This document shows, piece after piece, positions 1 through 64,000 of a stretch of DNA of 64,000 bases. Position numbers and translations under genes: made by a program. The notes below the pieces were generated by a model, which made no database searches, was not told the DNA's origin, and was given only the letters and a program-made list of their open reading frames with translations. The number at the start of each line of letters is the position of its first letter. The stretch's first letter is position 1. This stretch comes from Tistrella mobilis (GTDB lineage: Bacteria; Pseudomonadota; Alphaproteobacteria; Tistrellales; Tistrellaceae): NCBI RefSeq assembly GCF_041468085.1, contig NZ_CP121017.1:744001-808000 (forward strand), read 5' to 3'.

Positions 1-1194
1 GACATCCGAGAAGCGGGTGACCGAGACCACCGGCCCGAAGACCTCGCGGCGGACGATCTCGTCGGACTGGAGCGCACCTGCGACCACCGTCGGTTCGTAG
101 AAGAAGCCGCGGCCCGGCGCCTGCCGGCCGCCGGTGGTGATCTCGATATGATCCAGCTCGCTCGCCCGCTCCACGAAGGAGGCGACGCGGGCGCGCTGGC
201 GGGCGGAGATCAGCGGACCGATATCGTTCCGGCTGTCATCGGCCTCTGCGAAACGAAGCCCCTGCACGGCCGAGGACAGGTCGGCGACCAGCCGGTCGTA
301 AATCTTCGGCCCGGCATAGATCCGGCAGGCGGCGGTGCAATCCTGGCCGGCATTGTAATAGCCGAAGATCTTCACGCCTTCGACCACCGCCTCCAGATCG
401 GCATCGTCGAACACGATCACCGGCGCCTTGCCGCCCAGTTCCAGATGGGTGCGCTTCACCGAGCGCGCCGCCGCGGTCAGCACCTTCTTGCCGGTCGCGA
501 TGTCGCCGGTGAGCGAGACCATGGAGACGCCCGGATGGTCGATCAGCCGCTGGCCGACGCTTTCACCGCGCCCGACCACCACATTGACCACGCCTTCGGG
601 GAAGATGTCGGCGATCAGCCCTGCCAGCTTCAGCATGGTGAGCGGGGTCTGTTCCGAAGGCTTGATCACCACGGTGTTGCCGCCGGCCAGCGCCGGGGCG
701 AGCTTCCAGGCCGCCATCATCAGCGGATAGTTCCAGGGCGCGATCGAGGCGACCACGCCCACCGGGTCGCGGCGGATCATCGAGGTGTGGCCGGCAAGAT
801 ATTCGCCCGCCACCGCGCCGTGCATGCAGCGCGCCGCCCCCGCGAAGAAGCGGAAGCAGTCGACGATCGCCGGGATCTCGTCGGCGAGCACCGCATGGCG
901 CGGCTTGCCGCAGTTCAGCGCTTCCAGCGCCGCGAAGCCTTCGGCCTCGTCCTCGATGCGCTGGGCGAGTTTCAGCAGCAGGGCGGCACGTTCGGCCGGC
1001 GTGGTGCGCGACCAGCTGCCGAAGGCCCGGCCTGCGGCTGCGACCGCCGCATCCACCTGGTCGGGGGAGGCTTCGGGCAGGTCGAGCAGCACCTCTTCGG
1101 TCTTGGGGTTCAGGATCGTCTCGGGCGTGTCGGTGCCTGCAACGAAATCGGCGCCGATCAGCATGCGCGTGTCCAGGGGCGTGTTCGCATCCAT
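1..1194 (-). CDS. patD: Gamma-aminobutyraldehyde dehydrogenase, partial (C-terminus beyond window)
   Basis: NAD(P)+-dependent aldehyde dehydrogenase oxidising 4-aminobutanal to GABA in putrescine breakdown in the cytosol. The 398 visible residues follow E. coli PatD/YdcW closely: SMIRRDPVGVVASIAPWNYP and ELGGKAPVIVFDDAD are shared, and the nucleophile motif FGYYNAGQDCTAACR is present. About 75 C-terminal residues lie off the left edge. The ATG at 1194 follows a GGAGACCGTC ribosome site. It lies 11 bases after ydcV and is the last visible gene of a ydcSTUV-patD operon, the same gene set and order as in E. coli, which supports the substrate assignment. The specificity is inferred from similarity and context. 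Confidence 0.9.
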   Translation of the reverse strand, partial: MDANTPLDTRMLIGADFVAGTDTPETILNPKTEEVLLDLPEASPDQVDAAVAAAGRAFGSWSRTTPAERAALLLKLAQRIEDEAEGFAALEALNCGKPRHAVLADEIPAIVDCFRFFAGAARCMHGAVAGEYLAGHTSMIRRDPVGVVASIAPWNYPLMMAAWKLAPALAGGNTVVIKPSEQTPLTMLKLAGLIADIFPEGVVNVVVGRGESVGQRLIDHPGVSMVSLTGDIATGKKVLTAAARSVKRTHLELGGKAPVIVFDDADLEAVVEGVKIFGYYNAGQDCTAACRIYAGPKIYDRLVADLSSAVQGLRFAEADDSRNDIGPLISARQRARVASFVERASELDHIEITTGGRQAPGRGFFYEPTVVAGALQSDEIVRREVFGPVVSVTRFSDV

Positions 1195-1205
1195 CGGACG
1201 GTCTC

Positions 1206-2018
1206 CTATTTTCCGGAGCCTTCGACCGCTTCGCCGCCGCGGGTGAGGTAGTAGGCGGCGAGGATCGGCAGGAAGGTGACGATGATGACCAGCACCGCGA
1301 CCACATTGGTCACCGGCCGCTGCCGCGGCCGCACCAGTTCCGACAGCATCCAGATCGGCAGGGTCGACTGCTGACCGGCGGTGAAGGTGGTGACGATGAC
1401 CTCGTCGAAGGACAGCGCGAAGGCGAGCATGCCGCCCGCGAGCAGGGCCGTTGCGGTGTTGGGCAGGATCACGTGGAAGAAGGTCTGGAAGGCGTTGCCG
1501 CCCAGGTCCATCGACGCCTCGATCAGCGACGGGTTGAGCCGGCGCAGCCGTGCCACGGCATTGTTGTAGACGACCACGATGCAGAAGGTCGCGTGGCCGA
1601 GCACGATGGTCCAGAACGAGAAGGGGATGTCGGCAACCCCGAAGGCGGTGCGCATCGCCATGCCGGTGACGATGCCGGGCAGGGCGATCGGCAGGATCAG
1701 CAGCAGGGTCACCGGCTCGCGCCCGAAGAAGGAGAAGCGGGCGAGGGCGCCAGCCGCCAGCGTGCCCAGCACCAGGGCCAGCGCGGTCGCCATGGCGGCC
1801 GCCTTCAGCGACAGGCCGACGGCATCCCAGATGTCCTGACGTTCCCAGACCACCGCGAACCATCTGAGCGTCAGCCCCGGCGGCGGGAAGGCGTAGGACT
1901 TCTCTTCGGTGGTGAAGGCATAGAGGATGATGAAGGCGAGCGGCAGGTGCATGAACAGGATGCCGAAGCCGGCCGCGAGCTTCAGCCCGCGCGAGGGGCG
2001 GGAGATGTCAGACCGCAT
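1206..2018 (-). CDS. ydcV: Polyamine-type ABC transporter permease (PotC/YdcV family)
   Basis: Inner-membrane permease of a spermidine/putrescine-type importer. The 270 residues match the usual 260-280 of the PotC/YdcV family and show about six membrane segments. The cytoplasmic ATPase-docking (EAA) loop reads [14 protein letters not shown] near residue 170. The start overlaps the end of ydcU by 11 bases, so the two permeases are probably translationally coupled and form a heterodimer. It works with YdcU, the ATPase YdcT and the binding protein YdcS further upstream. Transport of putrescine-like or gamma-amino compounds is inferred from the linked patD. Confidence 0.9.
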
Positions 2019-2973
2019 CGAAGGCCCCCATGCGCTTGGCCGCGGTCAGGAACAGGGCCATGACCAGGATCGGCACCACCGCGAAGGCGGCGGCGAGCGG
2101 CAGGTTGCCGGCGACACCCTGCTGCATGTAGACCGCCTGACCCAGCACCAGGGCCGAGGTGCCGATCACCTGCGGGACGATGTAATCGCCGAGGGTGAGC
2201 GAGAAGGTGAAGATGCCGCCGGCCACCACCCCCGGCATGGCCAGCGGCAGCACGACGTTGCGGAAGGTCTGACCGGGCGTGGCGCCCAGATCCGCCGAGG
2301 CTTCGATCATGCTGGCCGGCACCCGTTCCAGCGCCGCCTGGATCGGCAGGATCATGAAGGGCAGCCAGAGATAGAGAAACACCACCACCATGCCGGTATA
2401 GCTGACCGAGAGCGAGGGGCCGCCGACCAGCGGCAGCGACAGCCAGGCATCCAGCAGGCCGGTGAGGCCCAGCCGCTCCGCGAACCAGCCGATCGCCCCC
2501 TCCTTGGCCAGCAGCAGCTTCCAGGCATAGAGCTTGACCAGATAGCTGGACCAGAGCGGCATCATCACCGCCAGATAGAAGGCAGCCTTCATCCGGCCGC
2601 GGGCATAGCGGGCGGCATACCAGGCGACGGGGAAGCCGATCACCGCCGCCAGAACCGTGACCACCCCGGCGATGGCGATCGTGCGCAGCACGATGTCGAG
2701 ATTGGCCGGGCGCATCAGCTCGCCGAAGGTCTTGAGCGTCGGCTCGTAGATGAGGGTGCCGGCGAATTCGTCGATCGAGAACAGGGAATGGGCGAGCAGG
2801 GTGAAGAGCGCGCCCAGATAGACCACGCCCAGCCAGAGCAGCGGCGGCACCAGCAGAGAGAGCAGCAGCAGCCGTCTGCGACGCAGCAGCAGGTCCGAGA
2901 GCCGGCGCAGGGGCCCATGCCCGTTGGCGGCAGGCGGCAGGGCCGTGGCGGCGCTTGTATGAATTCCACTCAT
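2008..2973 (-). CDS. ydcU: Polyamine-type ABC transporter permease (PotB/YdcU family)
   Basis: Partner permease of YdcV, 321 residues with about six membrane helices and an Arg-rich cytoplasmic N-terminus ([12 protein letters not shown]). Its EAA loop reads [14 protein letters not shown] near residue 220. The ATG at 2973 has a clear AGGAGA ribosome site 7 bases upstream, so it can be translated independently. It should directly follow ydcT, but an IS110-family element now separates them by about 1.4 kb. The gene itself looks intact. Its transcription must either read through the element on the antisense strand or start from a promoter inside it. Confidence 0.9.
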
Positions 2974-3060
2974 CGGGCCGTCTCCTGGTAGGATGTTTGG
3001 CCTGATAGCCGGGAGAGGGTCGCCGCGTTGCGCTCGAAGGATGATCTTCGTGCATGAGAT

Positions 3061-3218
3061 TGGCGCCCTCGCCCGGTGCTTTTTGCCCGAACGGTATCCG
3101 GCGGTGTCGTGGCGAGGGGGCGGATGACCGCCCCGATCGGGGCGGTCATCCGCGCATGGACAAGCAGGGGCACGAGCACCGGCTCCGAGGCTTCCGGCTC
3201 ATCCGCACGGGAGGCGCC
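3061..3218 (+). ncRNA. Candidate bridge RNA / left non-coding end of the IS110 element
   Basis: About 160 non-coding bases precede the transposase, while only about 35 follow it. In the IS110 group such a left non-coding end encodes the bridge RNA that guides recombination by pairing with donor and target DNA. This stretch contains a perfect 32-bp palindrome (3121-3152) able to form a strong stem. The location and structure fit; the RNA itself, its ends and its guide loops are inference. Confidence 0.4.
3121..3152. repeat. Perfect 32-bp palindrome in the IS110 left end
   Basis: The arm CGGATGACCGCCCCGA is followed directly by its exact reverse complement, with no spacer. As RNA it would fold into a GC-rich hairpin with a minimal loop; as DNA it could be a binding site or cruciform. 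It lies about 65 bases before the transposase start. Confidence 0.9.
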
Positions 3219-4388
3219 ATGCAATTCGTCGGCATCGACATCGCGTCGGAAACCCATGTCTTCGCCATCCTTGATGCGGACGGCACGGTCCTGGCCAAAC
3301 CCAAGCCGTTCACCGAAGACGCGGCCGGGCACGGCGCGTTGCTGGCCGCGCTGGCCCCGCCGGGTGAGGCGCTGGTGGTCATGGAGGCGACCGGGCATTA
3401 CTGGAAGAACCTGTTCGCCGTGCTGGCGGCCAAGGGCTACGAGGTCGCCCTGATCAACCCGCTGCGCACCCACCGCTTCCAGGGCGAGAGCCTGGAGCGC
3501 ACCAAGACCGACGCCATCGACGCCCTCGGCCTGGCCCGCTTCGGGCGGGAAAAGCGCCCCTCCCCGACCCGGCTGGGCAGCCGGGCCAGCGAGGAGCTGC
3601 GCGAACTGGTTCGCCACCGCGACCGGCTGCGCCAGGATTTCGACGACCGCGTCCGCCAGCTCCGCCGGCTGGTCGATCTCGGCTTCCCGGAATTCCGACG
3701 CTATGTCCGCACGCTCGACAGCATGCTGGCCACCGCCATCCTGGCGGAATACCCCACCGCCGAGGCCGTCGCCAAAGCCACGCCACGCCGGCTCGCCAAG
3801 CTGCGCTACGATGGCCGCCACGCCGTCGGAAGCGAACTGGCCGACCAGATCATCGCCGCGGCCAAGCGCTCGGTCGGCCAGCACCACGGCCCCGCCTACC
3901 GCGTCCAGGTCCGCGACATCTGTCAGGATCTCGATCTGTGGCGCCGCCGCTTGGCCGACCGTGACGACGACATCACCCGTCTGCTCGACGAGCACGAGGT
4001 CGGCTCGCTGCTGACCTCCATCGACGGAATCGGTCCCAGCACCGCAGCACGCCTCATCGCCGAACTCGGCGATCCGGCCCGCTTCGACAGCCCCGCAGCC
4101 CTGGCAGCCTACGTCGGCGTCATCCCAGCCCTGCGCCACTCCGGAAAGCGCCGCCCCACCCGCGCCGGCATCACCCCGATCGGCAACGCGCGCCTGCGCA
4201 CCGCCTTGTGGATGCCAACCCTCACCGCTGTCCGCCGAAACCCGTGGCTCAAAGCCTTCTACGACCGACTGCGCGCACAGGGAAAGCCACCAAAGCTCGC
4301 CCTCGTCGCCGCCATGCGAAAACTCCTCGTCGCCGTCTACGCCGTCGCCAAGGCTCGAAAACCCTTCGTGCCAAAGCTCGCCGACTGA
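3219..4388 (+). CDS. IS110-family transposase (DEDD recombinase)
   Basis: Transposase of the DEDD/serine type acting with a bridge RNA. The 389 residues have an N-terminal RuvC-like DEDD domain: D7 (VGIDIA), E56 (VVMEATGHYW), and D98 and D101 (KTDAIDALGLA). A coiled middle follows, then the C-terminal Transposase_20 domain with LLTSIDGIGPSTAARLIAEL and a conserved HSG whose Ser is at about 308, the likely nucleophile. The ATG at 3219 has an upstream GGGAGG; the longer frame extending 5' runs through non-coding element sequence and is not used. It is full length and apparently intact, so the element may be active. Confidence 0.93.
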   Translation: MQFVGIDIASETHVFAILDADGTVLAKPKPFTEDAAGHGALLAALAPPGEALVVMEATGHYWKNLFAVLAAKGYEVALINPLRTHRFQGESLERTKTDAIDALGLARFGREKRPSPTRLGSRASEELRELVRHRDRLRQDFDDRVRQLRRLVDLGFPEFRRYVRTLDSMLATAILAEYPTAEAVAKATPRRLAKLRYDGRHAVGSELADQIIAAAKRSVGQHHGPAYRVQVRDICQDLDLWRRRLADRDDDITRLLDEHEVGSLLTSIDGIGPSTAARLIAELGDPARFDSPAALAAYVGVIPALRHSGKRRPTRAGITPIGNARLRTALWMPTLTAVRRNPWLKAFYDRLRAQGKPPKLALVAAMRKLLVAVYAVAKARKPFVPKLAD

Positions 4389-4417
4389 AAAAAGCGCTTG
4401 CTCAGCGTGACGGTATC

Positions 4418-5497
4418 TCATGCCTCCTCCATCGGCGCGAGCGCTGCCGGATCGAAGGTGAGGGTGACGCGGCTGCCGGTCTCGGGAACCGCCTGGCCGG
4501 CGGGCACGGCGGCGGCGAGTACCGGGCCCGCATCGGTGCGCACGCTCAGCCGCCGCACCGGCCCCTGATAAAGACTGTCGGTCAGCACGCCCGGCAGCGC
4601 CAGCCGGCCCGGGGGTGCGGGGGTGGCACCGGCCAGAACCACGATTTTCTCAGGCCGGAGCGAGGCGAGCCGGGCGGGGCCGCCGGCGGCTCCGACGGTT
4701 GCCGGCTCCAGCACATTGGCAGCCCCGACGAAGCCGGCCACGAAGCGGGTGCGCGGGCGTTCGTAAATCGCCTCGGGCGTGTCGACCTGAACGATGCGGC
4801 CCTGGTCGAAGACGGCGACCCGGTCGGCCATCGACAGGGCCTCGCCCTGATCATGGGTCACGAAGACGAAAGTGAGGCCCAGGCGACGCTGCAGAGCCTT
4901 CAGCTCCACCTGCATCTCTTCGCGCAGCTTGAGATCAAGGGCGCCGAGCGGCTCGTCGAGCAGCAGCACCTTGGGCTCCAGCACCAGCGCCCGGGCGAGC
5001 GCCACGCGCTGCCGCTGGCCGCCCGACAGCTGGGACGGCCGGCGGTCACCGAAGCCGTCGAGGCGTACCAGCGCCAGGGCCTGTGCGGCGCGGTCCCTGC
5101 GACGGCGTTTGTCGACACCACGCATCCTCAGCCCGTAGGCAACATTGTCGAGGACCGACAGATGCGGGAAGAGGGCGTAATCCTGGAAGACGGTGTTGAC
5201 CGCCCGGGCATAGGGCGGCACGCCTTCGGCCGTCTCGCCGAAGATCTCGATATGGCCGGAGGTCGGCTGCTCGAAACCGGCGATCAGCCTGAGACAGGTG
5301 GTCTTGCCCGACCCCGAGGGGCCGAGCATGGCGAAGAACTCGCCCGCGCCCACGTCGAGATCGACCGCATCGACGGCACGGACCGGCCCGAAATGGCGCG
5401 AGACCCTGGCGAATCGCACGGCCGTAACGTCCGGAACGGTCCCGGTGGCCGAACTGTCCGGAGACGAGCTGTCCGGAGAAGGGGGCATCGTGAACAT
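4418..5497 (-). CDS. ydcT: Polyamine-type ABC transporter ATP-binding protein (PotA/YdcT family)
   Basis: ATPase that drives the YdcSTUV importer. It has 359 residues from the ATG at 5497 (an ATG at 5488 is also possible), with Walker A GPSGSGKTT at 59-67, signature LSGGQRQRVA, Walker B VLLLDEPLGALD, the His-loop VFVTHDQGEA, and a C-terminal TOBE domain from about residue 270. The long N-terminal extension to 5665 covers the intergenic hairpin and is not coding. The stop codon sits at the edge of the IS110 element. The last residues (PMEEA) are plausible for the family, so the insertion seems not to have truncated the protein seriously. Confidence 0.9.
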   Translation of the reverse strand: MFTMPPSPDSSSPDSSATGTVPDVTAVRFARVSRHFGPVRAVDAVDLDVGAGEFFAMLGPSGSGKTTCLRLIAGFEQPTSGHIEIFGETAEGVPPYARAVNTVFQDYALFPHLSVLDNVAYGLRMRGVDKRRRRDRAAQALALVRLDGFGDRRPSQLSGGQRQRVALARALVLEPKVLLLDEPLGALDLKLREEMQVELKALQRRLGLTFVFVTHDQGEALSMADRVAVFDQGRIVQVDTPEAIYERPRTRFVAGFVGAANVLEPATVGAAGGPARLASLRPEKIVVLAGATPAPPGRLALPGVLTDSLYQGPVRRLSVRTDAGPVLAAAVPAGQAVPETGSRVTLTFDPAALAPMEEA

Positions 5498-5541
5498 GTG
5501 CCATTCAGCTGTTCGGGAGGGCGCGGGGCAAGGCGGCTCGT

Positions 5542-5569
5542 AAAGGCGCGGCCGGCCGGCCGCGCCTTT
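5542..5569. repeat. Perfect 28-bp palindrome between ydcS and ydcT
   Basis: The arm AAAGGCGCGGCCGG meets its exact reverse complement. In the operon transcript it forms a very stable hairpin just after the binding-protein gene and ends in only three T residues. Such a structure is typical of partial termination or 3'-end protection that lets a binding protein be made in excess over its membrane partners. The role is inference. Confidence 0.85.
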
Positions 5570-5586
5570 CGGCGAGCGGAGCGCGA

Positions 5587-6762
5587 TCAGCGGCCGCCCA
5601 GCACTGCGATGTAATCCGAAACCCAGCGGTAATAGGGCACGCAGCCTTCCGCCTGGCTTTCGCATTTCGAGACAGGGGTGCGCCAGAAGCTGATCTTGTC
5701 GAAATTGCCCATGCCGTTGGTGGCGCAGCCTTCATCGCCCAGCAGCGCATTGCCTTTGCAGGCGGCCGGCACTGCGGGCACCGAGCCGAACCAGGCGGCG
5801 AGATCGCCCTGAACCTTGGGTGAGAGCGAATGCTCCATCCACATATAGGCACAGTTCGGATGCGCCGCTTCCGCATGCATCATGGTGGTGTCGGCCCAGC
5901 CGGTGGCGCCTTCCGCCGGGATGGTCGAGGCGATCGGCTTGTTCTCGGCCTTGAGCAGGTTGACCTGGAACGGCCAGGAGGACGAGGCGACGACACCCTC
6001 ATTGGTGAAGTCGTCGATCTGGACCATGGCATCATGCCAGTAGCGGTGCACGATCTGGCGCTGGCCGCGCAGCAGGTCGAGGGCGGCCTTGTACTGGGTC
6101 TCGGTCAGCTCGTAAGGGTCCTTGATCCCGAGCTCCGGCTTGTGAGCCTTGAGATAGAGCGCTGCGTCGGCGATGTAGATCGGGCCGTCGAAGGCCTGGA
6201 CGCGGCCCTTGTTCGACTTGCCGTCGGGCAGGGTGGTTTCCTCGAAAACCACTTTCCACGAGGTCGGCGCCTCCTTGAACACCTCGGTCGAATACATCAG
6301 GACGTTGGAGCCCCACTGATAGGGCGTGCCGTAATGCACCCCGCCCACCGTATGCCAGGGGGCGCTCTTCAGCCGGTCGTCGACCGTCTTCCAGCTCGGG
6401 ATCAGGTCGGTGTTGATCGGCTGGATCTTCTTGCCGGCGATCAGGCGCAGGCTGGCATCGCCCGAGGCGGTGACGAGATCGAAGCCGCCTTCGTTCATCA
6501 GCGCCACCATCTCGTCCGAGGTGCCGGCGGTCTTCACATTGACCTTGCAGCCGGTCTTCTCTTCGAAGCCCGTGACCCAGTCATAATTCTTGTCGGTGTC
6601 GCCGCGCTCGATATAGCCGGGCCAGGCGACGATATCGACGCGACCTTCCCCCGGACCCAGAGCCTTCATCATCTCGGCCGACATGGCGGTGCCGGCGCCT
6701 GCGATCTGACCCGCGGCCAAAGCGGTGCCCACGGCCCCCGCGACCAACCTCTTGATGCGCAT
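5587..6762 (-). CDS. ydcS: Periplasmic substrate-binding protein of a polyamine-type ABC transporter (YdcS family)
   Basis: First gene of the ydcSTUV-patD operon. It encodes a 391-residue exported solute-binding protein with a signal peptide over roughly residues 1-29 (MRIKRLVAGAVGTALAAG). It follows E. coli YdcS closely, including KTAGTSDEMVALMNEGGFDL, VTASGDASLRLI, GTPYQWGSNVLMY and HRYWHDAMVQIDDF. The start at 6762 has an AGGGAGAG ribosome site. Paired cysteines near the C-terminus (CKGNALLGDEGC and CESQAEGC) may form disulfides in the periplasm. Upstream, 6763-6944 holds a small inverted repeat (CATCGG-N5-CCGATG at 6902-6918) but no clear promoter. Confidence 0.92.
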   Translation of the reverse strand: MRIKRLVAGAVGTALAAGQIAGAGTAMSAEMMKALGPGEGRVDIVAWPGYIERGDTDKNYDWVTGFEEKTGCKVNVKTAGTSDEMVALMNEGGFDLVTASGDASLRLIAGKKIQPINTDLIPSWKTVDDRLKSAPWHTVGGVHYGTPYQWGSNVLMYSTEVFKEAPTSWKVVFEETTLPDGKSNKGRVQAFDGPIYIADAALYLKAHKPELGIKDPYELTETQYKAALDLLRGQRQIVHRYWHDAMVQIDDFTNEGVVASSSWPFQVNLLKAENKPIASTIPAEGATGWADTTMMHAEAAHPNCAYMWMEHSLSPKVQGDLAAWFGSVPAVPAACKGNALLGDEGCATNGMGNFDKISFWRTPVSKCESQAEGCVPYYRWVSDYIAVLGGR

Positions 6763-6944
6763 GGAACTCTCCCTGACGGTGCAAGCCGGCCGCACGGCGC
6801 CGGGCCACTGCCCTGCCGCCGTCTCCCCGCGGTCCGATGTCCGGGAACAAGTGTGCGCGCGTGTCGTCCCGCGGCGCCACACCAAAGCATCGTTGGGTTT
6901 CCATCGGAAAAACCGATGCCCTGGATCAGGCGTCCGGGAACGGG

Positions 6945-8090
6945 TCAGTCGTGGCCGAGGATATCGGTATTGTGCTCCCCCAGCCGGGGCGCGCGGCGAT
7001 GAATGCCCGGCCGTTCGCCGCCGAGCGAGAGCGGCAGGCCCACCACCTCCAGCCCGGCCTCGGGAATGGTTTCCACGATACCGAGGGCGGCGATCTGCGG
7101 ATCGGCGGCGATGTCGGCGAGGGTGTTGATCGGGGCGCAGGGGATGCCGGCGGCCTCCAGCCGTTCGGCCCAGTCTGCCTTGCTGCGTGTCCGCATGATC
7201 GCCTCAAGCTCGGGCAGCAGCACCGATTTGTTGGCGACCCTGAGCCCGTTGCTGGCATAGCGCGGATCGGTGGCCCAGTCCGGTCGGCCGACTTCACGGG
7301 CGAGTTTTGCAAACAGCCGGTCATTGGCGGCCGCGACCACGATCTCACCATCGGAGGTCGGCAGGGACTGGAAGACCACGACATTCGGGTTGCCGCTGGC
7401 ATGGCGCTGCGGCTGACGGCCGGTCACCTTGAAGGCGGCGAAGTAGATCGAAAGCCAGCCCATCGCGGTCTCAAGCAGGGAGACGTCGACCGTCGTGCCC
7501 CGGCCGGTGCGGCCCCGCTGGAGCAGGGCGGCAAGGCAGCCCAGCGCCGCCCAGACCCCCGTGCCGAGGTCGAGCACCTGCATGCCGACCCGCGATGGCG
7601 GCCCGTCGGGCGTGCCGTTGATGCTGAAAATGCCGGCGAAAGCCTGGACGATGGGCTCGTAGCCCGGTGTCAGCCGCATCGGCCCGCGGCCACCGAAAGC
7701 CCAGAGCGAGCAGCAGATGAGCCGGGGGTTGATGGCGGCCAGGGCGTCCGCATCCAGCCCCATCTGTTCCATCATGCCCGGGCGCATGTTCTGAACCAGG
7801 ATGTCGGCATCGGCCAGCAGCCGGCGCAGTTCGGCCAGACCCGCCGGATCCTTGAGGTCCAGCGTGATGCCGCGCTTGTTGCGGTTCATGGCATGGAAGG
7901 TGACCGCCGTGTCGCCTGCGAAAGGCGGTCCCCAGCCACGGGCATCGTCGCCGCCTTCCGGGCGTTCGACCTTGATCACATCGGCGCCAAGGGTGGCCAG
8001 AATCTCGCCGGCATGGGGGCCGGCCAGGTTCTGGGCGATCTCGATCACCCTGATCCCGTCGAGGGGCAGGATTGAAGCCGGGGGCAGCAT
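6945..8090 (-). CDS. CaiB/BaiF-type class III CoA-transferase
   Basis: Transfers CoA between organic acids, as in formyl-CoA, carnitine or racemase-type enzymes. The 381 residues are typical for the family. They include the N-terminal Rossmann part with VIKVERPEGGDDARGWGPPF, the NRNKRGITLDL motif, and the conserved catalytic Asp, which I place at D174 in QVLDLGTG. It is the downstream partner of the crotonase at 8104, with only 13 bases between, so the pair likely activates and then processes one acid. The substrate cannot be told from sequence; the TRAP transporter across the divergent promoter suggests an imported organic acid. Confidence 0.9.
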   Translation of the reverse strand: MLPPASILPLDGIRVIEIAQNLAGPHAGEILATLGADVIKVERPEGGDDARGWGPPFAGDTAVTFHAMNRNKRGITLDLKDPAGLAELRRLLADADILVQNMRPGMMEQMGLDADALAAINPRLICCSLWAFGGRGPMRLTPGYEPIVQAFAGIFSINGTPDGPPSRVGMQVLDLGTGVWAALGCLAALLQRGRTGRGTTVDVSLLETAMGWLSIYFAAFKVTGRQPQRHASGNPNVVVFQSLPTSDGEIVVAAANDRLFAKLAREVGRPDWATDPRYASNGLRVANKSVLLPELEAIMRTRSKADWAERLEAAGIPCAPINTLADIAADPQIAALGIVETIPEAGLEVVGLPLSLGGERPGIHRRAPRLGEHNTDILGHD

Positions 8091-8103
8091 GGGGCGGGCT
8101 CCT

Positions 8104-8928
8104 TCAGCGGCCGGTAAAGGCTGGGGCGCGGCGTTCGACGAAATGGGCGACGCCCTCGCGGAAATCTTCGGTGGCGAAACACTTCATCTGCTCTGAATCG
8201 GCGAGATGGGTGGCGGTGGCGAGGTCCTGGAACAGCCCGGCATAGAGCTGGCGCTTGATGATCCGCATCGAGCGCGGCGAGGACAGATCGGCAAGCTCGG
8301 AAGCCACCGCATGCACCGCCTCGACGAAACCTTCGGCCGGCAGGGCCCTGACCAGACCCAGCGCCGCGGCCTCGCTGCCGGTGAGCACGCGCCCTGAGAG
8401 CAGCAGGTCGGCGGCGGCCATCGGCCCGATCAGTCGGGGCAGGATCCAGGCCGAGCCGTGTTCGGCGATCAGCCCGCGGCGGGCAAAGGCGGTGGTGAGC
8501 CTGGCATCCTCGACCATGTAGCGCAGGTCGCAATAAAGCGTGATGCAGAGCCCGACCCCGGCCGCAGCACCGTTGATCGCGGCCACGATCGGCTTGGGCA
8601 CGTCGAGCAGCCAGGAATAGCGCTGGCCGAAATTGTCGGGCACGTAGTCCCGGGCCGCGGCCGGCGCCGGTTTGGCCTCTCCCGGTGCCGCCGGCGTCAG
8701 CCGGCCCATATCGGCCCCGGCACAGAAGCCGCGGCCGGCACCGGTGACCATGATCGCCCGGACCGCCTCGTCGGCGACGGCGCGGTCCATGGCGGCTCGG
8801 AATTCCGCTTCCATGCGCGGTGTCCAGGCGTTCAGCTTGTCAGGGCGGTTGAGGGTAAGCGTCGCGACCCGCCCGGTCACCGTATAGAGCACCTCGGCTT
8901 CGGTCCCGGTCTCTGTTGCGTCGACCAT
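8104..8928 (-). CDS. Enoyl-CoA hydratase/isomerase (crotonase) family protein
   Basis: Crotonase-fold enzyme acting on an acyl-CoA, 274 residues. The oxyanion-hole segments GRGFCAGAD and NGAAAGVGLC are clear. By eye, the positions of the two catalytic glutamates of classical hydratases are not glutamate (Phe and Asp), while GLIAEHGSAWILPRLIG carries a nearby Glu as in isomerase-type members. It may therefore be an isomerase or hydrolase rather than a hydratase. It is transcribed ahead of the CoA-transferase and leads the minus arm of a divergent promoter with palindromic sites. Confidence 0.85.
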   Translation of the reverse strand: MVDATETGTEAEVLYTVTGRVATLTLNRPDKLNAWTPRMEAEFRAAMDRAVADEAVRAIMVTGAGRGFCAGADMGRLTPAAPGEAKPAPAAARDYVPDNFGQRYSWLLDVPKPIVAAINGAAAGVGLCITLYCDLRYMVEDARLTTAFARRGLIAEHGSAWILPRLIGPMAAADLLLSGRVLTGSEAAALGLVRALPAEGFVEAVHAVASELADLSSPRSMRIIKRQLYAGLFQDLATATHLADSEQMKCFATEDFREGVAHFVERRAPAFTGR

Positions 8929-9271
8929 ACCGTCCTCCCCTTTCTGTCGCGTGGCGTGAGCCCTTTTCTGGATAACAGTGGCCGGCGGAGGGCGGAAGCC
9001 GGTTCAGGCTTGTGGAGAGCAGATACACATATGTGAATGCACCCGCAGTGCCGCCCGCCCCGACGTCCACATATGTGGACGCATGAACATATATGTAGAA
9101 AAACAAAACACATCTGCGAAACGGTCGCCGCTCTGCGGCCCTTGCGCCTATACTTCGGACGCTGCAAGGCGGGAGGAACGCCGGAGCGTGATGCTCCGCA
9201 GCCATCGAAGAATGAGGCGGATCTGCCGGAGACCGGGATGATCCGCCGGCAAAAAACGGGCAGTCCGAACC
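8929..9271. promoter_or_regulatory. Divergent promoter region with three ACATATGT-type palindromes
   Basis: A 343-base gap between two divergent crotonase genes, clearly more AT-rich than its surroundings. It contains CACATATGTG (9026-9035), the perfect 18-bp palindrome CGTCCACATATGTGGACG (9064-9081) and ACATATATGT (9087-9096). Centres are 42 and 19 bases apart, so the first two would lie on the same helix face. These are good candidates for operators of the IclR-type regulator encoded at 13121, which would control both arms. Confidence 0.6.
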
Positions 9272-10054
9272 ATGTCGATCACGCAGAAGGGGGACGTCCA
9301 CGTCTCGACCGATGGCCATGTCACGGTCCTGGAGATCCGGCGTCCACCGAACAATTTCTTTGATCTCGATCTGATCCGCGACCTGTCGAGCCTGGTCGAG
9401 GCGCTGGATGAAGATGTCGACTGCCGGGCGATCCTGCTGGCATCGGAGGGGAAGGCCTTTTGCGCCGGCGCCGATTTCCAGCGCCGCCCGGCCGAACTCG
9501 CCGGGGCGGTTGAAGATCGCAATCCGCTCTATTCCGAGGCGGTGCGTCTGTTCCACAATCGCAAGCCGATCGTGGCTGCGGTGCAAGGGCCGGCGATCGG
9601 CGGCGGGCTCGGGCTGTCGCTGGTGGCCGATTTCCGGGTCGCCGCACCCGAAGCGCGCTTCGGGGCGAATTTCGTCAAGCTGGGCATTCATCCGGGCTTC
9701 GGTCTGACCCACACCCTGCCGCGGGTGATCGGTGTTCAGAAGGCGCAGTGGATGTTCATGACCGGCCGGCGCCTGACCGGCGAGGAAGCCCGGGCGGCGG
9801 GACTGGTCGATCTGCTGGTCCCGGCCGACCGGCTGCGTGCCGAGGCGATGGCCCTGGCACAGGAGATCGCCGAGGGCGCGCCGCTCGCCGTCCAGTCGAC
9901 CCGCGCCACCCTGCGCCGGGGGCTGGCCGATGCCGTTCAGGCCCAGACCGATCACGAATTCGTCGAGCAGAAATGGCTCGCCCGGACCGAGGATCACCGC
10001 GAGGGAATCCGCGCCGTGGCCGAACGCCGCCCGGGCCGCTTCGTCGCCCGCTGA
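9272..10054 (+). CDS. Enoyl-CoA hydratase/isomerase (crotonase) family protein
   Basis: Second crotonase of the locus, 260 residues, reading away from the shared promoter. The oxyanion-hole segments GKAFCAGADF and GPAIGGGLGLSL are intact. The region of the hydratase glutamates reads NFVKLGIHPGFGLTHTLPRV and KAQWMFMTG, without either Glu. This argues against a standard beta-oxidation hydratase and for an isomerase, hydrolase or dehalogenase-type member. It is followed 98 bases later by the TRAP transporter genes, probably on the same transcript. Confidence 0.85.
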   Translation: MSITQKGDVHVSTDGHVTVLEIRRPPNNFFDLDLIRDLSSLVEALDEDVDCRAILLASEGKAFCAGADFQRRPAELAGAVEDRNPLYSEAVRLFHNRKPIVAAVQGPAIGGGLGLSLVADFRVAAPEARFGANFVKLGIHPGFGLTHTLPRVIGVQKAQWMFMTGRRLTGEEARAAGLVDLLVPADRLRAEAMALAQEIAEGAPLAVQSTRATLRRGLADAVQAQTDHEFVEQKWLARTEDHREGIRAVAERRPGRFVAR

Positions 10055-10152
10055 CCGAAGACACCCAGCCGGACCTGGCCGACCCACGCGACACCCAAGA
10101 TCGCGGCGGCAGGATCCTTGCGCGCCCTGCATCAGACAAGGGAGGACAACGG

Positions 10153-11199
10153 ATGATCAATCGCCGCAGTTTCGTGAAGCTTGCCGCCGCAGGCGCGGCC
10201 GCCGGCAGTTTCGGCATGCCGTGGATTGCCCGCGCGGCAAAGCCGATCACGCTGAAACTGGCGGATTCGCTGCCGACCACCCATTACTCGATGCCGATCA
10301 TCAAGCACTGGATCAAGCAGATCGAGGACGGGACGGAAGGGCGGGTCAGATTCGAGCACTACCCCGCCGAACAGCTGGCCAGCGCCCGCGACCTGCTGGA
10401 TGCCGTGCAGACCCGCATTGCCGATGTCGCCTATATCCCGGCGCAGTACTTTTCCGAGAAGCTGCCCATGGCGACGGTCGGCAGCCTGCCGATCCCCGAG
10501 ATCAAGGCCGACATCTACGCGCTGGAGGCCGCCTATTACGAGATCGGCCTGGGCATTCTGGATGAGGTCGAGTTCAGGGATGCCGGCATCCGGGCGCTCA
10601 GGGCCTCGTCGACCGAGGCCTACAATCTCCACATGGTCAGCCGGAAGATCGTCACTCTCGACGATCTTGCGGGGCAGAAGATCCGGGTCGGCGGCAATGT
10701 CCAGCAGCAGGCGATCACGGCTCTGGGGGGTATTCCGGTCACGGTCACCCCGCCCGAGATCTACAACGCCATGCAGAACGGCACGCTCGACGGCACCGTC
10801 TTTCACATTCCCAGCATCCATTCCTACAAGCTGAACGATCTGGTGCGCTACAGCACCGACAACCTCAATCTCGGCGTGTTCAACAGCTATTACGCCATGA
10901 ACCGCGACCTTTGGGACGATCTGCCGCCCGATATCCAGGCCGTGTTCGACAAGGTCGGCCGCGAGCTGATCCGCTTCGAGGGCGACACCATCTCGCGCCA
11001 GTCCGATGCCTGGCGGGCGGAATTCCGCAAGCAGGGGATCGAGGTCTACGATCTGGCACCCGAGGTGATCGACGAGACCACCCGGCGGCTGACGCCGATC
11101 CGGCAGACATGGGCGGAGCTGTATGAAAGCCGCAATCTGCCGGCCGGGCGCGTGGTCGATGCCTGGGTCGCGGCGCTCAAGAAACACGCCCGGGCCTGA
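10153..11199 (+). CDS. TRAP transporter substrate-binding protein (DctP family)
   Basis: Periplasmic receptor of a tripartite ATP-independent transporter for organic acids. The 348 residues start at the ATG at 10153 behind GGGAGGACAA; the frame extending 5' overlaps the crotonase and is not used. A twin-arginine-like export signal, NRRSFVKLAAAG, opens the protein and cleavage is expected near IARAAKP. The body has the DctP fold with the conserved LAGQKIRVGGN and YNAMQNGTLDGT segments. It is followed at once by the small and large permeases. Confidence 0.9.
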   Translation: MINRRSFVKLAAAGAAAGSFGMPWIARAAKPITLKLADSLPTTHYSMPIIKHWIKQIEDGTEGRVRFEHYPAEQLASARDLLDAVQTRIADVAYIPAQYFSEKLPMATVGSLPIPEIKADIYALEAAYYEIGLGILDEVEFRDAGIRALRASSTEAYNLHMVSRKIVTLDDLAGQKIRVGGNVQQQAITALGGIPVTVTPPEIYNAMQNGTLDGTVFHIPSIHSYKLNDLVRYSTDNLNLGVFNSYYAMNRDLWDDLPPDIQAVFDKVGRELIRFEGDTISRQSDAWRAEFRKQGIEVYDLAPEVIDETTRRLTPIRQTWAELYESRNLPAGRVVDAWVAALKKHARA

Positions 11200-11213
11200 G
11201 GGAGGGCGGGGGG

Positions 11214-11747
11214 TTGGACACGCTCGACCATCTGATCGGCCGGCTGGAGGCCCTGTTCGAATACGTCGCCATCGTGCTGCTCGCGATCATGATGCTGATC
11301 ATCACCATGGATGCCGGCGGCCGCTATCTCTTCGCGGCGCCGGTCTTCGGCACGCATGAATTCGTCGAGTTCTATCTGATGGTCGGCGTGGTCTTCCTCG
11401 GCATCGCCCAGTTGCAGGCCAGACGCGGCCATGTTGCGGTGACTTTCGTCTCCCGTAACTTCCCGCGGCCGGTCCGCCGGCTGCTGGAGGTCGTGTTCCT
11501 GGCGGCGACGCTCGCCGCCGTCACCGGCATCGGCTGGATGGCGGTGGAACAGGCCTCGACCAATCTCATCCGCGACCGGGTGATCGCGACGCCCTTTCCG
11601 TTCAGCCAGGTGCCGATGCCGGTCTGGCCGTCCTGGGTGCTGGTCGCAGCCGGCGTGATCCTGCTCTGGCTGCGCATGGCGCTGCAGCTTCTGCGGTGCC
11701 TGATCTCGGGCGAGAGTCCCGAAGAGACGGGTAGTGCCATCCACTGA
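11214..11747 (+). CDS. TRAP transporter small permease (DctQ family)
   Basis: Four-helix membrane subunit joining the large permease. 177 residues from a TTG start at 11214 behind a GGAGGGCGGGG ribosome site. Helices lie at about 18-38, 50-70, 92-112 and 133-155, and the family region around FLGIAQLQARRGHVAVTF is present. It sits 14 bases after the binding protein gene. The rare start codon may keep its level low relative to the receptor. Confidence 0.9.
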   Translation: MDTLDHLIGRLEALFEYVAIVLLAIMMLIITMDAGGRYLFAAPVFGTHEFVEFYLMVGVVFLGIAQLQARRGHVAVTFVSRNFPRPVRRLLEVVFLAATLAAVTGIGWMAVEQASTNLIRDRVIATPFPFSQVPMPVWPSWVLVAAGVILLWLRMALQLLRCLISGESPEETGSAIH

Positions 11748-11789
11748 GGGCGGGCTCCACGAGCCCCTGCCGCACGGGACATCGCCCCC

Positions 11790-13085
11790 ATGTTCGACAT
11801 CGTCTTTCCGATCATCCTGTTCCTGGTGACCCTGGTTCTGGGGATGCCGATCGGCTTCTCGCTGATCGTCGCCGGGGCCGCGGGCATCTGGATCAATGCC
11901 GGCTGGATGCCCCTGCTCGGCATCCTCAGGGCCGAGCCCTACCGCCATGCCTCGTCGTTTCTGCTGACCACCATTCCGCTGTTCATCCTGATGGCGGAGC
12001 TTCTGGCCCGCGGCACGGTGGTGCAGGCGATGTTCCGCTGCGCCTATGCCTTCGTCGGCCATCTGCGCGGCGGGCTGGCGCTGGCGGCGGTGGGCGCCAA
12101 TGCGGGCTTCGCCGCACTCAGCGGCTCCAGCACGGCTGCCGCCGCCGCCATGGCGCGGATCTCGATCCCCGAGATGCGCCGCTTCGGCTATGACGACCGG
12201 CTGTCGCTCGGCACCGTCGCCATCGCGGGCACGCTCGCGATCATGATCCCGCCCAGCCTGGGGCTGATCATCTACGGCATCCTGACCGAAAGTTCGATCG
12301 GCCGGCTGTTCGTGGCCGGCATCGTGCCCGGGCTGCTCTCCGCCACCGGCTTCGTGATCTCGATCATGATCTGGGTGCGGCGGGATCCTTCGATTGCGCC
12401 CCAGGTGGTGCGGACAGCCTGGCCGGAGCGGGTGCGCAGCCTGACCGCGATCGGCCCGGCGATGCTGCTGGTGGTGTTCGTTGCGGGCTCGATCTATTCC
12501 GGTGCCGCGACACCGACCGAGGCGGCGGCGATCGGCGCCATGGCGGCGCTGGTGATCAGCGTCGTCTTCGGGGGGCTGCGTGGACGGGACATGCTTGCCG
12601 CCTTCCGCTCATCGATCCGCAGCACCGCGCTGATCTTCACCATCATCATCGGCGCGATGATCTTCGGGAAATATCTTGCCATCACCCGGCTGCCCCAGGA
12701 TCTGCTGGAGACGATCGTGGCGCTGAACATCCCCGGCTGGGCGATCATCGCAATCCTGATCGTGATCTATCTGATCCTGGGCTGTTTCCTGGACCAGCTG
12801 GCGGTGATGCTGCTGACCCTGCCGCTGACCTTTCCGCTGGTGGTCGGCCTCGGCTACGACCCGATCTGGTGGGGAATCGTCCTGACCAAGACCTCGGAGA
12901 TCGGCCTGGTGACACCACCGCTCGGCCTGAACAGTTTCGTGGTCTCGGCCTCCGCCGATGCGCCGCTGGAGAAGACCTTCTCCGGCGTGTGGCGGCTGCT
13001 GATCGGCGACATGATCGTATTGCTGCTGCTGCTGCTGTTCCCGGCACTCTCGCTCGGCCTGCCCGGCTGGTGGTACGGTCCGTGA
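11790..13085 (+). CDS. TRAP transporter large permease (DctM family)
   Basis: Membrane subunit that carries the substrate using a sodium or proton gradient. 431 residues with about 12 helices, the usual size. Family features include the early Gly-rich GFAALSGSSTAAAAAMA, the IMIPPSLGLIIYG segment and VTPPLGLNSFVVSA near the C-terminus. It completes a P-Q-M gene set whose substrate is likely the acid processed by the flanking CoA enzymes. Confidence 0.92.
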   Translation: MFDIVFPIILFLVTLVLGMPIGFSLIVAGAAGIWINAGWMPLLGILRAEPYRHASSFLLTTIPLFILMAELLARGTVVQAMFRCAYAFVGHLRGGLALAAVGANAGFAALSGSSTAAAAAMARISIPEMRRFGYDDRLSLGTVAIAGTLAIMIPPSLGLIIYGILTESSIGRLFVAGIVPGLLSATGFVISIMIWVRRDPSIAPQVVRTAWPERVRSLTAIGPAMLLVVFVAGSIYSGAATPTEAAAIGAMAALVISVVFGGLRGRDMLAAFRSSIRSTALIFTIIIGAMIFGKYLAITRLPQDLLETIVALNIPGWAIIAILIVIYLILGCFLDQLAVMLLTLPLTFPLVVGLGYDPIWWGIVLTKTSEIGLVTPPLGLNSFVVSASADAPLEKTFSGVWRLLIGDMIVLLLLLLFPALSLGLPGWWYGP

Positions 13086-13120
13086 CGCCAGGTGCCCCCA
13101 AGGGAGGAGAACGACGGATC

Positions 13121-13867
13121 ATGTCGACGGCCGCCATCAAGACCGCCCGGCGGGTTTTCGAGGTGCTGGAGTATTTCGACGAGGTGAAGCGGCCGTTGAC
13201 GCTGCGCGAGGTCTCGGCCCATTTCGGCTATCCGGTGTCGAGCACCGCCGCCCTGCTCAAAAGCCTGTTGCAGCTGGGCTATGTCGACTTCAACCGGCCG
13301 ACCCGCACCTATATGCCGACCATGCGCGTCGCCATGCTGGGCGACTGGATCCAGGCCTCGCTGTTCGGCGAGGGCCGGATCCTCAGGCTGATGCAGTATC
13401 TGAACGAGATGACCGGCGAGATGGTGAGCCTCGGCACCCAGTCGGACATCTACATGCAGTATGTCCACGTGCTCTATTCGCGCGAGGGTCTGCAATACCG
13501 CGTGCGGCCGGGCACCGTGCGCTCCATGACCCGCTCGGGCTATGGCTGGCTGCTCCTGAGCGCCATGCCGGATGCCGAGATCGACAAGCTGCTCCGGCGG
13601 GTGAACATCGAAGAGGATGATCCCGCCCGACGGATGACGCTGGAAGAGCTGATGGTGCCGGTCACCGAGGTCCGGCAGCTGGGCTATGTCTATTCCCGCC
13701 ACACCGTCACCCAGGGGGCCGGGGTGATCGGCATGCTGCTGCCGCCGCAGAGCTATGGCCGCCGCTTCACCATCGGGGTCGGCGGCCCGGTCGACCGGCT
13801 GGAAGAGAAGCATGACATGATCCTGGCCCTGCTGCGCGAGGCGATCCCGCGTTTCCTGCCGGGATGA
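13121..13867 (+). CDS. IclR-family transcriptional regulator
   Basis: Local regulator of 248 residues. An N-terminal winged helix-turn-helix (about 5-65, with LREVSAHFGYPVSSTAALLK) precedes the IclR effector domain (about 80-245, with RPGTVRSMTRSGYGWLLLS). The ATG at 13121 follows GGGAGGAGAAC. It is the last gene of the TRAP unit and is the obvious candidate to bind the palindromes between 9026 and 9096. Effector-domain residues give no firm ligand. Role in this locus is inferred from position. Confidence 0.88.
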   Translation: MSTAAIKTARRVFEVLEYFDEVKRPLTLREVSAHFGYPVSSTAALLKSLLQLGYVDFNRPTRTYMPTMRVAMLGDWIQASLFGEGRILRLMQYLNEMTGEMVSLGTQSDIYMQYVHVLYSREGLQYRVRPGTVRSMTRSGYGWLLLSAMPDAEIDKLLRRVNIEEDDPARRMTLEELMVPVTEVRQLGYVYSRHTVTQGAGVIGMLLPPQSYGRRFTIGVGGPVDRLEEKHDMILALLREAIPRFLPG

Positions 13868-13890
13868 GCTGCGCCGCCACCGGCCGTTTC

Positions 13891-14796
13891 CTAGCGCCGG
13901 ACGGCCTGGCGGGTCGCGGCGACCGAGACGAAGCCCGCGGCGGCGGCCGAGAGCGGCGATCCGCGGCGCCAGGCGGTGGCGACCTGGATCGCGGGGAGGT
14001 CTTCGGCCACGCCCCGCGCCTCTATCTTGTCGCCTTCCAGCGACCAGGGCCGATAGGTGAGGTCGGGCAGGATCGCGACACCGGTGCCGGTGGCGACCAG
14101 GCTGCGCACCGCCTCGACCGAGCGGGTGCGGAAGGCGACCGGCGGGCGGATGCCCAGCCGGCGCCAGACCACCTCCGACGCCTCGGCAATCTCGTCGATG
14201 GTCAGCAGCACATGGGGCTCGGCGGCGAGGTCGCGCAGGCTGACCCGTTCCTCGGCGGTCGCGGCATGGCCGAGCGGCAGCCAGACCCGGTAGGGGGAGA
14301 TTTCCACCACCTCGATCTGCAGGGCGGAACTGCTGCGGCCGGGTGCGAGCACCATCACCGCCACGTCGAGTTCGCCGCCGACCAGCAGGTGTTCCAGATA
14401 GTCGCCATTGTCCTCGACCGTCTGGACATCGACATCGGGGAAGGCGCGGCGGAAGCGGGCGAGCAGATCGGCGAGGACATAGCCCGCAACCAGCGGGGTC
14501 ACCCCCAATGCCAGCCGGCCCTTCAGCACCGCGCTTTCGCCGCGGATCGCGCGCCGGGCATCGGCGACATCGGCCAGGATGCGCCGGGCATGGGCCAGAA
14601 ACTGATGCCCTTTGAGCGTGGGGGCCACACCGCGGGCGTGACGCTCGACCAGAGGAAAGCCCAGATCGATCTCCAGCCCGCGCAGGGCCTCGGTCACGGT
14701 CGACTGCGAGATCGACAGCGCCTGGGCGGCGGAGGAGATGCTGCCGCGTTCCACGATCGCGACGAAATACTGCAGCTGGCGCAGCGAGAAGGCCAT
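13891..14796 (-). CDS. LysR-family transcriptional regulator
   Basis: 301 residues from the ATG at 14796. The N-terminal HTH has the family pattern LRQLQYFVAIVERGSISSAA and SISQSTVTEALRGLE, followed by a periplasmic-binding-protein-like effector domain (about 90-295). It is convergent with the IclR gene and divergent from the large helicase at 15018. The 221 bases between it and the helicase could hold a shared control region, but I see no convincing LysR box. A regulatory link to the helicase or the acid locus is unproven. Confidence 0.88.
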   Translation of the reverse strand: MAFSLRQLQYFVAIVERGSISSAAQALSISQSTVTEALRGLEIDLGFPLVERHARGVAPTLKGHQFLAHARRILADVADARRAIRGESAVLKGRLALGVTPLVAGYVLADLLARFRRAFPDVDVQTVEDNGDYLEHLLVGGELDVAVMVLAPGRSSSALQIEVVEISPYRVWLPLGHAATAEERVSLRDLAAEPHVLLTIDEIAEASEVVWRRLGIRPPVAFRTRSVEAVRSLVATGTGVAILPDLTYRPWSLEGDKIEARGVAEDLPAIQVATAWRRGSPLSAAAAGFVSVAATRQAVRR

Positions 14797-15017
14797 GCGG
14801 GTCGGGCTCCCGGGGGCGGTGCGGCGGGCCCGGACATCATGACGCGGGGCGATGCGGGATGGGAAGACCGGCACGCGGTCCGTTGGCCGGGGATGCGCCG
14901 GGCGTTGACCAGGAACCCGCTGAAGCGTTGAAATTTCCCGGCGCTCCTTCTACAGCTTGAGCCGAGCCCCGCCGCGGCCCGTCCGCGGTTCCCTTCCCCC
15001 TCGGATGGTGAGCGGAG

Positions 15018-18000
15018 ATGAGCGAAACGGTGTCCCCCGAGAACGAGCCCATCCCCCAGGTCGCTCCCGTCTCGCCCGCCTCCGACGAGGCGTCGGTCTT
15101 CCGGGGCAGCCTGCCGCTGGCGGCGAAGCTCGATCGGGCGCGGATGGAACTGCTCGATCTCTCGGCGCGCAACCGCCTGCTGAACCTGCCTCAGGCCCGG
15201 CGCAGCCGCATGCTCGACATCGTCGACGAGCGTGCGGCCGAAATCTACCGGCTGCTGGTGGGCGAGGGGCGGCGCTTCTCCTTCCTGCCCGGCCGCGAGG
15301 CCGGGGACGATCCGGCGGAAGAGGCTGCGGCGGAGGGAGATGTCCCGGCCCTGACGCAGCCTGAGGACCTGGCTGCGGATCCAGGCGGCCCGGCCGCCCG
15401 CCACACCGACACGAAGCTCCAGACCCGTCTCGGGTCGGAAGGATTGCAGCGCCGCCTGCTGGATCTGCACCTGGATGCGCGCACCCTGGAGGAAGAGCAG
15501 GGCGTCAACATCCTGTTCCTGGCCCTGGGCACGCTGGTCTGGACGGATCCTGCCGCCGGCGGTCAGCTGCGCCGGGCGCCGCTGGTGCTGGTGCCGGTGC
15601 AGCTGGAGCGCGGCAGCGCCACCGAGCGTTTCCGGCTGGCGGCACGGCCCGAGGACGTCGCGACCAATCTGTCGCTCGAAGCCTTCCTGGACCGCGAACA
15701 CGGTATCACCCTGCCTGCATTCGACGCGGAAGCCGAGGGCGAGACCGATCCGTTCACGGCCTATGTCGCGGCGGTCACCGAGGCGGTTCATGGCCGCAAG
15801 GGCTGGGAAGTCCGGCCCGACGAGGTGATCCTCGGCTTCTTCTCGTTCTCCAAATTCCTGATGTATCGCGACCTGGATCCGGCGGTCTGGCCCGCGGATG
15901 CGCCGCTGACCGACCGGCCGCTGATCCGCGGCCTGCTGGACGAGGGTTTCGGGGTCGAGGATGTCGATTTCGATGAGGACGTGCCGGTCGATCCGCTGAT
16001 CGGGCCCGAGGATCTGGTGCATATCGTCGATGCCGACGCCTCGCAGACGCTGGCGATCCACGAGGCGCGGCGCGGCCGCGATCTGGTGATCCAGGGCCCG
16101 CCCGGCACCGGCAAGTCGCAGACCATCGCCAATGTCATCGCCGCCGCGGTCGCCGACGGCAAGACCGTGCTGTTCGTGGCCGAAAAGATGGCGGCGCTGG
16201 AAGTGGTGAAGCGCCGGCTGGATCAGGCCGGCGTGGGCGAGATCTGCCTGGAGCTGCACAGCCACAAGGCGACCAAACGGGCGGTGCTGGAGGATCTGAA
16301 GCGCAGCTGGGAGCTGGGCACGCCCAGGATCGGTGATGACGAGACCCTGTTCCATCGCCTGGGCCGCAGCCGGGCGCAGCTGAATGCCCATGCCGAACGG
16401 CTGCATCGCGAACTGGAGCCGACGGGGCTGACGCCCTATCAGGTGATCGGCGAGCTGGTGCGTCTGCGCGCTGCCGGGGTGGCACCGGCCGATTTCGATC
16501 TGGCGGAAGCCGCCCCCGGCTGGAGCGCTGCCGAACGCGCGGCCCTTGCCGCGACGCTGGATGATCTCGCCCGCCGGATCGAGGCGGAGGGCCCGCCCGC
16601 GACCCATCCCTGGCGCGGGGTGGGGCTGGATGTGATCAGCCCGCTGGATGCCGACCGCCGGCTGGCCGAGATCGCGGCGCTGGAGCGCGGGCTCGCCGGC
16701 TGGCGCGAGGAGGCGGGCGCGATTGCCGCGCTGCTGGACGTGCCGGCCCCCGTCACGCTCGACGGCAGCGGACGGCTGCTGGCCCGGGCGGAACGGCTGG
16801 CGGCGGCACCTGATCTGCCGCCCGCGGTGTTCCTCGATCCGGTCTGGTCGGTGGCGGCCGACGATGTGGCGGTGCTGGTCCGGACCGGACTTGCGCTGCG
16901 TGATCAGGCGGCACGGCTGAGGCCGGGGCTCGCGCCCGCGGCGGCGGGACTTGCGATCGCTGATCTTCAGGCGGCGCGCGACCGGCTGACCGTCCTGCCC
17001 GCAGGTTTCGACACGGCGGCCCGCGACCGGCTGGCCCGGGTGACGGCGGCGCTGCCGGCGGTGGTGGAGGCGGCGAGCCGACTGGCCGGCCATCTGGGGC
17101 TGCCGGTGCCGGAAACCCTGCGCGAGGCCGAGGCGCTGACCGGCTGCGGCAAGGCCGTGGCGGAAGCCCCGGATCTGCCGGCGGAGCAGCTGGCGGCCGG
17201 GGTCTGGGAGGAGGAGCGGGCAGCGCTCACCGATCTGGTCGAGACTGTGCGTGCCGCGCATGACGCCCGTCTGGCGACCGGAGACATCTTTACCGAGGCC
17301 GCCTGGTCGACGGGGCTGGCCGAGGCCCGACAGGCGATCGCCGAGGCCGGCGGCAGCCTGTTCCGCATCTTCAGCGGCCGCTGGCGGCGGGCGAACCGGC
17401 TGGTCAAATCGATCCTGACCGGACCGAAGCCCGAGGATGGCGAACTGATCCGGCTGCTCGACCGGGTGATTGCCGGTCAGGCGGCGGCGGCAAGGGCAGA
17501 AGCGGGCGACGCCCTGGGCCGTGCCGCTTTCGGCCCGGTCTGGCGCGGTGCGCGCAGCGCGCCCGAGCGGCTGGAGGCGATGCTGGCCTGGGTGAACGGC
17601 CCGGCGGGCGACGCCGCGACCCGCCGGACCGCCGCAGCCTGTGCCGACCGGCCGCTTGCCGGCGATCTGGCCGCACGTCTCGCGGCGGCGGTTGCGGCGG
17701 TCCGTGACGATCTAGACCGGCTGGCGGAGGATCTGGGGGCGGCGGCCCCCGCCCTGCTCGGCACGGATCTGGGAGGGCAGCGGGCCCTGCTGGCGGCACC
17801 GGCCCTGCCGCCGGTGGTTGCCGCCGAGGCCGTGGTCGACATGGCCTTCGCCGCCCCGGCGGGCACCGCCGGCGAACGGCTCGCCGCCCTGGACGATCTG
17901 CTGGAGATGCGCCGGCGCGAGACCGTGCTTGCCGATGCCGCAGTCACCGGCCGTGCCGCCTTCGGGCCGCTCTGGCCGGCGGGTGATCGGGCGGTGGCGG

Positions 18001-20657
18001 ATTGGGATGCCATCGCCCGGGCGGCGGCCTGGCTGGCGGCGGAGCCGGATCTGCGCGCGCTGGCGGCACGTACGCCCGATCGTGCCGGGCTCCGCAGCCG
18101 TACCGCAGCGCTGGTCGAGGCCGGCCACGGCATCGTAGACCAGGTGGTCGGGTTGTGGTCCAGGCTCGCCTTCGATCCCAGGGCCATGTTCGGGGAGACC
18201 GGCATTCCGGATCTGGATCTCGATGTGCTGGCGGCCCATCTTCGCGGCTGGCTGGCGGCACCCGAGGGGCTGCCCGCCTGGGCCGCGATCGTCGCCGCGG
18301 CACGTGCCGCACGCGCTGCCGGTCTGGCACCGCTGGTCGACCGGCTGGAGGACGGCCGGCTCGACCGGGCCGGCGTGATGCCGGCCTTCGGGATGGCGGC
18401 CTATGAGGCGATCTGGCAGGCGATGACCAGGGCCGAGCCGGCGCTGGCCGGTTTCGACGGCACAGCCCAGGACGGGCTGGTGCGAAATTTCGCGGCGCTC
18501 GACCGGGCGCGGATCGACCTTGCACGGTCGGAAGTTCGGGCCGAACATGCCCGCGGCCGGCCGCGGGTCAACGGGCTCGGCCCCGTCGGCGTGCTGAGGG
18601 GAGAGCTTGCCAAGAAGCGCCGGCACATGCCGATCCGCCAGCTGATGAGCCAGGCCGGACCGGCGGTTCAGGCGCTGAAGCCGGTCTTCATGATGAGCCC
18701 GCTGTCGGTCGCCCAGTTCCTGGAACCGGGTCGGATCGGCTTCGACCTGCTGGTGATCGACGAGGCCAGCCAGATCCAGCCGGTCGATGCGCTGGGGGCG
18801 ATCGCGCGCTGCCGGCAGATGGTGGTGGTGGGCGACGAGCGCCAGCTGCCGCCCACCGCCTTCTTCGCCCGCATGACCGCCGATGCGGCGGAAGCGGACG
18901 AGGAGGACGAGACCACCCGGATCGCCGATGTCGAAAGCATTCTGGGGCTTTGCGTCGCCCGTGGCCTGCCCCAGCGCATGCTGCGCTGGCATTACCGCAG
19001 CCGGCATCAGTCGCTGATCGCGGTGTCGAATCACGAATTCTATCAGGACCGGCTGCATGTGGTGCCGAGCCCCTATGCCGGAGAGGCCGGGCTGGGGCTC
19101 GATTTCATCCATGTGGCCGACGGCGTGTTCGAGACCGGCGGCAGCGGCACCAACCCCGCCGAGGCGCGCCGGGTGGCGGCGGCGGTTATCGAACATGCCC
19201 GCACCACCCCCGATCGCTCGCTGGGCGTCGCGACCTTCTCGGTGCGCCAGCGCCGGGCGATCCTGGACGAGCTGGAAGCCCTGCGCCGCGCCCATCCCGA
19301 GACCGAGGCCTTCTTCAACGCCCATCCGGCCGAACCCTTCTTCGTGAAGAACCTGGAAAACGTCCAGGGCGATGAGCGCGACGTGATCTTCATTTCGGTC
19401 GCCTATGGCCGTAATGCCCAGGGCTATATGGCGATGCGCTTCGGTCCGGTTGGGGCAGAGGGCGGTGAGCGGCGGCTGAACGTGCTGATCAGCCGGGCGA
19501 AGCGGCTCTGCCGGGTCTTCGCTTCGATCACGGACGAGGACATCGATCTGGAGCGGGCGCGCGGCCGCGGCGTCGCGGCGCTCAAGACCTTCCTGCGCTA
19601 TGCCCGCACCGGCAGCCTGGAGGTCGCCCGCCGATCGGGTCGCCCGGCCGACAGCGTCTTCGAGGAACAGGTCGCAGGCGCGCTGCGGGCGCGCGGCCAC
19701 ATCGTCCATGAACAGGTCGGGCTTGCCGGCTTCTTCATCGATCTGGCGGTGGTCGACCCCGACCGGCCCGGCCGCTATCTGCTCGGCATCGAATGTGACG
19801 GCGCCGGCTATCACGCCGCACGCTCGGCCCGCGATCGCGACCGGCTGCGCCAGGCGGTGCTGGAGGATCACGGCTGGATCATCCATCGCATCTGGTCGGC
19901 CGACTGGTTCGCGCGCCCCGAGGGGCAGCTGACGGCGGTCGAGGCGGCCATCGCCCGGGCCCGCGAGATACTGGAGGCCCGGAGCGACGGCGGCCCGGCC
20001 GCGGCTGCGGATATCATGCCTGAGGATGTGGCGCTGGCTGCGGAACTGGGGCTTGAGGGCCGCGCGGACGACCTGCCGGCAGAGGAGGAACATCTCACCC
20101 CCGCCTATGTCGAGGCAGACCCCGAAGTGCCGGCCGAGCTGCAGGGGATGGAGCTGCATCAGGTGACGCCGGCGAAGCTGGCGCCGATGGTGATGGCGGT
20201 GGTGAAGGTTGAAGGACCGGTGCATCTGGACGAGGTGACGGCGCGGCTGCGCGATGCCTGGGGGCTGGGCCGTGCCGGGGCCCGCATCCAGGCCGCCGTG
20301 CGCGCCGCGGCATCCTATGCCATCCGCCGCCGCCATCTGGTCGAGGAGGGCTGGTTCCTGAGCCTTCCGGGGGAGGCGGTGCGTATCCGCGATCGCAGCG
20401 CCGTGACCTCGGCCGGTCTGCGCAAGCCTGAACTGCTGCCGCCGGCCGAGATCGAGGCCGGGCTGATGCGGATCGCGGCCGAAAATCTGGGCGTCACCCG
20501 CGAGGAGATGCAGCGCCAGCTCGCCCGGATGCTGGGCTTCCGCTCGCTGAGTGCCGGGTTGCGGTCGGTGACAGAAGACGAGATCCGCCGGCTGATGGAA
20601 GGCCGCCGGCTGATGGAGCGCGACGGGCTGATCGTCGCGGCCGACCCGGCGCCGTGA
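15018..20657 (+). CDS. DUF4011-SF1 helicase-nuclease-DUF3320 protein (Hhe-like, putative antiphage defence)
   Basis: A single 1879-residue protein. DUF4011-type N-terminus at about 30-330 (LLDLSARNRLLNL); SF1 helicase with Walker A GPPGTGKSQT near 360; an insertion of nearly 900 mostly Ala/Leu-rich residues; Walker B LLVIDEAS near 1245; motif III GDERQLPPTAFF; and late motif RLNVLISRAKRL. A PD-(D/E)xK/Vsr-like nuclease domain at about 1545-1640 has FEEQV, FFIDLAVV and IECDGAGYH, giving the E-D-E(x)D pattern. DUF3320 covers about 1700-1800. This order matches the DUF4011-helicase-Vsr-DUF3320 fusion known as the defence protein Hhe. It would degrade or unwind foreign DNA in the cytosol. No methyltransferase or partner is adjacent. 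Confidence 0.82.
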   Translation: MSETVSPENEPIPQVAPVSPASDEASVFRGSLPLAAKLDRARMELLDLSARNRLLNLPQARRSRMLDIVDERAAEIYRLLVGEGRRFSFLPGREAGDDPAEEAAAEGDVPALTQPEDLAADPGGPAARHTDTKLQTRLGSEGLQRRLLDLHLDARTLEEEQGVNILFLALGTLVWTDPAAGGQLRRAPLVLVPVQLERGSATERFRLAARPEDVATNLSLEAFLDREHGITLPAFDAEAEGETDPFTAYVAAVTEAVHGRKGWEVRPDEVILGFFSFSKFLMYRDLDPAVWPADAPLTDRPLIRGLLDEGFGVEDVDFDEDVPVDPLIGPEDLVHIVDADASQTLAIHEARRGRDLVIQGPPGTGKSQTIANVIAAAVADGKTVLFVAEKMAALEVVKRRLDQAGVGEICLELHSHKATKRAVLEDLKRSWELGTPRIGDDETLFHRLGRSRAQLNAHAERLHRELEPTGLTPYQVIGELVRLRAAGVAPADFDLAEAAPGWSAAERAALAATLDDLARRIEAEGPPATHPWRGVGLDVISPLDADRRLAEIAALERGLAGWREEAGAIAALLDVPAPVTLDGSGRLLARAERLAAAPDLPPAVFLDPVWSVAADDVAVLVRTGLALRDQAARLRPGLAPAAAGLAIADLQAARDRLTVLPAGFDTAARDRLARVTAALPAVVEAASRLAGHLGLPVPETLREAEALTGCGKAVAEAPDLPAEQLAAGVWEEERAALTDLVETVRAAHDARLATGDIFTEAAWSTGLAEARQAIAEAGGSLFRIFSGRWRRANRLVKSILTGPKPEDGELIRLLDRVIAGQAAAARAEAGDALGRAAFGPVWRGARSAPERLEAMLAWVNGPAGDAATRRTAAACADRPLAGDLAARLAAAVAAVRDDLDRLAEDLGAAAPALLGTDLGGQRALLAAPALPPVVAAEAVVDMAFAAPAGTAGERLAALDDLLEMRRRETVLADAAVTGRAAFGPLWPAGDRAVADWDAIARAAAWLAAEPDLRALAARTPDRAGLRSRTAALVEAGHGIVDQVVGLWSRLAFDPRAMFGETGIPDLDLDVLAAHLRGWLAAPEGLPAWAAIVAAARAARAAGLAPLVDRLEDGRLDRAGVMPAFGMAAYEAIWQAMTRAEPALAGFDGTAQDGLVRNFAALDRARIDLARSEVRAEHARGRPRVNGLGPVGVLRGELAKKRRHMPIRQLMSQAGPAVQALKPVFMMSPLSVAQFLEPGRIGFDLLVIDEASQIQPVDALGAIARCRQMVVVGDERQLPPTAFFARMTADAAEADEEDETTRIADVESILGLCVARGLPQRMLRWHYRSRHQSLIAVSNHEFYQDRLHVVPSPYAGEAGLGLDFIHVADGVFETGGSGTNPAEARRVAAAVIEHARTTPDRSLGVATFSVRQRRAILDELEALRRAHPETEAFFNAHPAEPFFVKNLENVQGDERDVIFISVAYGRNAQGYMAMRFGPVGAEGGERRLNVLISRAKRLCRVFASITDEDIDLERARGRGVAALKTFLRYARTGSLEVARRSGRPADSVFEEQVAGALRARGHIVHEQVGLAGFFIDLAVVDPDRPGRYLLGIECDGAGYHAARSARDRDRLRQAVLEDHGWIIHRIWSADWFARPEGQLTAVEAAIARAREILEARSDGGPAAAADIMPEDVALAAELGLEGRADDLPAEEEHLTPAYVEADPEVPAELQGMELHQVTPAKLAPMVMAVVKVEGPVHLDEVTARLRDAWGLGRAGARIQAAVRAAASYAIRRRHLVEEGWFLSLPGEAVRIRDRSAVTSAGLRKPELLPPAEIEAGLMRIAAENLGVTREEMQRQLARMLGFRSLSAGLRSVTEDEIRRLMEGRRLMERDGLIVAADPAP

Positions 20658-20937
20658 CATCTCCGTGACCTGGAGATCTGACCGGAAGTTGTAATGGTTC
20701 GATCACAGCCATGACTTCCGCGGCATGGTACACCCTCCGCGGACGCTGACAGGCGGCGGACGGCCCGTGAGGCCGGCACTGTATGTCATGTCTATTAAAT
20801 TGAAAGTTGAAATCACGGTCTGGTTCTTGCCTATTATGAGCGGGTGTCGAATGAACGCGATCAACGGCGGCGACGGCATTCGTGGACGAGCGTCAGCGGT
20901 CGGAATGCGCCACGCTCTCACAAGGGGAAGCGGTCCC
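20658..20937 (+). promoter_or_regulatory. AT-richer intergenic region with a possible promoter
   Basis: 280 bases between the helicase and the PhzF-like gene. At 20795-20840 the sequence turns AT-rich and offers TTGAAA (20807-20812) and TATTAT (20832-20837), with a rather long 19-base spacer. A second TTGAAA lies 7 bases upstream. No terminator with a T run is visible after the helicase. Promoter assignment is weak. Confidence 0.3.
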
Positions 20938-21858
20938 ATGCTGGAATTGCATCGTGTGCGGCTCTATGCCCGGAGCGGCCAGGGCGGCGTGTCTGCGGTG
21001 GTGATCCTGGGTGCGGACAATGCCTGCGAGGTTGCGACGAGGCTGGATGAACCGGCGACGACGACCGTTGCCGTGACCCCCTCGCTCAAGGCCGATGCCC
21101 GGCTCGACGTCTGGCGCGACGGCATGCGTCAGGAGGTGGACGGGACCGGCCTGCTGGCGGCTGCCCATGTCCTGCTCGGCCGCGACGGCCGCGGCCCGAT
21201 CCGTTTCGAGACCGGCGGCCGGGTGATCCCGGTGCTGCGCGAGGCCGACGGCCGGCTGCGCTATCGCGCGACGCTCTCTCATGAGATCGTCGGCCATTTC
21301 GACGGTGCCGAGGTCCTCGCGGCTCTGGGCGTGCCGCCGATGCGGGTGCCGGGTGATATGCCCTTCGGCCTGGCCGCGACCCGCCGCCGCATCCTGCTGG
21401 TGCCGATCGAGGATGCTGCGACGCTCGGCGCCATCCGCCCTGCCTTTACCCGCCTTGCCGCCTGGAGCGCCGCCCACGAGCAGGCGCCGGTGCTGGCCTA
21501 TGCTCCGGCCCATGGCGAGATGGGCGGGGCCGATTTCATCGCGCGCCTTTTCGACCCGCTGGCCGGGCGCACCGAAGAGACCCCTGGACCTGAAGCTGTG
21601 GCAGCCCTGGTCGGCACGCTTGCCCGTCGTGGCCTTGCAGGGGGCCTGCGCCCGGTCGCGGTGGCGCAGGGGCGCTTCAACGCGCCGGTCGTGGCCCTTC
21701 AGGCCCGGGCGGAGCTGGTCGTCTCCGAGACCGGTGCTGCCAGCCGCTCCGGGCTCAAAGTCTGGGTCGGCGGCGAGGTGCGCCATTTCGGCTTCGCCGC
21801 CATGGACGGGCTGGGCATTGCCGGCGCCGGGCTTGGCGATCTCAAGCTGGGCGCCTGA
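20938..21858 (+). CDS. Divergent PhzF-fold (isomerase/epimerase-like) protein
   Basis: 306 residues from the ATG at 20938 behind AGGGGAAG. The order of motifs follows PhzF/YddE proteins: an N-terminal VRLYARSGQGGVSAVVIL strand segment, a middle GTGLLAAAHVLLGRDG in place of the GH-T-AAH motif, and FIARLFDPLAGRTEETP in place of the family RMFSP-EDP region. The acidic residue that acts as the base in PhzF (in SETAF) is not seen; the matching stretch reads ATTTVAV. It is therefore probably a diverged or non-catalytic member. No phenazine genes are nearby. I assign fold rather than function. Confidence 0.55.
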   Translation: MLELHRVRLYARSGQGGVSAVVILGADNACEVATRLDEPATTTVAVTPSLKADARLDVWRDGMRQEVDGTGLLAAAHVLLGRDGRGPIRFETGGRVIPVLREADGRLRYRATLSHEIVGHFDGAEVLAALGVPPMRVPGDMPFGLAATRRRILLVPIEDAATLGAIRPAFTRLAAWSAAHEQAPVLAYAPAHGEMGGADFIARLFDPLAGRTEETPGPEAVAALVGTLARRGLAGGLRPVAVAQGRFNAPVVALQARAELVVSETGAASRSGLKVWVGGEVRHFGFAAMDGLGIAGAGLGDLKLGA

Positions 21859-21993
21859 CGGCTTCTGCCGGCGAAGCGAGGTCGTCCGGGTAAAATCCGG
21901 GATAAGCGAGCAATCAGAACGTCGCGTCGACGGTGGATCCGGGATATAAGGCAATGCCTTCCATATCTCTCCAGCCGGATTTCGCCCGAGAGG

Positions 21994-23292
21994 ATGACCT
22001 TGTCCCGACATGATATGAGTTCCGCGGGCGCGCAGGTGCAGGATCACCTCAGAACCGCGGGACGCATGATTGCGCTGATCTTGCCCCTGTTGATGATCCT
22101 GGGGCCGGGGCCGACCGATGTGGGCGCCTCGTTGATTGCGCTTTTGTTCCTCGTCCATGTCGTCGTCACTCGGGACACGGTTGCGCTTCAGGCGTGGTGG
22201 TTCCGGCTGGCGCTCGTTCTTTGGGTGTTCATGCTGGCAACGGCGCCCTTCGCGCTGGCCAGCGTGTCCGAAGCCTTCGGGCGCGGGATCACCTTCCTCA
22301 GATTCCCGATGCTTGCCGCGGCACTCGGCTTCTGGCTGCTGACCGAGCCGAAATGGCGCGACCGCTATATGGCGGTTCTGCTGGCGATCGTTCTGTTCAG
22401 CGCAGCCTGGGCGCTGGTGGAATGGTACTGGGCGACCAGGGTCGTCCAGAGCTATTCGCATCCCCTGCGGCTGACTGGCCCGTTCGATGACCGCAAGATC
22501 GGCATCTTCCTGACCAAAACGATGTTCCCCTGCCTGGGCTTCGCCCTGGCCTGGGCAACGGCCGGATCCACGCGGCGGCTGATCCCGGTCGGCATCGGCC
22601 TGCTTGTGGTGCTGCTGGCGATCGTCATGTCGGGGGAACGCAGCGCCTTCCTGCTCTGTGGCCTCGGCATGCTGATCTTCATCTTCACCGTGCCGATCGC
22701 CGGCATCCGGCGGTTCAAGAGATATGCGATGCTGACGGCTCTTGTCGGCGGCGTCGGCGTGTATCTTGCCTCGCCAGCGACCTTCGACCGGCAGATCACC
22801 TCGACCCTGGATACCCTGTCGCGCCTGTCGATCACATCCTACGGCCTGCTGTGGCAATCCGGCGTAGAAGTCGGCGAGCTGTCACCGGTAATCGGGGCTG
22901 GTGGTAAGAATTTCCGGGATGTTTGCCCGGAGATCCGCTCTTCCAACATAAAATTCCGCGGTGCCGATTATTCGAACTACCTGGAATTCTGCTCCACTCA
23001 TCCGCACAACACCTATGTTGAGATGTTTGCAGAGCATGGGGTGATCGGCATCGTAATCTTTCTGCTGCTGCTTGGCGCCTTTGTGGCGGCTTTCCGCAGA
23101 CAGAAGGTCGATCCGGTGGCCATGGGCGCAGGGCTCGGCATGCTGCTCACGCTGTGGCCGATCGTGCCCCATGGCGGCTTCTTCAACAACTGGAACGGCG
23201 TCGTGTTCTGGTCCCTGGTCGGGCTGATGGTCAGCCGGGTGGCGACCCGGTGCGCGACGGCGGCGCCGGCCGGGCGATCCCACGCCGGCTGA
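21994..23292 (+). CDS. O-antigen ligase / Wzy-like polymerase family membrane protein
   Basis: 432 residues with about 10-12 membrane helices and a large periplasmic loop near the C-terminus, as in WaaL-type ligases and Wzy-type polymerases. The loop holds the family pattern CSTHPHNTYVEMFAEHGVIG with a conserved His, preceded by VIGAGGKNF. Charged REK-type residues, as in ERSAFLLCGLGML, fit the family. The ATG at 21994 follows CGAGAGG. It would join O-polysaccharide to lipid A core or polymerise a surface glycan. No other glycan genes are adjacent, so the exact substrate is unknown. Confidence 0.82.
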   Translation: MTLSRHDMSSAGAQVQDHLRTAGRMIALILPLLMILGPGPTDVGASLIALLFLVHVVVTRDTVALQAWWFRLALVLWVFMLATAPFALASVSEAFGRGITFLRFPMLAAALGFWLLTEPKWRDRYMAVLLAIVLFSAAWALVEWYWATRVVQSYSHPLRLTGPFDDRKIGIFLTKTMFPCLGFALAWATAGSTRRLIPVGIGLLVVLLAIVMSGERSAFLLCGLGMLIFIFTVPIAGIRRFKRYAMLTALVGGVGVYLASPATFDRQITSTLDTLSRLSITSYGLLWQSGVEVGELSPVIGAGGKNFRDVCPEIRSSNIKFRGADYSNYLEFCSTHPHNTYVEMFAEHGVIGIVIFLLLLGAFVAAFRRQKVDPVAMGAGLGMLLTLWPIVPHGGFFNNWNGVVFWSLVGLMVSRVATRCATAAPAGRSHAG

Positions 23293-23408
23293 TCCCCACC
23301 CGGCCGATACCCTCCCGCTCCGGCTTGCATCCCTTCAGCCGCTTGCGGAATAGTAGCTGCGCGGGAGAGTACCTATTGGCACCGGACGGGGTGCGTATCG
23401 GGGGTGAC

Positions 23409-24149
23409 ATGAGGCTGGCCAGGGTGAAGGGGCGTGGGGTGCAGACGGCACTCCGCAGGGCGGTCGTGATCGGCCTGGTGGCAATGATGCCGGCCGGTGC
23501 GGCCCTGGCCTGGACGCCGCCGCAGGGCTTCGCCACCGCTGCCCATGCCTGGGAAACCGGCGACTATGCCACCGCCCGCAGCCTGTTCGGCCGGCTGGCG
23601 GAGGCCGGCGATGCCCGTGCCGCCTTTTACCTGGGGGTGATGGCGGAACAGGGGCAGGGTGGGGAAGCAGATCCGGCGGCGGCTGCCGCCTGGTATGGCC
23701 GCGCCGCCGATGCCGGCGACGCCCGCGCCGCCTTCAACCTGGCTCGCCTGCTGGACCAGGGCGCAGGCCCGGCCCTGCCGGGAGATCCGGCGCGAGCGGC
23801 GCTGCTGTATGAACGGGCGGCGCGCGCGGGCATCGTCGCCGCCGATACCGGGCTTGCCCTTATGCAGCTCGACGGCCGCGCCGCCGGGGGCGATGCCGAC
23901 GCGGCGCGGGCCCGCCTGCTCCGCGCGGCGCGTGCCGGCGACGGGGCAGCCGATCACGCCCTGGCGCTGCGTGCGCTTGCGGGGGACCCGCCGGACATGG
24001 TGGAAGCGGTGGCCCGATGCCGCCGTGCCGTCGCGCGCGGATATGCGCCGGCGCGTGCCCTGCTCGATCAGCTGTCGGCTGCCGCGGATCCCGGGCTTCT
24101 GCAAGCTGCGACCGCGCGGGAGCCGGTGCTCGACACGCCGGGAAACTGA
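23409..24149 (+). CDS. Exported Sel1-like (SLR/TPR) repeat protein
   Basis: 246 residues with an N-terminal signal peptide (about 1-34, ending PAGAALA). Four to five Sel1-like repeats follow, recognisable by the pattern AEAGDARAAFYLGVMAEQGQG and ADAGDARAAFNLARLLDQGAG. Such repeats form helical scaffolds for protein contacts, often at the envelope. The ATG at 23409 is chosen because it gives the signal peptide; the longer frame overlaps the ligase-like gene. Its partner is unknown; it is co-directional with the ligase-like gene upstream and the response regulator downstream. Confidence 0.8.
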   Translation: MRLARVKGRGVQTALRRAVVIGLVAMMPAGAALAWTPPQGFATAAHAWETGDYATARSLFGRLAEAGDARAAFYLGVMAEQGQGGEADPAAAAAWYGRAADAGDARAAFNLARLLDQGAGPALPGDPARAALLYERAARAGIVAADTGLALMQLDGRAAGGDADAARARLLRAARAGDGAADHALALRALAGDPPDMVEAVARCRRAVARGYAPARALLDQLSAAADPGLLQAATAREPVLDTPGN

Positions 24150-24294
24150 GACCGGCGCCATGTGGCGCGGCCCTACACCTGATGCGGGTGTCGTCGTGGA
24201 CGCTGACCGCGCCCCGGTCTTCTGCTAGCCTTGTTTTGCGGGTGGCCGGGGGGACCCATGGTCACCGCATCGGGCAGTATGATGACGTGGCGGT

Positions 24295-25755
24295 ATGGTG
24301 GCGGACGAGAGCGCATCGGAAGTTCTGATCATCGAGGACGACGCCCTTCTGGCCCGCCTTTACGCGGAACAGCTCCGTGGCGCCGGCATTCCTGCCGTGG
24401 CCGTGGGGACGGCGGCAGCCGCATTCGAACGGATTGCGGCGACACCGCCGGCGCTGGTGCTGCTGGATCTCAGCCTGCCGGACGCCAACGGGCTCGATAT
24501 TCTGGCCGATCTGCGCCGCCGGGGTGGCTGCGACGTGGTGGTGGTGACCGCCCATGGCTCGGTCAATGTTGCGGTCGAGGCGATGCGCGCCGGCGCCCAC
24601 GACTTCCTGGTGAAGCCGTTCCCGCCCGAGCGCCTGGTGGTGACGGTGCGCAACGCGCTGGCGCTGGGCACGCTCACCCGGCTGGTGGACCGCATCGGCG
24701 AGCGCGAGGCCTATTGCGGCATGATCGGCCGGTCGCTGGTCATGCAGGGCATTTACCGCATCATCGAAGGGGCGGCACAGAGCCGCGCCTCGGTCTTCAT
24801 CACCGGCGAAAGCGGCACCGGCAAGGAGCTGGCGGCCGAAGCGCTGCATGCCCGCAGCCCGCGCGCCCGCGGGCCTTTCGTCGCGCTCAACTGTGCCGCC
24901 ATCCCCCGCGACCTGATGGAAAGCGAAATCTTCGGTCATGTCCGTGGCGCCTTCACCGGCGCCCATACCGACCGGGAAGGGGCTGCCACCCGCGCCCATG
25001 GCGGCACGCTGTTTCTGGACGAGGTCTGCGAGATGGATCTGGCGCTGCAGAGCAAGCTGCTGCGCTTCCTCCAGACCGGGGCTTTTCAGAAGGTCGGCTC
25101 GGGCGTGACCGAGCGGGTCGATATCCGCATCGTTTCCGCCACCAATCGCGACCCGCTGGTGGAGGTGGAGGCCGGACGCTTCCGCGAGGATCTCTACTAC
25201 CGCCTGCACGTCGTGCCCATCCATCTGCCGCCGCTGCGCCAGCGCGGCGATGACGTGCGTCTGATCGCCCGCCATCTTCTGGACGATCTCGCGGCTCTTG
25301 AAGGCAAGGGATTCCGTCGCATCGATGCCGCCGCCGAAGCGGCGCTGGCGGCCTATCGCTGGCCGGGCAATATCCGCCAGCTCTATAACGTGCTTCACGG
25401 TGCGGTGGTACTGAACGACGGCGAGGTCCTGACTCTCGACATGCTGCCCGCCCAACTGCGCGAAGCCGAGGCGCTGTCGCTCAGGGCGGCCACGGCGGGT
25501 GCACCGCCGCCTGAACTCGATTTCGAACCGGTCGCTGATGGCGAGATCGACGACGCGGGCGATCTCGACTCCCCCAGCATCTATGGCGCGGAGGGCGAGA
25601 TCCGGCCGCTCTGGCAGGTGGAGCGCCTGGCTATCGAACGCGCAATCGATCTCTGCGGCGGCAATGTGCCGCGTGCCGCCGCCCTGCTCGGCATCAGCGC
25701 CTCCACCATCTATCGCAAGCGTCAAGCCTGGTCCGAGGCGCCTGCGGATCACTGA
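24295..25755 (+). CDS. LuxO-like sigma-54-dependent response regulator
   Basis: 486 residues in three domains. Receiver (1-120): acidic E14-D16, phosphoacceptor D58 in [11 protein letters not shown]85, and K107 in FLVKPF. AAA+ (about 140-375): Walker A GESGTGKE at 171-178, the sigma-54 contact loop GAFTGA at 218-223, and [10 protein letters not shown]-terminal Fis-type HTH (about 440-482; [18 protein letters not shown]). The AAA+ part is closest in memory to Vibrio LuxO, sharing [25 protein letters not shown]-like and [15 protein letters not shown]-like segments. No histidine kinase or phosphotransfer gene is adjacent, so it is an orphan here; it likely activates sigma-54 promoters elsewhere. 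Confidence 0.88.
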
Positions 25756-25767
25756 TCCGCCCGGTGG

Positions 25768-27507
25768 TCAGCTGCCGCGCAGCCCGGTGAGGCAACGGGG
25801 GCGGCCCAGAGCGGCGCCGCTGGCCCGGGCGAAGGCATGGGCGGTGCGCATTGCCCCGCCGGCAGCCAGGATCATCGCCCCCGCAAGCCCGGCCGGCGTG
25901 GCGGCGTTCTCGCTGCCGGCAGCAGTCCCGATCAGCGTGGTGGGGGCGAGGCATGGTGCCGCCGCCAGGGCGCGCGATGTCGTATGACCGTCAGCTTGGG
26001 GCGATGGGCGCCCGATCGGGCCATGGTCCTGCAATGGCTGGCAGATCACCTGTGCAATTTCGGCGAAGAGCGTGCAGGCGAGTTCCGCCATCCCGCCCGA
26101 GACCCGGGGGTCGAACACCGGGCCCGCCAGATCGAGATCCAGGCGGCGCTGGCCGCTGGCGATCATACGGCCGGCGATCCGCTCGACCTCGGCTGCCGCC
26201 GCTTCGGCCAGGGAGATCGGCTGCGGTGCGGCCAGGCGATCGGCGGCAGCGTTCAGGACGCGGGCGATGACCCGGGGCGCAATGCCCGCATCCTGGAGCC
26301 CCGGCCGCGGCCGGGGGGCGCCGTTGCCGAGGGCTGCGATGCGCGATCCGACGGCAGCGAGACCGGCGATGAGGCCAAGGGCCGAGAGCGTGGGCGCCAC
26401 GCCGTATTCGCGCGGCAGCGGCAGCCGCCAGGCGACATCCAGGCCGCCTGCGACAGGGGCGGCTCCGGTATCGGCCACCAGCATGGCCACGGAACGGGCC
26501 CCGCCCTGGCGCAGCCGGCGCGCCAGATCCTGCACCCCGTCCGTTTCGGCAGGTTCGGGCAGGATGATCGCGAGATCGACCGGCAGATAGGGGCGGGCGC
26601 CGTCCCAGGTCGGGCGGACCAGCACCTCCAGCCCATAGCAGCGCCGCCAAAGATCGGCCGCCGCGGCTGCGGCAGGCATCAGCGGGGGGGCGGCGCTGAA
26701 AGCGATGCGGCCGTGGATGCCGGCTGCCGCCGACACCGGCAGGGGGGCGGCTTCGGGGGCGACCAACCCCGCAGCCAGGCGCACCGCCCGGGCCAGATGA
26801 TCCAGATCATGAGCGGTGAGATCACGGCCGGCTGCCGGCATCGGCGGCACATCGGCCGGCCGGGCAGGCGGGCCGATGCGGCGCGCGATCACCCGGCCGC
26901 AGGCGTCGGTGACCCTGACCCGGTCGGCCGACAGAGTGGCGACGTCGCCCGGACGCAGCCCCACCGACACCGGATCGGCGCCGCTCAGCAGGCGTTCGTC
27001 ACTGGCAACCAGGCCGGTATGGTCACCCGCAGCAAAGCACAGCGCCGTCTCGCCGCGGGCGACGAACATCCGGCGGGGATCCTCGTCGATCAGCAGGGTG
27101 AAGGACATGTCGCCGCCGGTGCGGTCCATCAGCCGGCGCAGCGACAGCTCGGCGCTGTGGTCTCGCTGATCCAGATCGGCGAGCAGCCCGGCGAGTGCGG
27201 TGTTCCGGCGCAGATCGGCGGGGCTTGGCTCCACAAGGCCGTCGCCCAGCCCCAGCCGGCAGATCGCAGGCGCAGGGCCGACGATGCCAAGAGTCGCCTG
27301 CCCCAGGCGAATCAGCCGGGCATCCGGGCGTGTGGAGACTTCACCCGGAAGCTCCGGGCCGATCGCGGCCAGACCGGCTGCGGCACCAAGCGTGGCGAAC
27401 ATACGGGTGTCACGCCGCACGATGCGTGCCGGGTCCAGCTTGTCCAGTGCAGAATGCAAACGGTCACCGACCGGTTTGCCGTTCAGAATGCCGATCAGCG
27501 CGCTCAT
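25768..27507 (-). CDS. GlmS-like protein lacking catalytic residues (putative pseudoenzyme)
   Basis: 579 residues, close to the ~605 of glucosamine-6-phosphate synthase GlmS, with the same layout: an N-terminal glutaminase-like (Ntn) half and two SIS-like halves. The start reads MSALIGILNG where GlmS has MCGIVG, so the nucleophile Cys is absent. Recognisable glutaminase-domain segments include GGDMSFTLLIDEDPRRMFVA and TGLVASDERLL. The SIS part has SVAMLVADTGAAPV and PLPREYGVAPTLSALG. The C-terminal tail GRPRCLTGLRGS aligns by eye with the GlmS DxPRNLAKSVTVE tail but has no catalytic Lys. It is convergent with the LuxO-like gene. It may bind sugar phosphates as a regulator; this is inference. 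Confidence 0.65.
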   Translation of the reverse strand: MSALIGILNGKPVGDRLHSALDKLDPARIVRRDTRMFATLGAAAGLAAIGPELPGEVSTRPDARLIRLGQATLGIVGPAPAICRLGLGDGLVEPSPADLRRNTALAGLLADLDQRDHSAELSLRRLMDRTGGDMSFTLLIDEDPRRMFVARGETALCFAAGDHTGLVASDERLLSGADPVSVGLRPGDVATLSADRVRVTDACGRVIARRIGPPARPADVPPMPAAGRDLTAHDLDHLARAVRLAAGLVAPEAAPLPVSAAAGIHGRIAFSAAPPLMPAAAAAADLWRRCYGLEVLVRPTWDGARPYLPVDLAIILPEPAETDGVQDLARRLRQGGARSVAMLVADTGAAPVAGGLDVAWRLPLPREYGVAPTLSALGLIAGLAAVGSRIAALGNGAPRPRPGLQDAGIAPRVIARVLNAAADRLAAPQPISLAEAAAAEVERIAGRMIASGQRRLDLDLAGPVFDPRVSGGMAELACTLFAEIAQVICQPLQDHGPIGRPSPQADGHTTSRALAAAPCLAPTTLIGTAAGSENAATPAGLAGAMILAAGGAMRTAHAFARASGAALGRPRCLTGLRGS

Positions 27508-27618
27508 GGGGGGTCTCGCTCGAAAAAGGGGCGAACCATGTGGTCCGGTTGCCCCTCTTCTGGCAAACCCCGTGCCATGCCGCCGGCATATCACTGCGCA
27601 ATCAGCTTGAAAATCCGG

Positions 27619-28893
27619 TCATTTGCCGGTGGTGACAACACGCCAAAGCGTGCCGCCGGTATCATCGGCGATCAGCAGGGCACCGGCGCGGTCCACCGCC
27701 ACTCCGGCCGGTCTTCCCCATACCTGCGCAGGACTTCCGCGCCCGCCGTCGTCCAGGCGGAAACCCGAGGCGAAAACCTCGTAGACGCCGTCATCCACCG
27801 GTGTGCCGTCGGCGTCGAAGGGCACGAAGGCGACGACATAGCCGCGGGGCTCTGCCGCATTCCAGGACCCGCGCAGGGCGACAAAGGCTCCGCCGCTGTA
27901 TCGTTCCGGGAACATTGTGCCATCGTAGAACGTCAGTCCGATCGGTGCAGAATGCGCCTGAAAACGCAAATCGGGGGTGATCATACGCGTCAACCGCCCC
28001 TCGTCCTGCCCCTCCAGCCCGGGCTGGACCACCGGGTCGCCACCGGCACCGGGCCAGCCATAGGGCCAGCCGTAGAAGCCGCCTTCCTCAACCCGGGTCA
28101 GATAGTCGGGCACCAGATCGTCGCCCAGCCCGTCGCGCTCGTTGACCACGGTCCACAAGTCACCGGTCGTCGGATGGAGAGCCATCCCTACCGGGTTGCG
28201 CAGTCCGGTCGCGAAGCTCTGGCCTGCATCCCCCGGGCGGTCGAAGCGGCGGATGGTGGCCCGGGGTTCGGGCTCCACCCCGACATTGCCGCGCGAACCG
28301 ACGGAGACCCAGAAGCCGTCGGTCTCCGGATCGAGCTGAAGGCCGCGGGTCCAGTGGCCGCCGGCGCTTCCCAGCGCATCGGGCGGGGTCATGGCTTCGG
28401 GGTCGGCGGTGATGCGGGTGTCGCCGGGGCTATAGGGCCAGCGCCAGACCCCGTTGGTATCCGACACCCAGATCGTGCCCTCACGCAAGCCGATGCCGTG
28501 CGGGCGGGCCAGCCCGTCGATCAGGGTTTCGCGGACCTCTGCCCGGCCATCCCCGTCGCCGTCGCGCAGCAGGGTGATCTTTCCGGCCCGGCTCTCGGCC
28601 AGCAGCACATCGCCATTGGCCGCGACCGTCATCACCCGGGGATGATCCAGCCCTTCGGCGAAAAGGGTGGCGCGAAAGCCCTCGGGCACGCGCAGGGCCG
28701 CCCCCTCGGGCCGGTCGATGGTTTGCGGCGAATTCGCCGGGCTTGGGGCATTGCCCGGGGCGGGGAGGCGATCGGCATCGACCCGAAGCCGGGTTCCCGG
28801 CGCCGGATCGGCGGCGGCAGCGGTCTGGCCTGCCAGACACAGGGCCAGGCCGAGTGTCAGCCCGGCCCGGGCGATGGAGGTGGTGGCGGTCAT
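27619..28893 (-). CDS. PQQ-dependent sugar dehydrogenase-like (glucose/sorbosone dehydrogenase) exported protein
   Basis: 424 residues from the ATG at 28893, with a signal peptide to about residue 28 (ALCLAGQTAAAA). It has the six-bladed beta-propeller pattern of the GSDH/Asd family: FAEGLDHPRVMTVAANGDVL, LARPHGIGL, GLRNPVGMALHPTTGDLWT, RVEEGGFYGWPYGWPG and WGRPAGVAVDRAGALLIAD. Such proteins oxidise sugars in the periplasm with PQQ, though many members have unproven activity. No PQQ synthesis genes are nearby. It lies between the pseudo-GlmS and metC on the same strand, with 62- to 111-base gaps. Confidence 0.8.
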   Translation of the reverse strand: MTATTSIARAGLTLGLALCLAGQTAAAADPAPGTRLRVDADRLPAPGNAPSPANSPQTIDRPEGAALRVPEGFRATLFAEGLDHPRVMTVAANGDVLLAESRAGKITLLRDGDGDGRAEVRETLIDGLARPHGIGLREGTIWVSDTNGVWRWPYSPGDTRITADPEAMTPPDALGSAGGHWTRGLQLDPETDGFWVSVGSRGNVGVEPEPRATIRRFDRPGDAGQSFATGLRNPVGMALHPTTGDLWTVVNERDGLGDDLVPDYLTRVEEGGFYGWPYGWPGAGGDPVVQPGLEGQDEGRLTRMITPDLRFQAHSAPIGLTFYDGTMFPERYSGGAFVALRGSWNAAEPRGYVVAFVPFDADGTPVDDGVYEVFASGFRLDDGGRGSPAQVWGRPAGVAVDRAGALLIADDTGGTLWRVVTTGK

Positions 28894-28955
28894 GGCGTTT
28901 CCCTCGTCTCGGAAGTGTCGCCCGGCCGCCACCATGGTTGGGGTGTCCCTCCTGG

Positions 28956-30188
28956 TCAGGCGTCGGCCGCGGCGGCATAGCGGGCGAGGCCCGCATCCAG
29001 ATCGGCGATCAGATCGGCCGGATCTTCCAACCCGGCATGAATGCGCAACAGGGGGCCGCGGCCGGTCCAACGGTCGCGGGTGGCGGTGCGGGCCCGGCGC
29101 GGGTCGACCGGCAGGATCAGGCTTTCATAGCCGCCCCAGGAAAAGCCCATCTTGAACAGGGCCATGTGGTCGACCATCGCCGCGATCCGGTCGCGGCTGC
29201 CCGGCTGAAGCTCTACCGCAAACAGGCCGCTCGACCCCTTGAAGTCGCGCAGGAAGGCCTCGTGGCCCGGGCAGTCGGGCAGGGCCGGATGCAGCACCCG
29301 ACGCACCATGTCGTGCCCGGCCAGGTGCCGGGCAAGGGCCAGGCCGGTTTCGCGGTGCCGTGCCATGCGCACCGACAGCGTGCGCAGGCCGCGCAGCGCC
29401 AGATAGCAGTCGTCCGGCCCTGGAGGGGCGCCGATCTCGCTTGCCGCCCGGCGCAGCGCCGGGAAGGCCTCTTCGGTGGCGGAAAGCACGCCCAGCATGG
29501 CATCGGAATGGCCGACCAGATATTTGGTGCCGGCCTCCATGACCACATCGACCCCCATGGCGAGCGGCTTCAGATAGAGCGGCGTCGCCCAGGAATTGTC
29601 GAGCGCGGTACGCACGCCCGCGGCCCGGGCCGCGGCGATCATGGCCGGCAGATCGGCCACCTCGAAGGTGAGCGAGCCCGGTGCTTCCAGCATCAGCAGC
29701 TTCGTGTTCGGCCGGAAGTGATCGGCGACCGCAGCGCCGGCCATCGGGTCGACATAGGTGACGTCGACACCGTAGCGGCCGAGGAACTGATCGGCCAGCG
29801 CCCGGGTCGGCTCGTAGACGTTGTCGAGCACGACCACATGATCGCCTGCGCTGGTGAAGGCGGTGAGCATCGCCAGGATCGCCGTCTTGCCCGAGGCGAG
29901 CGCGATGCCCCGTACGCCGCCCGCCAGTTCGGCATAGGCGTCTTCCAGCGCATGGGTGATGGGCGTGCCGTAGCGGCCGTAATAGACCCCGCGGGTCGGA
30001 TCGGCCGCGGCCTTCGCCAGCGCGTCGAGTGTGGGGAACAGCACGGTCGAGGCGTGATGCACCGGCGGATTGACGATACCGTGATTGGCGAAGGGATCGC
30101 GCCCGACATGAACGATCCGGGTGTCGATCCCATGCTGATCGTCTGTCTGATGGCTCGTTTCCGCGCGGGGGCGCGTCTCGTCGGACAT
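28956..30188 (-). CDS. metC: Cystathionine beta-lyase
   Basis: PLP enzyme cleaving cystathionine to homocysteine, ammonia and pyruvate in methionine synthesis, cytosolic. 410 residues. The PLP lysine is K222 in EAGTKYLVGHSDAMLG; YYGRYGTPI, ALASGKTAI and ALDNSWATPLYLKPL are typical. The combination GTKYLVGHSD fits MetC better than gamma-synthases. No other methionine gene adjoins; 352 bases separate it from the divergent aap operon. Confidence 0.88.
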   Translation of the reverse strand: MSDETRPRAETSHQTDDQHGIDTRIVHVGRDPFANHGIVNPPVHHASTVLFPTLDALAKAAADPTRGVYYGRYGTPITHALEDAYAELAGGVRGIALASGKTAILAMLTAFTSAGDHVVVLDNVYEPTRALADQFLGRYGVDVTYVDPMAGAAVADHFRPNTKLLMLEAPGSLTFEVADLPAMIAAARAAGVRTALDNSWATPLYLKPLAMGVDVVMEAGTKYLVGHSDAMLGVLSATEEAFPALRRAASEIGAPPGPDDCYLALRGLRTLSVRMARHRETGLALARHLAGHDMVRRVLHPALPDCPGHEAFLRDFKGSSGLFAVELQPGSRDRIAAMVDHMALFKMGFSWGGYESLILPVDPRRARTATRDRWTGRGPLLRIHAGLEDPADLIADLDAGLARYAAAADA

Positions 30189-30540
30189 GGTGCGGGCTCT
30201 CCTCGATCCGTCCTTGCGGCGCGCGGTCGCGCCGTCCGGCGCATTTCACCGCGAGCCGCTGCCGGTGACAACCCGGCTCGACGCGGCAGGGCGCACGCTT
30301 GCATGACGATTGACCGGTGTGCTACCAACGAACAGGGGAAGATGTGGAGCTTTCAGGATCGCGTCCGGGGGGGTGCGATCCGCGGATCCGGCGGGAGGGC
30401 CGCAGGACAACCGTGCTCCGCTCGAAACGACGCATGTCGGACGGCCGTTTCGCATCGCAGGCCCTGGGGGCAGCATGCGCACGTCCGGAGTCCGCCGGTC
30501 AGGCGGCATCGACCTGCAGATGAGGGGCTTTGCGATACAC
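30189..30540. promoter_or_regulatory. Divergent intergenic region between metC and aapJ
   Basis: 352 bases that must hold promoters for both directions. For aapJ a possible site is TTGCAT (30299-30304) with GCTACC 16 bases on (30321-30326); neither element is strong. I find no SAM riboswitch-like helix series and no clear operator palindrome. An in-frame ATG at 30520 could extend aapJ by 7 residues. Confidence 0.3.
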
Positions 30541-31572
30541 ATGTCGATCAAGACCTTCGTGGCCGCGCTTGCGGCTACCGTCGCCGTCGCGGCGCTCGGC
30601 GCGCCCGCCCATGCCGGCGCGACGCTGGATGCGATCAAGAAGAACGGCACGCTGCGCTGCGGCGTGAACACCGGTCTGCCGGGCTTTTCGGCGCCGGACA
30701 GCACCGGCCGCTGGAGCGGCATGGACGCCGACTTCTGCCGTGCGGTCGCGGCCACCATTCTGGGCGACGCGGAAAAGGTCCAGTTCGTGCCGCTGTCGGC
30801 CCAGGCACGCTTCACGGCGCTGCAGTCGGGTGAAATCGATCTCCTGTCGCGCAACAGCACCAACACGCTGACCCGCGATGCGTCGCTCGGCCTGTTCTTC
30901 GTCGGCACCTGGTTCTATGACGGCCAGGGCTTCCTGATCACTAAGGCCGCCGGTGTCACCAGCGCCAAGCAGCTGGACGGCGCCACTGTCTGCGTCCAGT
31001 CCGGCACCACCACCGAGCTTAACCTCACCGACTACTTCCGTGCCCATGGCATGAAGCTGCAGCCGGTGGTGTTCGAAAGCTTCGAGGAATCGTACAAGGC
31101 CTATTTCTCGGGCCGTTGCGACGCCTACACCACCGATATTTCGGGCCTTGCCTCGCTGCGTTCGGTGAACGCGCCGAACCCGGACGACCACATCATCCTG
31201 CCCGAGGCGATCTCGAAGGAGCCGCTGGCGCCGGCGGTCCGCCGGGGCGACGAGGAATACTTCACCATCGTGAAGTGGGTCCGCAACGCCATGATCGAGG
31301 CCGAGGAATACGGCATCACCTCGAAGAATGTCGATGAGATGAAGGCCTCGTCCGAGAACCCGGTCGTGCGCCGCATCCTGGGTGCGTCGCCCGGTATGGG
31401 CCAGACCCTGGGTCTGGACGACGAGTGGGCCTATCGCCCGATCAAGCAGGTCGGCAATTACGGCGAGGTCTTCGCCCGCAATGTCGGCCCCGAAAGCCCG
31501 CTGAAGCTGGAGCGTGGCCTGAACGCGCAGTGGAGCGACGGCGGCGTGCTGTACGCCGACCCGATCCGCTGA
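30541..31572 (+). CDS. aapJ: General L-amino-acid ABC transporter substrate-binding protein
   Basis: Periplasmic receptor of the broad-range Aap system. 343 residues with a signal peptide (about 1-26, ending GAPAHA). The sequence is typical of AapJ/BztA: LRCGVNTGLPGFSAPDSTG, GMDADFCRAVAATILGD, SRNSTNTLTRD and CDAYTTDISGLASLR. The start at 30541 is chosen for its complete signal peptide and an upstream GAGGGGC. A hairpin after the gene (31609-31642) probably sets its excess over the permeases. Confidence 0.93.
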   Translation: MSIKTFVAALAATVAVAALGAPAHAGATLDAIKKNGTLRCGVNTGLPGFSAPDSTGRWSGMDADFCRAVAATILGDAEKVQFVPLSAQARFTALQSGEIDLLSRNSTNTLTRDASLGLFFVGTWFYDGQGFLITKAAGVTSAKQLDGATVCVQSGTTTELNLTDYFRAHGMKLQPVVFESFEESYKAYFSGRCDAYTTDISGLASLRSVNAPNPDDHIILPEAISKEPLAPAVRRGDEEYFTIVKWVRNAMIEAEEYGITSKNVDEMKASSENPVVRRILGASPGMGQTLGLDDEWAYRPIKQVGNYGEVFARNVGPESPLKLERGLNAQWSDGGVLYADPIR

Positions 31573-31608
31573 TCGTCCGCACGGCGACGCCGGCAACCGC
31601 ATGGGTCA

Positions 31609-31642
31609 GAGGGGGGCGTGATCGGCTGATCGCGGCCCCCTC
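31609..31642 (+). terminator. Intra-operon hairpin between aapJ and aapQ
   Basis: Inverted repeat GAGGGGG (31609-31615) with CCCCCTC (31636-31642), continued after one mismatch by CGTGATC with GATCGCG (one G-T pair) and a 4-base loop. No T run follows. This looks like a partial terminator or mRNA-stabilising hairpin behind the receptor gene, comparable to the one behind ydcS in this window. Confidence 0.5.
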
Positions 31643-31731
31643 GGCCGTCTCGGGCTGCTGTTCGTGATGCGCCACCGGTGGACTCCGGCCGCCATGACGC
31701 ATCCGCGACGAGCGAAGGGCTTCCAGAGCCG

Positions 31732-32937
31732 ATGACCGACACCAGCCGCCGTCCGGGCACCTCCGCCCCGGATGGCACGCCGCCCCGTCGTTCCATGCTG
31801 AACGATGCAGGCGTGCGCGCGGTGTTGTTCCAGATCATCGCCATGGCAATCGTGATCGCCATCGGCTGGTATCTGGTGGGCAACACCCTGCACAATCTTG
31901 CCACCCGCAATATCCAGACCGGCTTCGACTATCTGAGCCGCGAAGCCGGCTTTGCGATCGGCGAGACACTTATCCCCTATAATGCAACCGACACCTATGC
32001 CCGGGCTCTCTGGGTCGGCGTGATCAACACGCTCAAGGTGTCGCTGATCGGCATCGTGTTCGCGATGCTGATCGGCGTGGTGATCGGCGTCGCCCGCCTG
32101 TCGAGCAACTGGCTGCTCGCCAAGCTTGCGACCATCTATGTCGAGACGCTGCGCAACATCCCGGTGCTGCTGCAGCTGTTCTTCTGGTACGGGTTGATCA
32201 CCGAGGTCCTGCCGGCGCCGCGCCAGGCGCTGCAGCCGATCGAGGGCGTGTTCCTCAGCAATCGCGGCTTCAAGATGCCGGCACCGGCCGACCATCCGGC
32301 CTGGTGGGGGGCGCTGATCGCGCTGATCGTCGCAATCCTGGCCGTGCGTTTCCTTCTGGCCCGCGCCCGCAGGATCCAGGCGGCGACCGGCGACCGGCCG
32401 AAGACGCTGATCCCCTCTCTCGCCCTGCTGATCGGTCTGCCGGTCGCCGCCTGGGCGGTGATGGGCGCGCCGCTTGCACTCGACATGCCGGAACTGCGCG
32501 GCTTCAACTTCCAGGGCGGCATCTCGGTCTCGCCGGAATTTGCCGCACTCACCCTTGGCCTCACGCTCTATACCGCCGCCTTCATTGCCGAGACCGTGCG
32601 CTCGGGTATTCAGGCGGTGGGCAAGGGCCAGTGGGAGGCTGCGGCCGCGCTGGGCCTGAAGCCCGGCGTCACCATGCGGCTGATCATCCTGCCGCAGGCA
32701 CTTCGGGTGATCGTGCCGCCGACCACCAGCCAGTTCCTGAACCTGACCAAGAACAGCTCGCTCGCGGTCGCGATCGGCTATCCGGACATCGTTTCGGTGG
32801 CCAACACGACCCTGAACCAGACCGGTCAGGCCATCGAGAACATCGCCTTGATCATGCTGGCTTACCTGACGGTCAGCCTGTCGATCTCGGCATTCATGAA
32901 CTGGTACAACAAGCGCATCGCGCTGGTGGAGCGCTAG
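31732..32937 (+). CDS. aapQ: General L-amino-acid ABC transporter permease
   Basis: First membrane subunit of Aap, 401 residues, about 8 helices. A long N-terminal part and the inserted region between the helices (ending around GFNFQGGISVSPEFAALT) are typical of AapQ/BztB and make it longer than ordinary HisM-type permeases. The ATPase-docking loop is GKGQWEAAAALGLKPG. Four bases separate its stop from aapM. The heterodimer AapQM receives amino acids from AapJ. Confidence 0.92.
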   Translation: MTDTSRRPGTSAPDGTPPRRSMLNDAGVRAVLFQIIAMAIVIAIGWYLVGNTLHNLATRNIQTGFDYLSREAGFAIGETLIPYNATDTYARALWVGVINTLKVSLIGIVFAMLIGVVIGVARLSSNWLLAKLATIYVETLRNIPVLLQLFFWYGLITEVLPAPRQALQPIEGVFLSNRGFKMPAPADHPAWWGALIALIVAILAVRFLLARARRIQAATGDRPKTLIPSLALLIGLPVAAWAVMGAPLALDMPELRGFNFQGGISVSPEFAALTLGLTLYTAAFIAETVRSGIQAVGKGQWEAAAALGLKPGVTMRLIILPQALRVIVPPTTSQFLNLTKNSSLAVAIGYPDIVSVANTTLNQTGQAIENIALIMLAYLTVSLSISAFMNWYNKRIALVER

Positions 32938-32941
32938 GCCG

Positions 32942-34045
32942 ATGACCGCTCAGACCATACCGGAAAAGACGGCCGTCGAACGGCCACCCGCGGCGACGGT
33001 GGGACCCATCGCCTGGATCCGCGGCAATCTGTTCAACACCTGGTACAACGCGCTGATCACCGTCGCCATCGCCTGGGCGCTGATTTCGTGGCTGCCGGGG
33101 CTGATCGACTGGGCCTTCGTCGATGCGGTCTGGGGCCGTGCGGCACCCGAGGCCTGCAAGGCGGCGGAAGGGGCCTGCTGGGCCTTCATCCGCGAGAAAT
33201 ACCGCCTGATCCTGTTCGGCACCTATCCTTACGAGGAACAGTGGCGGCCGCTGGCCTCCATCCTGATCTTCGTGACGCTGGTTGCCGCCAGCGGCTACCG
33301 GAAGTTCTGGAGCCGGAAACTGGTCTATGTATGGGGCGCGGCGCTGCTGCTGATCTGCCTGCTGATGTGGGGCGGCGTCTTCGGCCTGCCTCTGGTCGAA
33401 ACCCGGCTCTGGGGCGGTCTGATGATCACCCTCGTGCTGTCGGTCTTCGGCTGCGGCATCGCCTTTCCCATCGCGGTGCTGCTGGCGCTGGGGCGGCGGT
33501 CGAACCTGCCGATCATCAAGGCCCTGTCGGTGACCTATATCGAGCTGATCCGCGGCGTGCCGCTGGTGACGCTGTTGTTCATGGCCTCGGTCATGATCCC
33601 GCTCTTCCTGCCGGAAGGGCTCAACATCAACAAGCTGCTGCGGGCCCAGATCGCGATCATCATGTTCGCGGCCGCCTATCTTGCCGAAGTGGTGCGCGGC
33701 GGCCTGCAGGCCATTCCCAAGGGGCAGTACGAAGCGGCCGATGCGCTCGGCCTCGGCTACTGGCAGAAGATGCGGCTGATCATCCTGCCGCAGGCGTTGA
33801 AGATCAGCATTCCGTCGACCGTGAACTCGTTCCTGTCGACGCTGAAAGACACCTCGCTGGTGGTCATCATCGGCATCTTCGACCTGATGCTGGCGACCCG
33901 TGCGGCGCTGAACGACGCGCCCTGGCGGACCTATTTCGCCGAGGCCTATGTCTTCGCGGCGCTGGTCTACTTCGTCTTCTGCTTCGCGATCTCGCGCTAC
34001 AGCCAGTGGCTGGAGCGGTATCTGGGTCGCGGTGCCCATCGTTGA
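32942..34045 (+). CDS. aapM: General L-amino-acid ABC transporter permease
   Basis: Second membrane subunit of Aap, 367 residues with about 8 helices. The docking loop reads [19 protein letters not shown]. The N-terminal half contains the AapM-type extra region with [16 protein letters not shown], probably periplasmic. It pairs with AapQ and sits between aapQ and aapP in the standard gene order J-Q-M-P. Confidence 0.92.
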
Positions 34046-34061
34046 GGGAAGGATCGATCCG

Positions 34062-34874
<813 letters not shown>

Positions 34875-34902
34875 GCGATCTGCAACCTCTGGCTGTATCC
34901 AG

Positions 34903-34929
34903 ACCCCCGGCCCATCCCAGGCCGGGGGT
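34903..34929 (+). terminator. Rho-independent terminator after aapP
   Basis: Stem ACCCCCGGCC / GGCCGGGGGT (10 bp, 7-base loop) followed by TTGTATTTG. It lies 28 bases after the aapP stop in the right orientation. Confidence 0.85.
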
Positions 34930-34969
34930 TTGTATTTGAAAGGACCCGAGAATTTTCCAACCCTTGATC

Positions 34970-35965
34970 ATGGATCCGGCTTCGGGCGATACTACCCCCA
35001 TGCGCGCCATGGTTGATGACAGGCCGGCCGAGCCCGGCATGGCTGCCGAAGGTTCCCCGCTTTCGGGCAGCTTCACCTCCGGACGGTTCGATCCCGGCTC
35101 CGGCCCCGTTCTTCATGTCCAGTCCTGGCCGGGCGGCGATCCGGCCGGCCGGCCGCTGCTGCTGACCCATGGCACGGGGTATTGCGGGGCGACGCTGGAG
35201 CCGGTGGCGCTGAGACTTGCGGGTCATGCCTCGGGCGTGTGGAGCTATGACCGCCGCGGCCATGGGGCTTCGGGCCGTACCCCCGGCGATTACGGCTTCC
35301 GGGCCTTTGCCCAGGATCTGATCGCGCTGGCCGATGCCATGGGCTGGCGGGACATCGACGTCCTGGCGCATTCGGCAGGGGCCACCGATGTGCTGCTGGT
35401 GGCGGCGCTCCGGCCGGAGCTGTTCCGCCGCATGGTGGTGATCGAGCCTACGATCTCGGAACCGGGTGCCGGAGAGGAGCCCGAGCCCGAGGGCTGGGCC
35501 TTCGGGCGCGGCCTGGTCGAGGCCGCCGGACGGCGCAAGCCGCGCTTCGCCGACCGTGAGACGGCGCGCGCACGTTTTGCGTCGCGCCCGCCCTTCGATG
35601 TCGTCACGCCGGCGGCGCTGGATCTCTATCTCGACTGGGGCTTTCGCCGCGACGGCGTGGAACTGGTGCTGGCCTGCGAGCCTGAAACCGAGGCCGACAT
35701 TCTGGGGCCGATCGCGCGCGCCATGGGGAATGCCAATAGCGGCGATCCCGCGGGCGATCCCTTCCTGCTGCTGCACGACCAGAATGTGCCGGTGCTGGTG
35801 GCGAAGACCGCCCGATCGCATCCGGTGTTCCAGAACATGTCGGCGATCGCGGCCCGGCACATGCCGGGCACCCGCGATTTCGTCACGCTGGATACCGCCC
35901 ATCTGGCGGTGATGGAAGCGCCGGACCAGGTGGTCGATCTGGCCCGGCCCTTCCTCTACGGCTGA
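34970..35965 (+). CDS. Alpha/beta-hydrolase
   Basis: 331 residues from the ATG at 34970; a later ATG at 35000 is possible and the ribosome site (AAAGGA) is distant, so the start is uncertain. It shows the hydrolase fold: LLLTHGTGYCG (oxyanion region), WSYDRRGHGASGRTP, nucleophile elbow AHSAGAT (Ser), and a C-terminal DTAHLAVME with the catalytic His. Esterase or lipase-type activity is likely; the substrate is unknown. It is convergent with the oxidase pair at 35985. Confidence 0.8.
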   Translation: MDPASGDTTPMRAMVDDRPAEPGMAAEGSPLSGSFTSGRFDPGSGPVLHVQSWPGGDPAGRPLLLTHGTGYCGATLEPVALRLAGHASGVWSYDRRGHGASGRTPGDYGFRAFAQDLIALADAMGWRDIDVLAHSAGATDVLLVAALRPELFRRMVVIEPTISEPGAGEEPEPEGWAFGRGLVEAAGRRKPRFADRETARARFASRPPFDVVTPAALDLYLDWGFRRDGVELVLACEPETEADILGPIARAMGNANSGDPAGDPFLLLHDQNVPVLVAKTARSHPVFQNMSAIAARHMPGTRDFVTLDTAHLAVMEAPDQVVDLARPFLYG

Positions 35966-35984
35966 TTTTATCTGCGCCGGCGGT

Positions 35985-36932
35985 TCAGGCGGCGAGCAGC
36001 CCGGCCAGACGCTCGCCGGCGATCAGGGCGGCCCCTATATCCCAGTCACCACCGCCATCGGCAACGAACAGGCCGGCCCGGCCGGGCACGGCTTCAGCCA
36101 TGGCAACCGCATCGGGTGCCTGGCCGGCGACCCGCCACATGCGGGTCAGGACCTGGCCAGCCGTGTCGGGCAGGATGGCGGTGACCCGTGCCGCCGCCGC
36201 CGCGATCTCGTCGGGCGAGAGCGGAGCCGCAGGCGCGGCCGCACGTGCCGCCGCCCCCGAGGCGGAGGTTGCGACGGATCCGTCCTCGTGCAGGGCCACC
36301 AGCCAGCCGCCGTCAGAGGTGCCGCGCAGCACGGCGCGGCCGTCCTCGGCCAGTACCACATCCGTCGGCCGGCTGCGGCAGCTCTCGGGCGTGATCCGAT
36401 CCGGGCGGAGCTTCAGGCGCAGCGACACCGCCGGGCGCACCGACAGATCAGCCTTCAGCCAGCTGCCGGCGACATCCCGGGCAGGGCCGGCGGCGATCGC
36501 CATCAGCCGCCCCGCGATGCCATAGCCGGGGGCGCAGGCAACCCGGAATCCGGCCTCGCTTTCCTCGGCACCGACCGCGGCCACGCCCTCGCGCAGGTCG
36601 ACGCCGCGCTCCCGGGCCCGGCGGCTGAGCGTTTCGGCGAAAAGGCCCGGGGCAAGCACGCCCAGCCCCTGAGGCAGGATATCGGCCGCCCCCTCCGGGG
36701 CGGTCGCCGTGGTCACCAGGCCGGCGGCCTCGTCCTCGCCCAGCAGGCGGGCGAGGGCGTCCCGGCCCCCGGTGCCGATCAGTCCGCAGATGCCGTCGAG
36801 ATCACGCCCGGCACCTGCCGTCGCCTCCAGCACCGTCACCCGGAAGGCCTGCCGGCGCAGCCCGATCGCGGCGGCAAGGCCGACCACCCCGCCGCCGACG
36901 ATGACGACGTCGCAATCCACCAGCCGGCTCAT
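35985..36932 (-). CDS. FAD-dependent amino-acid oxidase-like protein (DAO/HcnC family)
   Basis: 315 residues with the FAD-binding start VVIVGGGVVGLAAAIGL and a late GGGDWDIGAALIAGERLAGL typical of D-amino-acid oxidase/glycine oxidase-type enzymes. It is the HcnC/OoxB-like beta subunit partner of the gene at 36929, with which it shares an ATGA overlap (4 bases). It is shorter than classical HcnC (about 400). Likely an amine, imino-acid or opine dehydrogenase subunit in the cytosol or at the membrane face. Cyanide production is not supported because HcnA is missing. Confidence 0.7.
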   Translation of the reverse strand: MSRLVDCDVVIVGGGVVGLAAAIGLRRQAFRVTVLEATAGAGRDLDGICGLIGTGGRDALARLLGEDEAAGLVTTATAPEGAADILPQGLGVLAPGLFAETLSRRARERGVDLREGVAAVGAEESEAGFRVACAPGYGIAGRLMAIAAGPARDVAGSWLKADLSVRPAVSLRLKLRPDRITPESCRSRPTDVVLAEDGRAVLRGTSDGGWLVALHEDGSVATSASGAAARAAAPAAPLSPDEIAAAAARVTAILPDTAGQVLTRMWRVAGQAPDAVAMAEAVPGRAGLFVADGGGDWDIGAALIAGERLAGLLAA

Positions 36933-38353
36933 CCTGCACGCTCCGTTATGTCGTTAACCTGTCCCCGTCCCGCTGCGGCCAGCATGCCGAGCGGCACCGG
37001 CATGGCCGGGCTCTCGCCCTGGCTGGTGCCGAGGCCGGCGAGCGGCAGGGCGCCGAGGGCAGCGATCAACTCGGCCAGAACGCCCGCACGGCCAAGGCCG
37101 CCGGCGCGGGCCAGATCGACGCCCAGCACCGCCGCGGCCCGGCCCAGCCGGTCCAGGCGATGGCGTGCCGCAACCTGCTTCAGCCGGCCCAGCGTCAGCC
37201 CGCTTGCGGGATCGATCGGGGCGTCGTCGTCCTGGGCCAGAACCCAGCCGGTGGGGTAGGGATGGTCGACGGCGATCTCGGCACCGGTGCGCCGGTCGTG
37301 GGAGAGCAGGGGCGTCATCCGGGCGAGTTCGATCCGCGCCTCTGCAATGCCAAGATCCGAAGCGACGGCCAGGCCCGCCGCGGCACCCAGCCGGTCGGCA
37401 ACCGCCGGGCGCGGATGAGGGCCGGCCTCACCCGCGACGTAAAGTCCCGGGCATTCCGGCACCCGCCCTTCGGCATCCAGCTGGGGCAGGAAAGCGCGCC
37501 GGTCGGGATCGAAGCCGAGCGCCACGCCCGCCGAGGCGAGCAGGCGGTGATCGGCAATCATGCCATGTCCGACGCCGACGGTGTCGCAGACGATCTCGCG
37601 GGTCTCTCCGCGGCCGTCGGTGGCGATGATCCGCTCGACATGACCGTCGCCCTCCACCCTGAGGCGGGTGATGCCGGTCAGCACGGGAACGTCACGGCCG
37701 ACCAGGCGCAGCCAGCGGCTGAGCCCCGTACCCGGGCGACCGCTTTCGGCCCCGATCGGGCCGCGCCGCCAGGGATCGGGATCCAGGTCGATCACCGCGG
37801 TCAGCCGGCGGCCGGCGCGCACCAGCCGGTCGGCGACCTCGTAGAGGCCGGGGCCACCGCCGATCAGCACCGGGCGCTGGCCGATCGTGGTGCTGCCGGC
37901 CTGTTCGGGGGCGCGGTAGAGCGTGCCCAGATCGGTGACGCCGGAAAGCTGGCCGCCGGGCAGCGGGATCGGCCGGGTCTCGGCACCGGTGGCCAGCACC
38001 AGCCGGTCGAAGGCGAGGCGCGAAATCCCGTCGCGACCGGCCAGGAGCACGGCGCCATCCTCGATCGCCCAGGCGACATGGCCGGTGATCAGGCGTACGG
38101 CGCTGCGGATGCGGGCGGCACGGCCACGGAAGCGCAGGAAATCGACATCGCCGGCAGGGGAGCCGGCATCCGCTTCCGAAGCGCCGACGAAGGCACGGCC
38201 GCCCCAGTCATCGGCAGGGGCAACCACGATCGGCTGGAGGCCATGAGCGAGGAGTTTCTCGGTGGCTGCCAGCCCCGCCGGACCGGCGCCGACCACCACT
38301 ACCCTGCGGCCGGCCGGGGCTGTCCCGGCCTGAATGGTTTCGCCGATGGTCAT
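36929..38353 (-). CDS. FAD/NAD(P)-dependent oxidoreductase, HcnB/OoxA-like subunit
   Basis: 474 residues with two dinucleotide-binding motifs: VVVVGAGPAGLAATEKLL near the N-terminus and PVLIGGGPGLYEVADRLV in the middle. A late GLYVAGEAGPHPRPAVADR FAD-contact segment follows. The order and length match the alpha subunits of hydrogen cyanide synthase, opine oxidase and D-hydroxyproline dehydrogenase. The usual C-terminal Cys-rich [2Fe-2S] (BFD-like) segment is not visible; the region around GLTLGRLKQVAARHRL has no cysteines. Coupled by ATGA overlaps to the GNAT gene upstream and the DAO-like gene downstream. Confidence 0.72.
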   Translation of the reverse strand: MTIGETIQAGTAPAGRRVVVVGAGPAGLAATEKLLAHGLQPIVVAPADDWGGRAFVGASEADAGSPAGDVDFLRFRGRAARIRSAVRLITGHVAWAIEDGAVLLAGRDGISRLAFDRLVLATGAETRPIPLPGGQLSGVTDLGTLYRAPEQAGSTTIGQRPVLIGGGPGLYEVADRLVRAGRRLTAVIDLDPDPWRRGPIGAESGRPGTGLSRWLRLVGRDVPVLTGITRLRVEGDGHVERIIATDGRGETREIVCDTVGVGHGMIADHRLLASAGVALGFDPDRRAFLPQLDAEGRVPECPGLYVAGEAGPHPRPAVADRLGAAAGLAVASDLGIAEARIELARMTPLLSHDRRTGAEIAVDHPYPTGWVLAQDDDAPIDPASGLTLGRLKQVAARHRLDRLGRAAAVLGVDLARAGGLGRAGVLAELIAALGALPLAGLGTSQGESPAMPVPLGMLAAAGRGQVNDITERAG

Positions 38354-38973
38354 GTCGGGGCCTCCCCAAGCGGGCCGGGCACGATGTTCGACAGGTCTGC
38401 TCCCTCGGTCAGAAGGCCGCCGGCACCGGCATTGCGGCCGCGATCACTGCCGGTCAGGGCCAGATTGGCGGGCATGGGGCTGCGTTCCTGCCGGAACACG
38501 CCGAAGCCGCCGCGCTGATAGGTCTGCATGGCCTTGGGGTGATCCAGATTGGAGCAGCGCGCCCAGAGCCGTGTCGGGTGATAGCTCCAGGCGATGTCCA
38601 CCACCTGGTCGAGCAGGAAGCCGCGGAAGCTGCGGCCAACATATTCAGGCATGAGTCCGTGATACGCGATTTCGATGGAATCGTCTTCCGCCCGTCGGTC
38701 GAGTTCGGCAAAGCCCGCCGGCACGCCGGCGACATAGAGCACGAAGATCTCGATCTTCTCGTCGGCGAGAATGTTGCGGATGGCGTCGTCGTCAAGGGCC
38801 AGGCGCTCCGGACGGAGCTGGATCGCCTGGGCGCCGGCATGCAGATAGCGGTAGAAATGGACCGGCATGTTCCAGGCCCGGAGCAGGGCGTACTGCCCCG
38901 AGGGCAGCTTGCCACGCCCATGGCGGTCCGGCGGCGAGGTCATTTCGAAGTAGGTGACGACAAGTTCCGTCAT
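38350..38973 (-). CDS. GNAT-family N-acetyltransferase
   Basis: 207 residues from the ATG at 38973. The central GNAT fold shows EIFVLYVAGVPAGFAELDRR, IEIAYHGLMPEYVGRSFRGFLL (acetyl-CoA loop) and ARCSNLDHPKAMQTYQRGGF. It heads a three-gene unit whose members overlap by 4 bases each, so it should act with the HcnB/C-like oxidases, perhaps acetylating an amino compound before or after oxidation. That link is inference. The 292 bases upstream hold no gene I can support and only short GC-rich inverted repeats (CGGCAGCG/CGCTGCCG). Confidence 0.8.
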   Translation of the reverse strand: MTELVVTYFEMTSPPDRHGRGKLPSGQYALLRAWNMPVHFYRYLHAGAQAIQLRPERLALDDDAIRNILADEKIEIFVLYVAGVPAGFAELDRRAEDDSIEIAYHGLMPEYVGRSFRGFLLDQVVDIAWSYHPTRLWARCSNLDHPKAMQTYQRGGFGVFRQERSPMPANLALTGSDRGRNAGAGGLLTEGADLSNIVPGPLGEAPT

Positions 38974-39265
38974 CGACGCTTTCTCCACGCGCGGTGGCGA
39001 CCATCGCCCCGCGACCCGGTCAGGCCGGCCGTCAAACCGGAACGGTCGGACGGGCGGTATCGGAAGCCACAGGCTCCGGCGGCTCCGGCGGTTACCGGAA
39101 CACGAAAGGCCGGAACACAAAAGGATCGGGGCGCGCCGGCGGCGGCTCGCGATCCGCGGCAACATGAGCGGGGGATACGAATTCCGGTGTCGGCAGCGGT
39201 TTCGGCTGCCGCTGCCGTTCGGGCCGATACCGTACCGGCTGACACCATTATGGTCGGGGCAGGGA

Positions 39266-40120
39266 TCACCGTTCGATCGGCAGGCTTTCGTCCGACCCCC
39301 AGTCTGCCCAGGACCCGTCATAGACGGGAACGTCGCGCTTGCCGAGCAGATACATGGCCAGCGCCAGCATGCCGGCGGTGACGCCCGATCCGCACATGGC
39401 GATCACCGGCTTCGACGGATCGATTCCCGCGGCCAGGATACGCGCCTCCAGCCGGTCGGCATCCAGCACCGTGCCCGACATGGGGTCCAGAAACTCGGTA
39501 TAGGGCAGGTTCAGTGCGCCGGGCACATGGCCTGCGCGCACGCCCGGGCGCGGTTCGGGTGCCTCGCCGCGGAAGCGGTCGGCGGGGCGCATGTCGACCA
39601 GCTGGGTGCGGCCATCGGCGATGGCCCGGGCGACCTGATGGCGGTCTTTGACCAGCAGGTTGTTGACCCGTGCGGTAAAATGACGCTCCCGCGGCGGTTC
39701 GGGGCGTTCCTCGACCACCGGGCGGCCCTCGGCCAGCCATTTCGGCAGGCCGCCATCCAGGACGGCGACGTCTTCATGGCCGAAGACGCGGAACATCCAC
39801 CAGGCGCGGGCGGCGCTGCGCAGGCCGATCGCATCATAGACGACGATCTTCACGCCATCGCCCAGGCCAAGCCGACGGACCCGCGACGAGAACTTCTCGG
39901 GCGCGGGCAGCATGTGCGGCAGATGGCTGGTGGTATCGGCGATCTCGTCGATGTCGAAGAACACCGCGCCGGGGATGCGCAGCTTCGCATGCTCGGCCCG
40001 CGGATCGCGGCCCTCCTGCGGGAAAAACCAGGACGCATCGACGACGCGCACATCCGGCGCATCAAGGTGGTCGGCGAGCCAGGCGGTGCTGACCAGGGCG
40101 TCGGGCTTGGCATAAGGCAT
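39266..40120 (-). CDS. sseA: 3-mercaptopyruvate sulfurtransferase
   Basis: Two-domain rhodanese-fold enzyme moving sulfur from 3-mercaptopyruvate to thiophilic acceptors. 284 residues. The active-site loop of the second domain is CGSGVTAG with C243; this loop is typical of mercaptopyruvate rather than thiosulfate enzymes. The first, inactive domain ends around DVAVLDGGLPKWLAEG. The ATG at 40120 is preferred over the much longer upstream frame, which lacks family sequence. A single-gene unit, with 263 bases before the divergent neighbour at 40384. Confidence 0.9.
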   Translation of the reverse strand: MPYAKPDALVSTAWLADHLDAPDVRVVDASWFFPQEGRDPRAEHAKLRIPGAVFFDIDEIADTTSHLPHMLPAPEKFSSRVRRLGLGDGVKIVVYDAIGLRSAARAWWMFRVFGHEDVAVLDGGLPKWLAEGRPVVEERPEPPRERHFTARVNNLLVKDRHQVARAIADGRTQLVDMRPADRFRGEAPEPRPGVRAGHVPGALNLPYTEFLDPMSGTVLDADRLEARILAAGIDPSKPVIAMCGSGVTAGMLALAMYLLGKRDVPVYDGSWADWGSDESLPIER

Positions 40121-40383
40121 CGGGGGCAGCGTCCTCCGTGGTTCTTCCCGGGCCGGATCGGTCGATGGCGCCTGGCCCGACCCCGGCCGGCGCCGGTCTC
40201 GTCCAATTTTGGGCAGGTGTTGCGGCCCCCGGGGCCGGCTTCCCGCCACCTCGTCGGGCACATGATACCGGACCCGCGGCGGCACCGCCACAGCCGCCCG
40301 CCGCCCTTGCACCGGCTTTACGGCGACGGGACGCTCCTGCATTCTGAACGTCACACGTTCACGGCCCCCCGGAGACCAACGCC

Positions 40384-41610
40384 ATGACCGAAACCGCTGT
40401 TGCCGCGGCCCGCACCTTACCTTTCCTGCCCGGCGACCCGGTGCCCTGGTTCCAGGGGGATTGCGCCGGCAATCCGAACTTCGCCTTTTCCACCGTTGCC
40501 GGCCGCTGGTCGGTGCTGGTGCTGCTGGGGTCGGCCGCCGTGCCGCAGCTGGCTGCGGCGGTGGCGTCGATTGCCGGTGCGGCGCGGCTCTTCGCCGATC
40601 CGGGGCGGACCTGCTTTTTCGTCACGCTGGATGCGACGGACCGGACCCCGGGGGCGGAGGGGGCGCCTGCGCGCCTGCCGCTGCATCTGCCGGGTTTCTA
40701 TGCCTTTGCCGATACCGACGGCGAAATCTCGCGCCGCTATCGCGCGATCGACCCTGCGGCGGATCCGCGCAATGGCCATGTCGCCTATCGGCCTTTCTGG
40801 CTGCTGCTTGATCCGACGCTTCGTGTGGTCGCGACCGGCGGCATGGAAGACACGGCCCGGCTGCTGGATCTGGTGGCGCAGCTGCCGGCCCCGGCGGCCC
40901 ATGGCAGTGTGGTCGCCGAAGGCGGACGGATCCTGACCGTGGCGCCGGCGGATGATGCCGGCCAGCCCTGGGCGCCGGTGCTGGCGGTGCCGCGCGTGTT
41001 CGAGCCCGCCTTCTGCCGCCGGCTGATGGCCGAATACGACCGGCTGGGTGGCGAGGAAAGCGGCTTCATGCGCGAGATCGGCGGCCGCACGGTCGAAATG
41101 CGCGACTACGGCCACAAGCGCCGTGCCGACTGCCTGATCGAGGATGAAACACTGCGTGCCGGCATCCGGGCGCGGATCGAACGCCGCTTGCTGCCCGAGC
41201 TGCAGAAGGCCTTTCAGTACAAAGCGACGCGCATCGAGCGCTACATCGTCGCCTGCTATGACGGTGACGGCAGCGGTGGCTATTTCCGCCCGCACCGCGA
41301 CAACACCACCCGCGGCACGGCCCATCGCCGCTTCGCCGTGACCATCAATCTGAATGCCGAAGATTACGAGGGCGGCGAACTGCGCTTCCCGGAATTCGGC
41401 GATCGCCGCTATCGCGCCCCCACCGGCGGTGCGGTGGTGTTCTCGTGCAGCCTGCTGCACGAAGCGCTGTCGGTGACGCGCGGCCGTCGCTTCGCCTGCC
41501 TGCCCTTCCTGTATGACGACGACGGCGCGGCCATCCGGGCGCGCAATGCCGAATTCCTTGAGGATCCGCAGCTGGCGGCGGTGGCGCGGGGGGCCGCGGC
41601 TGCCGGCTGA
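40384..41610 (+). CDS. Peroxiredoxin-like / 2-oxoglutarate-Fe(II) oxygenase (prolyl 4-hydroxylase-type) fusion
   Basis: 408 residues in two parts. Residues 10-170 resemble an AhpC/TSA thioredoxin fold (LPGDPVPWFQGD, RWSVLVLLGSAAVPQL, then FYAFADTDGEISRRY), but the peroxidatic Cys is missing: Ser/Ala lie at its place. Residues 195-400 form a P4Hc double-stranded beta-helix with iron ligands H304 and D306 (RPHRDN) and H359 (SLLHEALSVTRGRR), and a following Arg for 2-oxoglutarate. It likely hydroxylates a protein or small molecule; the redoxin-like half may dock a partner. Single gene with its own promoter region. Confidence 0.8.
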   Translation: MTETAVAAARTLPFLPGDPVPWFQGDCAGNPNFAFSTVAGRWSVLVLLGSAAVPQLAAAVASIAGAARLFADPGRTCFFVTLDATDRTPGAEGAPARLPLHLPGFYAFADTDGEISRRYRAIDPAADPRNGHVAYRPFWLLLDPTLRVVATGGMEDTARLLDLVAQLPAPAAHGSVVAEGGRILTVAPADDAGQPWAPVLAVPRVFEPAFCRRLMAEYDRLGGEESGFMREIGGRTVEMRDYGHKRRADCLIEDETLRAGIRARIERRLLPELQKAFQYKATRIERYIVACYDGDGSGGYFRPHRDNTTRGTAHRRFAVTINLNAEDYEGGELRFPEFGDRRYRAPTGGAVVFSCSLLHEALSVTRGRRFACLPFLYDDDGAAIRARNAEFLEDPQLAAVARGAAAAG

Positions 41611-42381
41611 TCAACCGGCGAAGGCGATCACGACCCGCCGGTTCTGGCGCCCCTTCTTTTCGATCTTCACCACCTCTACCGCACCGATCTCGCCGGTGCG
41701 GGCGACATGGGTGCCGCCGCAGGGCTGAAGATCGACATGGGGGGCGTCGGCGCCGGCGGTTCCCGCGCCGATCCGGACCAGCCGCACCCGGCCGGCGCCG
41801 CGCGGCGGCTGGACCGACATGGTCTTGACCAGATGCGGCGCGGCATCCAGCTCGGCATCGGTGATCCAGTCGGTCTCGACCGCGTGATCGGCCCGGATCA
41901 GGGCGTTCAGCGCTTCGGTGATCGCCTGCTTGTCGAGATTGGCCTCGGGCCAGTCGAAATCGAGCCGGGCGCGATCGGCGCCGACCTGGCCGCCGGTGAC
42001 CGGTGCGACCACGATCGCCGAGAGCAGATGCAGGCAGGTATGCAGCCGCATATGCGCGTGGCGACGATCCCAGTCGATCCGGGCGGTGACATCCGTGCCG
42101 ATGGCGGGCGGCGCCTCGGCCCCGGCGGCGTCCAGGCGATGGACGATCGCGTCGGGCCCCCCGTCCATCCCGGATGTCTGGCCCTTCACCGCTTCGGTCA
42201 CCGTCCAGACACGGCCGGCCTCGTCGGTCAGCCGGCCCGTGTCGCCCGGCTGGCCGCCGCCGGTCGGGTAGAAGACGCTCCGGTCCAGGATCACCCCACC
42301 GTCTTCGGTGACGGCCACCACGCGGGCGGTGCAGCTTCGGGCGTAGGGATCGTTACGGAAGACAGGATCGGTGGCAGGCAT
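41611..42381 (-). CDS. Alanyl-tRNA editing protein (AlaX family)
   Basis: Free-standing trans-editing hydrolase that removes Ser or Gly from mischarged tRNA-Ala. 256 residues from the ATG at 42381, chosen for a CGGAG seven bases upstream; a GTG at 42387 is in frame. Zinc ligands are visible: HTCLH near residue 115 (HxxxH) and CGGTHVART near 222. The N-terminal FYPTGGGQPGDTG is the AlaRS editing-domain signature, so it is of the longer AlaX-II type. Confidence 0.9.
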   Translation of the reverse strand: MPATDPVFRNDPYARSCTARVVAVTEDGGVILDRSVFYPTGGGQPGDTGRLTDEAGRVWTVTEAVKGQTSGMDGGPDAIVHRLDAAGAEAPPAIGTDVTARIDWDRRHAHMRLHTCLHLLSAIVVAPVTGGQVGADRARLDFDWPEANLDKQAITEALNALIRADHAVETDWITDAELDAAPHLVKTMSVQPPRGAGRVRLVRIGAGTAGADAPHVDLQPCGGTHVARTGEIGAVEVVKIEKKGRQNRRVVIAFAG

Positions 42382-42432
42382 GGACACGCTCCGGTTTCAA
42401 ACGGGGGAAACCGGAGCTTGCCGCGAGACGGC

Positions 42433-43437
42433 TCAGCGGTCCAGCCAGGAGGGAACCGGCAGGTTCTTCGACCGCAGGAACTCGGCGTTGAACAGTTTGC
42501 TGGTATAGCGCTGGCCGCTGTCGCAGAGGATGGTCACGATGGTGTGGCCAGGGCCCAGCGCCTCGGCCATCTTCACCGCCGCGCCGACATTGATCGCCGA
42601 GGAACCGCCGAGCAGCAGCCCTTCTTCCGAGATCAGGTCGTAGAGCATGGGCAGGCTTTCCTCGTCGGTCACCTGCACGGCGCCGTCGAAGCTGACACCG
42701 TCCAGATTGGCGGTGACCCGGCCCTGGCCGATGCCCTCGCTGATCGAGCTGCCCGATGATTTCAGTTCGCCGGTGGTGACCCAGGAATAGAGCGCCGAAC
42801 CCATCGGGTCGCCCAGCCAGCACTGGATGTCGGGGTTGCGCGCCTTCAGCGCCATGGTGATGCCGGCAAGCGTGCCGCCGGTGCCGACCGCGCAGACGAA
42901 GCCGTCGATCCGGCCGCCGGTCTGCTCCCAGATCTCGGGACCCGTGGTCTCGAAATGGGCGCGGCGGTTGGCGACGTTGTCGAACTGATTGGCCCAGACC
43001 GCGCCGCCCGGCTCGCTCTCGGCCAGTTCGTTCGCCAGCCGCTCCGACACGCGGACATAATTGTTCGGGTCCTTGTAGGGGACGGCCGGCACCTGGACCA
43101 GATCGGCGCCCAGCATGCGCAGGGTCTGCTTCTTCTCTTCCGACTGGGTCTCGGGGATCACGATGGTCGATTTGCAGCCGATCGAATTGCCGACCAGCGC
43201 CAGACCGATGCCGGTATTGCCGGCGGTGCCCTCGACGATCCGGCCGCCCGGGCGAAGGGCGCCACGCTCCAGCGCATCGCGCACGATGTAGAGCGCCGCG
43301 CGATCCTTGACCGACCCGCCGGGGTTCATGAACTCCGCCTTGCCGAGGATGGTGCAGCCGGTGCGCTCCGACGCCTGGCGCAGCTTGATCAGCGGCGTGT
43401 TGCCGATCGCATCGGCGAAGCCGTTCATGATGGTCAT
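42433..43437 (-). CDS. cysK: Cysteine synthase A (O-acetylserine sulfhydrylase)
   Basis: PLP enzyme making cysteine from O-acetylserine and sulfide. 334 residues from 43437 (an ATG at 43428 would also do). The PLP Lys is K44 in PGGSVKDRAA; EGTAGNTGIGLA (substrate loop) and CAVGTGGTLAGI (phosphate loop) are canonical. The ISEGIGQGRVTANL segment matches the alphaproteobacterial long CysK type. The ribosome site before 43437 is poor. It is a single-gene unit; sseA and metC elsewhere in the window share sulfur metabolism but not a transcript. Confidence 0.9.
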   Translation of the reverse strand: MTIMNGFADAIGNTPLIKLRQASERTGCTILGKAEFMNPGGSVKDRAALYIVRDALERGALRPGGRIVEGTAGNTGIGLALVGNSIGCKSTIVIPETQSEEKKQTLRMLGADLVQVPAVPYKDPNNYVRVSERLANELAESEPGGAVWANQFDNVANRRAHFETTGPEIWEQTGGRIDGFVCAVGTGGTLAGITMALKARNPDIQCWLGDPMGSALYSWVTTGELKSSGSSISEGIGQGRVTANLDGVSFDGAVQVTDEESLPMLYDLISEEGLLLGGSSAINVGAAVKMAEALGPGHTIVTILCDSGQRYTSKLFNAEFLRSKNLPVPSWLDR

Positions 43438-43590
43438 CTGAGGGGGTCCCGTTGGTTCTGCATCGCGGCTCATTCTGCGGCACGACGCCGGAAAATTTTT
43501 CTGTCGCATCCTACCAATGGCGATCGATGTGGATCAAGCCGGGGTGCCCGGCAATTCGTCATGGCAGGAGTGTTGTTTCGGAATATAAGA

Positions 43591-43621
43591 ACGCCCCGCC
43601 CTTGGGGAAAGGGCGGGGCGT
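43591..43621 (-). terminator. Terminator hairpin after the NAGGN operon
   Basis: Perfect 13-bp stem, ACGCCCCGCCCTT and its complement around a 5-base loop, followed on the minus strand by TTCTTATATT. It lies 22 bases after the M42 peptidase stop, the end of the NAGGN cluster. Confidence 0.75.
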
Positions 43622-43643
43622 CAGGATCCGGGGACCCGGCCGG

Positions 43644-44867
43644 TTATTTGTCGGGGGCCGCCGACTCCTTTGCCGGCGCAGCGGTACCGAGGCGTTCTGC
43701 GGTTTCCTCTTCGTCCCAGTCGGGCGGGACCGGGAAGCCGCTGAGAGGGCCGAGCGGCCGGGCATCGCGCTTGAAGGTCGGCTCGCTCAACATGTAGAGC
43801 GCTTCGAGCTTCGCCAGATCATCGAGTGCCGAGCGGTGGATGCGTTCATAGCCATGGGAGGCGTCGATGCCGAAGCAGACCAGTGCCGTGCGCAGATCAT
43901 TGCCGGCCTCGATGGCAGAGGCACTGTCGGAGCGGTAGTGGCGGAAGACGTCGCGCTGATGCGAAATGCCGTTATCGGCGCAGAGCGCCAGCAGCTTGCG
44001 GGTCAGGTGGAAGTCGAAGGGACCGGCACTGTCCATCATCGCCACGGTGACGCCGGTCTCGCGGCTGGCCTGGCCGGGCGCCGTCGTGCCGTTGTCGATG
44101 GTCACCATCTCGGCGATTTCGCCGTGCAGGATCGACGAGGCACCTGAGCCGACCTCTTCCGAGATGGTGAACAGCAGATAGGTGTCCACCGGCGGCTTCA
44201 CGCCGGACCGCTGCACGGCCTCGGCGGCGGCGAGCAGGGTGGCGACACCCGCCTTGTCGTCCAGATAGCGGCTGTTGATGAAGTCGTTGGGGCCGATTTC
44301 CGGGTTCGGGTCGACGGCGATGATGTCGCCCACCCGGATGCCGAGGGCTTCCAGGTCGCGTTCATTATCCGCCAGCGCATCGACGCGCAGTTCGACATAG
44401 TCCCAGCCGACCGGCAGCTTGTCGATCTCGCCGCCGAAGGTGTGGCCCGATGCCTTGAGCGGCAGGATGGTCCCGCGATGGCGGCCGTCATCGGTGAAGA
44501 TGGTGCAGCGCGCGCCTTCCGAGAACCGCGCCGACCAGTGGCCGATCGGCACGACCGACAGCCGGCCATTGGGCTGCAGGCGCTTCACGATGGCGCCCAG
44601 CGTGTCCAGATGAGCGACCAGCGCCCGGGCCGGATGGCGTTCGCGGCCGCGCAGCACGGCGCGGATGGCGCCGCGGCGGGTGAGGTCGAATTCGATGCCC
44701 AGCCGTTCCAGCTCCTGGCCGACCATATGAACGATGCCGTCGGTATAGCCTGAGGGGCTGGGCGTGTTCAGCAGGGCAAGCAGGGTGTCGAGCAGGTAAT
44801 CGCGATCGATGCGGATGCCGGCCTCGGGGCCCTGGCCCCCCTGGTCGCGTCGGGTCGCGTCGTTCAT
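43644..44867 (-). CDS. M42-family metallopeptidase of the NAGGN osmoprotectant cluster
   Basis: 407 residues from 44867. Co-catalytic zinc peptidase of the M42/M18-M20 type: LVAHLDTLG (His/Asp), SRYLDDKAGVATLLAA (bridging Asp), TISEEVGSGAS (Glu pair), and a late GIDASHGYERIH (His). It is the third gene of the N-acetylglutaminylglutamine amide cluster and overlaps the synthetase gene by 4 bases. It is presumed to degrade or recycle the dipeptide osmolyte when osmotic stress ends; the family is defined by this neighbourhood, and the biochemical role is inferred. Confidence 0.88.
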   Translation of the reverse strand: MNDATRRDQGGQGPEAGIRIDRDYLLDTLLALLNTPSPSGYTDGIVHMVGQELERLGIEFDLTRRGAIRAVLRGRERHPARALVAHLDTLGAIVKRLQPNGRLSVVPIGHWSARFSEGARCTIFTDDGRHRGTILPLKASGHTFGGEIDKLPVGWDYVELRVDALADNERDLEALGIRVGDIIAVDPNPEIGPNDFINSRYLDDKAGVATLLAAAEAVQRSGVKPPVDTYLLFTISEEVGSGASSILHGEIAEMVTIDNGTTAPGQASRETGVTVAMMDSAGPFDFHLTRKLLALCADNGISHQRDVFRHYRSDSASAIEAGNDLRTALVCFGIDASHGYERIHRSALDDLAKLEALYMLSEPTFKRDARPLGPLSGFPVPPDWDEEETAERLGTAAPAKESAAPDK

Positions 44868-46723
44868 GCCGTCTCCTCGGTCTGGGCCGGCGTGCCGCGC
44901 CGGCGGGTGGCCGTCTGTGGGAACAGGAAGTCGATGAAACGTTCGGCGGTCGGCTGCGGCTCGTGATTGGCAAGGCCTGCACGCTCGTTCGCCTCGATGA
45001 TCCAATAGGCAGGCTGATCCGCGGCCGGGACCATGAAGTCCAGCCCGACCACCGGGATGTCGAGCGCCCGGGCGGCGCGGATGGCCGCTTCGGCCAGCGC
45101 CGGATGCAGTTCGGCGGTGACGTCGTGAATGGTGCCGCCGGTGTGCAGATTGGCGGTCTTGCGCACCCGGATCACGGTGCCCGCCGGCGGCACGTCGTCC
45201 ATGGTCCAGCCGGCCTCGGCGACGGCGCGTTCGGTTTCGGCATCCATCGGGATCCGGCTCTCGCCGCCGGTTGCGGCGGCACGGCGGCGGGATCGGGCCT
45301 CGATGAGGGCGCGGACGCTGTCGGTGCCGTTGGCGGTGATCTCGGCGGGCTTGCGGATCGCCGCGGCCACGACCTCGCCGTCGATGACGATGATTCTCAG
45401 ATCCTCCCCCTCGACGAAGGTCTCGACCACGCCGGCCATCCCCTGTTCGGAGAGGGCGCGGCAGGCGCGGGCCAGGGTGTCGGCATCGCGGATATCCACC
45501 TGCACGCCGCGGCCCTGCTCGCCGTCGACCGGCTTCACCACCACCCGGCCATGGGCGGCGAGGAAGGTTTCCGCCCGGGCGAGATCGGATGCGGTGACCT
45601 GTTCGGGCACGGACAGCCCTGCCTCGGCCAGCACGTCGCGGGTGACCCGTTTGTCCTGGCAGCGGCTCATGGCGATGGCGCTGGTCAGTTCGGTCAGGCT
45701 TTCACGACAGGTGATCGAGCGGCCGCCGGAGGTGAGGGTGAAATAGCCCCGGGCGGCGTCCAGCACCTCGACCGCGATGCCGCGGCGCCGGGCCTCGTCG
45801 ACCAGGATCCGGGCATAGGGGTTCAGCGCGTCCGAAGGCGAGGGACCGATGAACAGTTTCTCGTTGATCGGGTTCTTGCGCTTCACGCAGAACACCGGCA
45901 CCCGCTGGAAGCCCAGCTTCTCGTAAAGCGCGATCGCCTCGGCATTGTCGTGCATGACCGAGAGATCCATATAGGCGCGGCCGCGGGCGAGAAAATGTCC
46001 CGCCAGATGGAGGGTGAGCGCCGAGCCCACCCCCGGCAGAGAGGCCTGCGGATCCACCGCCAGCGCCCAGAGGCTGGCACCGCCTTCGGGGTCGCCGAAG
46101 GCTTGAACGTGATCGACCCCCATCACCGTGCCGATGATCGCCCCCGACGCGGTCTCGACCGCCACCAGCTGGGTGACGGTGCGCGAGCGGCGGAAGGCGA
46201 GTGCCATGTCTTCGGGCACCGGCACCATGCGCCGGGCGGCGTAGATCCGGTTGACCTCGGCGACCTCGTCGGCCGTGCGCACCCGGCGGATGGTGAAGCC
46301 GCGGCGTCGCGGCGGGGCCGGGCGATAGCGATCCATCCACAGCCGGTAGGTGTGCGACGGGTCGAGGAACAGCTCTTGCGGAGCAAGCGACAGCAGCACA
46401 TGCGGCTCGGCCAGATAGAGCGCCACATCGCGCTTGCCTTCCTCTTCCATGCGGATGGCATCGGCAAGATGGTGGTTGTCGTCGAAGGTCTGGCCGAAGA
46501 TCAGCCGGCCCCACCCCATGTCGACCGTCGATTCCTGACGGCTGAACGGGTTGCCATGGGCCTGGCGACCGACCAGCGAGGGGCCGGATCGTCGATCCAG
46601 ACGGGTGTCCCGCGCAGGGCGGGTATCGCGGTTCTGGCGGCGCGTCATGTCGACCGGAGCCTTTCTGGTCATCTCGGAGCGGCGGGGGAGGCCGGGGGCA
46701 ATATGTGCGGGTGCATCGGCCAT
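44864..46723 (-). CDS. ngg: N-acetylglutaminylglutamine synthetase (GNAT-ATP-grasp fusion)
   Basis: 619 residues. The N-terminal region has a GNAT acetyltransferase domain (about 125-300; SLWALAVDPQASLPGVGSAL and DNAEAIALYEKLGFQRVP). The C-terminal half is a cyanophycin-synthetase-like ATP-grasp ligase (about 340-600; VVKPVDGEQGRGVQVDI, VVGLDFMVP, IIEANERAGLANHEPQ). One protein thus acetylates glutamine and links it to a second glutamine. It starts 7 bases after the amidotransferase gene and runs 4 bases into the peptidase gene. The product protects against high osmolarity. Confidence 0.9.
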   Translation of the reverse strand: MADAPAHIAPGLPRRSEMTRKAPVDMTRRQNRDTRPARDTRLDRRSGPSLVGRQAHGNPFSRQESTVDMGWGRLIFGQTFDDNHHLADAIRMEEEGKRDVALYLAEPHVLLSLAPQELFLDPSHTYRLWMDRYRPAPPRRRGFTIRRVRTADEVAEVNRIYAARRMVPVPEDMALAFRRSRTVTQLVAVETASGAIIGTVMGVDHVQAFGDPEGGASLWALAVDPQASLPGVGSALTLHLAGHFLARGRAYMDLSVMHDNAEAIALYEKLGFQRVPVFCVKRKNPINEKLFIGPSPSDALNPYARILVDEARRRGIAVEVLDAARGYFTLTSGGRSITCRESLTELTSAIAMSRCQDKRVTRDVLAEAGLSVPEQVTASDLARAETFLAAHGRVVVKPVDGEQGRGVQVDIRDADTLARACRALSEQGMAGVVETFVEGEDLRIIVIDGEVVAAAIRKPAEITANGTDSVRALIEARSRRRAAATGGESRIPMDAETERAVAEAGWTMDDVPPAGTVIRVRKTANLHTGGTIHDVTAELHPALAEAAIRAARALDIPVVGLDFMVPAADQPAYWIIEANERAGLANHEPQPTAERFIDFLFPQTATRRRGTPAQTEETA

Positions 46724-46730
46724 GGCGGGA

Positions 46731-48542
46731 TCACCCGCGGATGCCGTGGGTGTCGAGCCAGAGTTCGAGCAGGGCCAGCTGCCAGAGCTTGGAGCCCCTG
46801 AGCGGGGTGATATGCGCCTTGGGATCGGCCAGCAGCCGGTCGACCGCCGCCTGGTCGAACAGGCCGCGCGACCGGGCGCCCTCGCTGCCCAGGCTGGCGC
46901 GGACCATCTCCAGATAGGGGCCTTCCAGATGCTTCAGCGCCGGCACCGGGAAATAGCCCTTGGGCCGGTCGATCACCGCATGGGGGATCACGGCGCGGGC
47001 GGCTTCGGCCAGCACGTATTTGCCCTGGGCCAGATGGCGGCCGTCGGGGGTGGTCTTCACCTTCATCTCGGCCGGCACGCGGGCCGCCAGTTCGACCAGT
47101 TCATGGTCGAGGAAGGGCACGCGCGCCTCCAGCCCCCAGCTCATGGTCATGTTGTCGACCCGCTTCACCGGGTCGTCGACCAGCATGATGTTGCTGTCGA
47201 TGCGCAGCGCCTTGTCGATCGGGCGCGTGGCGCCGGGCTGTGCGAAATGCTCGGCCACGAAACGGCGGGCATGATCCTCGTCGACCCGGTGTTCGGGCCG
47301 CACCAGCCCCAGATATTCGTCATGGGGGCGGTCGCAGAAGTGGCGGGCATAGGTCTCGACCGCGGCCTCGTCACCGGCGGCCAGCATCGGCGGATACCAG
47401 TGATAGCCGCCGAAGACCTCGTCGGCGCCCTGGCCCGACTGCACCACCTTCAGATCGCGCGAGACCGCCTCTGACAGCAGGTAGAAGCCGACCGCGTCAT
47501 GGCTGACCATCGGCTCGCTCATCGCCGCCACGCAATCGGGCAGGGCTTCGAGCGTTTCCGAGGCGGAGACCCGGATCTGATGGTGATCGGTGCCGAAATG
47601 CGCGGCCACGACATCCGACCAGCGGAATTCGTCGCCCTCTTCGCCGCCGGCGGCGTCGAAGCCGATCGAATAGGTCTTGAGATCCGTCTGCCCGGCCTCG
47701 GCGATCAGCCCGGTGATCAGGCTGCTGTCCAGCCCGCCGGAGAGCAGCACGCCCACCGGCACGTCGGCGACCAGACGGCGCCGGACGGCGGTACGCAGGC
47801 TGTCCAGCACCTTCGCCTGCCAGTCCTGGAAGGACAGGTCGCGTTCATCGGCGCGCGGGCCGTAATCGGGCGCCCAATAGACCTCGTCGCGGGCGGTGCC
47901 GTCGGGCTCGATGATCCGGCGGGTGGCCGGCGGCAGCTTGCGGATGCCCTTCAGGATGGTCATCGGCGCCGGAACCACGGCGTGGAACTGGAGATAGAAC
48001 TGCAGGGCCACCGGGTCGATACTGGTATCGACACCGCCGCCGGCGAGCAGGGCGGGCAGGGTACTGGCGAAGCGCAGCGTGCGGCCACGGTTCTCGATAT
48101 AGAGCGGCTTGATGCCCAGGCGGTCGCGGGCCATCAGCACCCGGCCGGTATCGCGCTCCCACAGCACGAAGGCGAACATGCCGGCCAGCCGGTCGACGAC
48201 CTTCGGGCCCCAGGCGCGATAGCCCTTCAGGATGACCTCGGTATCGCCGGTGGAGAAGAAGGCGAAACCCATCGCCTCCAGCTCGGCGCGCAGTTCCCGG
48301 TAATTGTAGATGGCGCCGTTATAGACCAGGCCGAGGCCCAGCCCGGCATCGATCATCGGCTGCTGGGCCTGTTCGCTGAGGTCGAAGATCTTGAGCCGGC
48401 GATGGCCGACCGCAATCCGCCCCTGGGCGTGGATCCCGGACGCATCCGGGCCACGCCTGTCCATCGCGGCGGTCATGCGTGCCACGGCTCCGACATCCGC
48501 CGTCGTGCCGTCGAACCTGATCTCGCCGCTGAAGCCGCACAT
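46731..48542 (-). CDS. asnO: N-acetylglutaminylglutamine amidotransferase (asparagine synthase-like)
   Basis: 603 residues. Class II glutaminase domain first, with the nucleophile as Cys2 (MCGFSGEIRF). The start is therefore the ATG at 48542, not the ATG at 48554 that sits directly on the AGGAGG. Glutaminase features include RRGPDASGIH and YNGAIYNYRELRAEL. The asparagine synthase domain follows with SGGLDSSLITGL (PPi loop) and SGQGADEVFGGY. It amidates the dipeptide C-terminus to finish NAGGN. First gene of the operon. Confidence 0.9.
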   Translation of the reverse strand: MCGFSGEIRFDGTTADVGAVARMTAAMDRRGPDASGIHAQGRIAVGHRRLKIFDLSEQAQQPMIDAGLGLGLVYNGAIYNYRELRAELEAMGFAFFSTGDTEVILKGYRAWGPKVVDRLAGMFAFVLWERDTGRVLMARDRLGIKPLYIENRGRTLRFASTLPALLAGGGVDTSIDPVALQFYLQFHAVVPAPMTILKGIRKLPPATRRIIEPDGTARDEVYWAPDYGPRADERDLSFQDWQAKVLDSLRTAVRRRLVADVPVGVLLSGGLDSSLITGLIAEAGQTDLKTYSIGFDAAGGEEGDEFRWSDVVAAHFGTDHHQIRVSASETLEALPDCVAAMSEPMVSHDAVGFYLLSEAVSRDLKVVQSGQGADEVFGGYHWYPPMLAAGDEAAVETYARHFCDRPHDEYLGLVRPEHRVDEDHARRFVAEHFAQPGATRPIDKALRIDSNIMLVDDPVKRVDNMTMSWGLEARVPFLDHELVELAARVPAEMKVKTTPDGRHLAQGKYVLAEAARAVIPHAVIDRPKGYFPVPALKHLEGPYLEMVRASLGSEGARSRGLFDQAAVDRLLADPKAHITPLRGSKLWQLALLELWLDTHGIRG

Positions 48543-49019
48543 GTCTGTCTCCATCCTCCTGTGATCCGAAGACGCGGACGGACCGGTTCCCGCGGGGGGC
48601 GGGACCGTTGCCGGTGGTCGGGGACGGGAGAGGAAGACGGGGCGCACCGGTGCGCGAGAATGTGAGCCGGGCCATAGCGGGCCCCGCACGTTCGGTCCGG
48701 CGACAAGGCGTCTGCCAGGGTCCCGACGTGTAGCAACGCGGCCACTGCCAAAACATCCGGCAATGGTCCGACGGTCCAAAGCGTCAAAGAGCTTCGGGCG
48801 AGCTGATCAAAGACGATCACTGCCCGATCCCGCAGAGACTAGCGGAAGATCATGGCAGGTTCACGTGTCATGGGCGTGACATGTTCAGGATCAGATGAGC
48901 CGGAAGAGGGATCAAATGATCGCGGAAGATTGTCGTGCCGCCGATTGTCCTTGAGCGGTTCGTCCGAAAACGTGTCCCAGACTTGGGGCTTCGGCTGGGA
49001 ATGTCAACCTTCAGGAACG
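48543..49019. other. Gene-free region upstream of the NAGGN operon
   Basis: About 480 bases without a gene I can support. It must contain the promoter of the NAGGN operon. The only structure I see is an imperfect inverted repeat TGTCAT-GGGC-GTGACA at 48866-48881, about 320 bases before asnO, a possible operator. The stretch at 48770-48960 is less GC-rich than its surroundings, and is the likeliest promoter zone. Confidence 0.35.
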
Positions 49020-49025
49020 AAAAAA

Positions 49026-49063
49026 CCCCCGCCCGCCGGTGCGGTGGCACCGGCGGGCGGGGG
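49026..49063 (-). terminator. Strong rho-independent terminator after ahpD
   Basis: Perfect 17-bp GC stem (arm CCCCCGCCCGCCGGTGC) with a 4-base loop, followed on the minus strand by TTTTTT (49025-49020). It lies about 30 bases after the ahpD stop. Confidence 0.92.
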
Positions 49064-49092
49064 GCTGAAACCGGGGGATGCGGCGGCAGAGA

Positions 49093-49626
49093 TCAGCCGG
49101 CCAGAGCCTCTTCGGCGTCGAAGGTGGCGGCCACGGCATGGATCACCGAAGCGATGCGGATCGCGTCCTGCACGCCGTCGCGGCTGATGCCCTTGTCACG
49201 GACGACCTTCTCGTGGCTGTCCATGCACATGCCGCAGCCATTGATCGCCGACACCGCCAGCGACCACAGCTCGAAATCGGCATGGTCGACGCCGGGCTTG
49301 CCGATCACGGTCATGCGCAGCTTCGCCGGCATGGAGGCGTATTCCTTGTCCGACACCAGATGGGTGTAGCGGTAATAGATGTTGTTCATGCCCATGATCG
49401 CCGCCGCAGCCCGGGCGGCCTTCTGTGCCTCGGGGCTGAGCTGGGCGTCGGCATCGGCCGCAATCGCCTTGATCACGGTCGCATTGCGGGCGGCGAGCGC
49501 CGAGGCGAGGGCGGTGCCCCAGAGCTGCTGGGCGGTCAGGTTCTCCGACTGCAGCACGTTGCCGAGGTTGAGCTTCAGATCCTTGGCATAATCCGGAAGC
49601 GCGCCGCGCAGCTGCTCGATCGACAT
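49093..49626 (-). CDS. ahpD: Alkylhydroperoxidase AhpD
   Basis: 177 residues, the usual AhpD length. The CXXC pair and proton-relay His are seen as C131, C134 and H138 in [13 protein letters not shown], with the upstream Glu ([12 protein letters not shown]) also typical. It reduces AhpC, linking it to a dihydrolipoamide-type electron source, and has weak peroxidase activity itself. It follows ahpC on the same strand with a hairpin between, and is closed by a strong terminator. Confidence 0.93.
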
Positions 49627-49850
49627 CTCGACTCTCCTGGGGATTTCTGATGTTTGCGGAGCCGCGGGGCTGGCGCGCGCGGCTCGTGGCGGCCAATGGA
49701 AGACTGCGGAGCCAGATATCTTCATCGCGATCAGATTGCACGCGATCTATGCGCATGCGCAATACCGCCGGGCTCGACGCTGCCGTCCGGGTGACGATAA
49801 GGTGGGAGGGCGGAGGGGGCAGGCTGAAAAATCGTCGGATCGTCGGGACG

Positions 49851-49880
49851 GCGGACGGTGCGGAACCCCGCACCGTCCGC
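49851..49880 (-). terminator. Hairpin between ahpC and ahpD
   Basis: Perfect 13-bp stem (arm GCGGACGGTGCGG, 4-base loop) just 14 bases after the ahpC stop. A TTTTT run comes only about 20 bases later, so termination is probably partial. This would give far more ahpC than ahpD message. Confidence 0.65.
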
Positions 49881-49893
49881 CGGTTCCGTCGGA

Positions 49894-50433
49894 TCAGGCC
49901 ACCTTGAGGGTGTCCTCGCCCTTCTGCCAGTTGCAGGGGCAGAGCTCATCGGTCTGGAGCGCGTCGAGGATGCGGATGATCTCCTGCGGGTTACGACCCA
50001 CGTCGAGATCATTCACCGACACGTGACGGATGATGTTGTCCGGATCGACGATGAAGGTGGCGCGGAGAGCCACGCCCTCTTCCTTGTGAAGAATGCCGAG
50101 AGCGTTGCACAGCGCATGGCTGACGTCGGCGAGCATCGGGAAGGGCAGGTCGTTCAGCTCTTCCTTGTGGACGCGCCAGGCATGGTGCACGAACTCGCTG
50201 TCGGTGCTGCCGCCGAGGACGACGGCGTCACGATCTTCGAACTCGCCGTTCAGCTTGCCGAAGGCCGCAATCTCGGTCGGGCAGATGAAGGTGAAGTCCT
50301 TCGGCCAGAAGAAGTAGACCTTCCACTTGCCCCCATAGGTGTTCTCGTCGATCTCCGTGAAGGCGCTCTTCAGGTCGGTCGACACGGTGGCCTTGACCTT
50401 GAACGACGGGAACTTATCACCGATGGTCAGCAT
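49894..50433 (-). CDS. ahpC: Alkyl hydroperoxide reductase AhpC (2-Cys peroxiredoxin)
   Basis: Cytosolic peroxidase for H2O2, organic peroxides and peroxynitrite. 179 residues. Peroxidatic C51 in FTFICPTEI; resolving Cys at about 165 or 167 in DELCPCNW. The sequence follows the AhpE/AhpC type paired with AhpD in actinobacteria and alphaproteobacteria rather than the AhpF-linked type, in agreement with the downstream ahpD. Upstream Fur-family-type boxes suggest control by iron/haem or peroxide through Irr or PerR. Confidence 0.93.
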   Translation of the reverse strand: MLTIGDKFPSFKVKATVSTDLKSAFTEIDENTYGGKWKVYFFWPKDFTFICPTEIAAFGKLNGEFEDRDAVVLGGSTDSEFVHHAWRVHKEELNDLPFPMLADVSHALCNALGILHKEEGVALRATFIVDPDNIIRHVSVNDLDVGRNPQEIIRILDALQTDELCPCNWQKGEDTLKVA

Positions 50434-50523
50434 GGATCCTGCCTCTCGTTTCTGGAGGATGCCCCCGGACATCCGGCCTGGGGGCGGCAACTCTGGGTCT
50501 TGATCGCCGGAACCGTCCGGTTC

Positions 50524-50612
50524 GTTTTAGAACGGTTCCAATCGATGTCGACCCGGGTATATCAGTCGGTGCGGGGCAGCGCAAGAGCCTTTTTAGAAGA
50601 ATTCTAAAAACT
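50524..50612 (-). promoter_or_regulatory. Irr/PerR-like boxes in the ahpC promoter
   Basis: A near-perfect TTTAGAA-N3-TTCTAAA box lies at 50592-50608, inside a longer 9-bp-arm palindrome (50590-50610). A second, degenerate copy, TTTAGAA-CGG-TTCCAAT, is at 50526-50542, 66 bases away. This motif is what I know as the alphaproteobacterial Irr (iron control element) consensus, and it also resembles PerR boxes. The whole 318-base gap to the divergent Panacea-like gene (50434-50751) is AT-rich around these sites, so both genes may be affected. Confidence 0.65.
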
Positions 50613-50751
50613 GTCATGCCGGGTTGGGCCGCAGCCCCGGCGCTTCAGTCAGCCCGTTTCGCTGCAAATTTTAAGTCGCGGTTAAGTTGGGCACCCTATA
50701 CTGACCCTGCAAGGGGGCATGCCTGCGGAAACTGCAGAGGGGCGGGAGACC

Positions 50752-51831
50752 ATGCGGATCGCTGTCGAGAGCAGCCACGACGTTGCCGGCTGGCTGATGC
50801 TCAGGGCTCGCAATGACGGCCGTATCCTGGCCCCGGCCAAGCTTCACGCCCTGCTTTTCCTGGCCCTCGGACAATTCGCCGCAGCCGGCCGCGGCCGGCT
50901 GATGCCTGCGGTCTTCGTCGTCACCGATGTCGGCCCGCGCGCGCCCGACCTGCTCAGGGTCGATGCCGCGACGCTCAGGCTCAGGCCGTTGCCGCCGATG
51001 GTCGAACGTTTCATGGAAACGGTCTGGGCGGGGCTCGGCAGCCTGGAGCTGGACCGGTTGAACGCGCTGATCGGCGGGCTGGAGACCTGGCGTCTGGCCC
51101 GGGACGGCGGCATCGGCAGCGAGATCGAACTCGACATGCTGGGACGCGAGCTGCGCGGCCTGTCGGAACGCACGCGCAGCGGCATGTCGGCCGCGGCCGC
51201 GGCCGAAATCGAGCGACGCGCCGCCCGCGACCGGGTGTCGCCGCCCCTGCCGCCGGCCCAGCCGCAGGTGAAGCTGCCGCCGGTGCCGCAGGGCCTGACG
51301 GGCCGGGGGGCGGCGGGTGACGTACCGCCCGCAGGCAGTCCCGGCCGTCCGGCACGGTGGGAGCCGGGCCGCCGGGTCCGGCGTGACGAGGTCGCCGACC
51401 GTATCGTCGGCCGGCCGGGGGCGGCGCCTGCCGAGGCGCCCAAGGCGCGGCGGCCCGACGGGCTGGCGGCGGAAATCGCCGCCGCTGCACGCAAGCGGCC
51501 GCTACCCCAGCCGATGGCGCAGCCGCGCCCGCAGATGGCAGGGCCCGACGGGTTGGATCCGCGCGCAGCGCGCGCCCTGGTCCGCGCCCTGCTGCGCGAC
51601 CGCCGGCGCACCGAGGCGCCGCGCCATGCCGCCGATGTCGCCCCCACCCCCTGGCATCCGGAACGGCTGCGCCATGTCGGCCGCGCCGAGGCTGAGGCCA
51701 GCCGTCTGGTCAGTGCCGAGGGGCCGACGCTCGCCGATGCCCTGGGGGCTGATCTGCCGGGGCTGACCCGGCCGCGCCGGCAGACCCGGGTCTTCGCCCC
51801 CCGCCGCGGATCGCCGGCCGCACCCTCTTGA
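50752..51831 (+). CDS. Panacea-like domain protein with a long Pro/Arg/Ala-rich tail
   Basis: 359 residues from the ATG at 50752 behind GGGGCGGGAG. Residues 1-140 resemble the Panacea/SocA (DUF4065) antitoxin domain: DVAGWLMLRARNDGRILAP, AKLHALLFLALGQF and a VFVVTDVGPRAPDLLRV segment carrying the family's GP. Residues from about 150 to the end are Pro-, Arg- and Ala-rich and probably disordered, with no domain I recognise. Panacea proteins neutralise diverse toxins or act as proteolytic adaptors; no toxin gene adjoins. The next gene, 62 bases on, encodes a membrane M48 protease. Confidence 0.5.
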   Translation: MRIAVESSHDVAGWLMLRARNDGRILAPAKLHALLFLALGQFAAAGRGRLMPAVFVVTDVGPRAPDLLRVDAATLRLRPLPPMVERFMETVWAGLGSLELDRLNALIGGLETWRLARDGGIGSEIELDMLGRELRGLSERTRSGMSAAAAAEIERRAARDRVSPPLPPAQPQVKLPPVPQGLTGRGAAGDVPPAGSPGRPARWEPGRRVRRDEVADRIVGRPGAAPAEAPKARRPDGLAAEIAAAARKRPLPQPMAQPRPQMAGPDGLDPRAARALVRALLRDRRRTEAPRHAADVAPTPWHPERLRHVGRAEAEASRLVSAEGPTLADALGADLPGLTRPRRQTRVFAPRRGSPAAPS

Positions 51832-51893
51832 TCCGCCGTCGGCCTTCCCCCAGATCGCCCTTCGGGGGGAGTATGACCCGGCGGAGGTGACGG

Positions 51894-52757
51894 ATGGCGG
51901 GCACACGCCAGGTTCTGCGTAATCTCGCCTGGTCGGTTCTTCTGGTCGCGGGCATGGCGCTTGTCCTGTGCCTCACCAGCTGGATCGTCTGGGGCGCCGA
52001 CGGAATCCTGTGGGGGCTGGCCGGTGCGGCGGCCGCCGCCCTGCTGCTGCCGGGGCTGCCGGCCAGGCTGGTGCTGCGGGCCCACCGCGCCCGACCGATC
52101 CCCTATGCCGCGCTTCCCGAGATCCACGACGCCCTGACGGCGCTGGCCGGCCGCGCAGGCCTCGCGTCCCGCCCGCGGCTCTGCTGGTGCCCGGCGCGCC
52201 AGCCCAATGCCTTTGCGCTCGATGATGACGGCGTGCCGGTGGTGGTGATCACCGACGGCCTGCTGCGCCGGCTGACGCCCCCGGAACTGGTGGCGGTGCT
52301 GGCCCATGAACTGGCCCATATCGCCAATGGCGATCTTGCGATCATGCGCCTGGCCGATGGGCTGGGGCGGATCACCGGGCTGATGGCCTGGCTTGGCATC
52401 GCCCTGCTGGCCCTGAATCTGCCGCTGATCCTGCTGGGTGCCGTGACCGTGCCCTGGGCGGCGGTGCTGCTGCTGATCGCTGCCCCCGGGCTTGTGGGGC
52501 TGATGCAGCTGGCGCTCTCCCGCACCCGCGAGTTTGCGGCCGATCTTGAGGCGGCACGGCTGACCGGGGAGCCGGCGGCACTGGCATCCGCCCTGCTGGC
52601 GCTGGAACGGTCGGGGCCCTGGGAGGCGATCTTCCGCCTGCGCCACCAGGGGCCCGGCCTGCTGCGGACCCATCCCGCGACGGCGGAGCGGGTCCGGCGG
52701 CTGGCCGCGATGGCCCGCCCGCTCAGGCCGCCGCTTCCGATTCGGACAGGCGGCTGA
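51894..52757 (+). CDS. M48-family membrane metalloprotease (HtpX-like)
   Basis: 287 residues. Two N-terminal membrane helices (about 12-32 and 38-60), a zinc motif HELAH at 138-142, two further helices (about 155-180 and 182-205), and the third-ligand segment REFAADLEA. This is the layout of HtpX-type inner-membrane proteases for quality control of membrane proteins. It reads in the same direction as the Panacea-like gene. Its 3' end overlaps the convergent chemoreceptor gene by 35 bases. Confidence 0.85.
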
Positions 52758-54411
52758 CGAAGCCCGCGACCAGATCGCGCAACTCGCCCGACCGGCGCGA
52801 AACCTCGGTCGAGAAGCCGCCGACCCGGCCGGCGATGTCGTGGGTGCGGGTGGCGGTCTGGTCCAGCACCTGCACATCCCGGCGGATCTGTTCGGTGCCG
52901 TTCGCCGCTTCCTGCACGTTGCGGGTGATCTCGCCGGTGGCGGCGGACTGTTCTTCGACCGCGGTTGCGATCGAGGTGGTCATGCTGCTGATCTCGCCGA
53001 TCATCCCGACGATGCGCTCGATCGAGGCGACGGCGCCGTCGGTGGCGGTCTGGACCGCGGCGACCTTGGCGCGGATCTCCTCGGTCGCCCGCCCGGTCTG
53101 GGTGGCGAGCGTCTTCACCTCGGCGGCGACCACCGCGAAGCCCTTGCCCGCCTCGCCGGCGCGCGCGGCCTCGATCGTGGCGTTGAGCGCCAGAAGATTG
53201 GTCTGGGCGGCGATGTCGGTGATCAGTGCCACCACCTGGCCGATCTCTTCGGCCGTGCGGCGCAGCCGGCTGACCTGATCGGCGGTTCGCCGGGCCTCGC
53301 TGGCACTGCTGCCCGAGGTGGAGGCGGTTTCGTTCGCCCGCGCGCTGATCTCGCCGATCGAGGCCGAAAGTTCCTCGGTCGCCGCGGCCACGGTCTGGAC
53401 GTTGGCGGTGGTGCGGTCGGTGGCGGTGCTGGTGCTGGTGGTCATCCGGCTGGTCTCGGCTGCGGCGGTCGACAGCGCGCCGGCATCGGACTCCAGCCGT
53501 CTGGCCTCGTCGGCCAGACGGGCGGAGAGGCCGTTCATGCCGTCGACGAATTCCTTCACCAGCTCGGCCCGGCGGGCCAGGCGGCGGAGCGTGCGCTCTT
53601 CGGCGGCGCGCTGTTCGGCCTGCAGCCGGTCGGTTTCCTGCATCGCATCGCGGAAGGTCGCGACCGCGGCGGCCATGGCGCCGATCTCGTCGCTGCGGCC
53701 GGCATCGGCCAGATCGAAGCCGTAATCCCGAGCCTTCAGCCGTGCCATCGCCCCGGTCATCCGGCCAAGCGGGGCGATGACGCCGCGGCGTGCGACCAGG
53801 CTTGAGAGCAGGATGCCGGCCAGGATGCCGATCACGGCGGTGGCCAGCATCAGACCCATGACCGAGGTCCGGGTGTCTTCCAGCCCGGCGGAGTGGGCCG
53901 CGACCTCGGCGATGCCGTCGTCGATCATCGGGTCGGTCAGCTCCGATGCTGCACGCTCTGCCTGACGCACGCCGTTGATGAAGGCCTGATGCGCCGCATC
54001 GGTCTCCCCCGCCAGCGCCAGTTCCCGCACGCGGGTCAGGGCCCGGATCACCTCGCGCTGCAGCCCGATGAACCGACGGTCGCGGTCGCCGGCCACGGCC
54101 TCGATCGCCAGCAACTGGGCCTCCATGGTCTCGACGCGACCATCGAAGCGGCTGGCGATCGAGGCGCGGCCGGCTTCGGGTTCGAAGATCAGGTTCAGCG
54201 CATCGCGCTGCAGTGCCCGGCTGACGCTTCTGAGTTCCGATGTCTTGATCACCATGTCGGAATCCGTGGCCATACGGTGGGCGGCATCACCCATCCGGGT
54301 CAGGCCGACCATGCCGGCGAGGGCGATCAGGATGGCGATGGCGGCAAGGATCGCGACCGGCGCCAGGATCTTGTGTGCGAGCTTCATTAGAAGGCGTCCC
54401 GGGAAGTTCAT
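52723..54411 (-). CDS. Methyl-accepting chemotaxis protein
   Basis: 562 residues from the ATG at 54411 (alternative at 54387; neither has a good ribosome site). One N-terminal helix, a four-helix-bundle-type periplasmic sensor (about 40-195), a second helix ([19 protein letters not shown]), HAMP ([20 protein letters not shown]), then the cytoplasmic coiled-coil with hairpin tip [20 protein letters not shown]. It signals to CheA. No periplasmic ligand-binding fold such as Cache is clear. Divergent from the second receptor. Confidence 0.9.
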
Positions 54412-54696
54412 AAAAACGTCCGCTTCAGAATACGGCGCCGACCTTACCAGGGCGTAAAAGTGCCATGTCATTTCTTCATCTTGCTCTTTTGGGGAAATGT
54501 CAGGCATTCATGCTGAACATATCAAATCATATGATATTCAAAGATATTTGCAGTCCTTTGTCCATGTGAGGTTGAGTTGGAAATGGAGCTAACTATTTGT
54601 TAATGAAGATCATTTGATGTCGATCAAGGCGGGTTTCCGAGCGTCGAATACTTTATGTACCAGGATTTGATTCAGGTGCGGCATGGAGGGGAAGAG
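54412..54696. promoter_or_regulatory. AT-rich divergent promoter region between two chemoreceptor genes
   Basis: 285 bases that are much more AT-rich than the rest of the window, especially 54500-54660. They contain ATCATATGAT (54526-54535, palindromic) and repeated GATATT elements, with several possible -10 boxes. I cannot point to one promoter. The composition suggests a nucleoid-protein or shared activator target for both receptors. Confidence 0.4.
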
Positions 54697-56889
54697 ATGG
54701 TGTCTGTTCTGTCGGGGCGGCTGACCAGCGTGCAGGCCAGGATCGCGCTGACCGCGGGGCTGTGCCTTGCGACGACGGTGGCGGTGCTGGTGGGCTTCAG
54801 CCTGGTGTCGGCGCGCAACACGCATGATTATGTCACCGAGGGCGTGCTCGGGATCGTCGATGGCCAGACCAAGGCGGCGCTGCAAAACCGGGCAGCGACC
54901 GAGGCGGCGGCGATCAAGGCCCAGCTGGAAGTCGGGCTCGATACCGCCCGGACGCTGGCGCGCAGCTTCGCGGTGCTGGCCACGGATGGTCCGGCGGGCA
55001 CGCCGGCCGGGCAGCGGCGCGACCAGCTGAACACCGTGCTCCGCGGGGCGCTGGCGCAGGATCCGGCGTTGAACGGCACCTATTCGGCCTGGGAGCCGGA
55101 TGCCCTGGACGGCGCCGATGTCGGCTTCCGCGGCGCCCGCGAGCAGGGGTCGGATGCGACCGGCCGTTTCCTGCCCTACTGGACCCGCAGCGCCGACGGC
55201 CGGATCGCAATCCAGCCGCTTGTCGAATACGACAGCAGCGACCGTCATCCCAACGGTCTGGTCAAGGGCGGCTGGTATATCGGCCCGGCCGAGACGGGCC
55301 GCGAGAACATTCTGGGTCCGCTGCCCTATATCGTGCAGGGCAAGCCGGTCTTCCTGGCGACGCTGTCGGTGCCGATCATGATCGACGGCCGTTTCCGCGG
55401 CGTGGCCGGTACCGACTATAATCTGGATTTCATCCAGGCGCTGGCGGTGAAGGTATCGAAGGCGCTCTATGACGGCCGAAGCCGGGTCGCGATCATCAGC
55501 GATGCCGGGCTGATCGTGGCCGATAGCGGTGCGCCTGAGGCGATCGGCCAGCCGGTGACCGCGGCAGGCGATGCCTGGACCGACGGGCTTGAGGTGATCC
55601 GCGCCGCCGAGGCGACGGTGCTCGACCGTCCGGATCATCCCGATATCGATGTCTTCTCGCCGATCCGCTTCGGCGACACCGCAACGCCCTGGTCGGTGGT
55701 GATCTCGGTGCCGCGGGATGTGGCGCTCGCCTCGGTCAATGCGCTCAGCGCCGATATGGCGGAGCGCTCGACGCGCGACACGCTGGTCTCGCTGGGGGGC
55801 GGGCTTGCGGTGGTGCTCGGCGCGATCCTGGTGGTGGCGCTTGCCGCCCGCGGCATCGCCCGGCCGATCCGCGCCTGCGCCGGCTTTGCCGACGGCATTG
55901 CCGAAGGGCGCTTCGACCAGAGCCTGACGATCGATCAGAAGGACGAGGTCGGCCGGCTGGCGACGGCGCTGACCCGCATGCAGGGGGATCTGCGGCGCAA
56001 CATCGCCCAGCGTGCCGAGGACCAGGCGGCGGCAGAAGCGGCCCGGCGCCAGGCGATGCGCGACATGGCCGACCGCTTCGAAGCCTCGGTCGGCGGGGTT
56101 CTGAACGGGGTGACGTCGGCTGCGACCGAGCTGCGGTCGACAGCCGAGACCATGAGCGTCACGGCCGACGAGACCAGCCGGCGGTCCACCGCCGCGGCCA
56201 GCGCGACCGAACAGGCCAGCCAGAACATCCAGACCGTGGCGGCGGCGGCCGAGCAGCTTTCGGCCGCCATCGGCGAGATCGGCGACCGGGTCAACCAGTC
56301 GAGCGGCATCGTGGGCGAGGCGGTGCGCCAGGCCGATGCCACCGGCCTGCGGGTGAAGAACCTGTCCGAGGCGGCGCAGAAGGTCGGCAATGTCGTGCAG
56401 CTGATCAACGACATCGCCTCCCAGACCAATCTGCTGGCGCTGAATGCGACCATCGAGGCGGCCCGCGCCGGCGAAGCCGGCAAGGGCTTCGCGGTGGTGG
56501 CCTCTGAAGTCAAGACGCTGGCGGTGCAGACCGCGCGGGCGACCGAAGAGATTGCCGCCCAGATCCGCTCGATCCAGGACGCGACCCGCGACTCGGCCCA
56601 GGCGATCGAAGAGATCGGCGCGACGATCAACCGGGTGAACGAGATCTCGACCGCCATCTCCGCCGCCGTACAGGAACAGGGGGCGGCGACCCGCGAAATC
56701 TCGCGCAATGTCCAGGAAGCGAGCCAGGGTACGGTGGAGGTCTCAGGCAATATCGGCAGCGTCACCGCGGCGGCCCGGGAAACCGACCTCGCCGCCAGTC
56801 AGGTGCTCTCGGCCGCGGGCGATCTGGGGCGGAACGGCGAGGATCTCCGCCGGCAGGTGGAGGACTTCCTGCAGACGGTGCGGGCCTGA
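54697..56889 (+). CDS. Methyl-accepting chemotaxis protein with a Cache-type sensor
   Basis: 730 residues from the ATG at 54697 behind GGAGGGGAAGAG. A helix (about 14-36), then a double-Cache periplasmic domain (about 45-355) with [44 protein letters not shown] and [13 protein letters not shown] second helix (about 375-395), HAMP, and the signalling coiled coil with [19 protein letters not shown] follow. Cache receptors of this form often sense amino acids or organic acids. The ligand is not predictable here. Confidence 0.9.
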
Positions 56890-56917
56890 CGACACCGGTG
56901 TGAACATGGCGATGAGC

Positions 56918-56950
56918 GGGGGTGCGGCATCACTTGCATGCCGCACCCCC
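56918..56950 (+). terminator. Terminator-like hairpin after the chemoreceptor
   Basis: Perfect 13-bp stem (arm GGGGGTGCGGCAT, 7-base loop) 28 bases after the stop, followed by TGCCGCCATTTTGGGG with a short T run. The next gene, arfB, starts 18 bases later, so it probably has its own weak promoter or depends on read-through. Confidence 0.6.
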
Positions 56951-56968
56951 TGCCGCCATTTTGGGGCC

Positions 56969-57412
56969 ATGAGTCTCAGGGAAGATGATCTCGACCGCGC
57001 CGCCCGGAACGTCCGCCTCGACGAGGCGGCGATCGAGGAGAGCTATCTGCTGGCTTCCGGGCCCGGCGGGCAGAATGTGAACAAGGTGTCGACCGCCGTC
57101 CGGTTGCGCTTCCGGGTGGCCGTGGCGCAGTTTGTGGGCGATGACGAGACCCGGCGTCGCCTGCTGGCGCTGGCCGGCAGCCGGGCGACGGCCGAGGGCG
57201 ATATCGTGTTGCTCGCCGACCGGTTCCGCAGCCGCGAGCGCAACCGCGAGGATGCGCGTGATCGGCTGCGCCGGATGATCGCCGAGGCCCGTCATCGCGA
57301 CCCGCTGCGTCGCCCGACCCGACCGTCGCTGGGCGCGAAGCGGCGGCGGATGGACGAGAAGACCAAGCGGGGGGCGATCAAGCGCAACCGTGGCCGGCCG
57401 ATGGCCGATTGA
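56969..57412 (+). CDS. arfB: Peptidyl-tRNA hydrolase ArfB (YaeJ), ribosome rescue factor
   Basis: 147 residues. The release-factor GGQ motif is at 33-35 in SGPGGQNVNKVSTAVRLRF. The basic C-terminal tail, with RRPTRPSLGAKRRRMDEKTK and KRGAIKRNRGRPM, is what enters the empty mRNA channel of stalled ribosomes. It has no codon-recognition domain, as in ArfB. It frees peptides from non-stop complexes. Length is normal (about 140). Confidence 0.93.
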   Translation: MSLREDDLDRAARNVRLDEAAIEESYLLASGPGGQNVNKVSTAVRLRFRVAVAQFVGDDETRRRLLALAGSRATAEGDIVLLADRFRSRERNREDARDRLRRMIAEARHRDPLRRPTRPSLGAKRRRMDEKTKRGAIKRNRGRPMAD

Positions 57413-57523
57413 TCGCCCGCAATTCCCAGGCACGGGGAGTTTCGTGATACACTGTCTCGGTGCCGGCCGCGATTTCGGCCAGGGGCATCGGATCCGCATC
57501 GGCGGCGACCACAGGCAGGATAG

Positions 57524-58222
57524 ATGAACGACGCATCCCCGACACGATCCCGCCGCACCGCAACGGCGCGGCCGACTTCCGCCCGGGGGAAGGCGGCGAA
57601 GGCGCCCGGCCTTTCCGAAGGCGGGTTGGAAGACGACCGCCCGCGCAATGCCGCCGAGGCCGAGGTCGTAAAGGCGGCCGTGCGCCGCTACACCCGCGGC
57701 GAGGCCATCGATATGTCGGATCTGGCGATCGAGATCGGCGTCGGCCGGGCGACGCTCTACCGCCGGGTCGGCAATCGCGACCGGCTGCTGGGGCTGGTGC
57801 TGGCCGATCGCACCGAATACAGCTTCCGCCGCGCCCAGCGCGATATCCGGGAAACCGGGGTGCCCGGCATCGTGGCGCTGCTCAACCGGTTCATGACCGA
57901 CGTGCTCGATGCCGAGCCGCTCAAGATCTTCGTACAGCGCGAACCGCTGCTGTTCATCCGGCTGGCAACATCGATGGGGCCGATCGAGACCCGCTCGGCG
58001 CGGCTGCTGGGCGAGGTGATGGCGACTGAGCAGGCCGCCGGCCGTTTCACCCCCTGGCTGCCGATCCCCGTGCTGGCCGAGGCGATCGTGCGCCTGGGGG
58101 ACGCCTTCATGTATGCCCATCTGCTGGGCGGGCCGCGGCGGGATCTGCGCACCTCGCTCGACGTCACCTCGCTGCTGCTCGATCCGGCAGCCGCCCGCGA
58201 AGCTGCGGCTCGCGCGGGCTGA
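57524..58222 (+). CDS. TetR-family regulator with QsdR-type C-terminal domain
   Basis: 232 residues with a basic, probably flexible N-terminus (about 1-40). The HTH lies at about 50-85: DMSDLAIEIGVGRATLYRRVGNRDRLL. The C-terminal half resembles QsdR regulators (LFIRLATSMGPIETRSARLLG and VRLGDAFMYAHLLG). It is convergent with the ChaN-like gene. QsdR of Rhodococcus controls quorum-signal lactone degradation, but the target here is unknown. Confidence 0.8.
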   Translation: MNDASPTRSRRTATARPTSARGKAAKAPGLSEGGLEDDRPRNAAEAEVVKAAVRRYTRGEAIDMSDLAIEIGVGRATLYRRVGNRDRLLGLVLADRTEYSFRRAQRDIRETGVPGIVALLNRFMTDVLDAEPLKIFVQREPLLFIRLATSMGPIETRSARLLGEVMATEQAAGRFTPWLPIPVLAEAIVRLGDAFMYAHLLGGPRRDLRTSLDVTSLLLDPAAAREAAARAG

Positions 58223-58227
58223 CGGGT

Positions 58228-59154
58228 TCAGGGGCGCTTCATGTTGCGCAGCTGGTCGGCAAAGGCCTTGCACGGGTCTTCGCGCGGCTGGGCCTCTGCC
58301 ACCCAGATCAGATCGAAGGGCTCGTCGTCGCGGGCCGGACGCAGATCGGGGGCGGCATCGCTCTCGCCGGTCTCGGCCAGGCCGATCGCCAGAACCGGCA
58401 GTTCGGGGGCGGCCGCCTTCAGATAGAGAGGTGCCCCCAGATCGCGGCGGACATGGCCCGATCCAGCGATCACCAGCGCCTGATCCACCCCAGGCACCGC
58501 CAGGGCGTCGAGTGCGGCGCCGGCGATGCCGGCATCGCGAGCCCGTTGCACCCGGACCATGCCTTCCAGCGCAGCACCGGGGGCATGGCCGCAGTGGCCT
58601 TCGACGATCGCCCGGGTCAGCCCGTCCTCGATATCGGGCTCCGCCGGCTCGTCGAGCGCGAAATGCTCAACGAAGCCCGAGGGCAGGGCCTGCCAGCCGT
58701 CCATCGCCAGGGTCCGCCGGGTTTCCCGCGGCCAGTCCGCCGCCCGGACCGGCAGCCCGTGTTCCAGCGCCACCGCCACGATCGGGCGATAGGCGCTCCA
58801 GTCCTGCCAGCCGCCGGCGGTGAAGCCCGAGACCTGCGGCATCCGTTCCAGCGCAATATCCAGTGCCCGCTGATCGGGTCTGCTGCCAAGCCCGGCCAGC
58901 AGGGCATCGATCGCCGGCTGGGCGTCGCGGCTGAACATCTCCATCACCAGCGCCGGCCGGCGGCCGGCGGCGATCAGCGCCCGGTAGGTTTCCTCCTGCA
59001 TCAGATGATGGCCGGCATGATCGTGACGCTCGCCCAGCAGCACCACCTTCGCATCGCGGGCGGCATCGAGCAGGGCGGGCGGAATGTCGGCCTGTGCTGC
59101 CGGGGCGATCAGCATGGCAAGGGTGAGGGCGGCGGTGACGGTGCGCAGGAACAT
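58228..59154 (-). CDS. ChaN-family (haem-binding, Tiki-like) exported protein
   Basis: 308 residues from the ATG at 59154, with a signal peptide ending near LIAPAAQAD. Family motifs are VVLLGERHDHAGHH near residue 40, VMEMFSRDAQPAID, LPVRAADWPRE, and a late VDQALVIAGSGHVRRDLG. This is the ChaN/ERFE-like fold of haem-binding lipoproteins related to TIKI proteases. No lipobox Cys is evident, so it is probably soluble in the periplasm. A role in haem or iron handling is inferred from the family. Confidence 0.8.
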   Translation of the reverse strand: MFLRTVTAALTLAMLIAPAAQADIPPALLDAARDAKVVLLGERHDHAGHHLMQEETYRALIAAGRRPALVMEMFSRDAQPAIDALLAGLGSRPDQRALDIALERMPQVSGFTAGGWQDWSAYRPIVAVALEHGLPVRAADWPRETRRTLAMDGWQALPSGFVEHFALDEPAEPDIEDGLTRAIVEGHCGHAPGAALEGMVRVQRARDAGIAGAALDALAVPGVDQALVIAGSGHVRRDLGAPLYLKAAAPELPVLAIGLAETGESDAAPDLRPARDDEPFDLIWVAEAQPREDPCKAFADQLRNMKRP

Positions 59155-59308
59155 GGCCGGAGAGGGCTCCTCTGGGGGTGTTTGAGGGGCTGATGCATCG
59201 GGACGCTGGCGATGGCTCGCGACCATGCCTACATTTCGCCCGAAGCAGCCGCGAAGCCAAGCGCTTCGCGTGATGCCGCCACACCGATCGCAGGGAGCCC
59301 GGATCAGC

Positions 59309-59677
59309 ATGGTCCAGAGCGCACCGAAATTCGAACTCAGGCCCGGCGCGGACGATCGCACCGCCCATCAGGCCGAGGTGATGCTGACCGTGACCTACGG
59401 CCTGCATCTGCTGGGCATGCTGACCGCCCTGCCGCTGGTGGTGGCCAGCATCATCGCCCATGTCCGCTTCTTCATGCTCGACACCGAAACCACGGAACGG
59501 GCGCATTACCGCTATCTGGTCGAGACCTTCTGGTTCGGCGTGATCGCCAACATCATCGGCGCCGCCCTGACCGTGGTCGTCATCGGCTTCGTGGTGCTGG
59601 CGATCGCCTGGATCTGGATGGTCTGGCGCTTCGTGCGCGGCTGGCTGCGGATGCGCGAGGGCCAGGGCCCCCGTTGA
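59309..59677 (+). CDS. Small membrane protein (DUF4870-like)
   Basis: 122 residues from the ATG at 59309 behind AGGGAG. Two or three helices: about 27-50 (LTVTYGLHLLGMLTALPLVV), 72-92 and 93-110. The loop with AHYRYLVETFWFGVIAN is typical of DUF4870 proteins, whose function is unknown. It lies alone between the ChaN-like gene and the permease-like gene, both on the other strand. Confidence 0.65.
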   Translation: MVQSAPKFELRPGADDRTAHQAEVMLTVTYGLHLLGMLTALPLVVASIIAHVRFFMLDTETTERAHYRYLVETFWFGVIANIIGAALTVVVIGFVVLAIAWIWMVWRFVRGWLRMREGQGPR

Positions 59678-59689
59678 GGATGCAGGCCG

Positions 59690-61132
59690 TCAGCTGATCG
59701 CTCCGACCAGCGCCATGGCGCCGATATCCAGCCAGAAGGCGGCGAGCAGTGCCAGCAGCAGGGCATAGCCGATATTGCGGGTGACGGTCTGGTTCCAGGG
59801 GCTGGCGCCGGTCAGGCTGGCGAAGACCTGGCCGGTCACGCTGAAGGGCGAGGCGAGCAGGGTGAGGGTATAGCCGGCAAGGCTCGCCCCCGCGAAAACC
59901 GCCTCGCGACCGGCCACGACCTCGGCCGGCAGGGCGCCTGCAACCAGCAGGATCGAGGCGACCGGGTGCACGCCCAGATGTGACAGGCCGAAGATCACGA
60001 ATTCGACCGCCAGAATGGCGAGCCAGAGCGGCATGGCATCGGCGACGGCCGAGATGCTGCCGGCAGCCGGGGCCAGGATCGCGGCCAGGCCGGCAGCCAG
60101 CGGCCCGGCCGCCGCGAAGACCGCGATTTCGTTGGCTTGAAGCGTCATGCCCGGCGGGCCGATCAGCCGCGGGCGGATCAGCCGGTCCCAGGTGGCCGCG
60201 GTACCATTGGCCCAGATCATCCAGATCAGCGCCGCGGCCAGTGCCGCCACGATCACCCAGACCAGCGTCGGGCCGGGCATGACCAGGTCGAGGCCGATGC
60301 CGAGGGCCGCGAGCCCGCCCGCCGCCAGCCAGAGCGACGGCCCGCGCCGACGCGGCCCCGACGGCAAGGGCGCCTCGTCTTCCGGCACGGCGGTTTCGAC
60401 CGAACGGGCGAGGGCGGTGCGGCCATGGCGCAGGGCCGCCCCCATGTCGAGCAGGAAGGCTGCGGGGATGATCGGCAAAGTGGCGGCCAGCAGGCCCGGC
60501 CAGCCGGCCCCCGGATAGGCGATCAGCACGATCGCGACCGTCGCGTAGAACGGACTCCAGAAACCGGCAAGGCCGAAGCCGCGATGCAGGCTGCGCATCA
60601 GCCGGCCATCGCGCGCCCGCGCACCGCCCAATGCGGGCAGCAGTACCGACAGCGCCGAAATGTTGAGCAGCGCCCCCAGCACATGGCCGGTCCAGAACAC
60701 CAGGGCCAGCCGGCCGAGCGGCGGCCGGCGACCTTCGGTCCCCGAGACCAGCCGGGTGAGTTCGGCAACATAGCGCGGGCTTGCGGCCGGCACCGCCAGC
60801 AGACCGCAGGCGACGATCAGCACACCGACGATGGCATTCGCCGAAAGCGCCCGGATCAGGTCATCCGGCGCGGCACCCGTGGCCAGTTGCGCCGCCCAGC
60901 CGATCGCCAGCATGGCACCGACCACCCGGCGGGTGGGGCGGCGCAGATCCTGCCAGGTCAGCGCCAGATAGGCGGCCAGCGCAATGCCTGCGGCCAGCCC
61001 CCAGCCCGGTGTCTTGAACAGCCAGGCGAGCAGCACCAGCGGCACGGCCGCCAGCATGACCACGGCGGCAGCCCGGGTCCGGCGGGGCCAGATGCGCGTG
61101 CCGCCAGCCTGCGATGCCGGGCCTGGCTTCAT
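59690..61132 (-). CDS. Polytopic membrane protein of unknown function
   Basis: 480 residues with about 12 predicted helices arranged as two halves around a polar linker (about 230-270, rich in E, P, R). Possible re-entrant segments include GHVLGALLNISALSVLLPAL in the first half and FGLSHLGVHPVASILLVAG in the second, reminiscent of ion-transporter or Na+/anion symporter families. I cannot name the family. The start overlaps the stop of the GNAT gene by one base (TGATG), so the two are co-translated. Confidence 0.6.
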   Translation of the reverse strand: MKPGPASQAGGTRIWPRRTRAAAVVMLAAVPLVLLAWLFKTPGWGLAAGIALAAYLALTWQDLRRPTRRVVGAMLAIGWAAQLATGAAPDDLIRALSANAIVGVLIVACGLLAVPAASPRYVAELTRLVSGTEGRRPPLGRLALVFWTGHVLGALLNISALSVLLPALGGARARDGRLMRSLHRGFGLAGFWSPFYATVAIVLIAYPGAGWPGLLAATLPIIPAAFLLDMGAALRHGRTALARSVETAVPEDEAPLPSGPRRRGPSLWLAAGGLAALGIGLDLVMPGPTLVWVIVAALAAALIWMIWANGTAATWDRLIRPRLIGPPGMTLQANEIAVFAAAGPLAAGLAAILAPAAGSISAVADAMPLWLAILAVEFVIFGLSHLGVHPVASILLVAGALPAEVVAGREAVFAGASLAGYTLTLLASPFSVTGQVFASLTGASPWNQTVTRNIGYALLLALLAAFWLDIGAMALVGAIS

Positions 61133-61704
61133 CAGGCGAGCGCCACGGCGCGGGGCGCGGTCTGGTCGGCGACAAGCGGCTTGCGCATGCGGTGGAAGCT
61201 TTCCCCCCGCACCACGGCGCGGCCCGAGACCGCATAGCCGAGCTTTTCATAGAGGCCGCGGGCGGCGAGGTTGCGTTCGTCGACGATCAGCGAGACGGCG
61301 GGGAAGCCGTTGCCGCGTGCCGCGGTTTCGGCCGAGACGATCAGCCGGCGGGCGATGCCGCGGCCGCGGTGTTCGGGGAAGACCGCGACATTGTCGATGT
61401 AGAACTCGTCGGCCTCGGTCACCCGCGCCTCTGCCGGGACGGCGGGGCCGGTAACCAGGCGGCCGGGATAGGCCACGACCACGCCGATGGGGCGGCCGGT
61501 CTCTTCGAAGACGCGGGCATAAAGATGCGAGGCGACGCCGGACCTGCCGCGGATCAGGGTGCGGAAGGCTTCCATTGCCTGAACCGGATCTTCGATCCCG
61601 GTCAGCCCGCCGATGCTTTTGGGGTCGGCCATGGCGACGAGGTCGGCGATCGCGGCGGCGTCTGTGGGACGTGCGGGACGCAGCATGACGGATGCTCTGT
61701 GCAT
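61132..61704 (-). CDS. GNAT-family N-acetyltransferase
   Basis: 190 residues from the ATG at 61704, or 184 from 61686 (MLRPARPTDAAAIADLV), which is the usual family start; ribosome sites do not decide. The acetyl-CoA loop is NVAVFPEHRGRGIARRLI, with VSLIVDERNLAARGLYEKLGY after it. It belongs to the RimI-like amino-group acetylases. It is coupled to the downstream polytopic membrane protein, with which it may share a substrate. Confidence 0.8.
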   Translation of the reverse strand: MHRASVMLRPARPTDAAAIADLVAMADPKSIGGLTGIEDPVQAMEAFRTLIRGRSGVASHLYARVFEETGRPIGVVVAYPGRLVTGPAVPAEARVTEADEFYIDNVAVFPEHRGRGIARRLIVSAETAARGNGFPAVSLIVDERNLAARGLYEKLGYAVSGRAVVRGESFHRMRKPLVADQTAPRAVALA

Positions 61705-61828
61705 GTCGATGTGAGGGGGGCCTGCGAATGATACGGCACCGACCCTTTCGCAAACCTTAGCGCCGCAAGCCCCCCGGCGACCAGCGCGGCGGCGGCATGG
61801 CGGCATTGCAAACGGCGTCTTTTAACGA

Positions 61829-61861
61829 CGACGCCCCGCCGACAGGGTCGGCGGGGCGTCG
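61829..61861 (-). terminator. Hairpin at the end of the antiporter operon
   Basis: Perfect 15-bp stem (arm CGACGCCCCGCCGAC, 3-base loop) 21 bases after the antiporter gene stop. No long T run follows on the minus strand (GTTAAAAG), so it may be an mRNA-end hairpin or an inefficient terminator. Confidence 0.6.
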
Positions 61862-61882
61862 GGAGTAGCGGGGGCCGGCTGG

Positions 61883-63604
61883 TCAGGCGGCGTAATAGAC
61901 CACCAGACAGACCCCCAGCATCACCGTGATGCCAAGCACGGTGCCGCCGGTCGGCCAGTCGCGGGCCAGCGGTGCCTCGGGACCATGGATCCTGAAGATA
62001 CCGGCCATCACGAAATCGATCCGATGGCGGATCCGCTTCGCGAGGCCGCTGCGCAGCGGATCGCCATGGATGGCGAATTCCGCCGCCAGCCGGGGCAGGA
62101 AGCTGCGATAGACCCAGTCGAAATCGCGGGTGATACCGCGGCCCGGCGCCAGCCGTGTGGCGGCGACGAACCAGACAATGGCGGCAGCTGCCAGCAGCTG
62201 GACCTGGGTGATCAGATGGTCGGCGGTGAAGACGGCATAATCGGCCGAGGCCGGGAACAGGCCGAGCAGGGTGCCCGGCACCACGCCGATGCCCACCACC
62301 AGTGCCGCCATGAAGCCCATGGCGAGCATCTGCGTCACGCCCGGATCCCCGATGCCGCGACCGCCGTGCTGGATCCGCCGCGTGCCCCAGAGCACCACCG
62401 GCAGCTTCAGTGCCGCATAAACGGTGGAGACGACCGCGATGCCGACCAGGGCGGCCCAGGCGATGCCGGCCCCATCCTTGCCCAGCGCCGAGAGGATCAC
62501 GCCCTTGGAGACGAAACCGGCGGTCAGTGGGGCGGCGGCAAGGCCGAGCCCGCCCAGCAGCAGCGCCCCCCAGGTGAGCGGCATGGCCCGGCCGATGCCT
62601 GCAAGATCGGCCAGCCGGCGCCGGCCGGTGGCGGCGACCATATGGCCCGCCGCCATCACCATCAGCGACTTGTAGAGGATATGGGCGAAGGCCTGGGCCG
62701 AGGCGCCGGCCAGCGCCAGCGGCGTGCCGACGCCGACCGCGGTGACCATGAAGCCCACTTGGCTGACGATCGAGAAGGCCAGCACCCGGCGGAGATCGTT
62801 TTCGATGACCGCATAAAGCGCGCCATAGGCGGCCATGACGATACCGGTCCAGACCAGGACCTCGGCGCCCGGGAACAGACGGATCAGCACCAGCACCGCG
62901 GCCTTGGTGGTGAAGGCCGACAGGAACACCATGCCGGTGGACGAGGCCTCGGGATAGGCGTCAGACACCCAGGCCCAGAGCGGCGGGGCGCCGGCATTGA
63001 TCACCACCCCCGCCAGAATGAACCAGGCGGCCCAGCTGCCGGCATCGATGTCGGCGGTGAGTGCGGCCAGCGTGTTGGCCCCGCCGCCGGTGATGTGGCC
63101 GACGATGCCGATCATCAGGATCATGCCGCCGGCCAGATGGATCTGCAGATAGCGCATCGCGGCCCGGCGCGCGCGTTCGGTACCGGCGGCCCAGATGACC
63201 ACGGTCGAGCCGATGGCGAGGACTTCCCAGAACACCAGCACGGTGAGCAGATCGCCCGCGAAGGCGAGACCGACCGCCCCCGCACCATAGGCCTGGGCCG
63301 CGACCAGTTCGGTGGTCGAGGCCCGGGGCAGGGCGTAGAGCCCGCCGGCGAGGGCCGCCAGCGCGAAGATGGTGGCGAAGGCCCGGCCGGTCGCATCGAC
63401 GGTGACGGGAACCAGAACCTGATCGAGCCAGGCATGGCCGGCACCGGCACCGTCGGGCAGCAGCCAGGCTGCCGCCAGCACGCCCAGAGGGGCTGCCATC
63501 ACCGGCAGGGCGCGCAGGCTGCGGGGCAGCAGAGCGGTGAGCAGGGCGCCGAGCAGCAGAAGGGTGGCCGGCGGCAGGGTGGCGAAGAGGCCGGGCTCAG
63601 TCAT
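61883..63604 (-). CDS. Mrp/complex I-type proton-translocating subunit (MnhD/MrpD-like)
   Basis: 573 residues, about 14-16 helices. The proton-conducting membrane transporter domain (about 105-400) has the conserved TM5 glutamate in VFWEVLAIGSTVVIW, the lysine-bearing FTTKAAVLVLIRLFPG, and HILYKSLMVMAAGHM and FVSKGVILSAL. It resembles MrpD and NuoM/L subunits, which move H+ or Na+. It overlaps the small protein gene upstream by 8 bases in an apparently coupled operon. Whether the complex is an Mrp antiporter or an energy-converting dehydrogenase cannot be decided here. Confidence 0.85.
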   Translation of the reverse strand: MTEPGLFATLPPATLLLLGALLTALLPRSLRALPVMAAPLGVLAAAWLLPDGAGAGHAWLDQVLVPVTVDATGRAFATIFALAALAGGLYALPRASTTELVAAQAYGAGAVGLAFAGDLLTVLVFWEVLAIGSTVVIWAAGTERARRAAMRYLQIHLAGGMILMIGIVGHITGGGANTLAALTADIDAGSWAAWFILAGVVINAGAPPLWAWVSDAYPEASSTGMVFLSAFTTKAAVLVLIRLFPGAEVLVWTGIVMAAYGALYAVIENDLRRVLAFSIVSQVGFMVTAVGVGTPLALAGASAQAFAHILYKSLMVMAAGHMVAATGRRRLADLAGIGRAMPLTWGALLLGGLGLAAAPLTAGFVSKGVILSALGKDGAGIAWAALVGIAVVSTVYAALKLPVVLWGTRRIQHGGRGIGDPGVTQMLAMGFMAALVVGIGVVPGTLLGLFPASADYAVFTADHLITQVQLLAAAAIVWFVAATRLAPGRGITRDFDWVYRSFLPRLAAEFAIHGDPLRSGLAKRIRHRIDFVMAGIFRIHGPEAPLARDWPTGGTVLGITVMLGVCLVVYYAA

Positions 63605-63836
63605 CCTCCGCCTCCGTCTGTTCCGGGCGGCCGAGGGAGAGGGCGAGGGCGCGGGCGCCCACCACCGCCACACCACCGGCGATCAGGCCGAACCAGGCGT
63701 GGAAGGCGAAGATCCCGTCGAAGCCCAGATAGCCGTGACGATGGATGGCGAGTTCGGCGAGCGCGGCCAGGATCAGCACCGCGCCCGCGACGGCAAGCCC
63801 GGTCTTCTGCAGCCGTGGGGAAATGGGACCGGTCAA
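63597..63836 (-). CDS. Small two-helix membrane protein of the antiporter operon
   Basis: 79 residues from a TTG start at 63836. Helices at about 13-33 and 42-62 (GIFAFHAWFGLIAGGVAVVG), acidic tail TEAEDD. It overlaps the upstream gene by 4 bases (TTGA) and the downstream antiporter gene by 8, so it is a genuine member of the operon. I do not recognise a family with certainty. Confidence 0.65.
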   Translation of the reverse strand: MTGPISPRLQKTGLAVAGAVLILAALAELAIHRHGYLGFDGIFAFHAWFGLIAGGVAVVGARALALSLGRPEQTEAEDD

Positions 63837-64000
63837 CGCAGGCCTCCCTGTGTGACGGTGCCGGCCATGGCCTCGGCCAGCGCAAGCACGGGGTCGGGGT
63901 AGAGGAACAGCAGGAAGGTGAGCCCCGCCGTGGTCAGGATCGCCAGCACCATCGGCAGCGGCGCCTCACCATGATCGTGGTGGCCATCCGCACCATGGGG
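63833..64000 (-). CDS. Probable second Mrp/NuoM-type subunit, C-terminus only
   Basis: 55 residues of the C-terminus enter the window from the right. They include a His-rich loop (HGADGHHDHGEAP) and a last helix (LPMVLAILTTAGLTFLLFLY), then a short tail ending GGLR. This end, and the coupled position before another MrpD-like gene, suggest a second proton-channel subunit. The rest of the gene is not visible. Confidence 0.5.
   Translation of the reverse strand, partial: PHGADGHHDHGEAPLPMVLAILTTAGLTFLLFLYPDPVLALAEAMAGTVTQGGLR

What the first reader, a model, noticed from the sequence alone, without database searches (positions are those of the whole stretch)
25768..27507. Full-length GlmS paralogue that has lost both active sites
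The length and domain order of GlmS are kept, but the N-terminal Cys nucleophile is replaced (MSAL...) and the C-terminal tail DxPRNLAKS becomes GRPRCLTG without the Lys. Loss in both halves suggests a dedicated pseudoenzyme, perhaps a sensor of fructose-6-P or GlcN-6-P, or a partner of true GlmS. It is convergent with the LuxO-like regulator.
Basis: partly seen in the sequence, partly recalled or inferred. Interest (0 to 1): 0.65.

Follow-up and report, generated by a model that had tools for sequence, protein, structure and literature searches.

The report
Dead glucosamine-synthase look-alike in Tistrella
A bacterial gene descended from the enzyme that makes glucosamine phosphate has lost its catalytic residues, yet it is kept intact in the three related genomes examined and sits behind what looks like its own dedicated switch, so it probably has a regulatory rather than a catalytic job.

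Summary
The ORF is real: window 25768-27507, minus strand, 579 aa, in a Tistrella genome (Alphaproteobacteria). It is intact and in the same gene order in 3 of 3 Tistrella genomes held, with dN/dS 0.16-0.20, so it is not simply decaying. It descends from GlmS: the second half of the glutaminase domain aligns clearly and the first SIS domain modestly but collinearly; the second SIS domain cannot be recognised. In all three species Cys1 is Ser, the YRGYDS (Arg26) and TDTE motifs have no counterpart, SQSGET is PEPAET or PDPADL, and the tail lacks Lys603. A normal glmS lies elsewhere. No orthologue was found outside Tistrella. New here: an exact sigma-54 promoter motif (one of 13 in 6.3 Mb) lies 56 nt upstream of the start codon, conserved in three species, and the convergent neighbour encodes a LuxO-like sigma-54 activator. 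A terminator-like hairpin spans the predicted transcription start; read-through RNA can form it fully, sigma-54 transcripts only a weaker inner stem. Best reading: a sigma-54-switched GlmS pseudoenzyme, perhaps a regulator of amino-sugar supply; that last step is inference.

The parts
25768..27507 (-). CDS of the GlmS-derived pseudoenzyme, 579 aa
   Evidence: Open frame; orthologues in the two other Tistrella genomes held are 86-87% identical to it and intact, 3 of 3 genomes in all; dN/dS 0.16-0.20, changes concentrated at codon position 3
27436..27507 (-). N-terminal stretch, residues 1-24, aligned with GlmS 1-24; Cys1 is Ser
   Evidence: hhalign score 28.2 against a shuffled maximum of 22.5, 0 of 100; not significant pairwise (480 of 500 shuffles against own GlmS, 72 of 500 against E. 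coli); Ser in 3 of 3
26815..27198 (-). Second half of the glutaminase (Ntn) domain, residues 104-231 (segment used; the significant match covers about 105-216)
   Evidence: hhalign E 2.2e-7, 0 of 100 shuffles; keeps G154, S191 and D192 of GlmS, E. coli numbering
26251..26595 (-). First SIS (sugar isomerase) domain, residues 305-419, phosphate loop SQSGET changed to PEPAET
   Evidence: Collinear alignment, modest statistics: 9 of 100 and 26 of 500 shuffles; 5 of 14 highly conserved GlmS residues kept
25771..26250 (-). C-terminal part, residues 420-579, where the second SIS domain would be; not recognisable
   Evidence: No score above shuffles for residues 400-579; low-confidence models
27563..27577 (-). 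Sigma-54 promoter motif TGGCACGGGGTTTGC, its last base 56 nt upstream of the first base of the start codon
   Evidence: One of 13 exact matches in the 6.3-Mb genome against 2 for the reversed-pattern control; -24 and -12 elements invariant in three species while the spacer changes
27523..27560 (-). Terminator-like hairpin with T-run whose 5' arm spans the predicted sigma-54 start
   Evidence: Fold -19.2 kcal/mol entire, -7.3 to -8.6 from the predicted starts; also predicted in both relatives; only moderately unusual against shuffles; a terminator scan reports the inner stem 27547-27532
24295..25755 (+). Convergent gene for a LuxO-like sigma-54 response regulator (receiver, AAA+, Fis-type HTH)
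   Evidence: Pfam domains and NCBIfam LuxO match 579 bits, below the 800 cut-off; dN/dS 0.05-0.12
27619..29070 (-). Upstream gene in the same direction, glucose/sorbosone dehydrogenase-like; true start probably downstream of the listed TTG
   Evidence: PF07995 E 5e-13; orthologues align only from residue 44 or 54

Best explanation
The gene encodes a non-catalytic descendant of GlmS (glutamine:fructose-6-phosphate aminotransferase). It keeps the scaffold of the back half of the glutaminase domain and, less certainly, the first SIS domain; it has lost the glutaminase nucleophile, the glutamine-binding motifs, the phosphate loop and any recognisable second SIS domain. It is transcribed from its own sigma-54 promoter, most likely by the convergent LuxO-like response regulator; a hairpin over the transcription start weakens read-through from the upstream dehydrogenase gene. 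Steps shown: homology, loss of residues, selection, promoter motif and its conservation. Inferred: that the protein is inactive in the test tube, that the promoter works, that the LuxO-like protein is the activator, that the hairpin terminates, and that the protein acts by binding (GlmS itself, or a sugar nucleotide or phosphate) to change amino-sugar supply for envelope or exported polysaccharide when the LuxO-like pathway is on. Confidence about 0.85 for a GlmS-derived pseudoenzyme under selection, 0.75 for sigma-54 control, 0.5 for the LuxO-like protein as activator, 0.3 for a GlmS or amino-sugar regulatory role.
For: Homology: hhalign E 1.4e-6 and segment tests. Residue losses in 3 of 3 species. 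Real glmS elsewhere, 787 bits. Purifying selection: dN/dS 0.20, 0.20, 0.16 in the three pairs, no stops or frameshifts. Gene order the same in three genomes. Sigma-54 motif: 13 exact in the genome, reversed control 2, conserved; other sites among the 13 precede a DctA-like transporter ORF and an acetone-carboxylase-like ORF (recognised by eye from their N-termini, not by a search). rpoN is present. LuxO-like activator adjacent, with the best LuxO score of all matches in the genome.
Against: No binding partner, ligand, activity or expression was tested. The genome has about a dozen sigma-54-activator-like matches, and no upstream activating site was identified; the one repeat search for it failed on its input and was not repeated. 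Several of the 13 motif sites have no obvious gene behind them, so some are chance. A sigma-54 transcript would still keep a six-pair stem before the T-run, and its leader is predicted to pair over the start codon. Selection is weaker than on glmS (dN/dS 0.02-0.04) and weakest in part of the SIS1 region (0.44 in columns 291-348). The second SIS domain, part of the GlmS dimer (recalled), is not recognisable, which weakens a heterodimer model. Forty neighbourhoods of LuxO-like relatives elsewhere (of 71 matches) lack any such gene, so the pairing is not widespread.
Confidence: 0.45

Rival explanations
1. A repurposed scaffold with a function unrelated to amino sugars, for example a binding or adaptor protein for some other process switched on by sigma-54 (quorum or nutrient signal, surface structures).
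For: Sugar-phosphate loop destroyed and second SIS domain unrecognisable; divergence so deep that Pfam finds nothing; the lowest dN/dS values (0.04 and 0.08, first pair) fall in the glutaminase remnant and the following linker (alignment columns 175-232 and 233-290), with 0.08 also in columns 59-116, and not in the SIS part (0.44, 0.31, 0.30 in columns 291-464).
Against: Descent from GlmS and the reported sigma-54 link to envelope precursor genes in general (PMC3162934, passages read) make an amino-sugar role the simpler guess, but nothing here tests it.
Confidence: 0.35
2. A new enzyme: the glutaminase remnant with an N-terminal Ser acts as an Ntn hydrolase, or the SIS domain catalyses another sugar reaction.
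For: Ser is a known N-terminal nucleophile in other Ntn hydrolases (recalled); the Ser is invariant in 3 of 3.
Against: The motifs holding the glutaminase substrate residues are absent in 3 of 3 (YRGYDS, TDTE, HTRWATHG), and HNG aligns with GDG in a less certain part of the alignment. First SIS phosphate loop lost.
Confidence: 0.08
3. A decaying duplicate on its way out.
For: Faster evolution than glmS (dN/dS 0.16-0.20 against 0.02-0.04).
Against: Intact in 3 of 3 species with dN/dS far below 1, similar to the dehydrogenase (0.16-0.18) and O-antigen-ligase-like (0.13-0.19) neighbours; conserved promoter motif.
Confidence: 0.03
4. Not a GlmS relative at all: chance similarity in a high-GC frame.
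For: Weak single-sequence scores; the window has many long spurious frames; pairwise against its own GlmS the glutaminase segment is reached by 36 of 500 shuffles.
Against: Third-position bias of changes in this frame (49/37/163); collinear profile match, 0 of 100 shuffles for the glutaminase segment and 0 of 500 pairwise against E. coli GlmS; conserved in three genomes with a promoter motif.
Confidence: 0.03

Closest known systems
GlmS / GFAT (NCBIfam TIGR01135; E. coli GlmS)
   Same: Collinear similarity over the N-terminus, the second half of the glutaminase domain and the first SIS domain; similar length (579 against 608 aa in this genome)
   Different: Nucleophile, glutamine-binding motifs, phosphate loop and Lys603 lost; second SIS domain not recognisable; about 15-20% identity; far under the family cut-off
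GlmR (YvcK) of Bacillus subtilis, a UDP-GlcNAc-binding protein that stimulates GlmS (PMC7525490, abstract and outline read)
   Same: Possible analogy in role: a separate protein that tunes GlmS
   Different: The abstract does not describe GlmR as a GlmS paralogue; no such activity was shown for the present protein
Catalytically dead paralogues that activate their enzyme, e.g. trypanosome AdoMetDC prozyme and trypanosomatid deoxyhypusine synthase paralogue (PMC5201418, PMC3663545; abstract starts in the listing only)
   Same: Dead paralogue alongside an active enzyme in the same genome
   Different: Eukaryotic, other enzymes, and complex formation reported there
Sigma-54 control of the GlmS pathway through QseF and GlmY/GlmZ in E. 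coli (PMC6075780 and PMC7073468, abstract starts in the listing)
   Same: A sigma-54 response regulator placed over amino-sugar supply
   Different: There a small RNA gene carries the promoter; here a GlmS-derived protein gene carries the motif, and the neighbouring regulator is LuxO-like

Membership tests
GlmS (active glutamine:Fru6P aminotransferase) | N-terminal Cys1 nucleophile | tested here: not met
   Ser in 3 of 3 species
GlmS (active glutamine:Fru6P aminotransferase) | Glutamine-site motifs (YRGYDS with Arg26; TDTE with Asp123; HTRWATHG) | tested here: not met
   Absent from all three proteins; aligned with gaps or with TRMFATLG/TRMFATHG. The exact extent of the deletions is uncertain; active-site roles recalled
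GlmS (active glutamine:Fru6P aminotransferase) | Phosphate loop SQSGET in the first SIS domain | tested here: not met
   PEPAET in the window, PDPADL in both relatives
GlmS (active glutamine:Fru6P aminotransferase) | Lys603 in the C-terminal tail | tested here: not met
   No Lys in the last 12 residues in 3 of 3
GlmS (active glutamine:Fru6P aminotransferase) | Lys485, Glu488 and His504 of the second SIS domain | tested here: inconclusive
   The region cannot be aligned. HGP occurs in the window protein only, not in the relatives, so a kept His504 is unlikely
GlmS (active glutamine:Fru6P aminotransferase) | NCBIfam TIGR01135 curated cut-off of 418 bits | tested here: not met
   23.2 bits; the other gene scores 787
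GlmS-derived (homology) | Ntn glutaminase domain | tested here: met
   Second half E 2.2e-7, 0 of 100 shuffles; the first half is abbreviated and not reliably alignable
GlmS-derived (homology) | Two SIS domains | tested here: inconclusive
   First collinear with modest statistics; second not detectable. A model built with 15 GlmS rows matches E. coli GlmS 269-435 at Z 14.1, rmsd 3.3, 154 aligned, among other SIS proteins up to Z 15.1, but mean pLDDT is 45.5 and the rows bias it
Pseudoenzyme | Homology to an enzyme, catalytic residues lost, gene maintained by selection | tested here: met
Pseudoenzyme | No catalytic activity | not testable with these tools
   Needs purified protein
Sigma-54-dependent gene | -24/-12 promoter motif at proper spacing, upstream of the gene | tested here: met
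   With two mismatches allowed the window as a whole has fewer matches (5) than shuffles (mean 9.8); the case rests on the exact match
Sigma-54-dependent gene | Requires RpoN and an activator in vivo | not testable with these tools
   rpoN present; no expression data
LuxO (neighbouring regulator, NF041946) | Curated equivalog cut-off of 800 bits | tested here: not met
   579 bits; receiver, sigma-54 AAA+ and Fis-type HTH domains present, so LuxO-like only

The most novel reading that the evidence does not exclude
Tistrella controls amino-sugar flux with a dedicated dead copy of its entry enzyme: a LuxO-type sigma-54 pathway switches on a pseudo-GlmS that binds and retunes the active GlmS, a protein-level counterpart of the small-RNA route that sigma-54 uses in E. 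coli.
Probability: 0.2. Interest if true: 0.75.

Novelty: new variant of a known kind. Interest (0 to 1): 0.5.

Why it matters
GlmS is the entry point to UDP-GlcNAc and is controlled in bacteria by a riboswitch, small RNAs and partner proteins (riboswitch recalled; the others seen). A maintained, sigma-54-switched dead GlmS would be a further mode of control, and it gives a clean test of whether dead paralogues regulate this enzyme. The leader arrangement (promoter start inside a terminator-like hairpin) would also be a simple way to make a gene respond mainly to one sigma factor.

Tried and rejected
Wider family: profile searches with the three orthologues hit 23 of 387 class genomes and 28 of 397 phylum genomes. 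Three of the class hits (the Tistrella genomes) and one phylum hit (the window's own genome) are the gene itself. The 20 other class loci and the 8 newly fetched phylum loci all carry the GlmS tail PRNLAKSVTVE (28 of 28; 27 of 28 also show the MCGI start, L058 not). Of the 29 other phylum rows, 10 are covered by these loci and 19 were not fetched. Of the three weak non-Tistrella hits of the first single-sequence search, L008 and L009 are GlmS and L010 shows no GlmS motif and is taken as chance. The class and phylum searches scored at most 3 candidates per genome, so a very distant homologue could be missed. No match in the plasmid collection. The one scan of named genomes uses short exact patterns and reaches close relatives only.

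Synteny: 40 of the 71 non-Tistrella LuxO-like matches were fetched with flanks (several cut by contig ends); none holds an ORF of 80 or more codons matching the pseudoenzyme or GlmS profile at E<=10, and one of 40 shares another neighbour of the window.

Structure: the model from two orthologues alone has mean pLDDT 31 and its fold matches are mostly helical bundles, taken as meaningless. The model with 15 GlmS rows has mean pLDDT 45.5 and matches GlmS and other SIS proteins, but is biased by those rows.

Origin: pairwise scores put the C-half nearest to the Tistrella GlmS (top 3 of 127) but the glutaminase part nearer to others (Tistrella GlmS at ranks 87-89 of 127), so origin by recent duplication is not claimed. 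The 127 are those of 139 candidate GlmS that passed a start, length and motif filter; 12 were dropped; 113 are distinct.

One search's script stopped with an error after printing the pseudoenzyme values; the other genes were redone. dN/dS is Nei-Gojobori without correction for base composition.

A short upstream reading frame ending at the start codon, seen by eye in the window, is out of step in one relative (one-base insertion, alignment) and was dropped. No Rfam family at gathering score in the window.

Papers: 'GlmS' with 'pseudoenzyme' gave 1 unrelated paper; five paralogue or inactive-GlmS phrases gave 7 papers whose titles do not concern a dead GlmS, texts not opened; 'glucosamine-6-phosphate synthase' with 'pseudoenzyme' none; at least three of four SIS-domain pseudoenzyme terms none. 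Only open-licence PMC text was searched.

Full report
What is there. The finding names window 25768-27507. On the minus strand this is an open frame of 579 codons, MSALIGILNGKPV...GRPRCLTGLRGS. A pattern-based scan of named genomes found one relative, in Tistrella mobilis KA081020-065, 85% in its best segment. The window's genome and two others of the same genus are the only three genomes of its order held, and 3 of 3 carry the gene. One of the two is taken to be this same T. mobilis record: the gene is letter-for-letter the same in L007 and L011 and the contig length is equal.

Is it a gene? The window protein is 86-87% identical to the other two, which are 96% identical to each other, without stops or frameshifts. 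Nei-Gojobori dN/dS is 0.20, 0.20 and 0.16 for the three pairs, and the changes by codon position are 49/37/163 for the first pair. That is purifying selection, though weaker than on the true glmS (0.02-0.04) or the LuxO-like neighbour (0.05-0.12), and similar to the dehydrogenase (0.16-0.18) and O-antigen-ligase-like (0.13-0.19) neighbours. The long plus-strand frame over the same region (25837-28980) is in another register: third positions of the minus-strand gene are its first positions.

Is it GlmS-derived? Single-sequence evidence is weak: NCBIfam glmS at E about 1e-5, nothing from Pfam or the PDB. Profile-profile alignment gives E 1.4e-6 over residues 104-375, with a separate weak match of residues 1-26 to GlmS 1-26. 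By segments against column shuffles: residues 1-110, 0 of 100 shuffles reach the score (the match is residues 1-25); 100-240, 0 of 100; 240-420, 9 of 100; 400-579, 73 of 100. Pairwise the picture is patchier. The glutaminase segment is reached by 0 of 500 shuffles against E. coli GlmS but by 36 of 500 against this genome's own GlmS. Residues 1-110 are not significant (480 of 500 and 72 of 500). Residues 305-419 lie against 334-448 of the own GlmS with two two-residue gaps (26 of 500 shuffles reach the score of the C-half; 445 of 500 do against E. coli GlmS). The glutaminase half is solid. The first SIS domain rests on modest scores plus correct order and register. The second SIS domain cannot be shown. 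Structure prediction did not settle it: mean pLDDT 31 from two orthologues, 45.5 when 15 GlmS rows were added; only the latter resembles GlmS, and those rows bias it.

What is lost. Against 113 distinct GlmS sequences, 80 positions are at least 97% conserved. In the three alignable segments 11 of 25 such positions are kept (3 of 7, 3 of 4 and 5 of 14). Kept: Met0, Leu20, Leu23, Gly154, Ser191, Asp192, Glu351 (Asp in both relatives), Glu396, Val399, Ala400 and Thr402. Changed in all three species are, among others, Cys1 to Ser, Gln348 to Glu or Asp, Ser349 to Pro and Lys403 to Leu. The other 55 positions lie where the alignment is not reliable (48 of them in 27-125 and 449-608) and are not counted. 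In those parts I rely on the absence of motifs: YRGYDS, TDTE, HTRWATHG and LAKS occur in none of the three proteins, nor does SQSGET from the alignable SIS segment; a remnant TRMFATLG (TRMFATHG in the relatives) may correspond to HTRWATHG. Between residues 26 and 104 the protein is a net 22 residues shorter than GlmS between 26 and 126. HGP, which looks like the His504 motif, is in the window protein only. The catalytic roles of these residues are recalled, not from a call. The genome's normal glmS, with MCGI start and PRNLAKSVTVE tail, lies at G000:C4:2924253-2926073.

How it may be switched on. The intergenic region upstream is 111 nt. It holds TGGCACGGGGTTTGC at 27563-27577, an exact -24/-12 sigma-54 motif (consensus recalled) whose last base is 56 nt before the start codon. 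The whole 6.3-Mb genome has 13 exact matches, and the reversed pattern has 2. From those numbers the chance of one in the 120 nt before a given gene on the right strand is about 1e-4 (arithmetic). The two elements are identical in three species, while the spacer is GGGT in two and GAGC in one. Loose matches say nothing: with two mismatches allowed the window has 5 against 9.8 in shuffles, and this site is the only one with fewer than two. Some of the 13 have no obvious gene behind them. The convergent gene, 12 nt away, encodes a response regulator with receiver, sigma-54 AAA+ and Fis-type HTH domains, the best LuxO-like protein in the genome among about a dozen sigma-54-activator-like matches. 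rpoN is present. No upstream activating site was identified, and no systematic search for one was completed (one search failed), so the pairing is by position only.

A leader detail. A hairpin with a T-run at 27523-27560 folds at -19.2 kcal/mol when entire and is also predicted in both relatives (-19.3 and -17.0). Against shuffles it is only moderately unusual (z -2.4, -1.6, -0.9). The predicted sigma-54 start, 12 nt after the -12 element (spacing rule recalled), falls inside its 5' arm, so a sigma-54 transcript keeps only an inner stem of -7.3 to -8.6 kcal/mol. That inner stem is itself reported by the terminator scan (27547-27532, six pairs), so the difference is one of strength. In the longer sigma-54 leader the predicted fold pairs over the start codon. 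I infer that the hairpin lessens read-through from the upstream dehydrogenase gene more than it hinders the gene's own promoter. The start is not mapped.

Reach. Outside Tistrella no orthologue was found: the 28 loci fetched from the class and phylum hits are ordinary GlmS, and 40 neighbourhoods of LuxO-like relatives, of 71 matches, have no such gene. The gene order from the O-antigen-ligase-like gene to the ABC transporter gene is the same in the three Tistrella genomes, so the gene was probably in place before these species split.

Mechanism and verdict. The evidence supports a GlmS-derived pseudoenzyme maintained in one genus and probably transcribed by sigma-54 RNA polymerase. What it does is inference. 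GlmS is stimulated by a separate protein, GlmR, in Bacillus subtilis (PMC7525490, abstract), and sigma-54 has been associated with envelope precursor genes across genomes (PMC3162934, passages). So a regulator of GlmS or of amino-sugar supply is a reasonable first guess, at about 0.3; a repurposed scaffold is at least as likely (0.35) when taken as one broad class. No paper on a dead GlmS came up in the searches.

Noticed in passing
window 15018-20657 (+): A 1879-aa protein with DUF4011, AAA helicase parts, an MTES_1575 restriction-endonuclease-like domain and DUF3320; matches the candidate anti-phage defence models PDC-S37 (1840 bits) and Hhe (747 bits).
   Followed up: partly
window 27523-27560 (-): Terminator-like hairpin whose 5' arm contains the predicted sigma-54 start site; possible partial insulation of a sigma-54 gene from read-through.
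   Followed up: partly
window 46731-48779 (-): Asparagine-synthase-like protein (named by eye) with an intact MCGF start of a glutaminase domain, a contrast to the pseudoenzyme.
   Followed up: no
window 25755-25768: Stop codons of the LuxO-like gene and the pseudoenzyme are 12 nt apart in convergent orientation (11 nt in both relatives); their transcripts may overlap.
   Followed up: no
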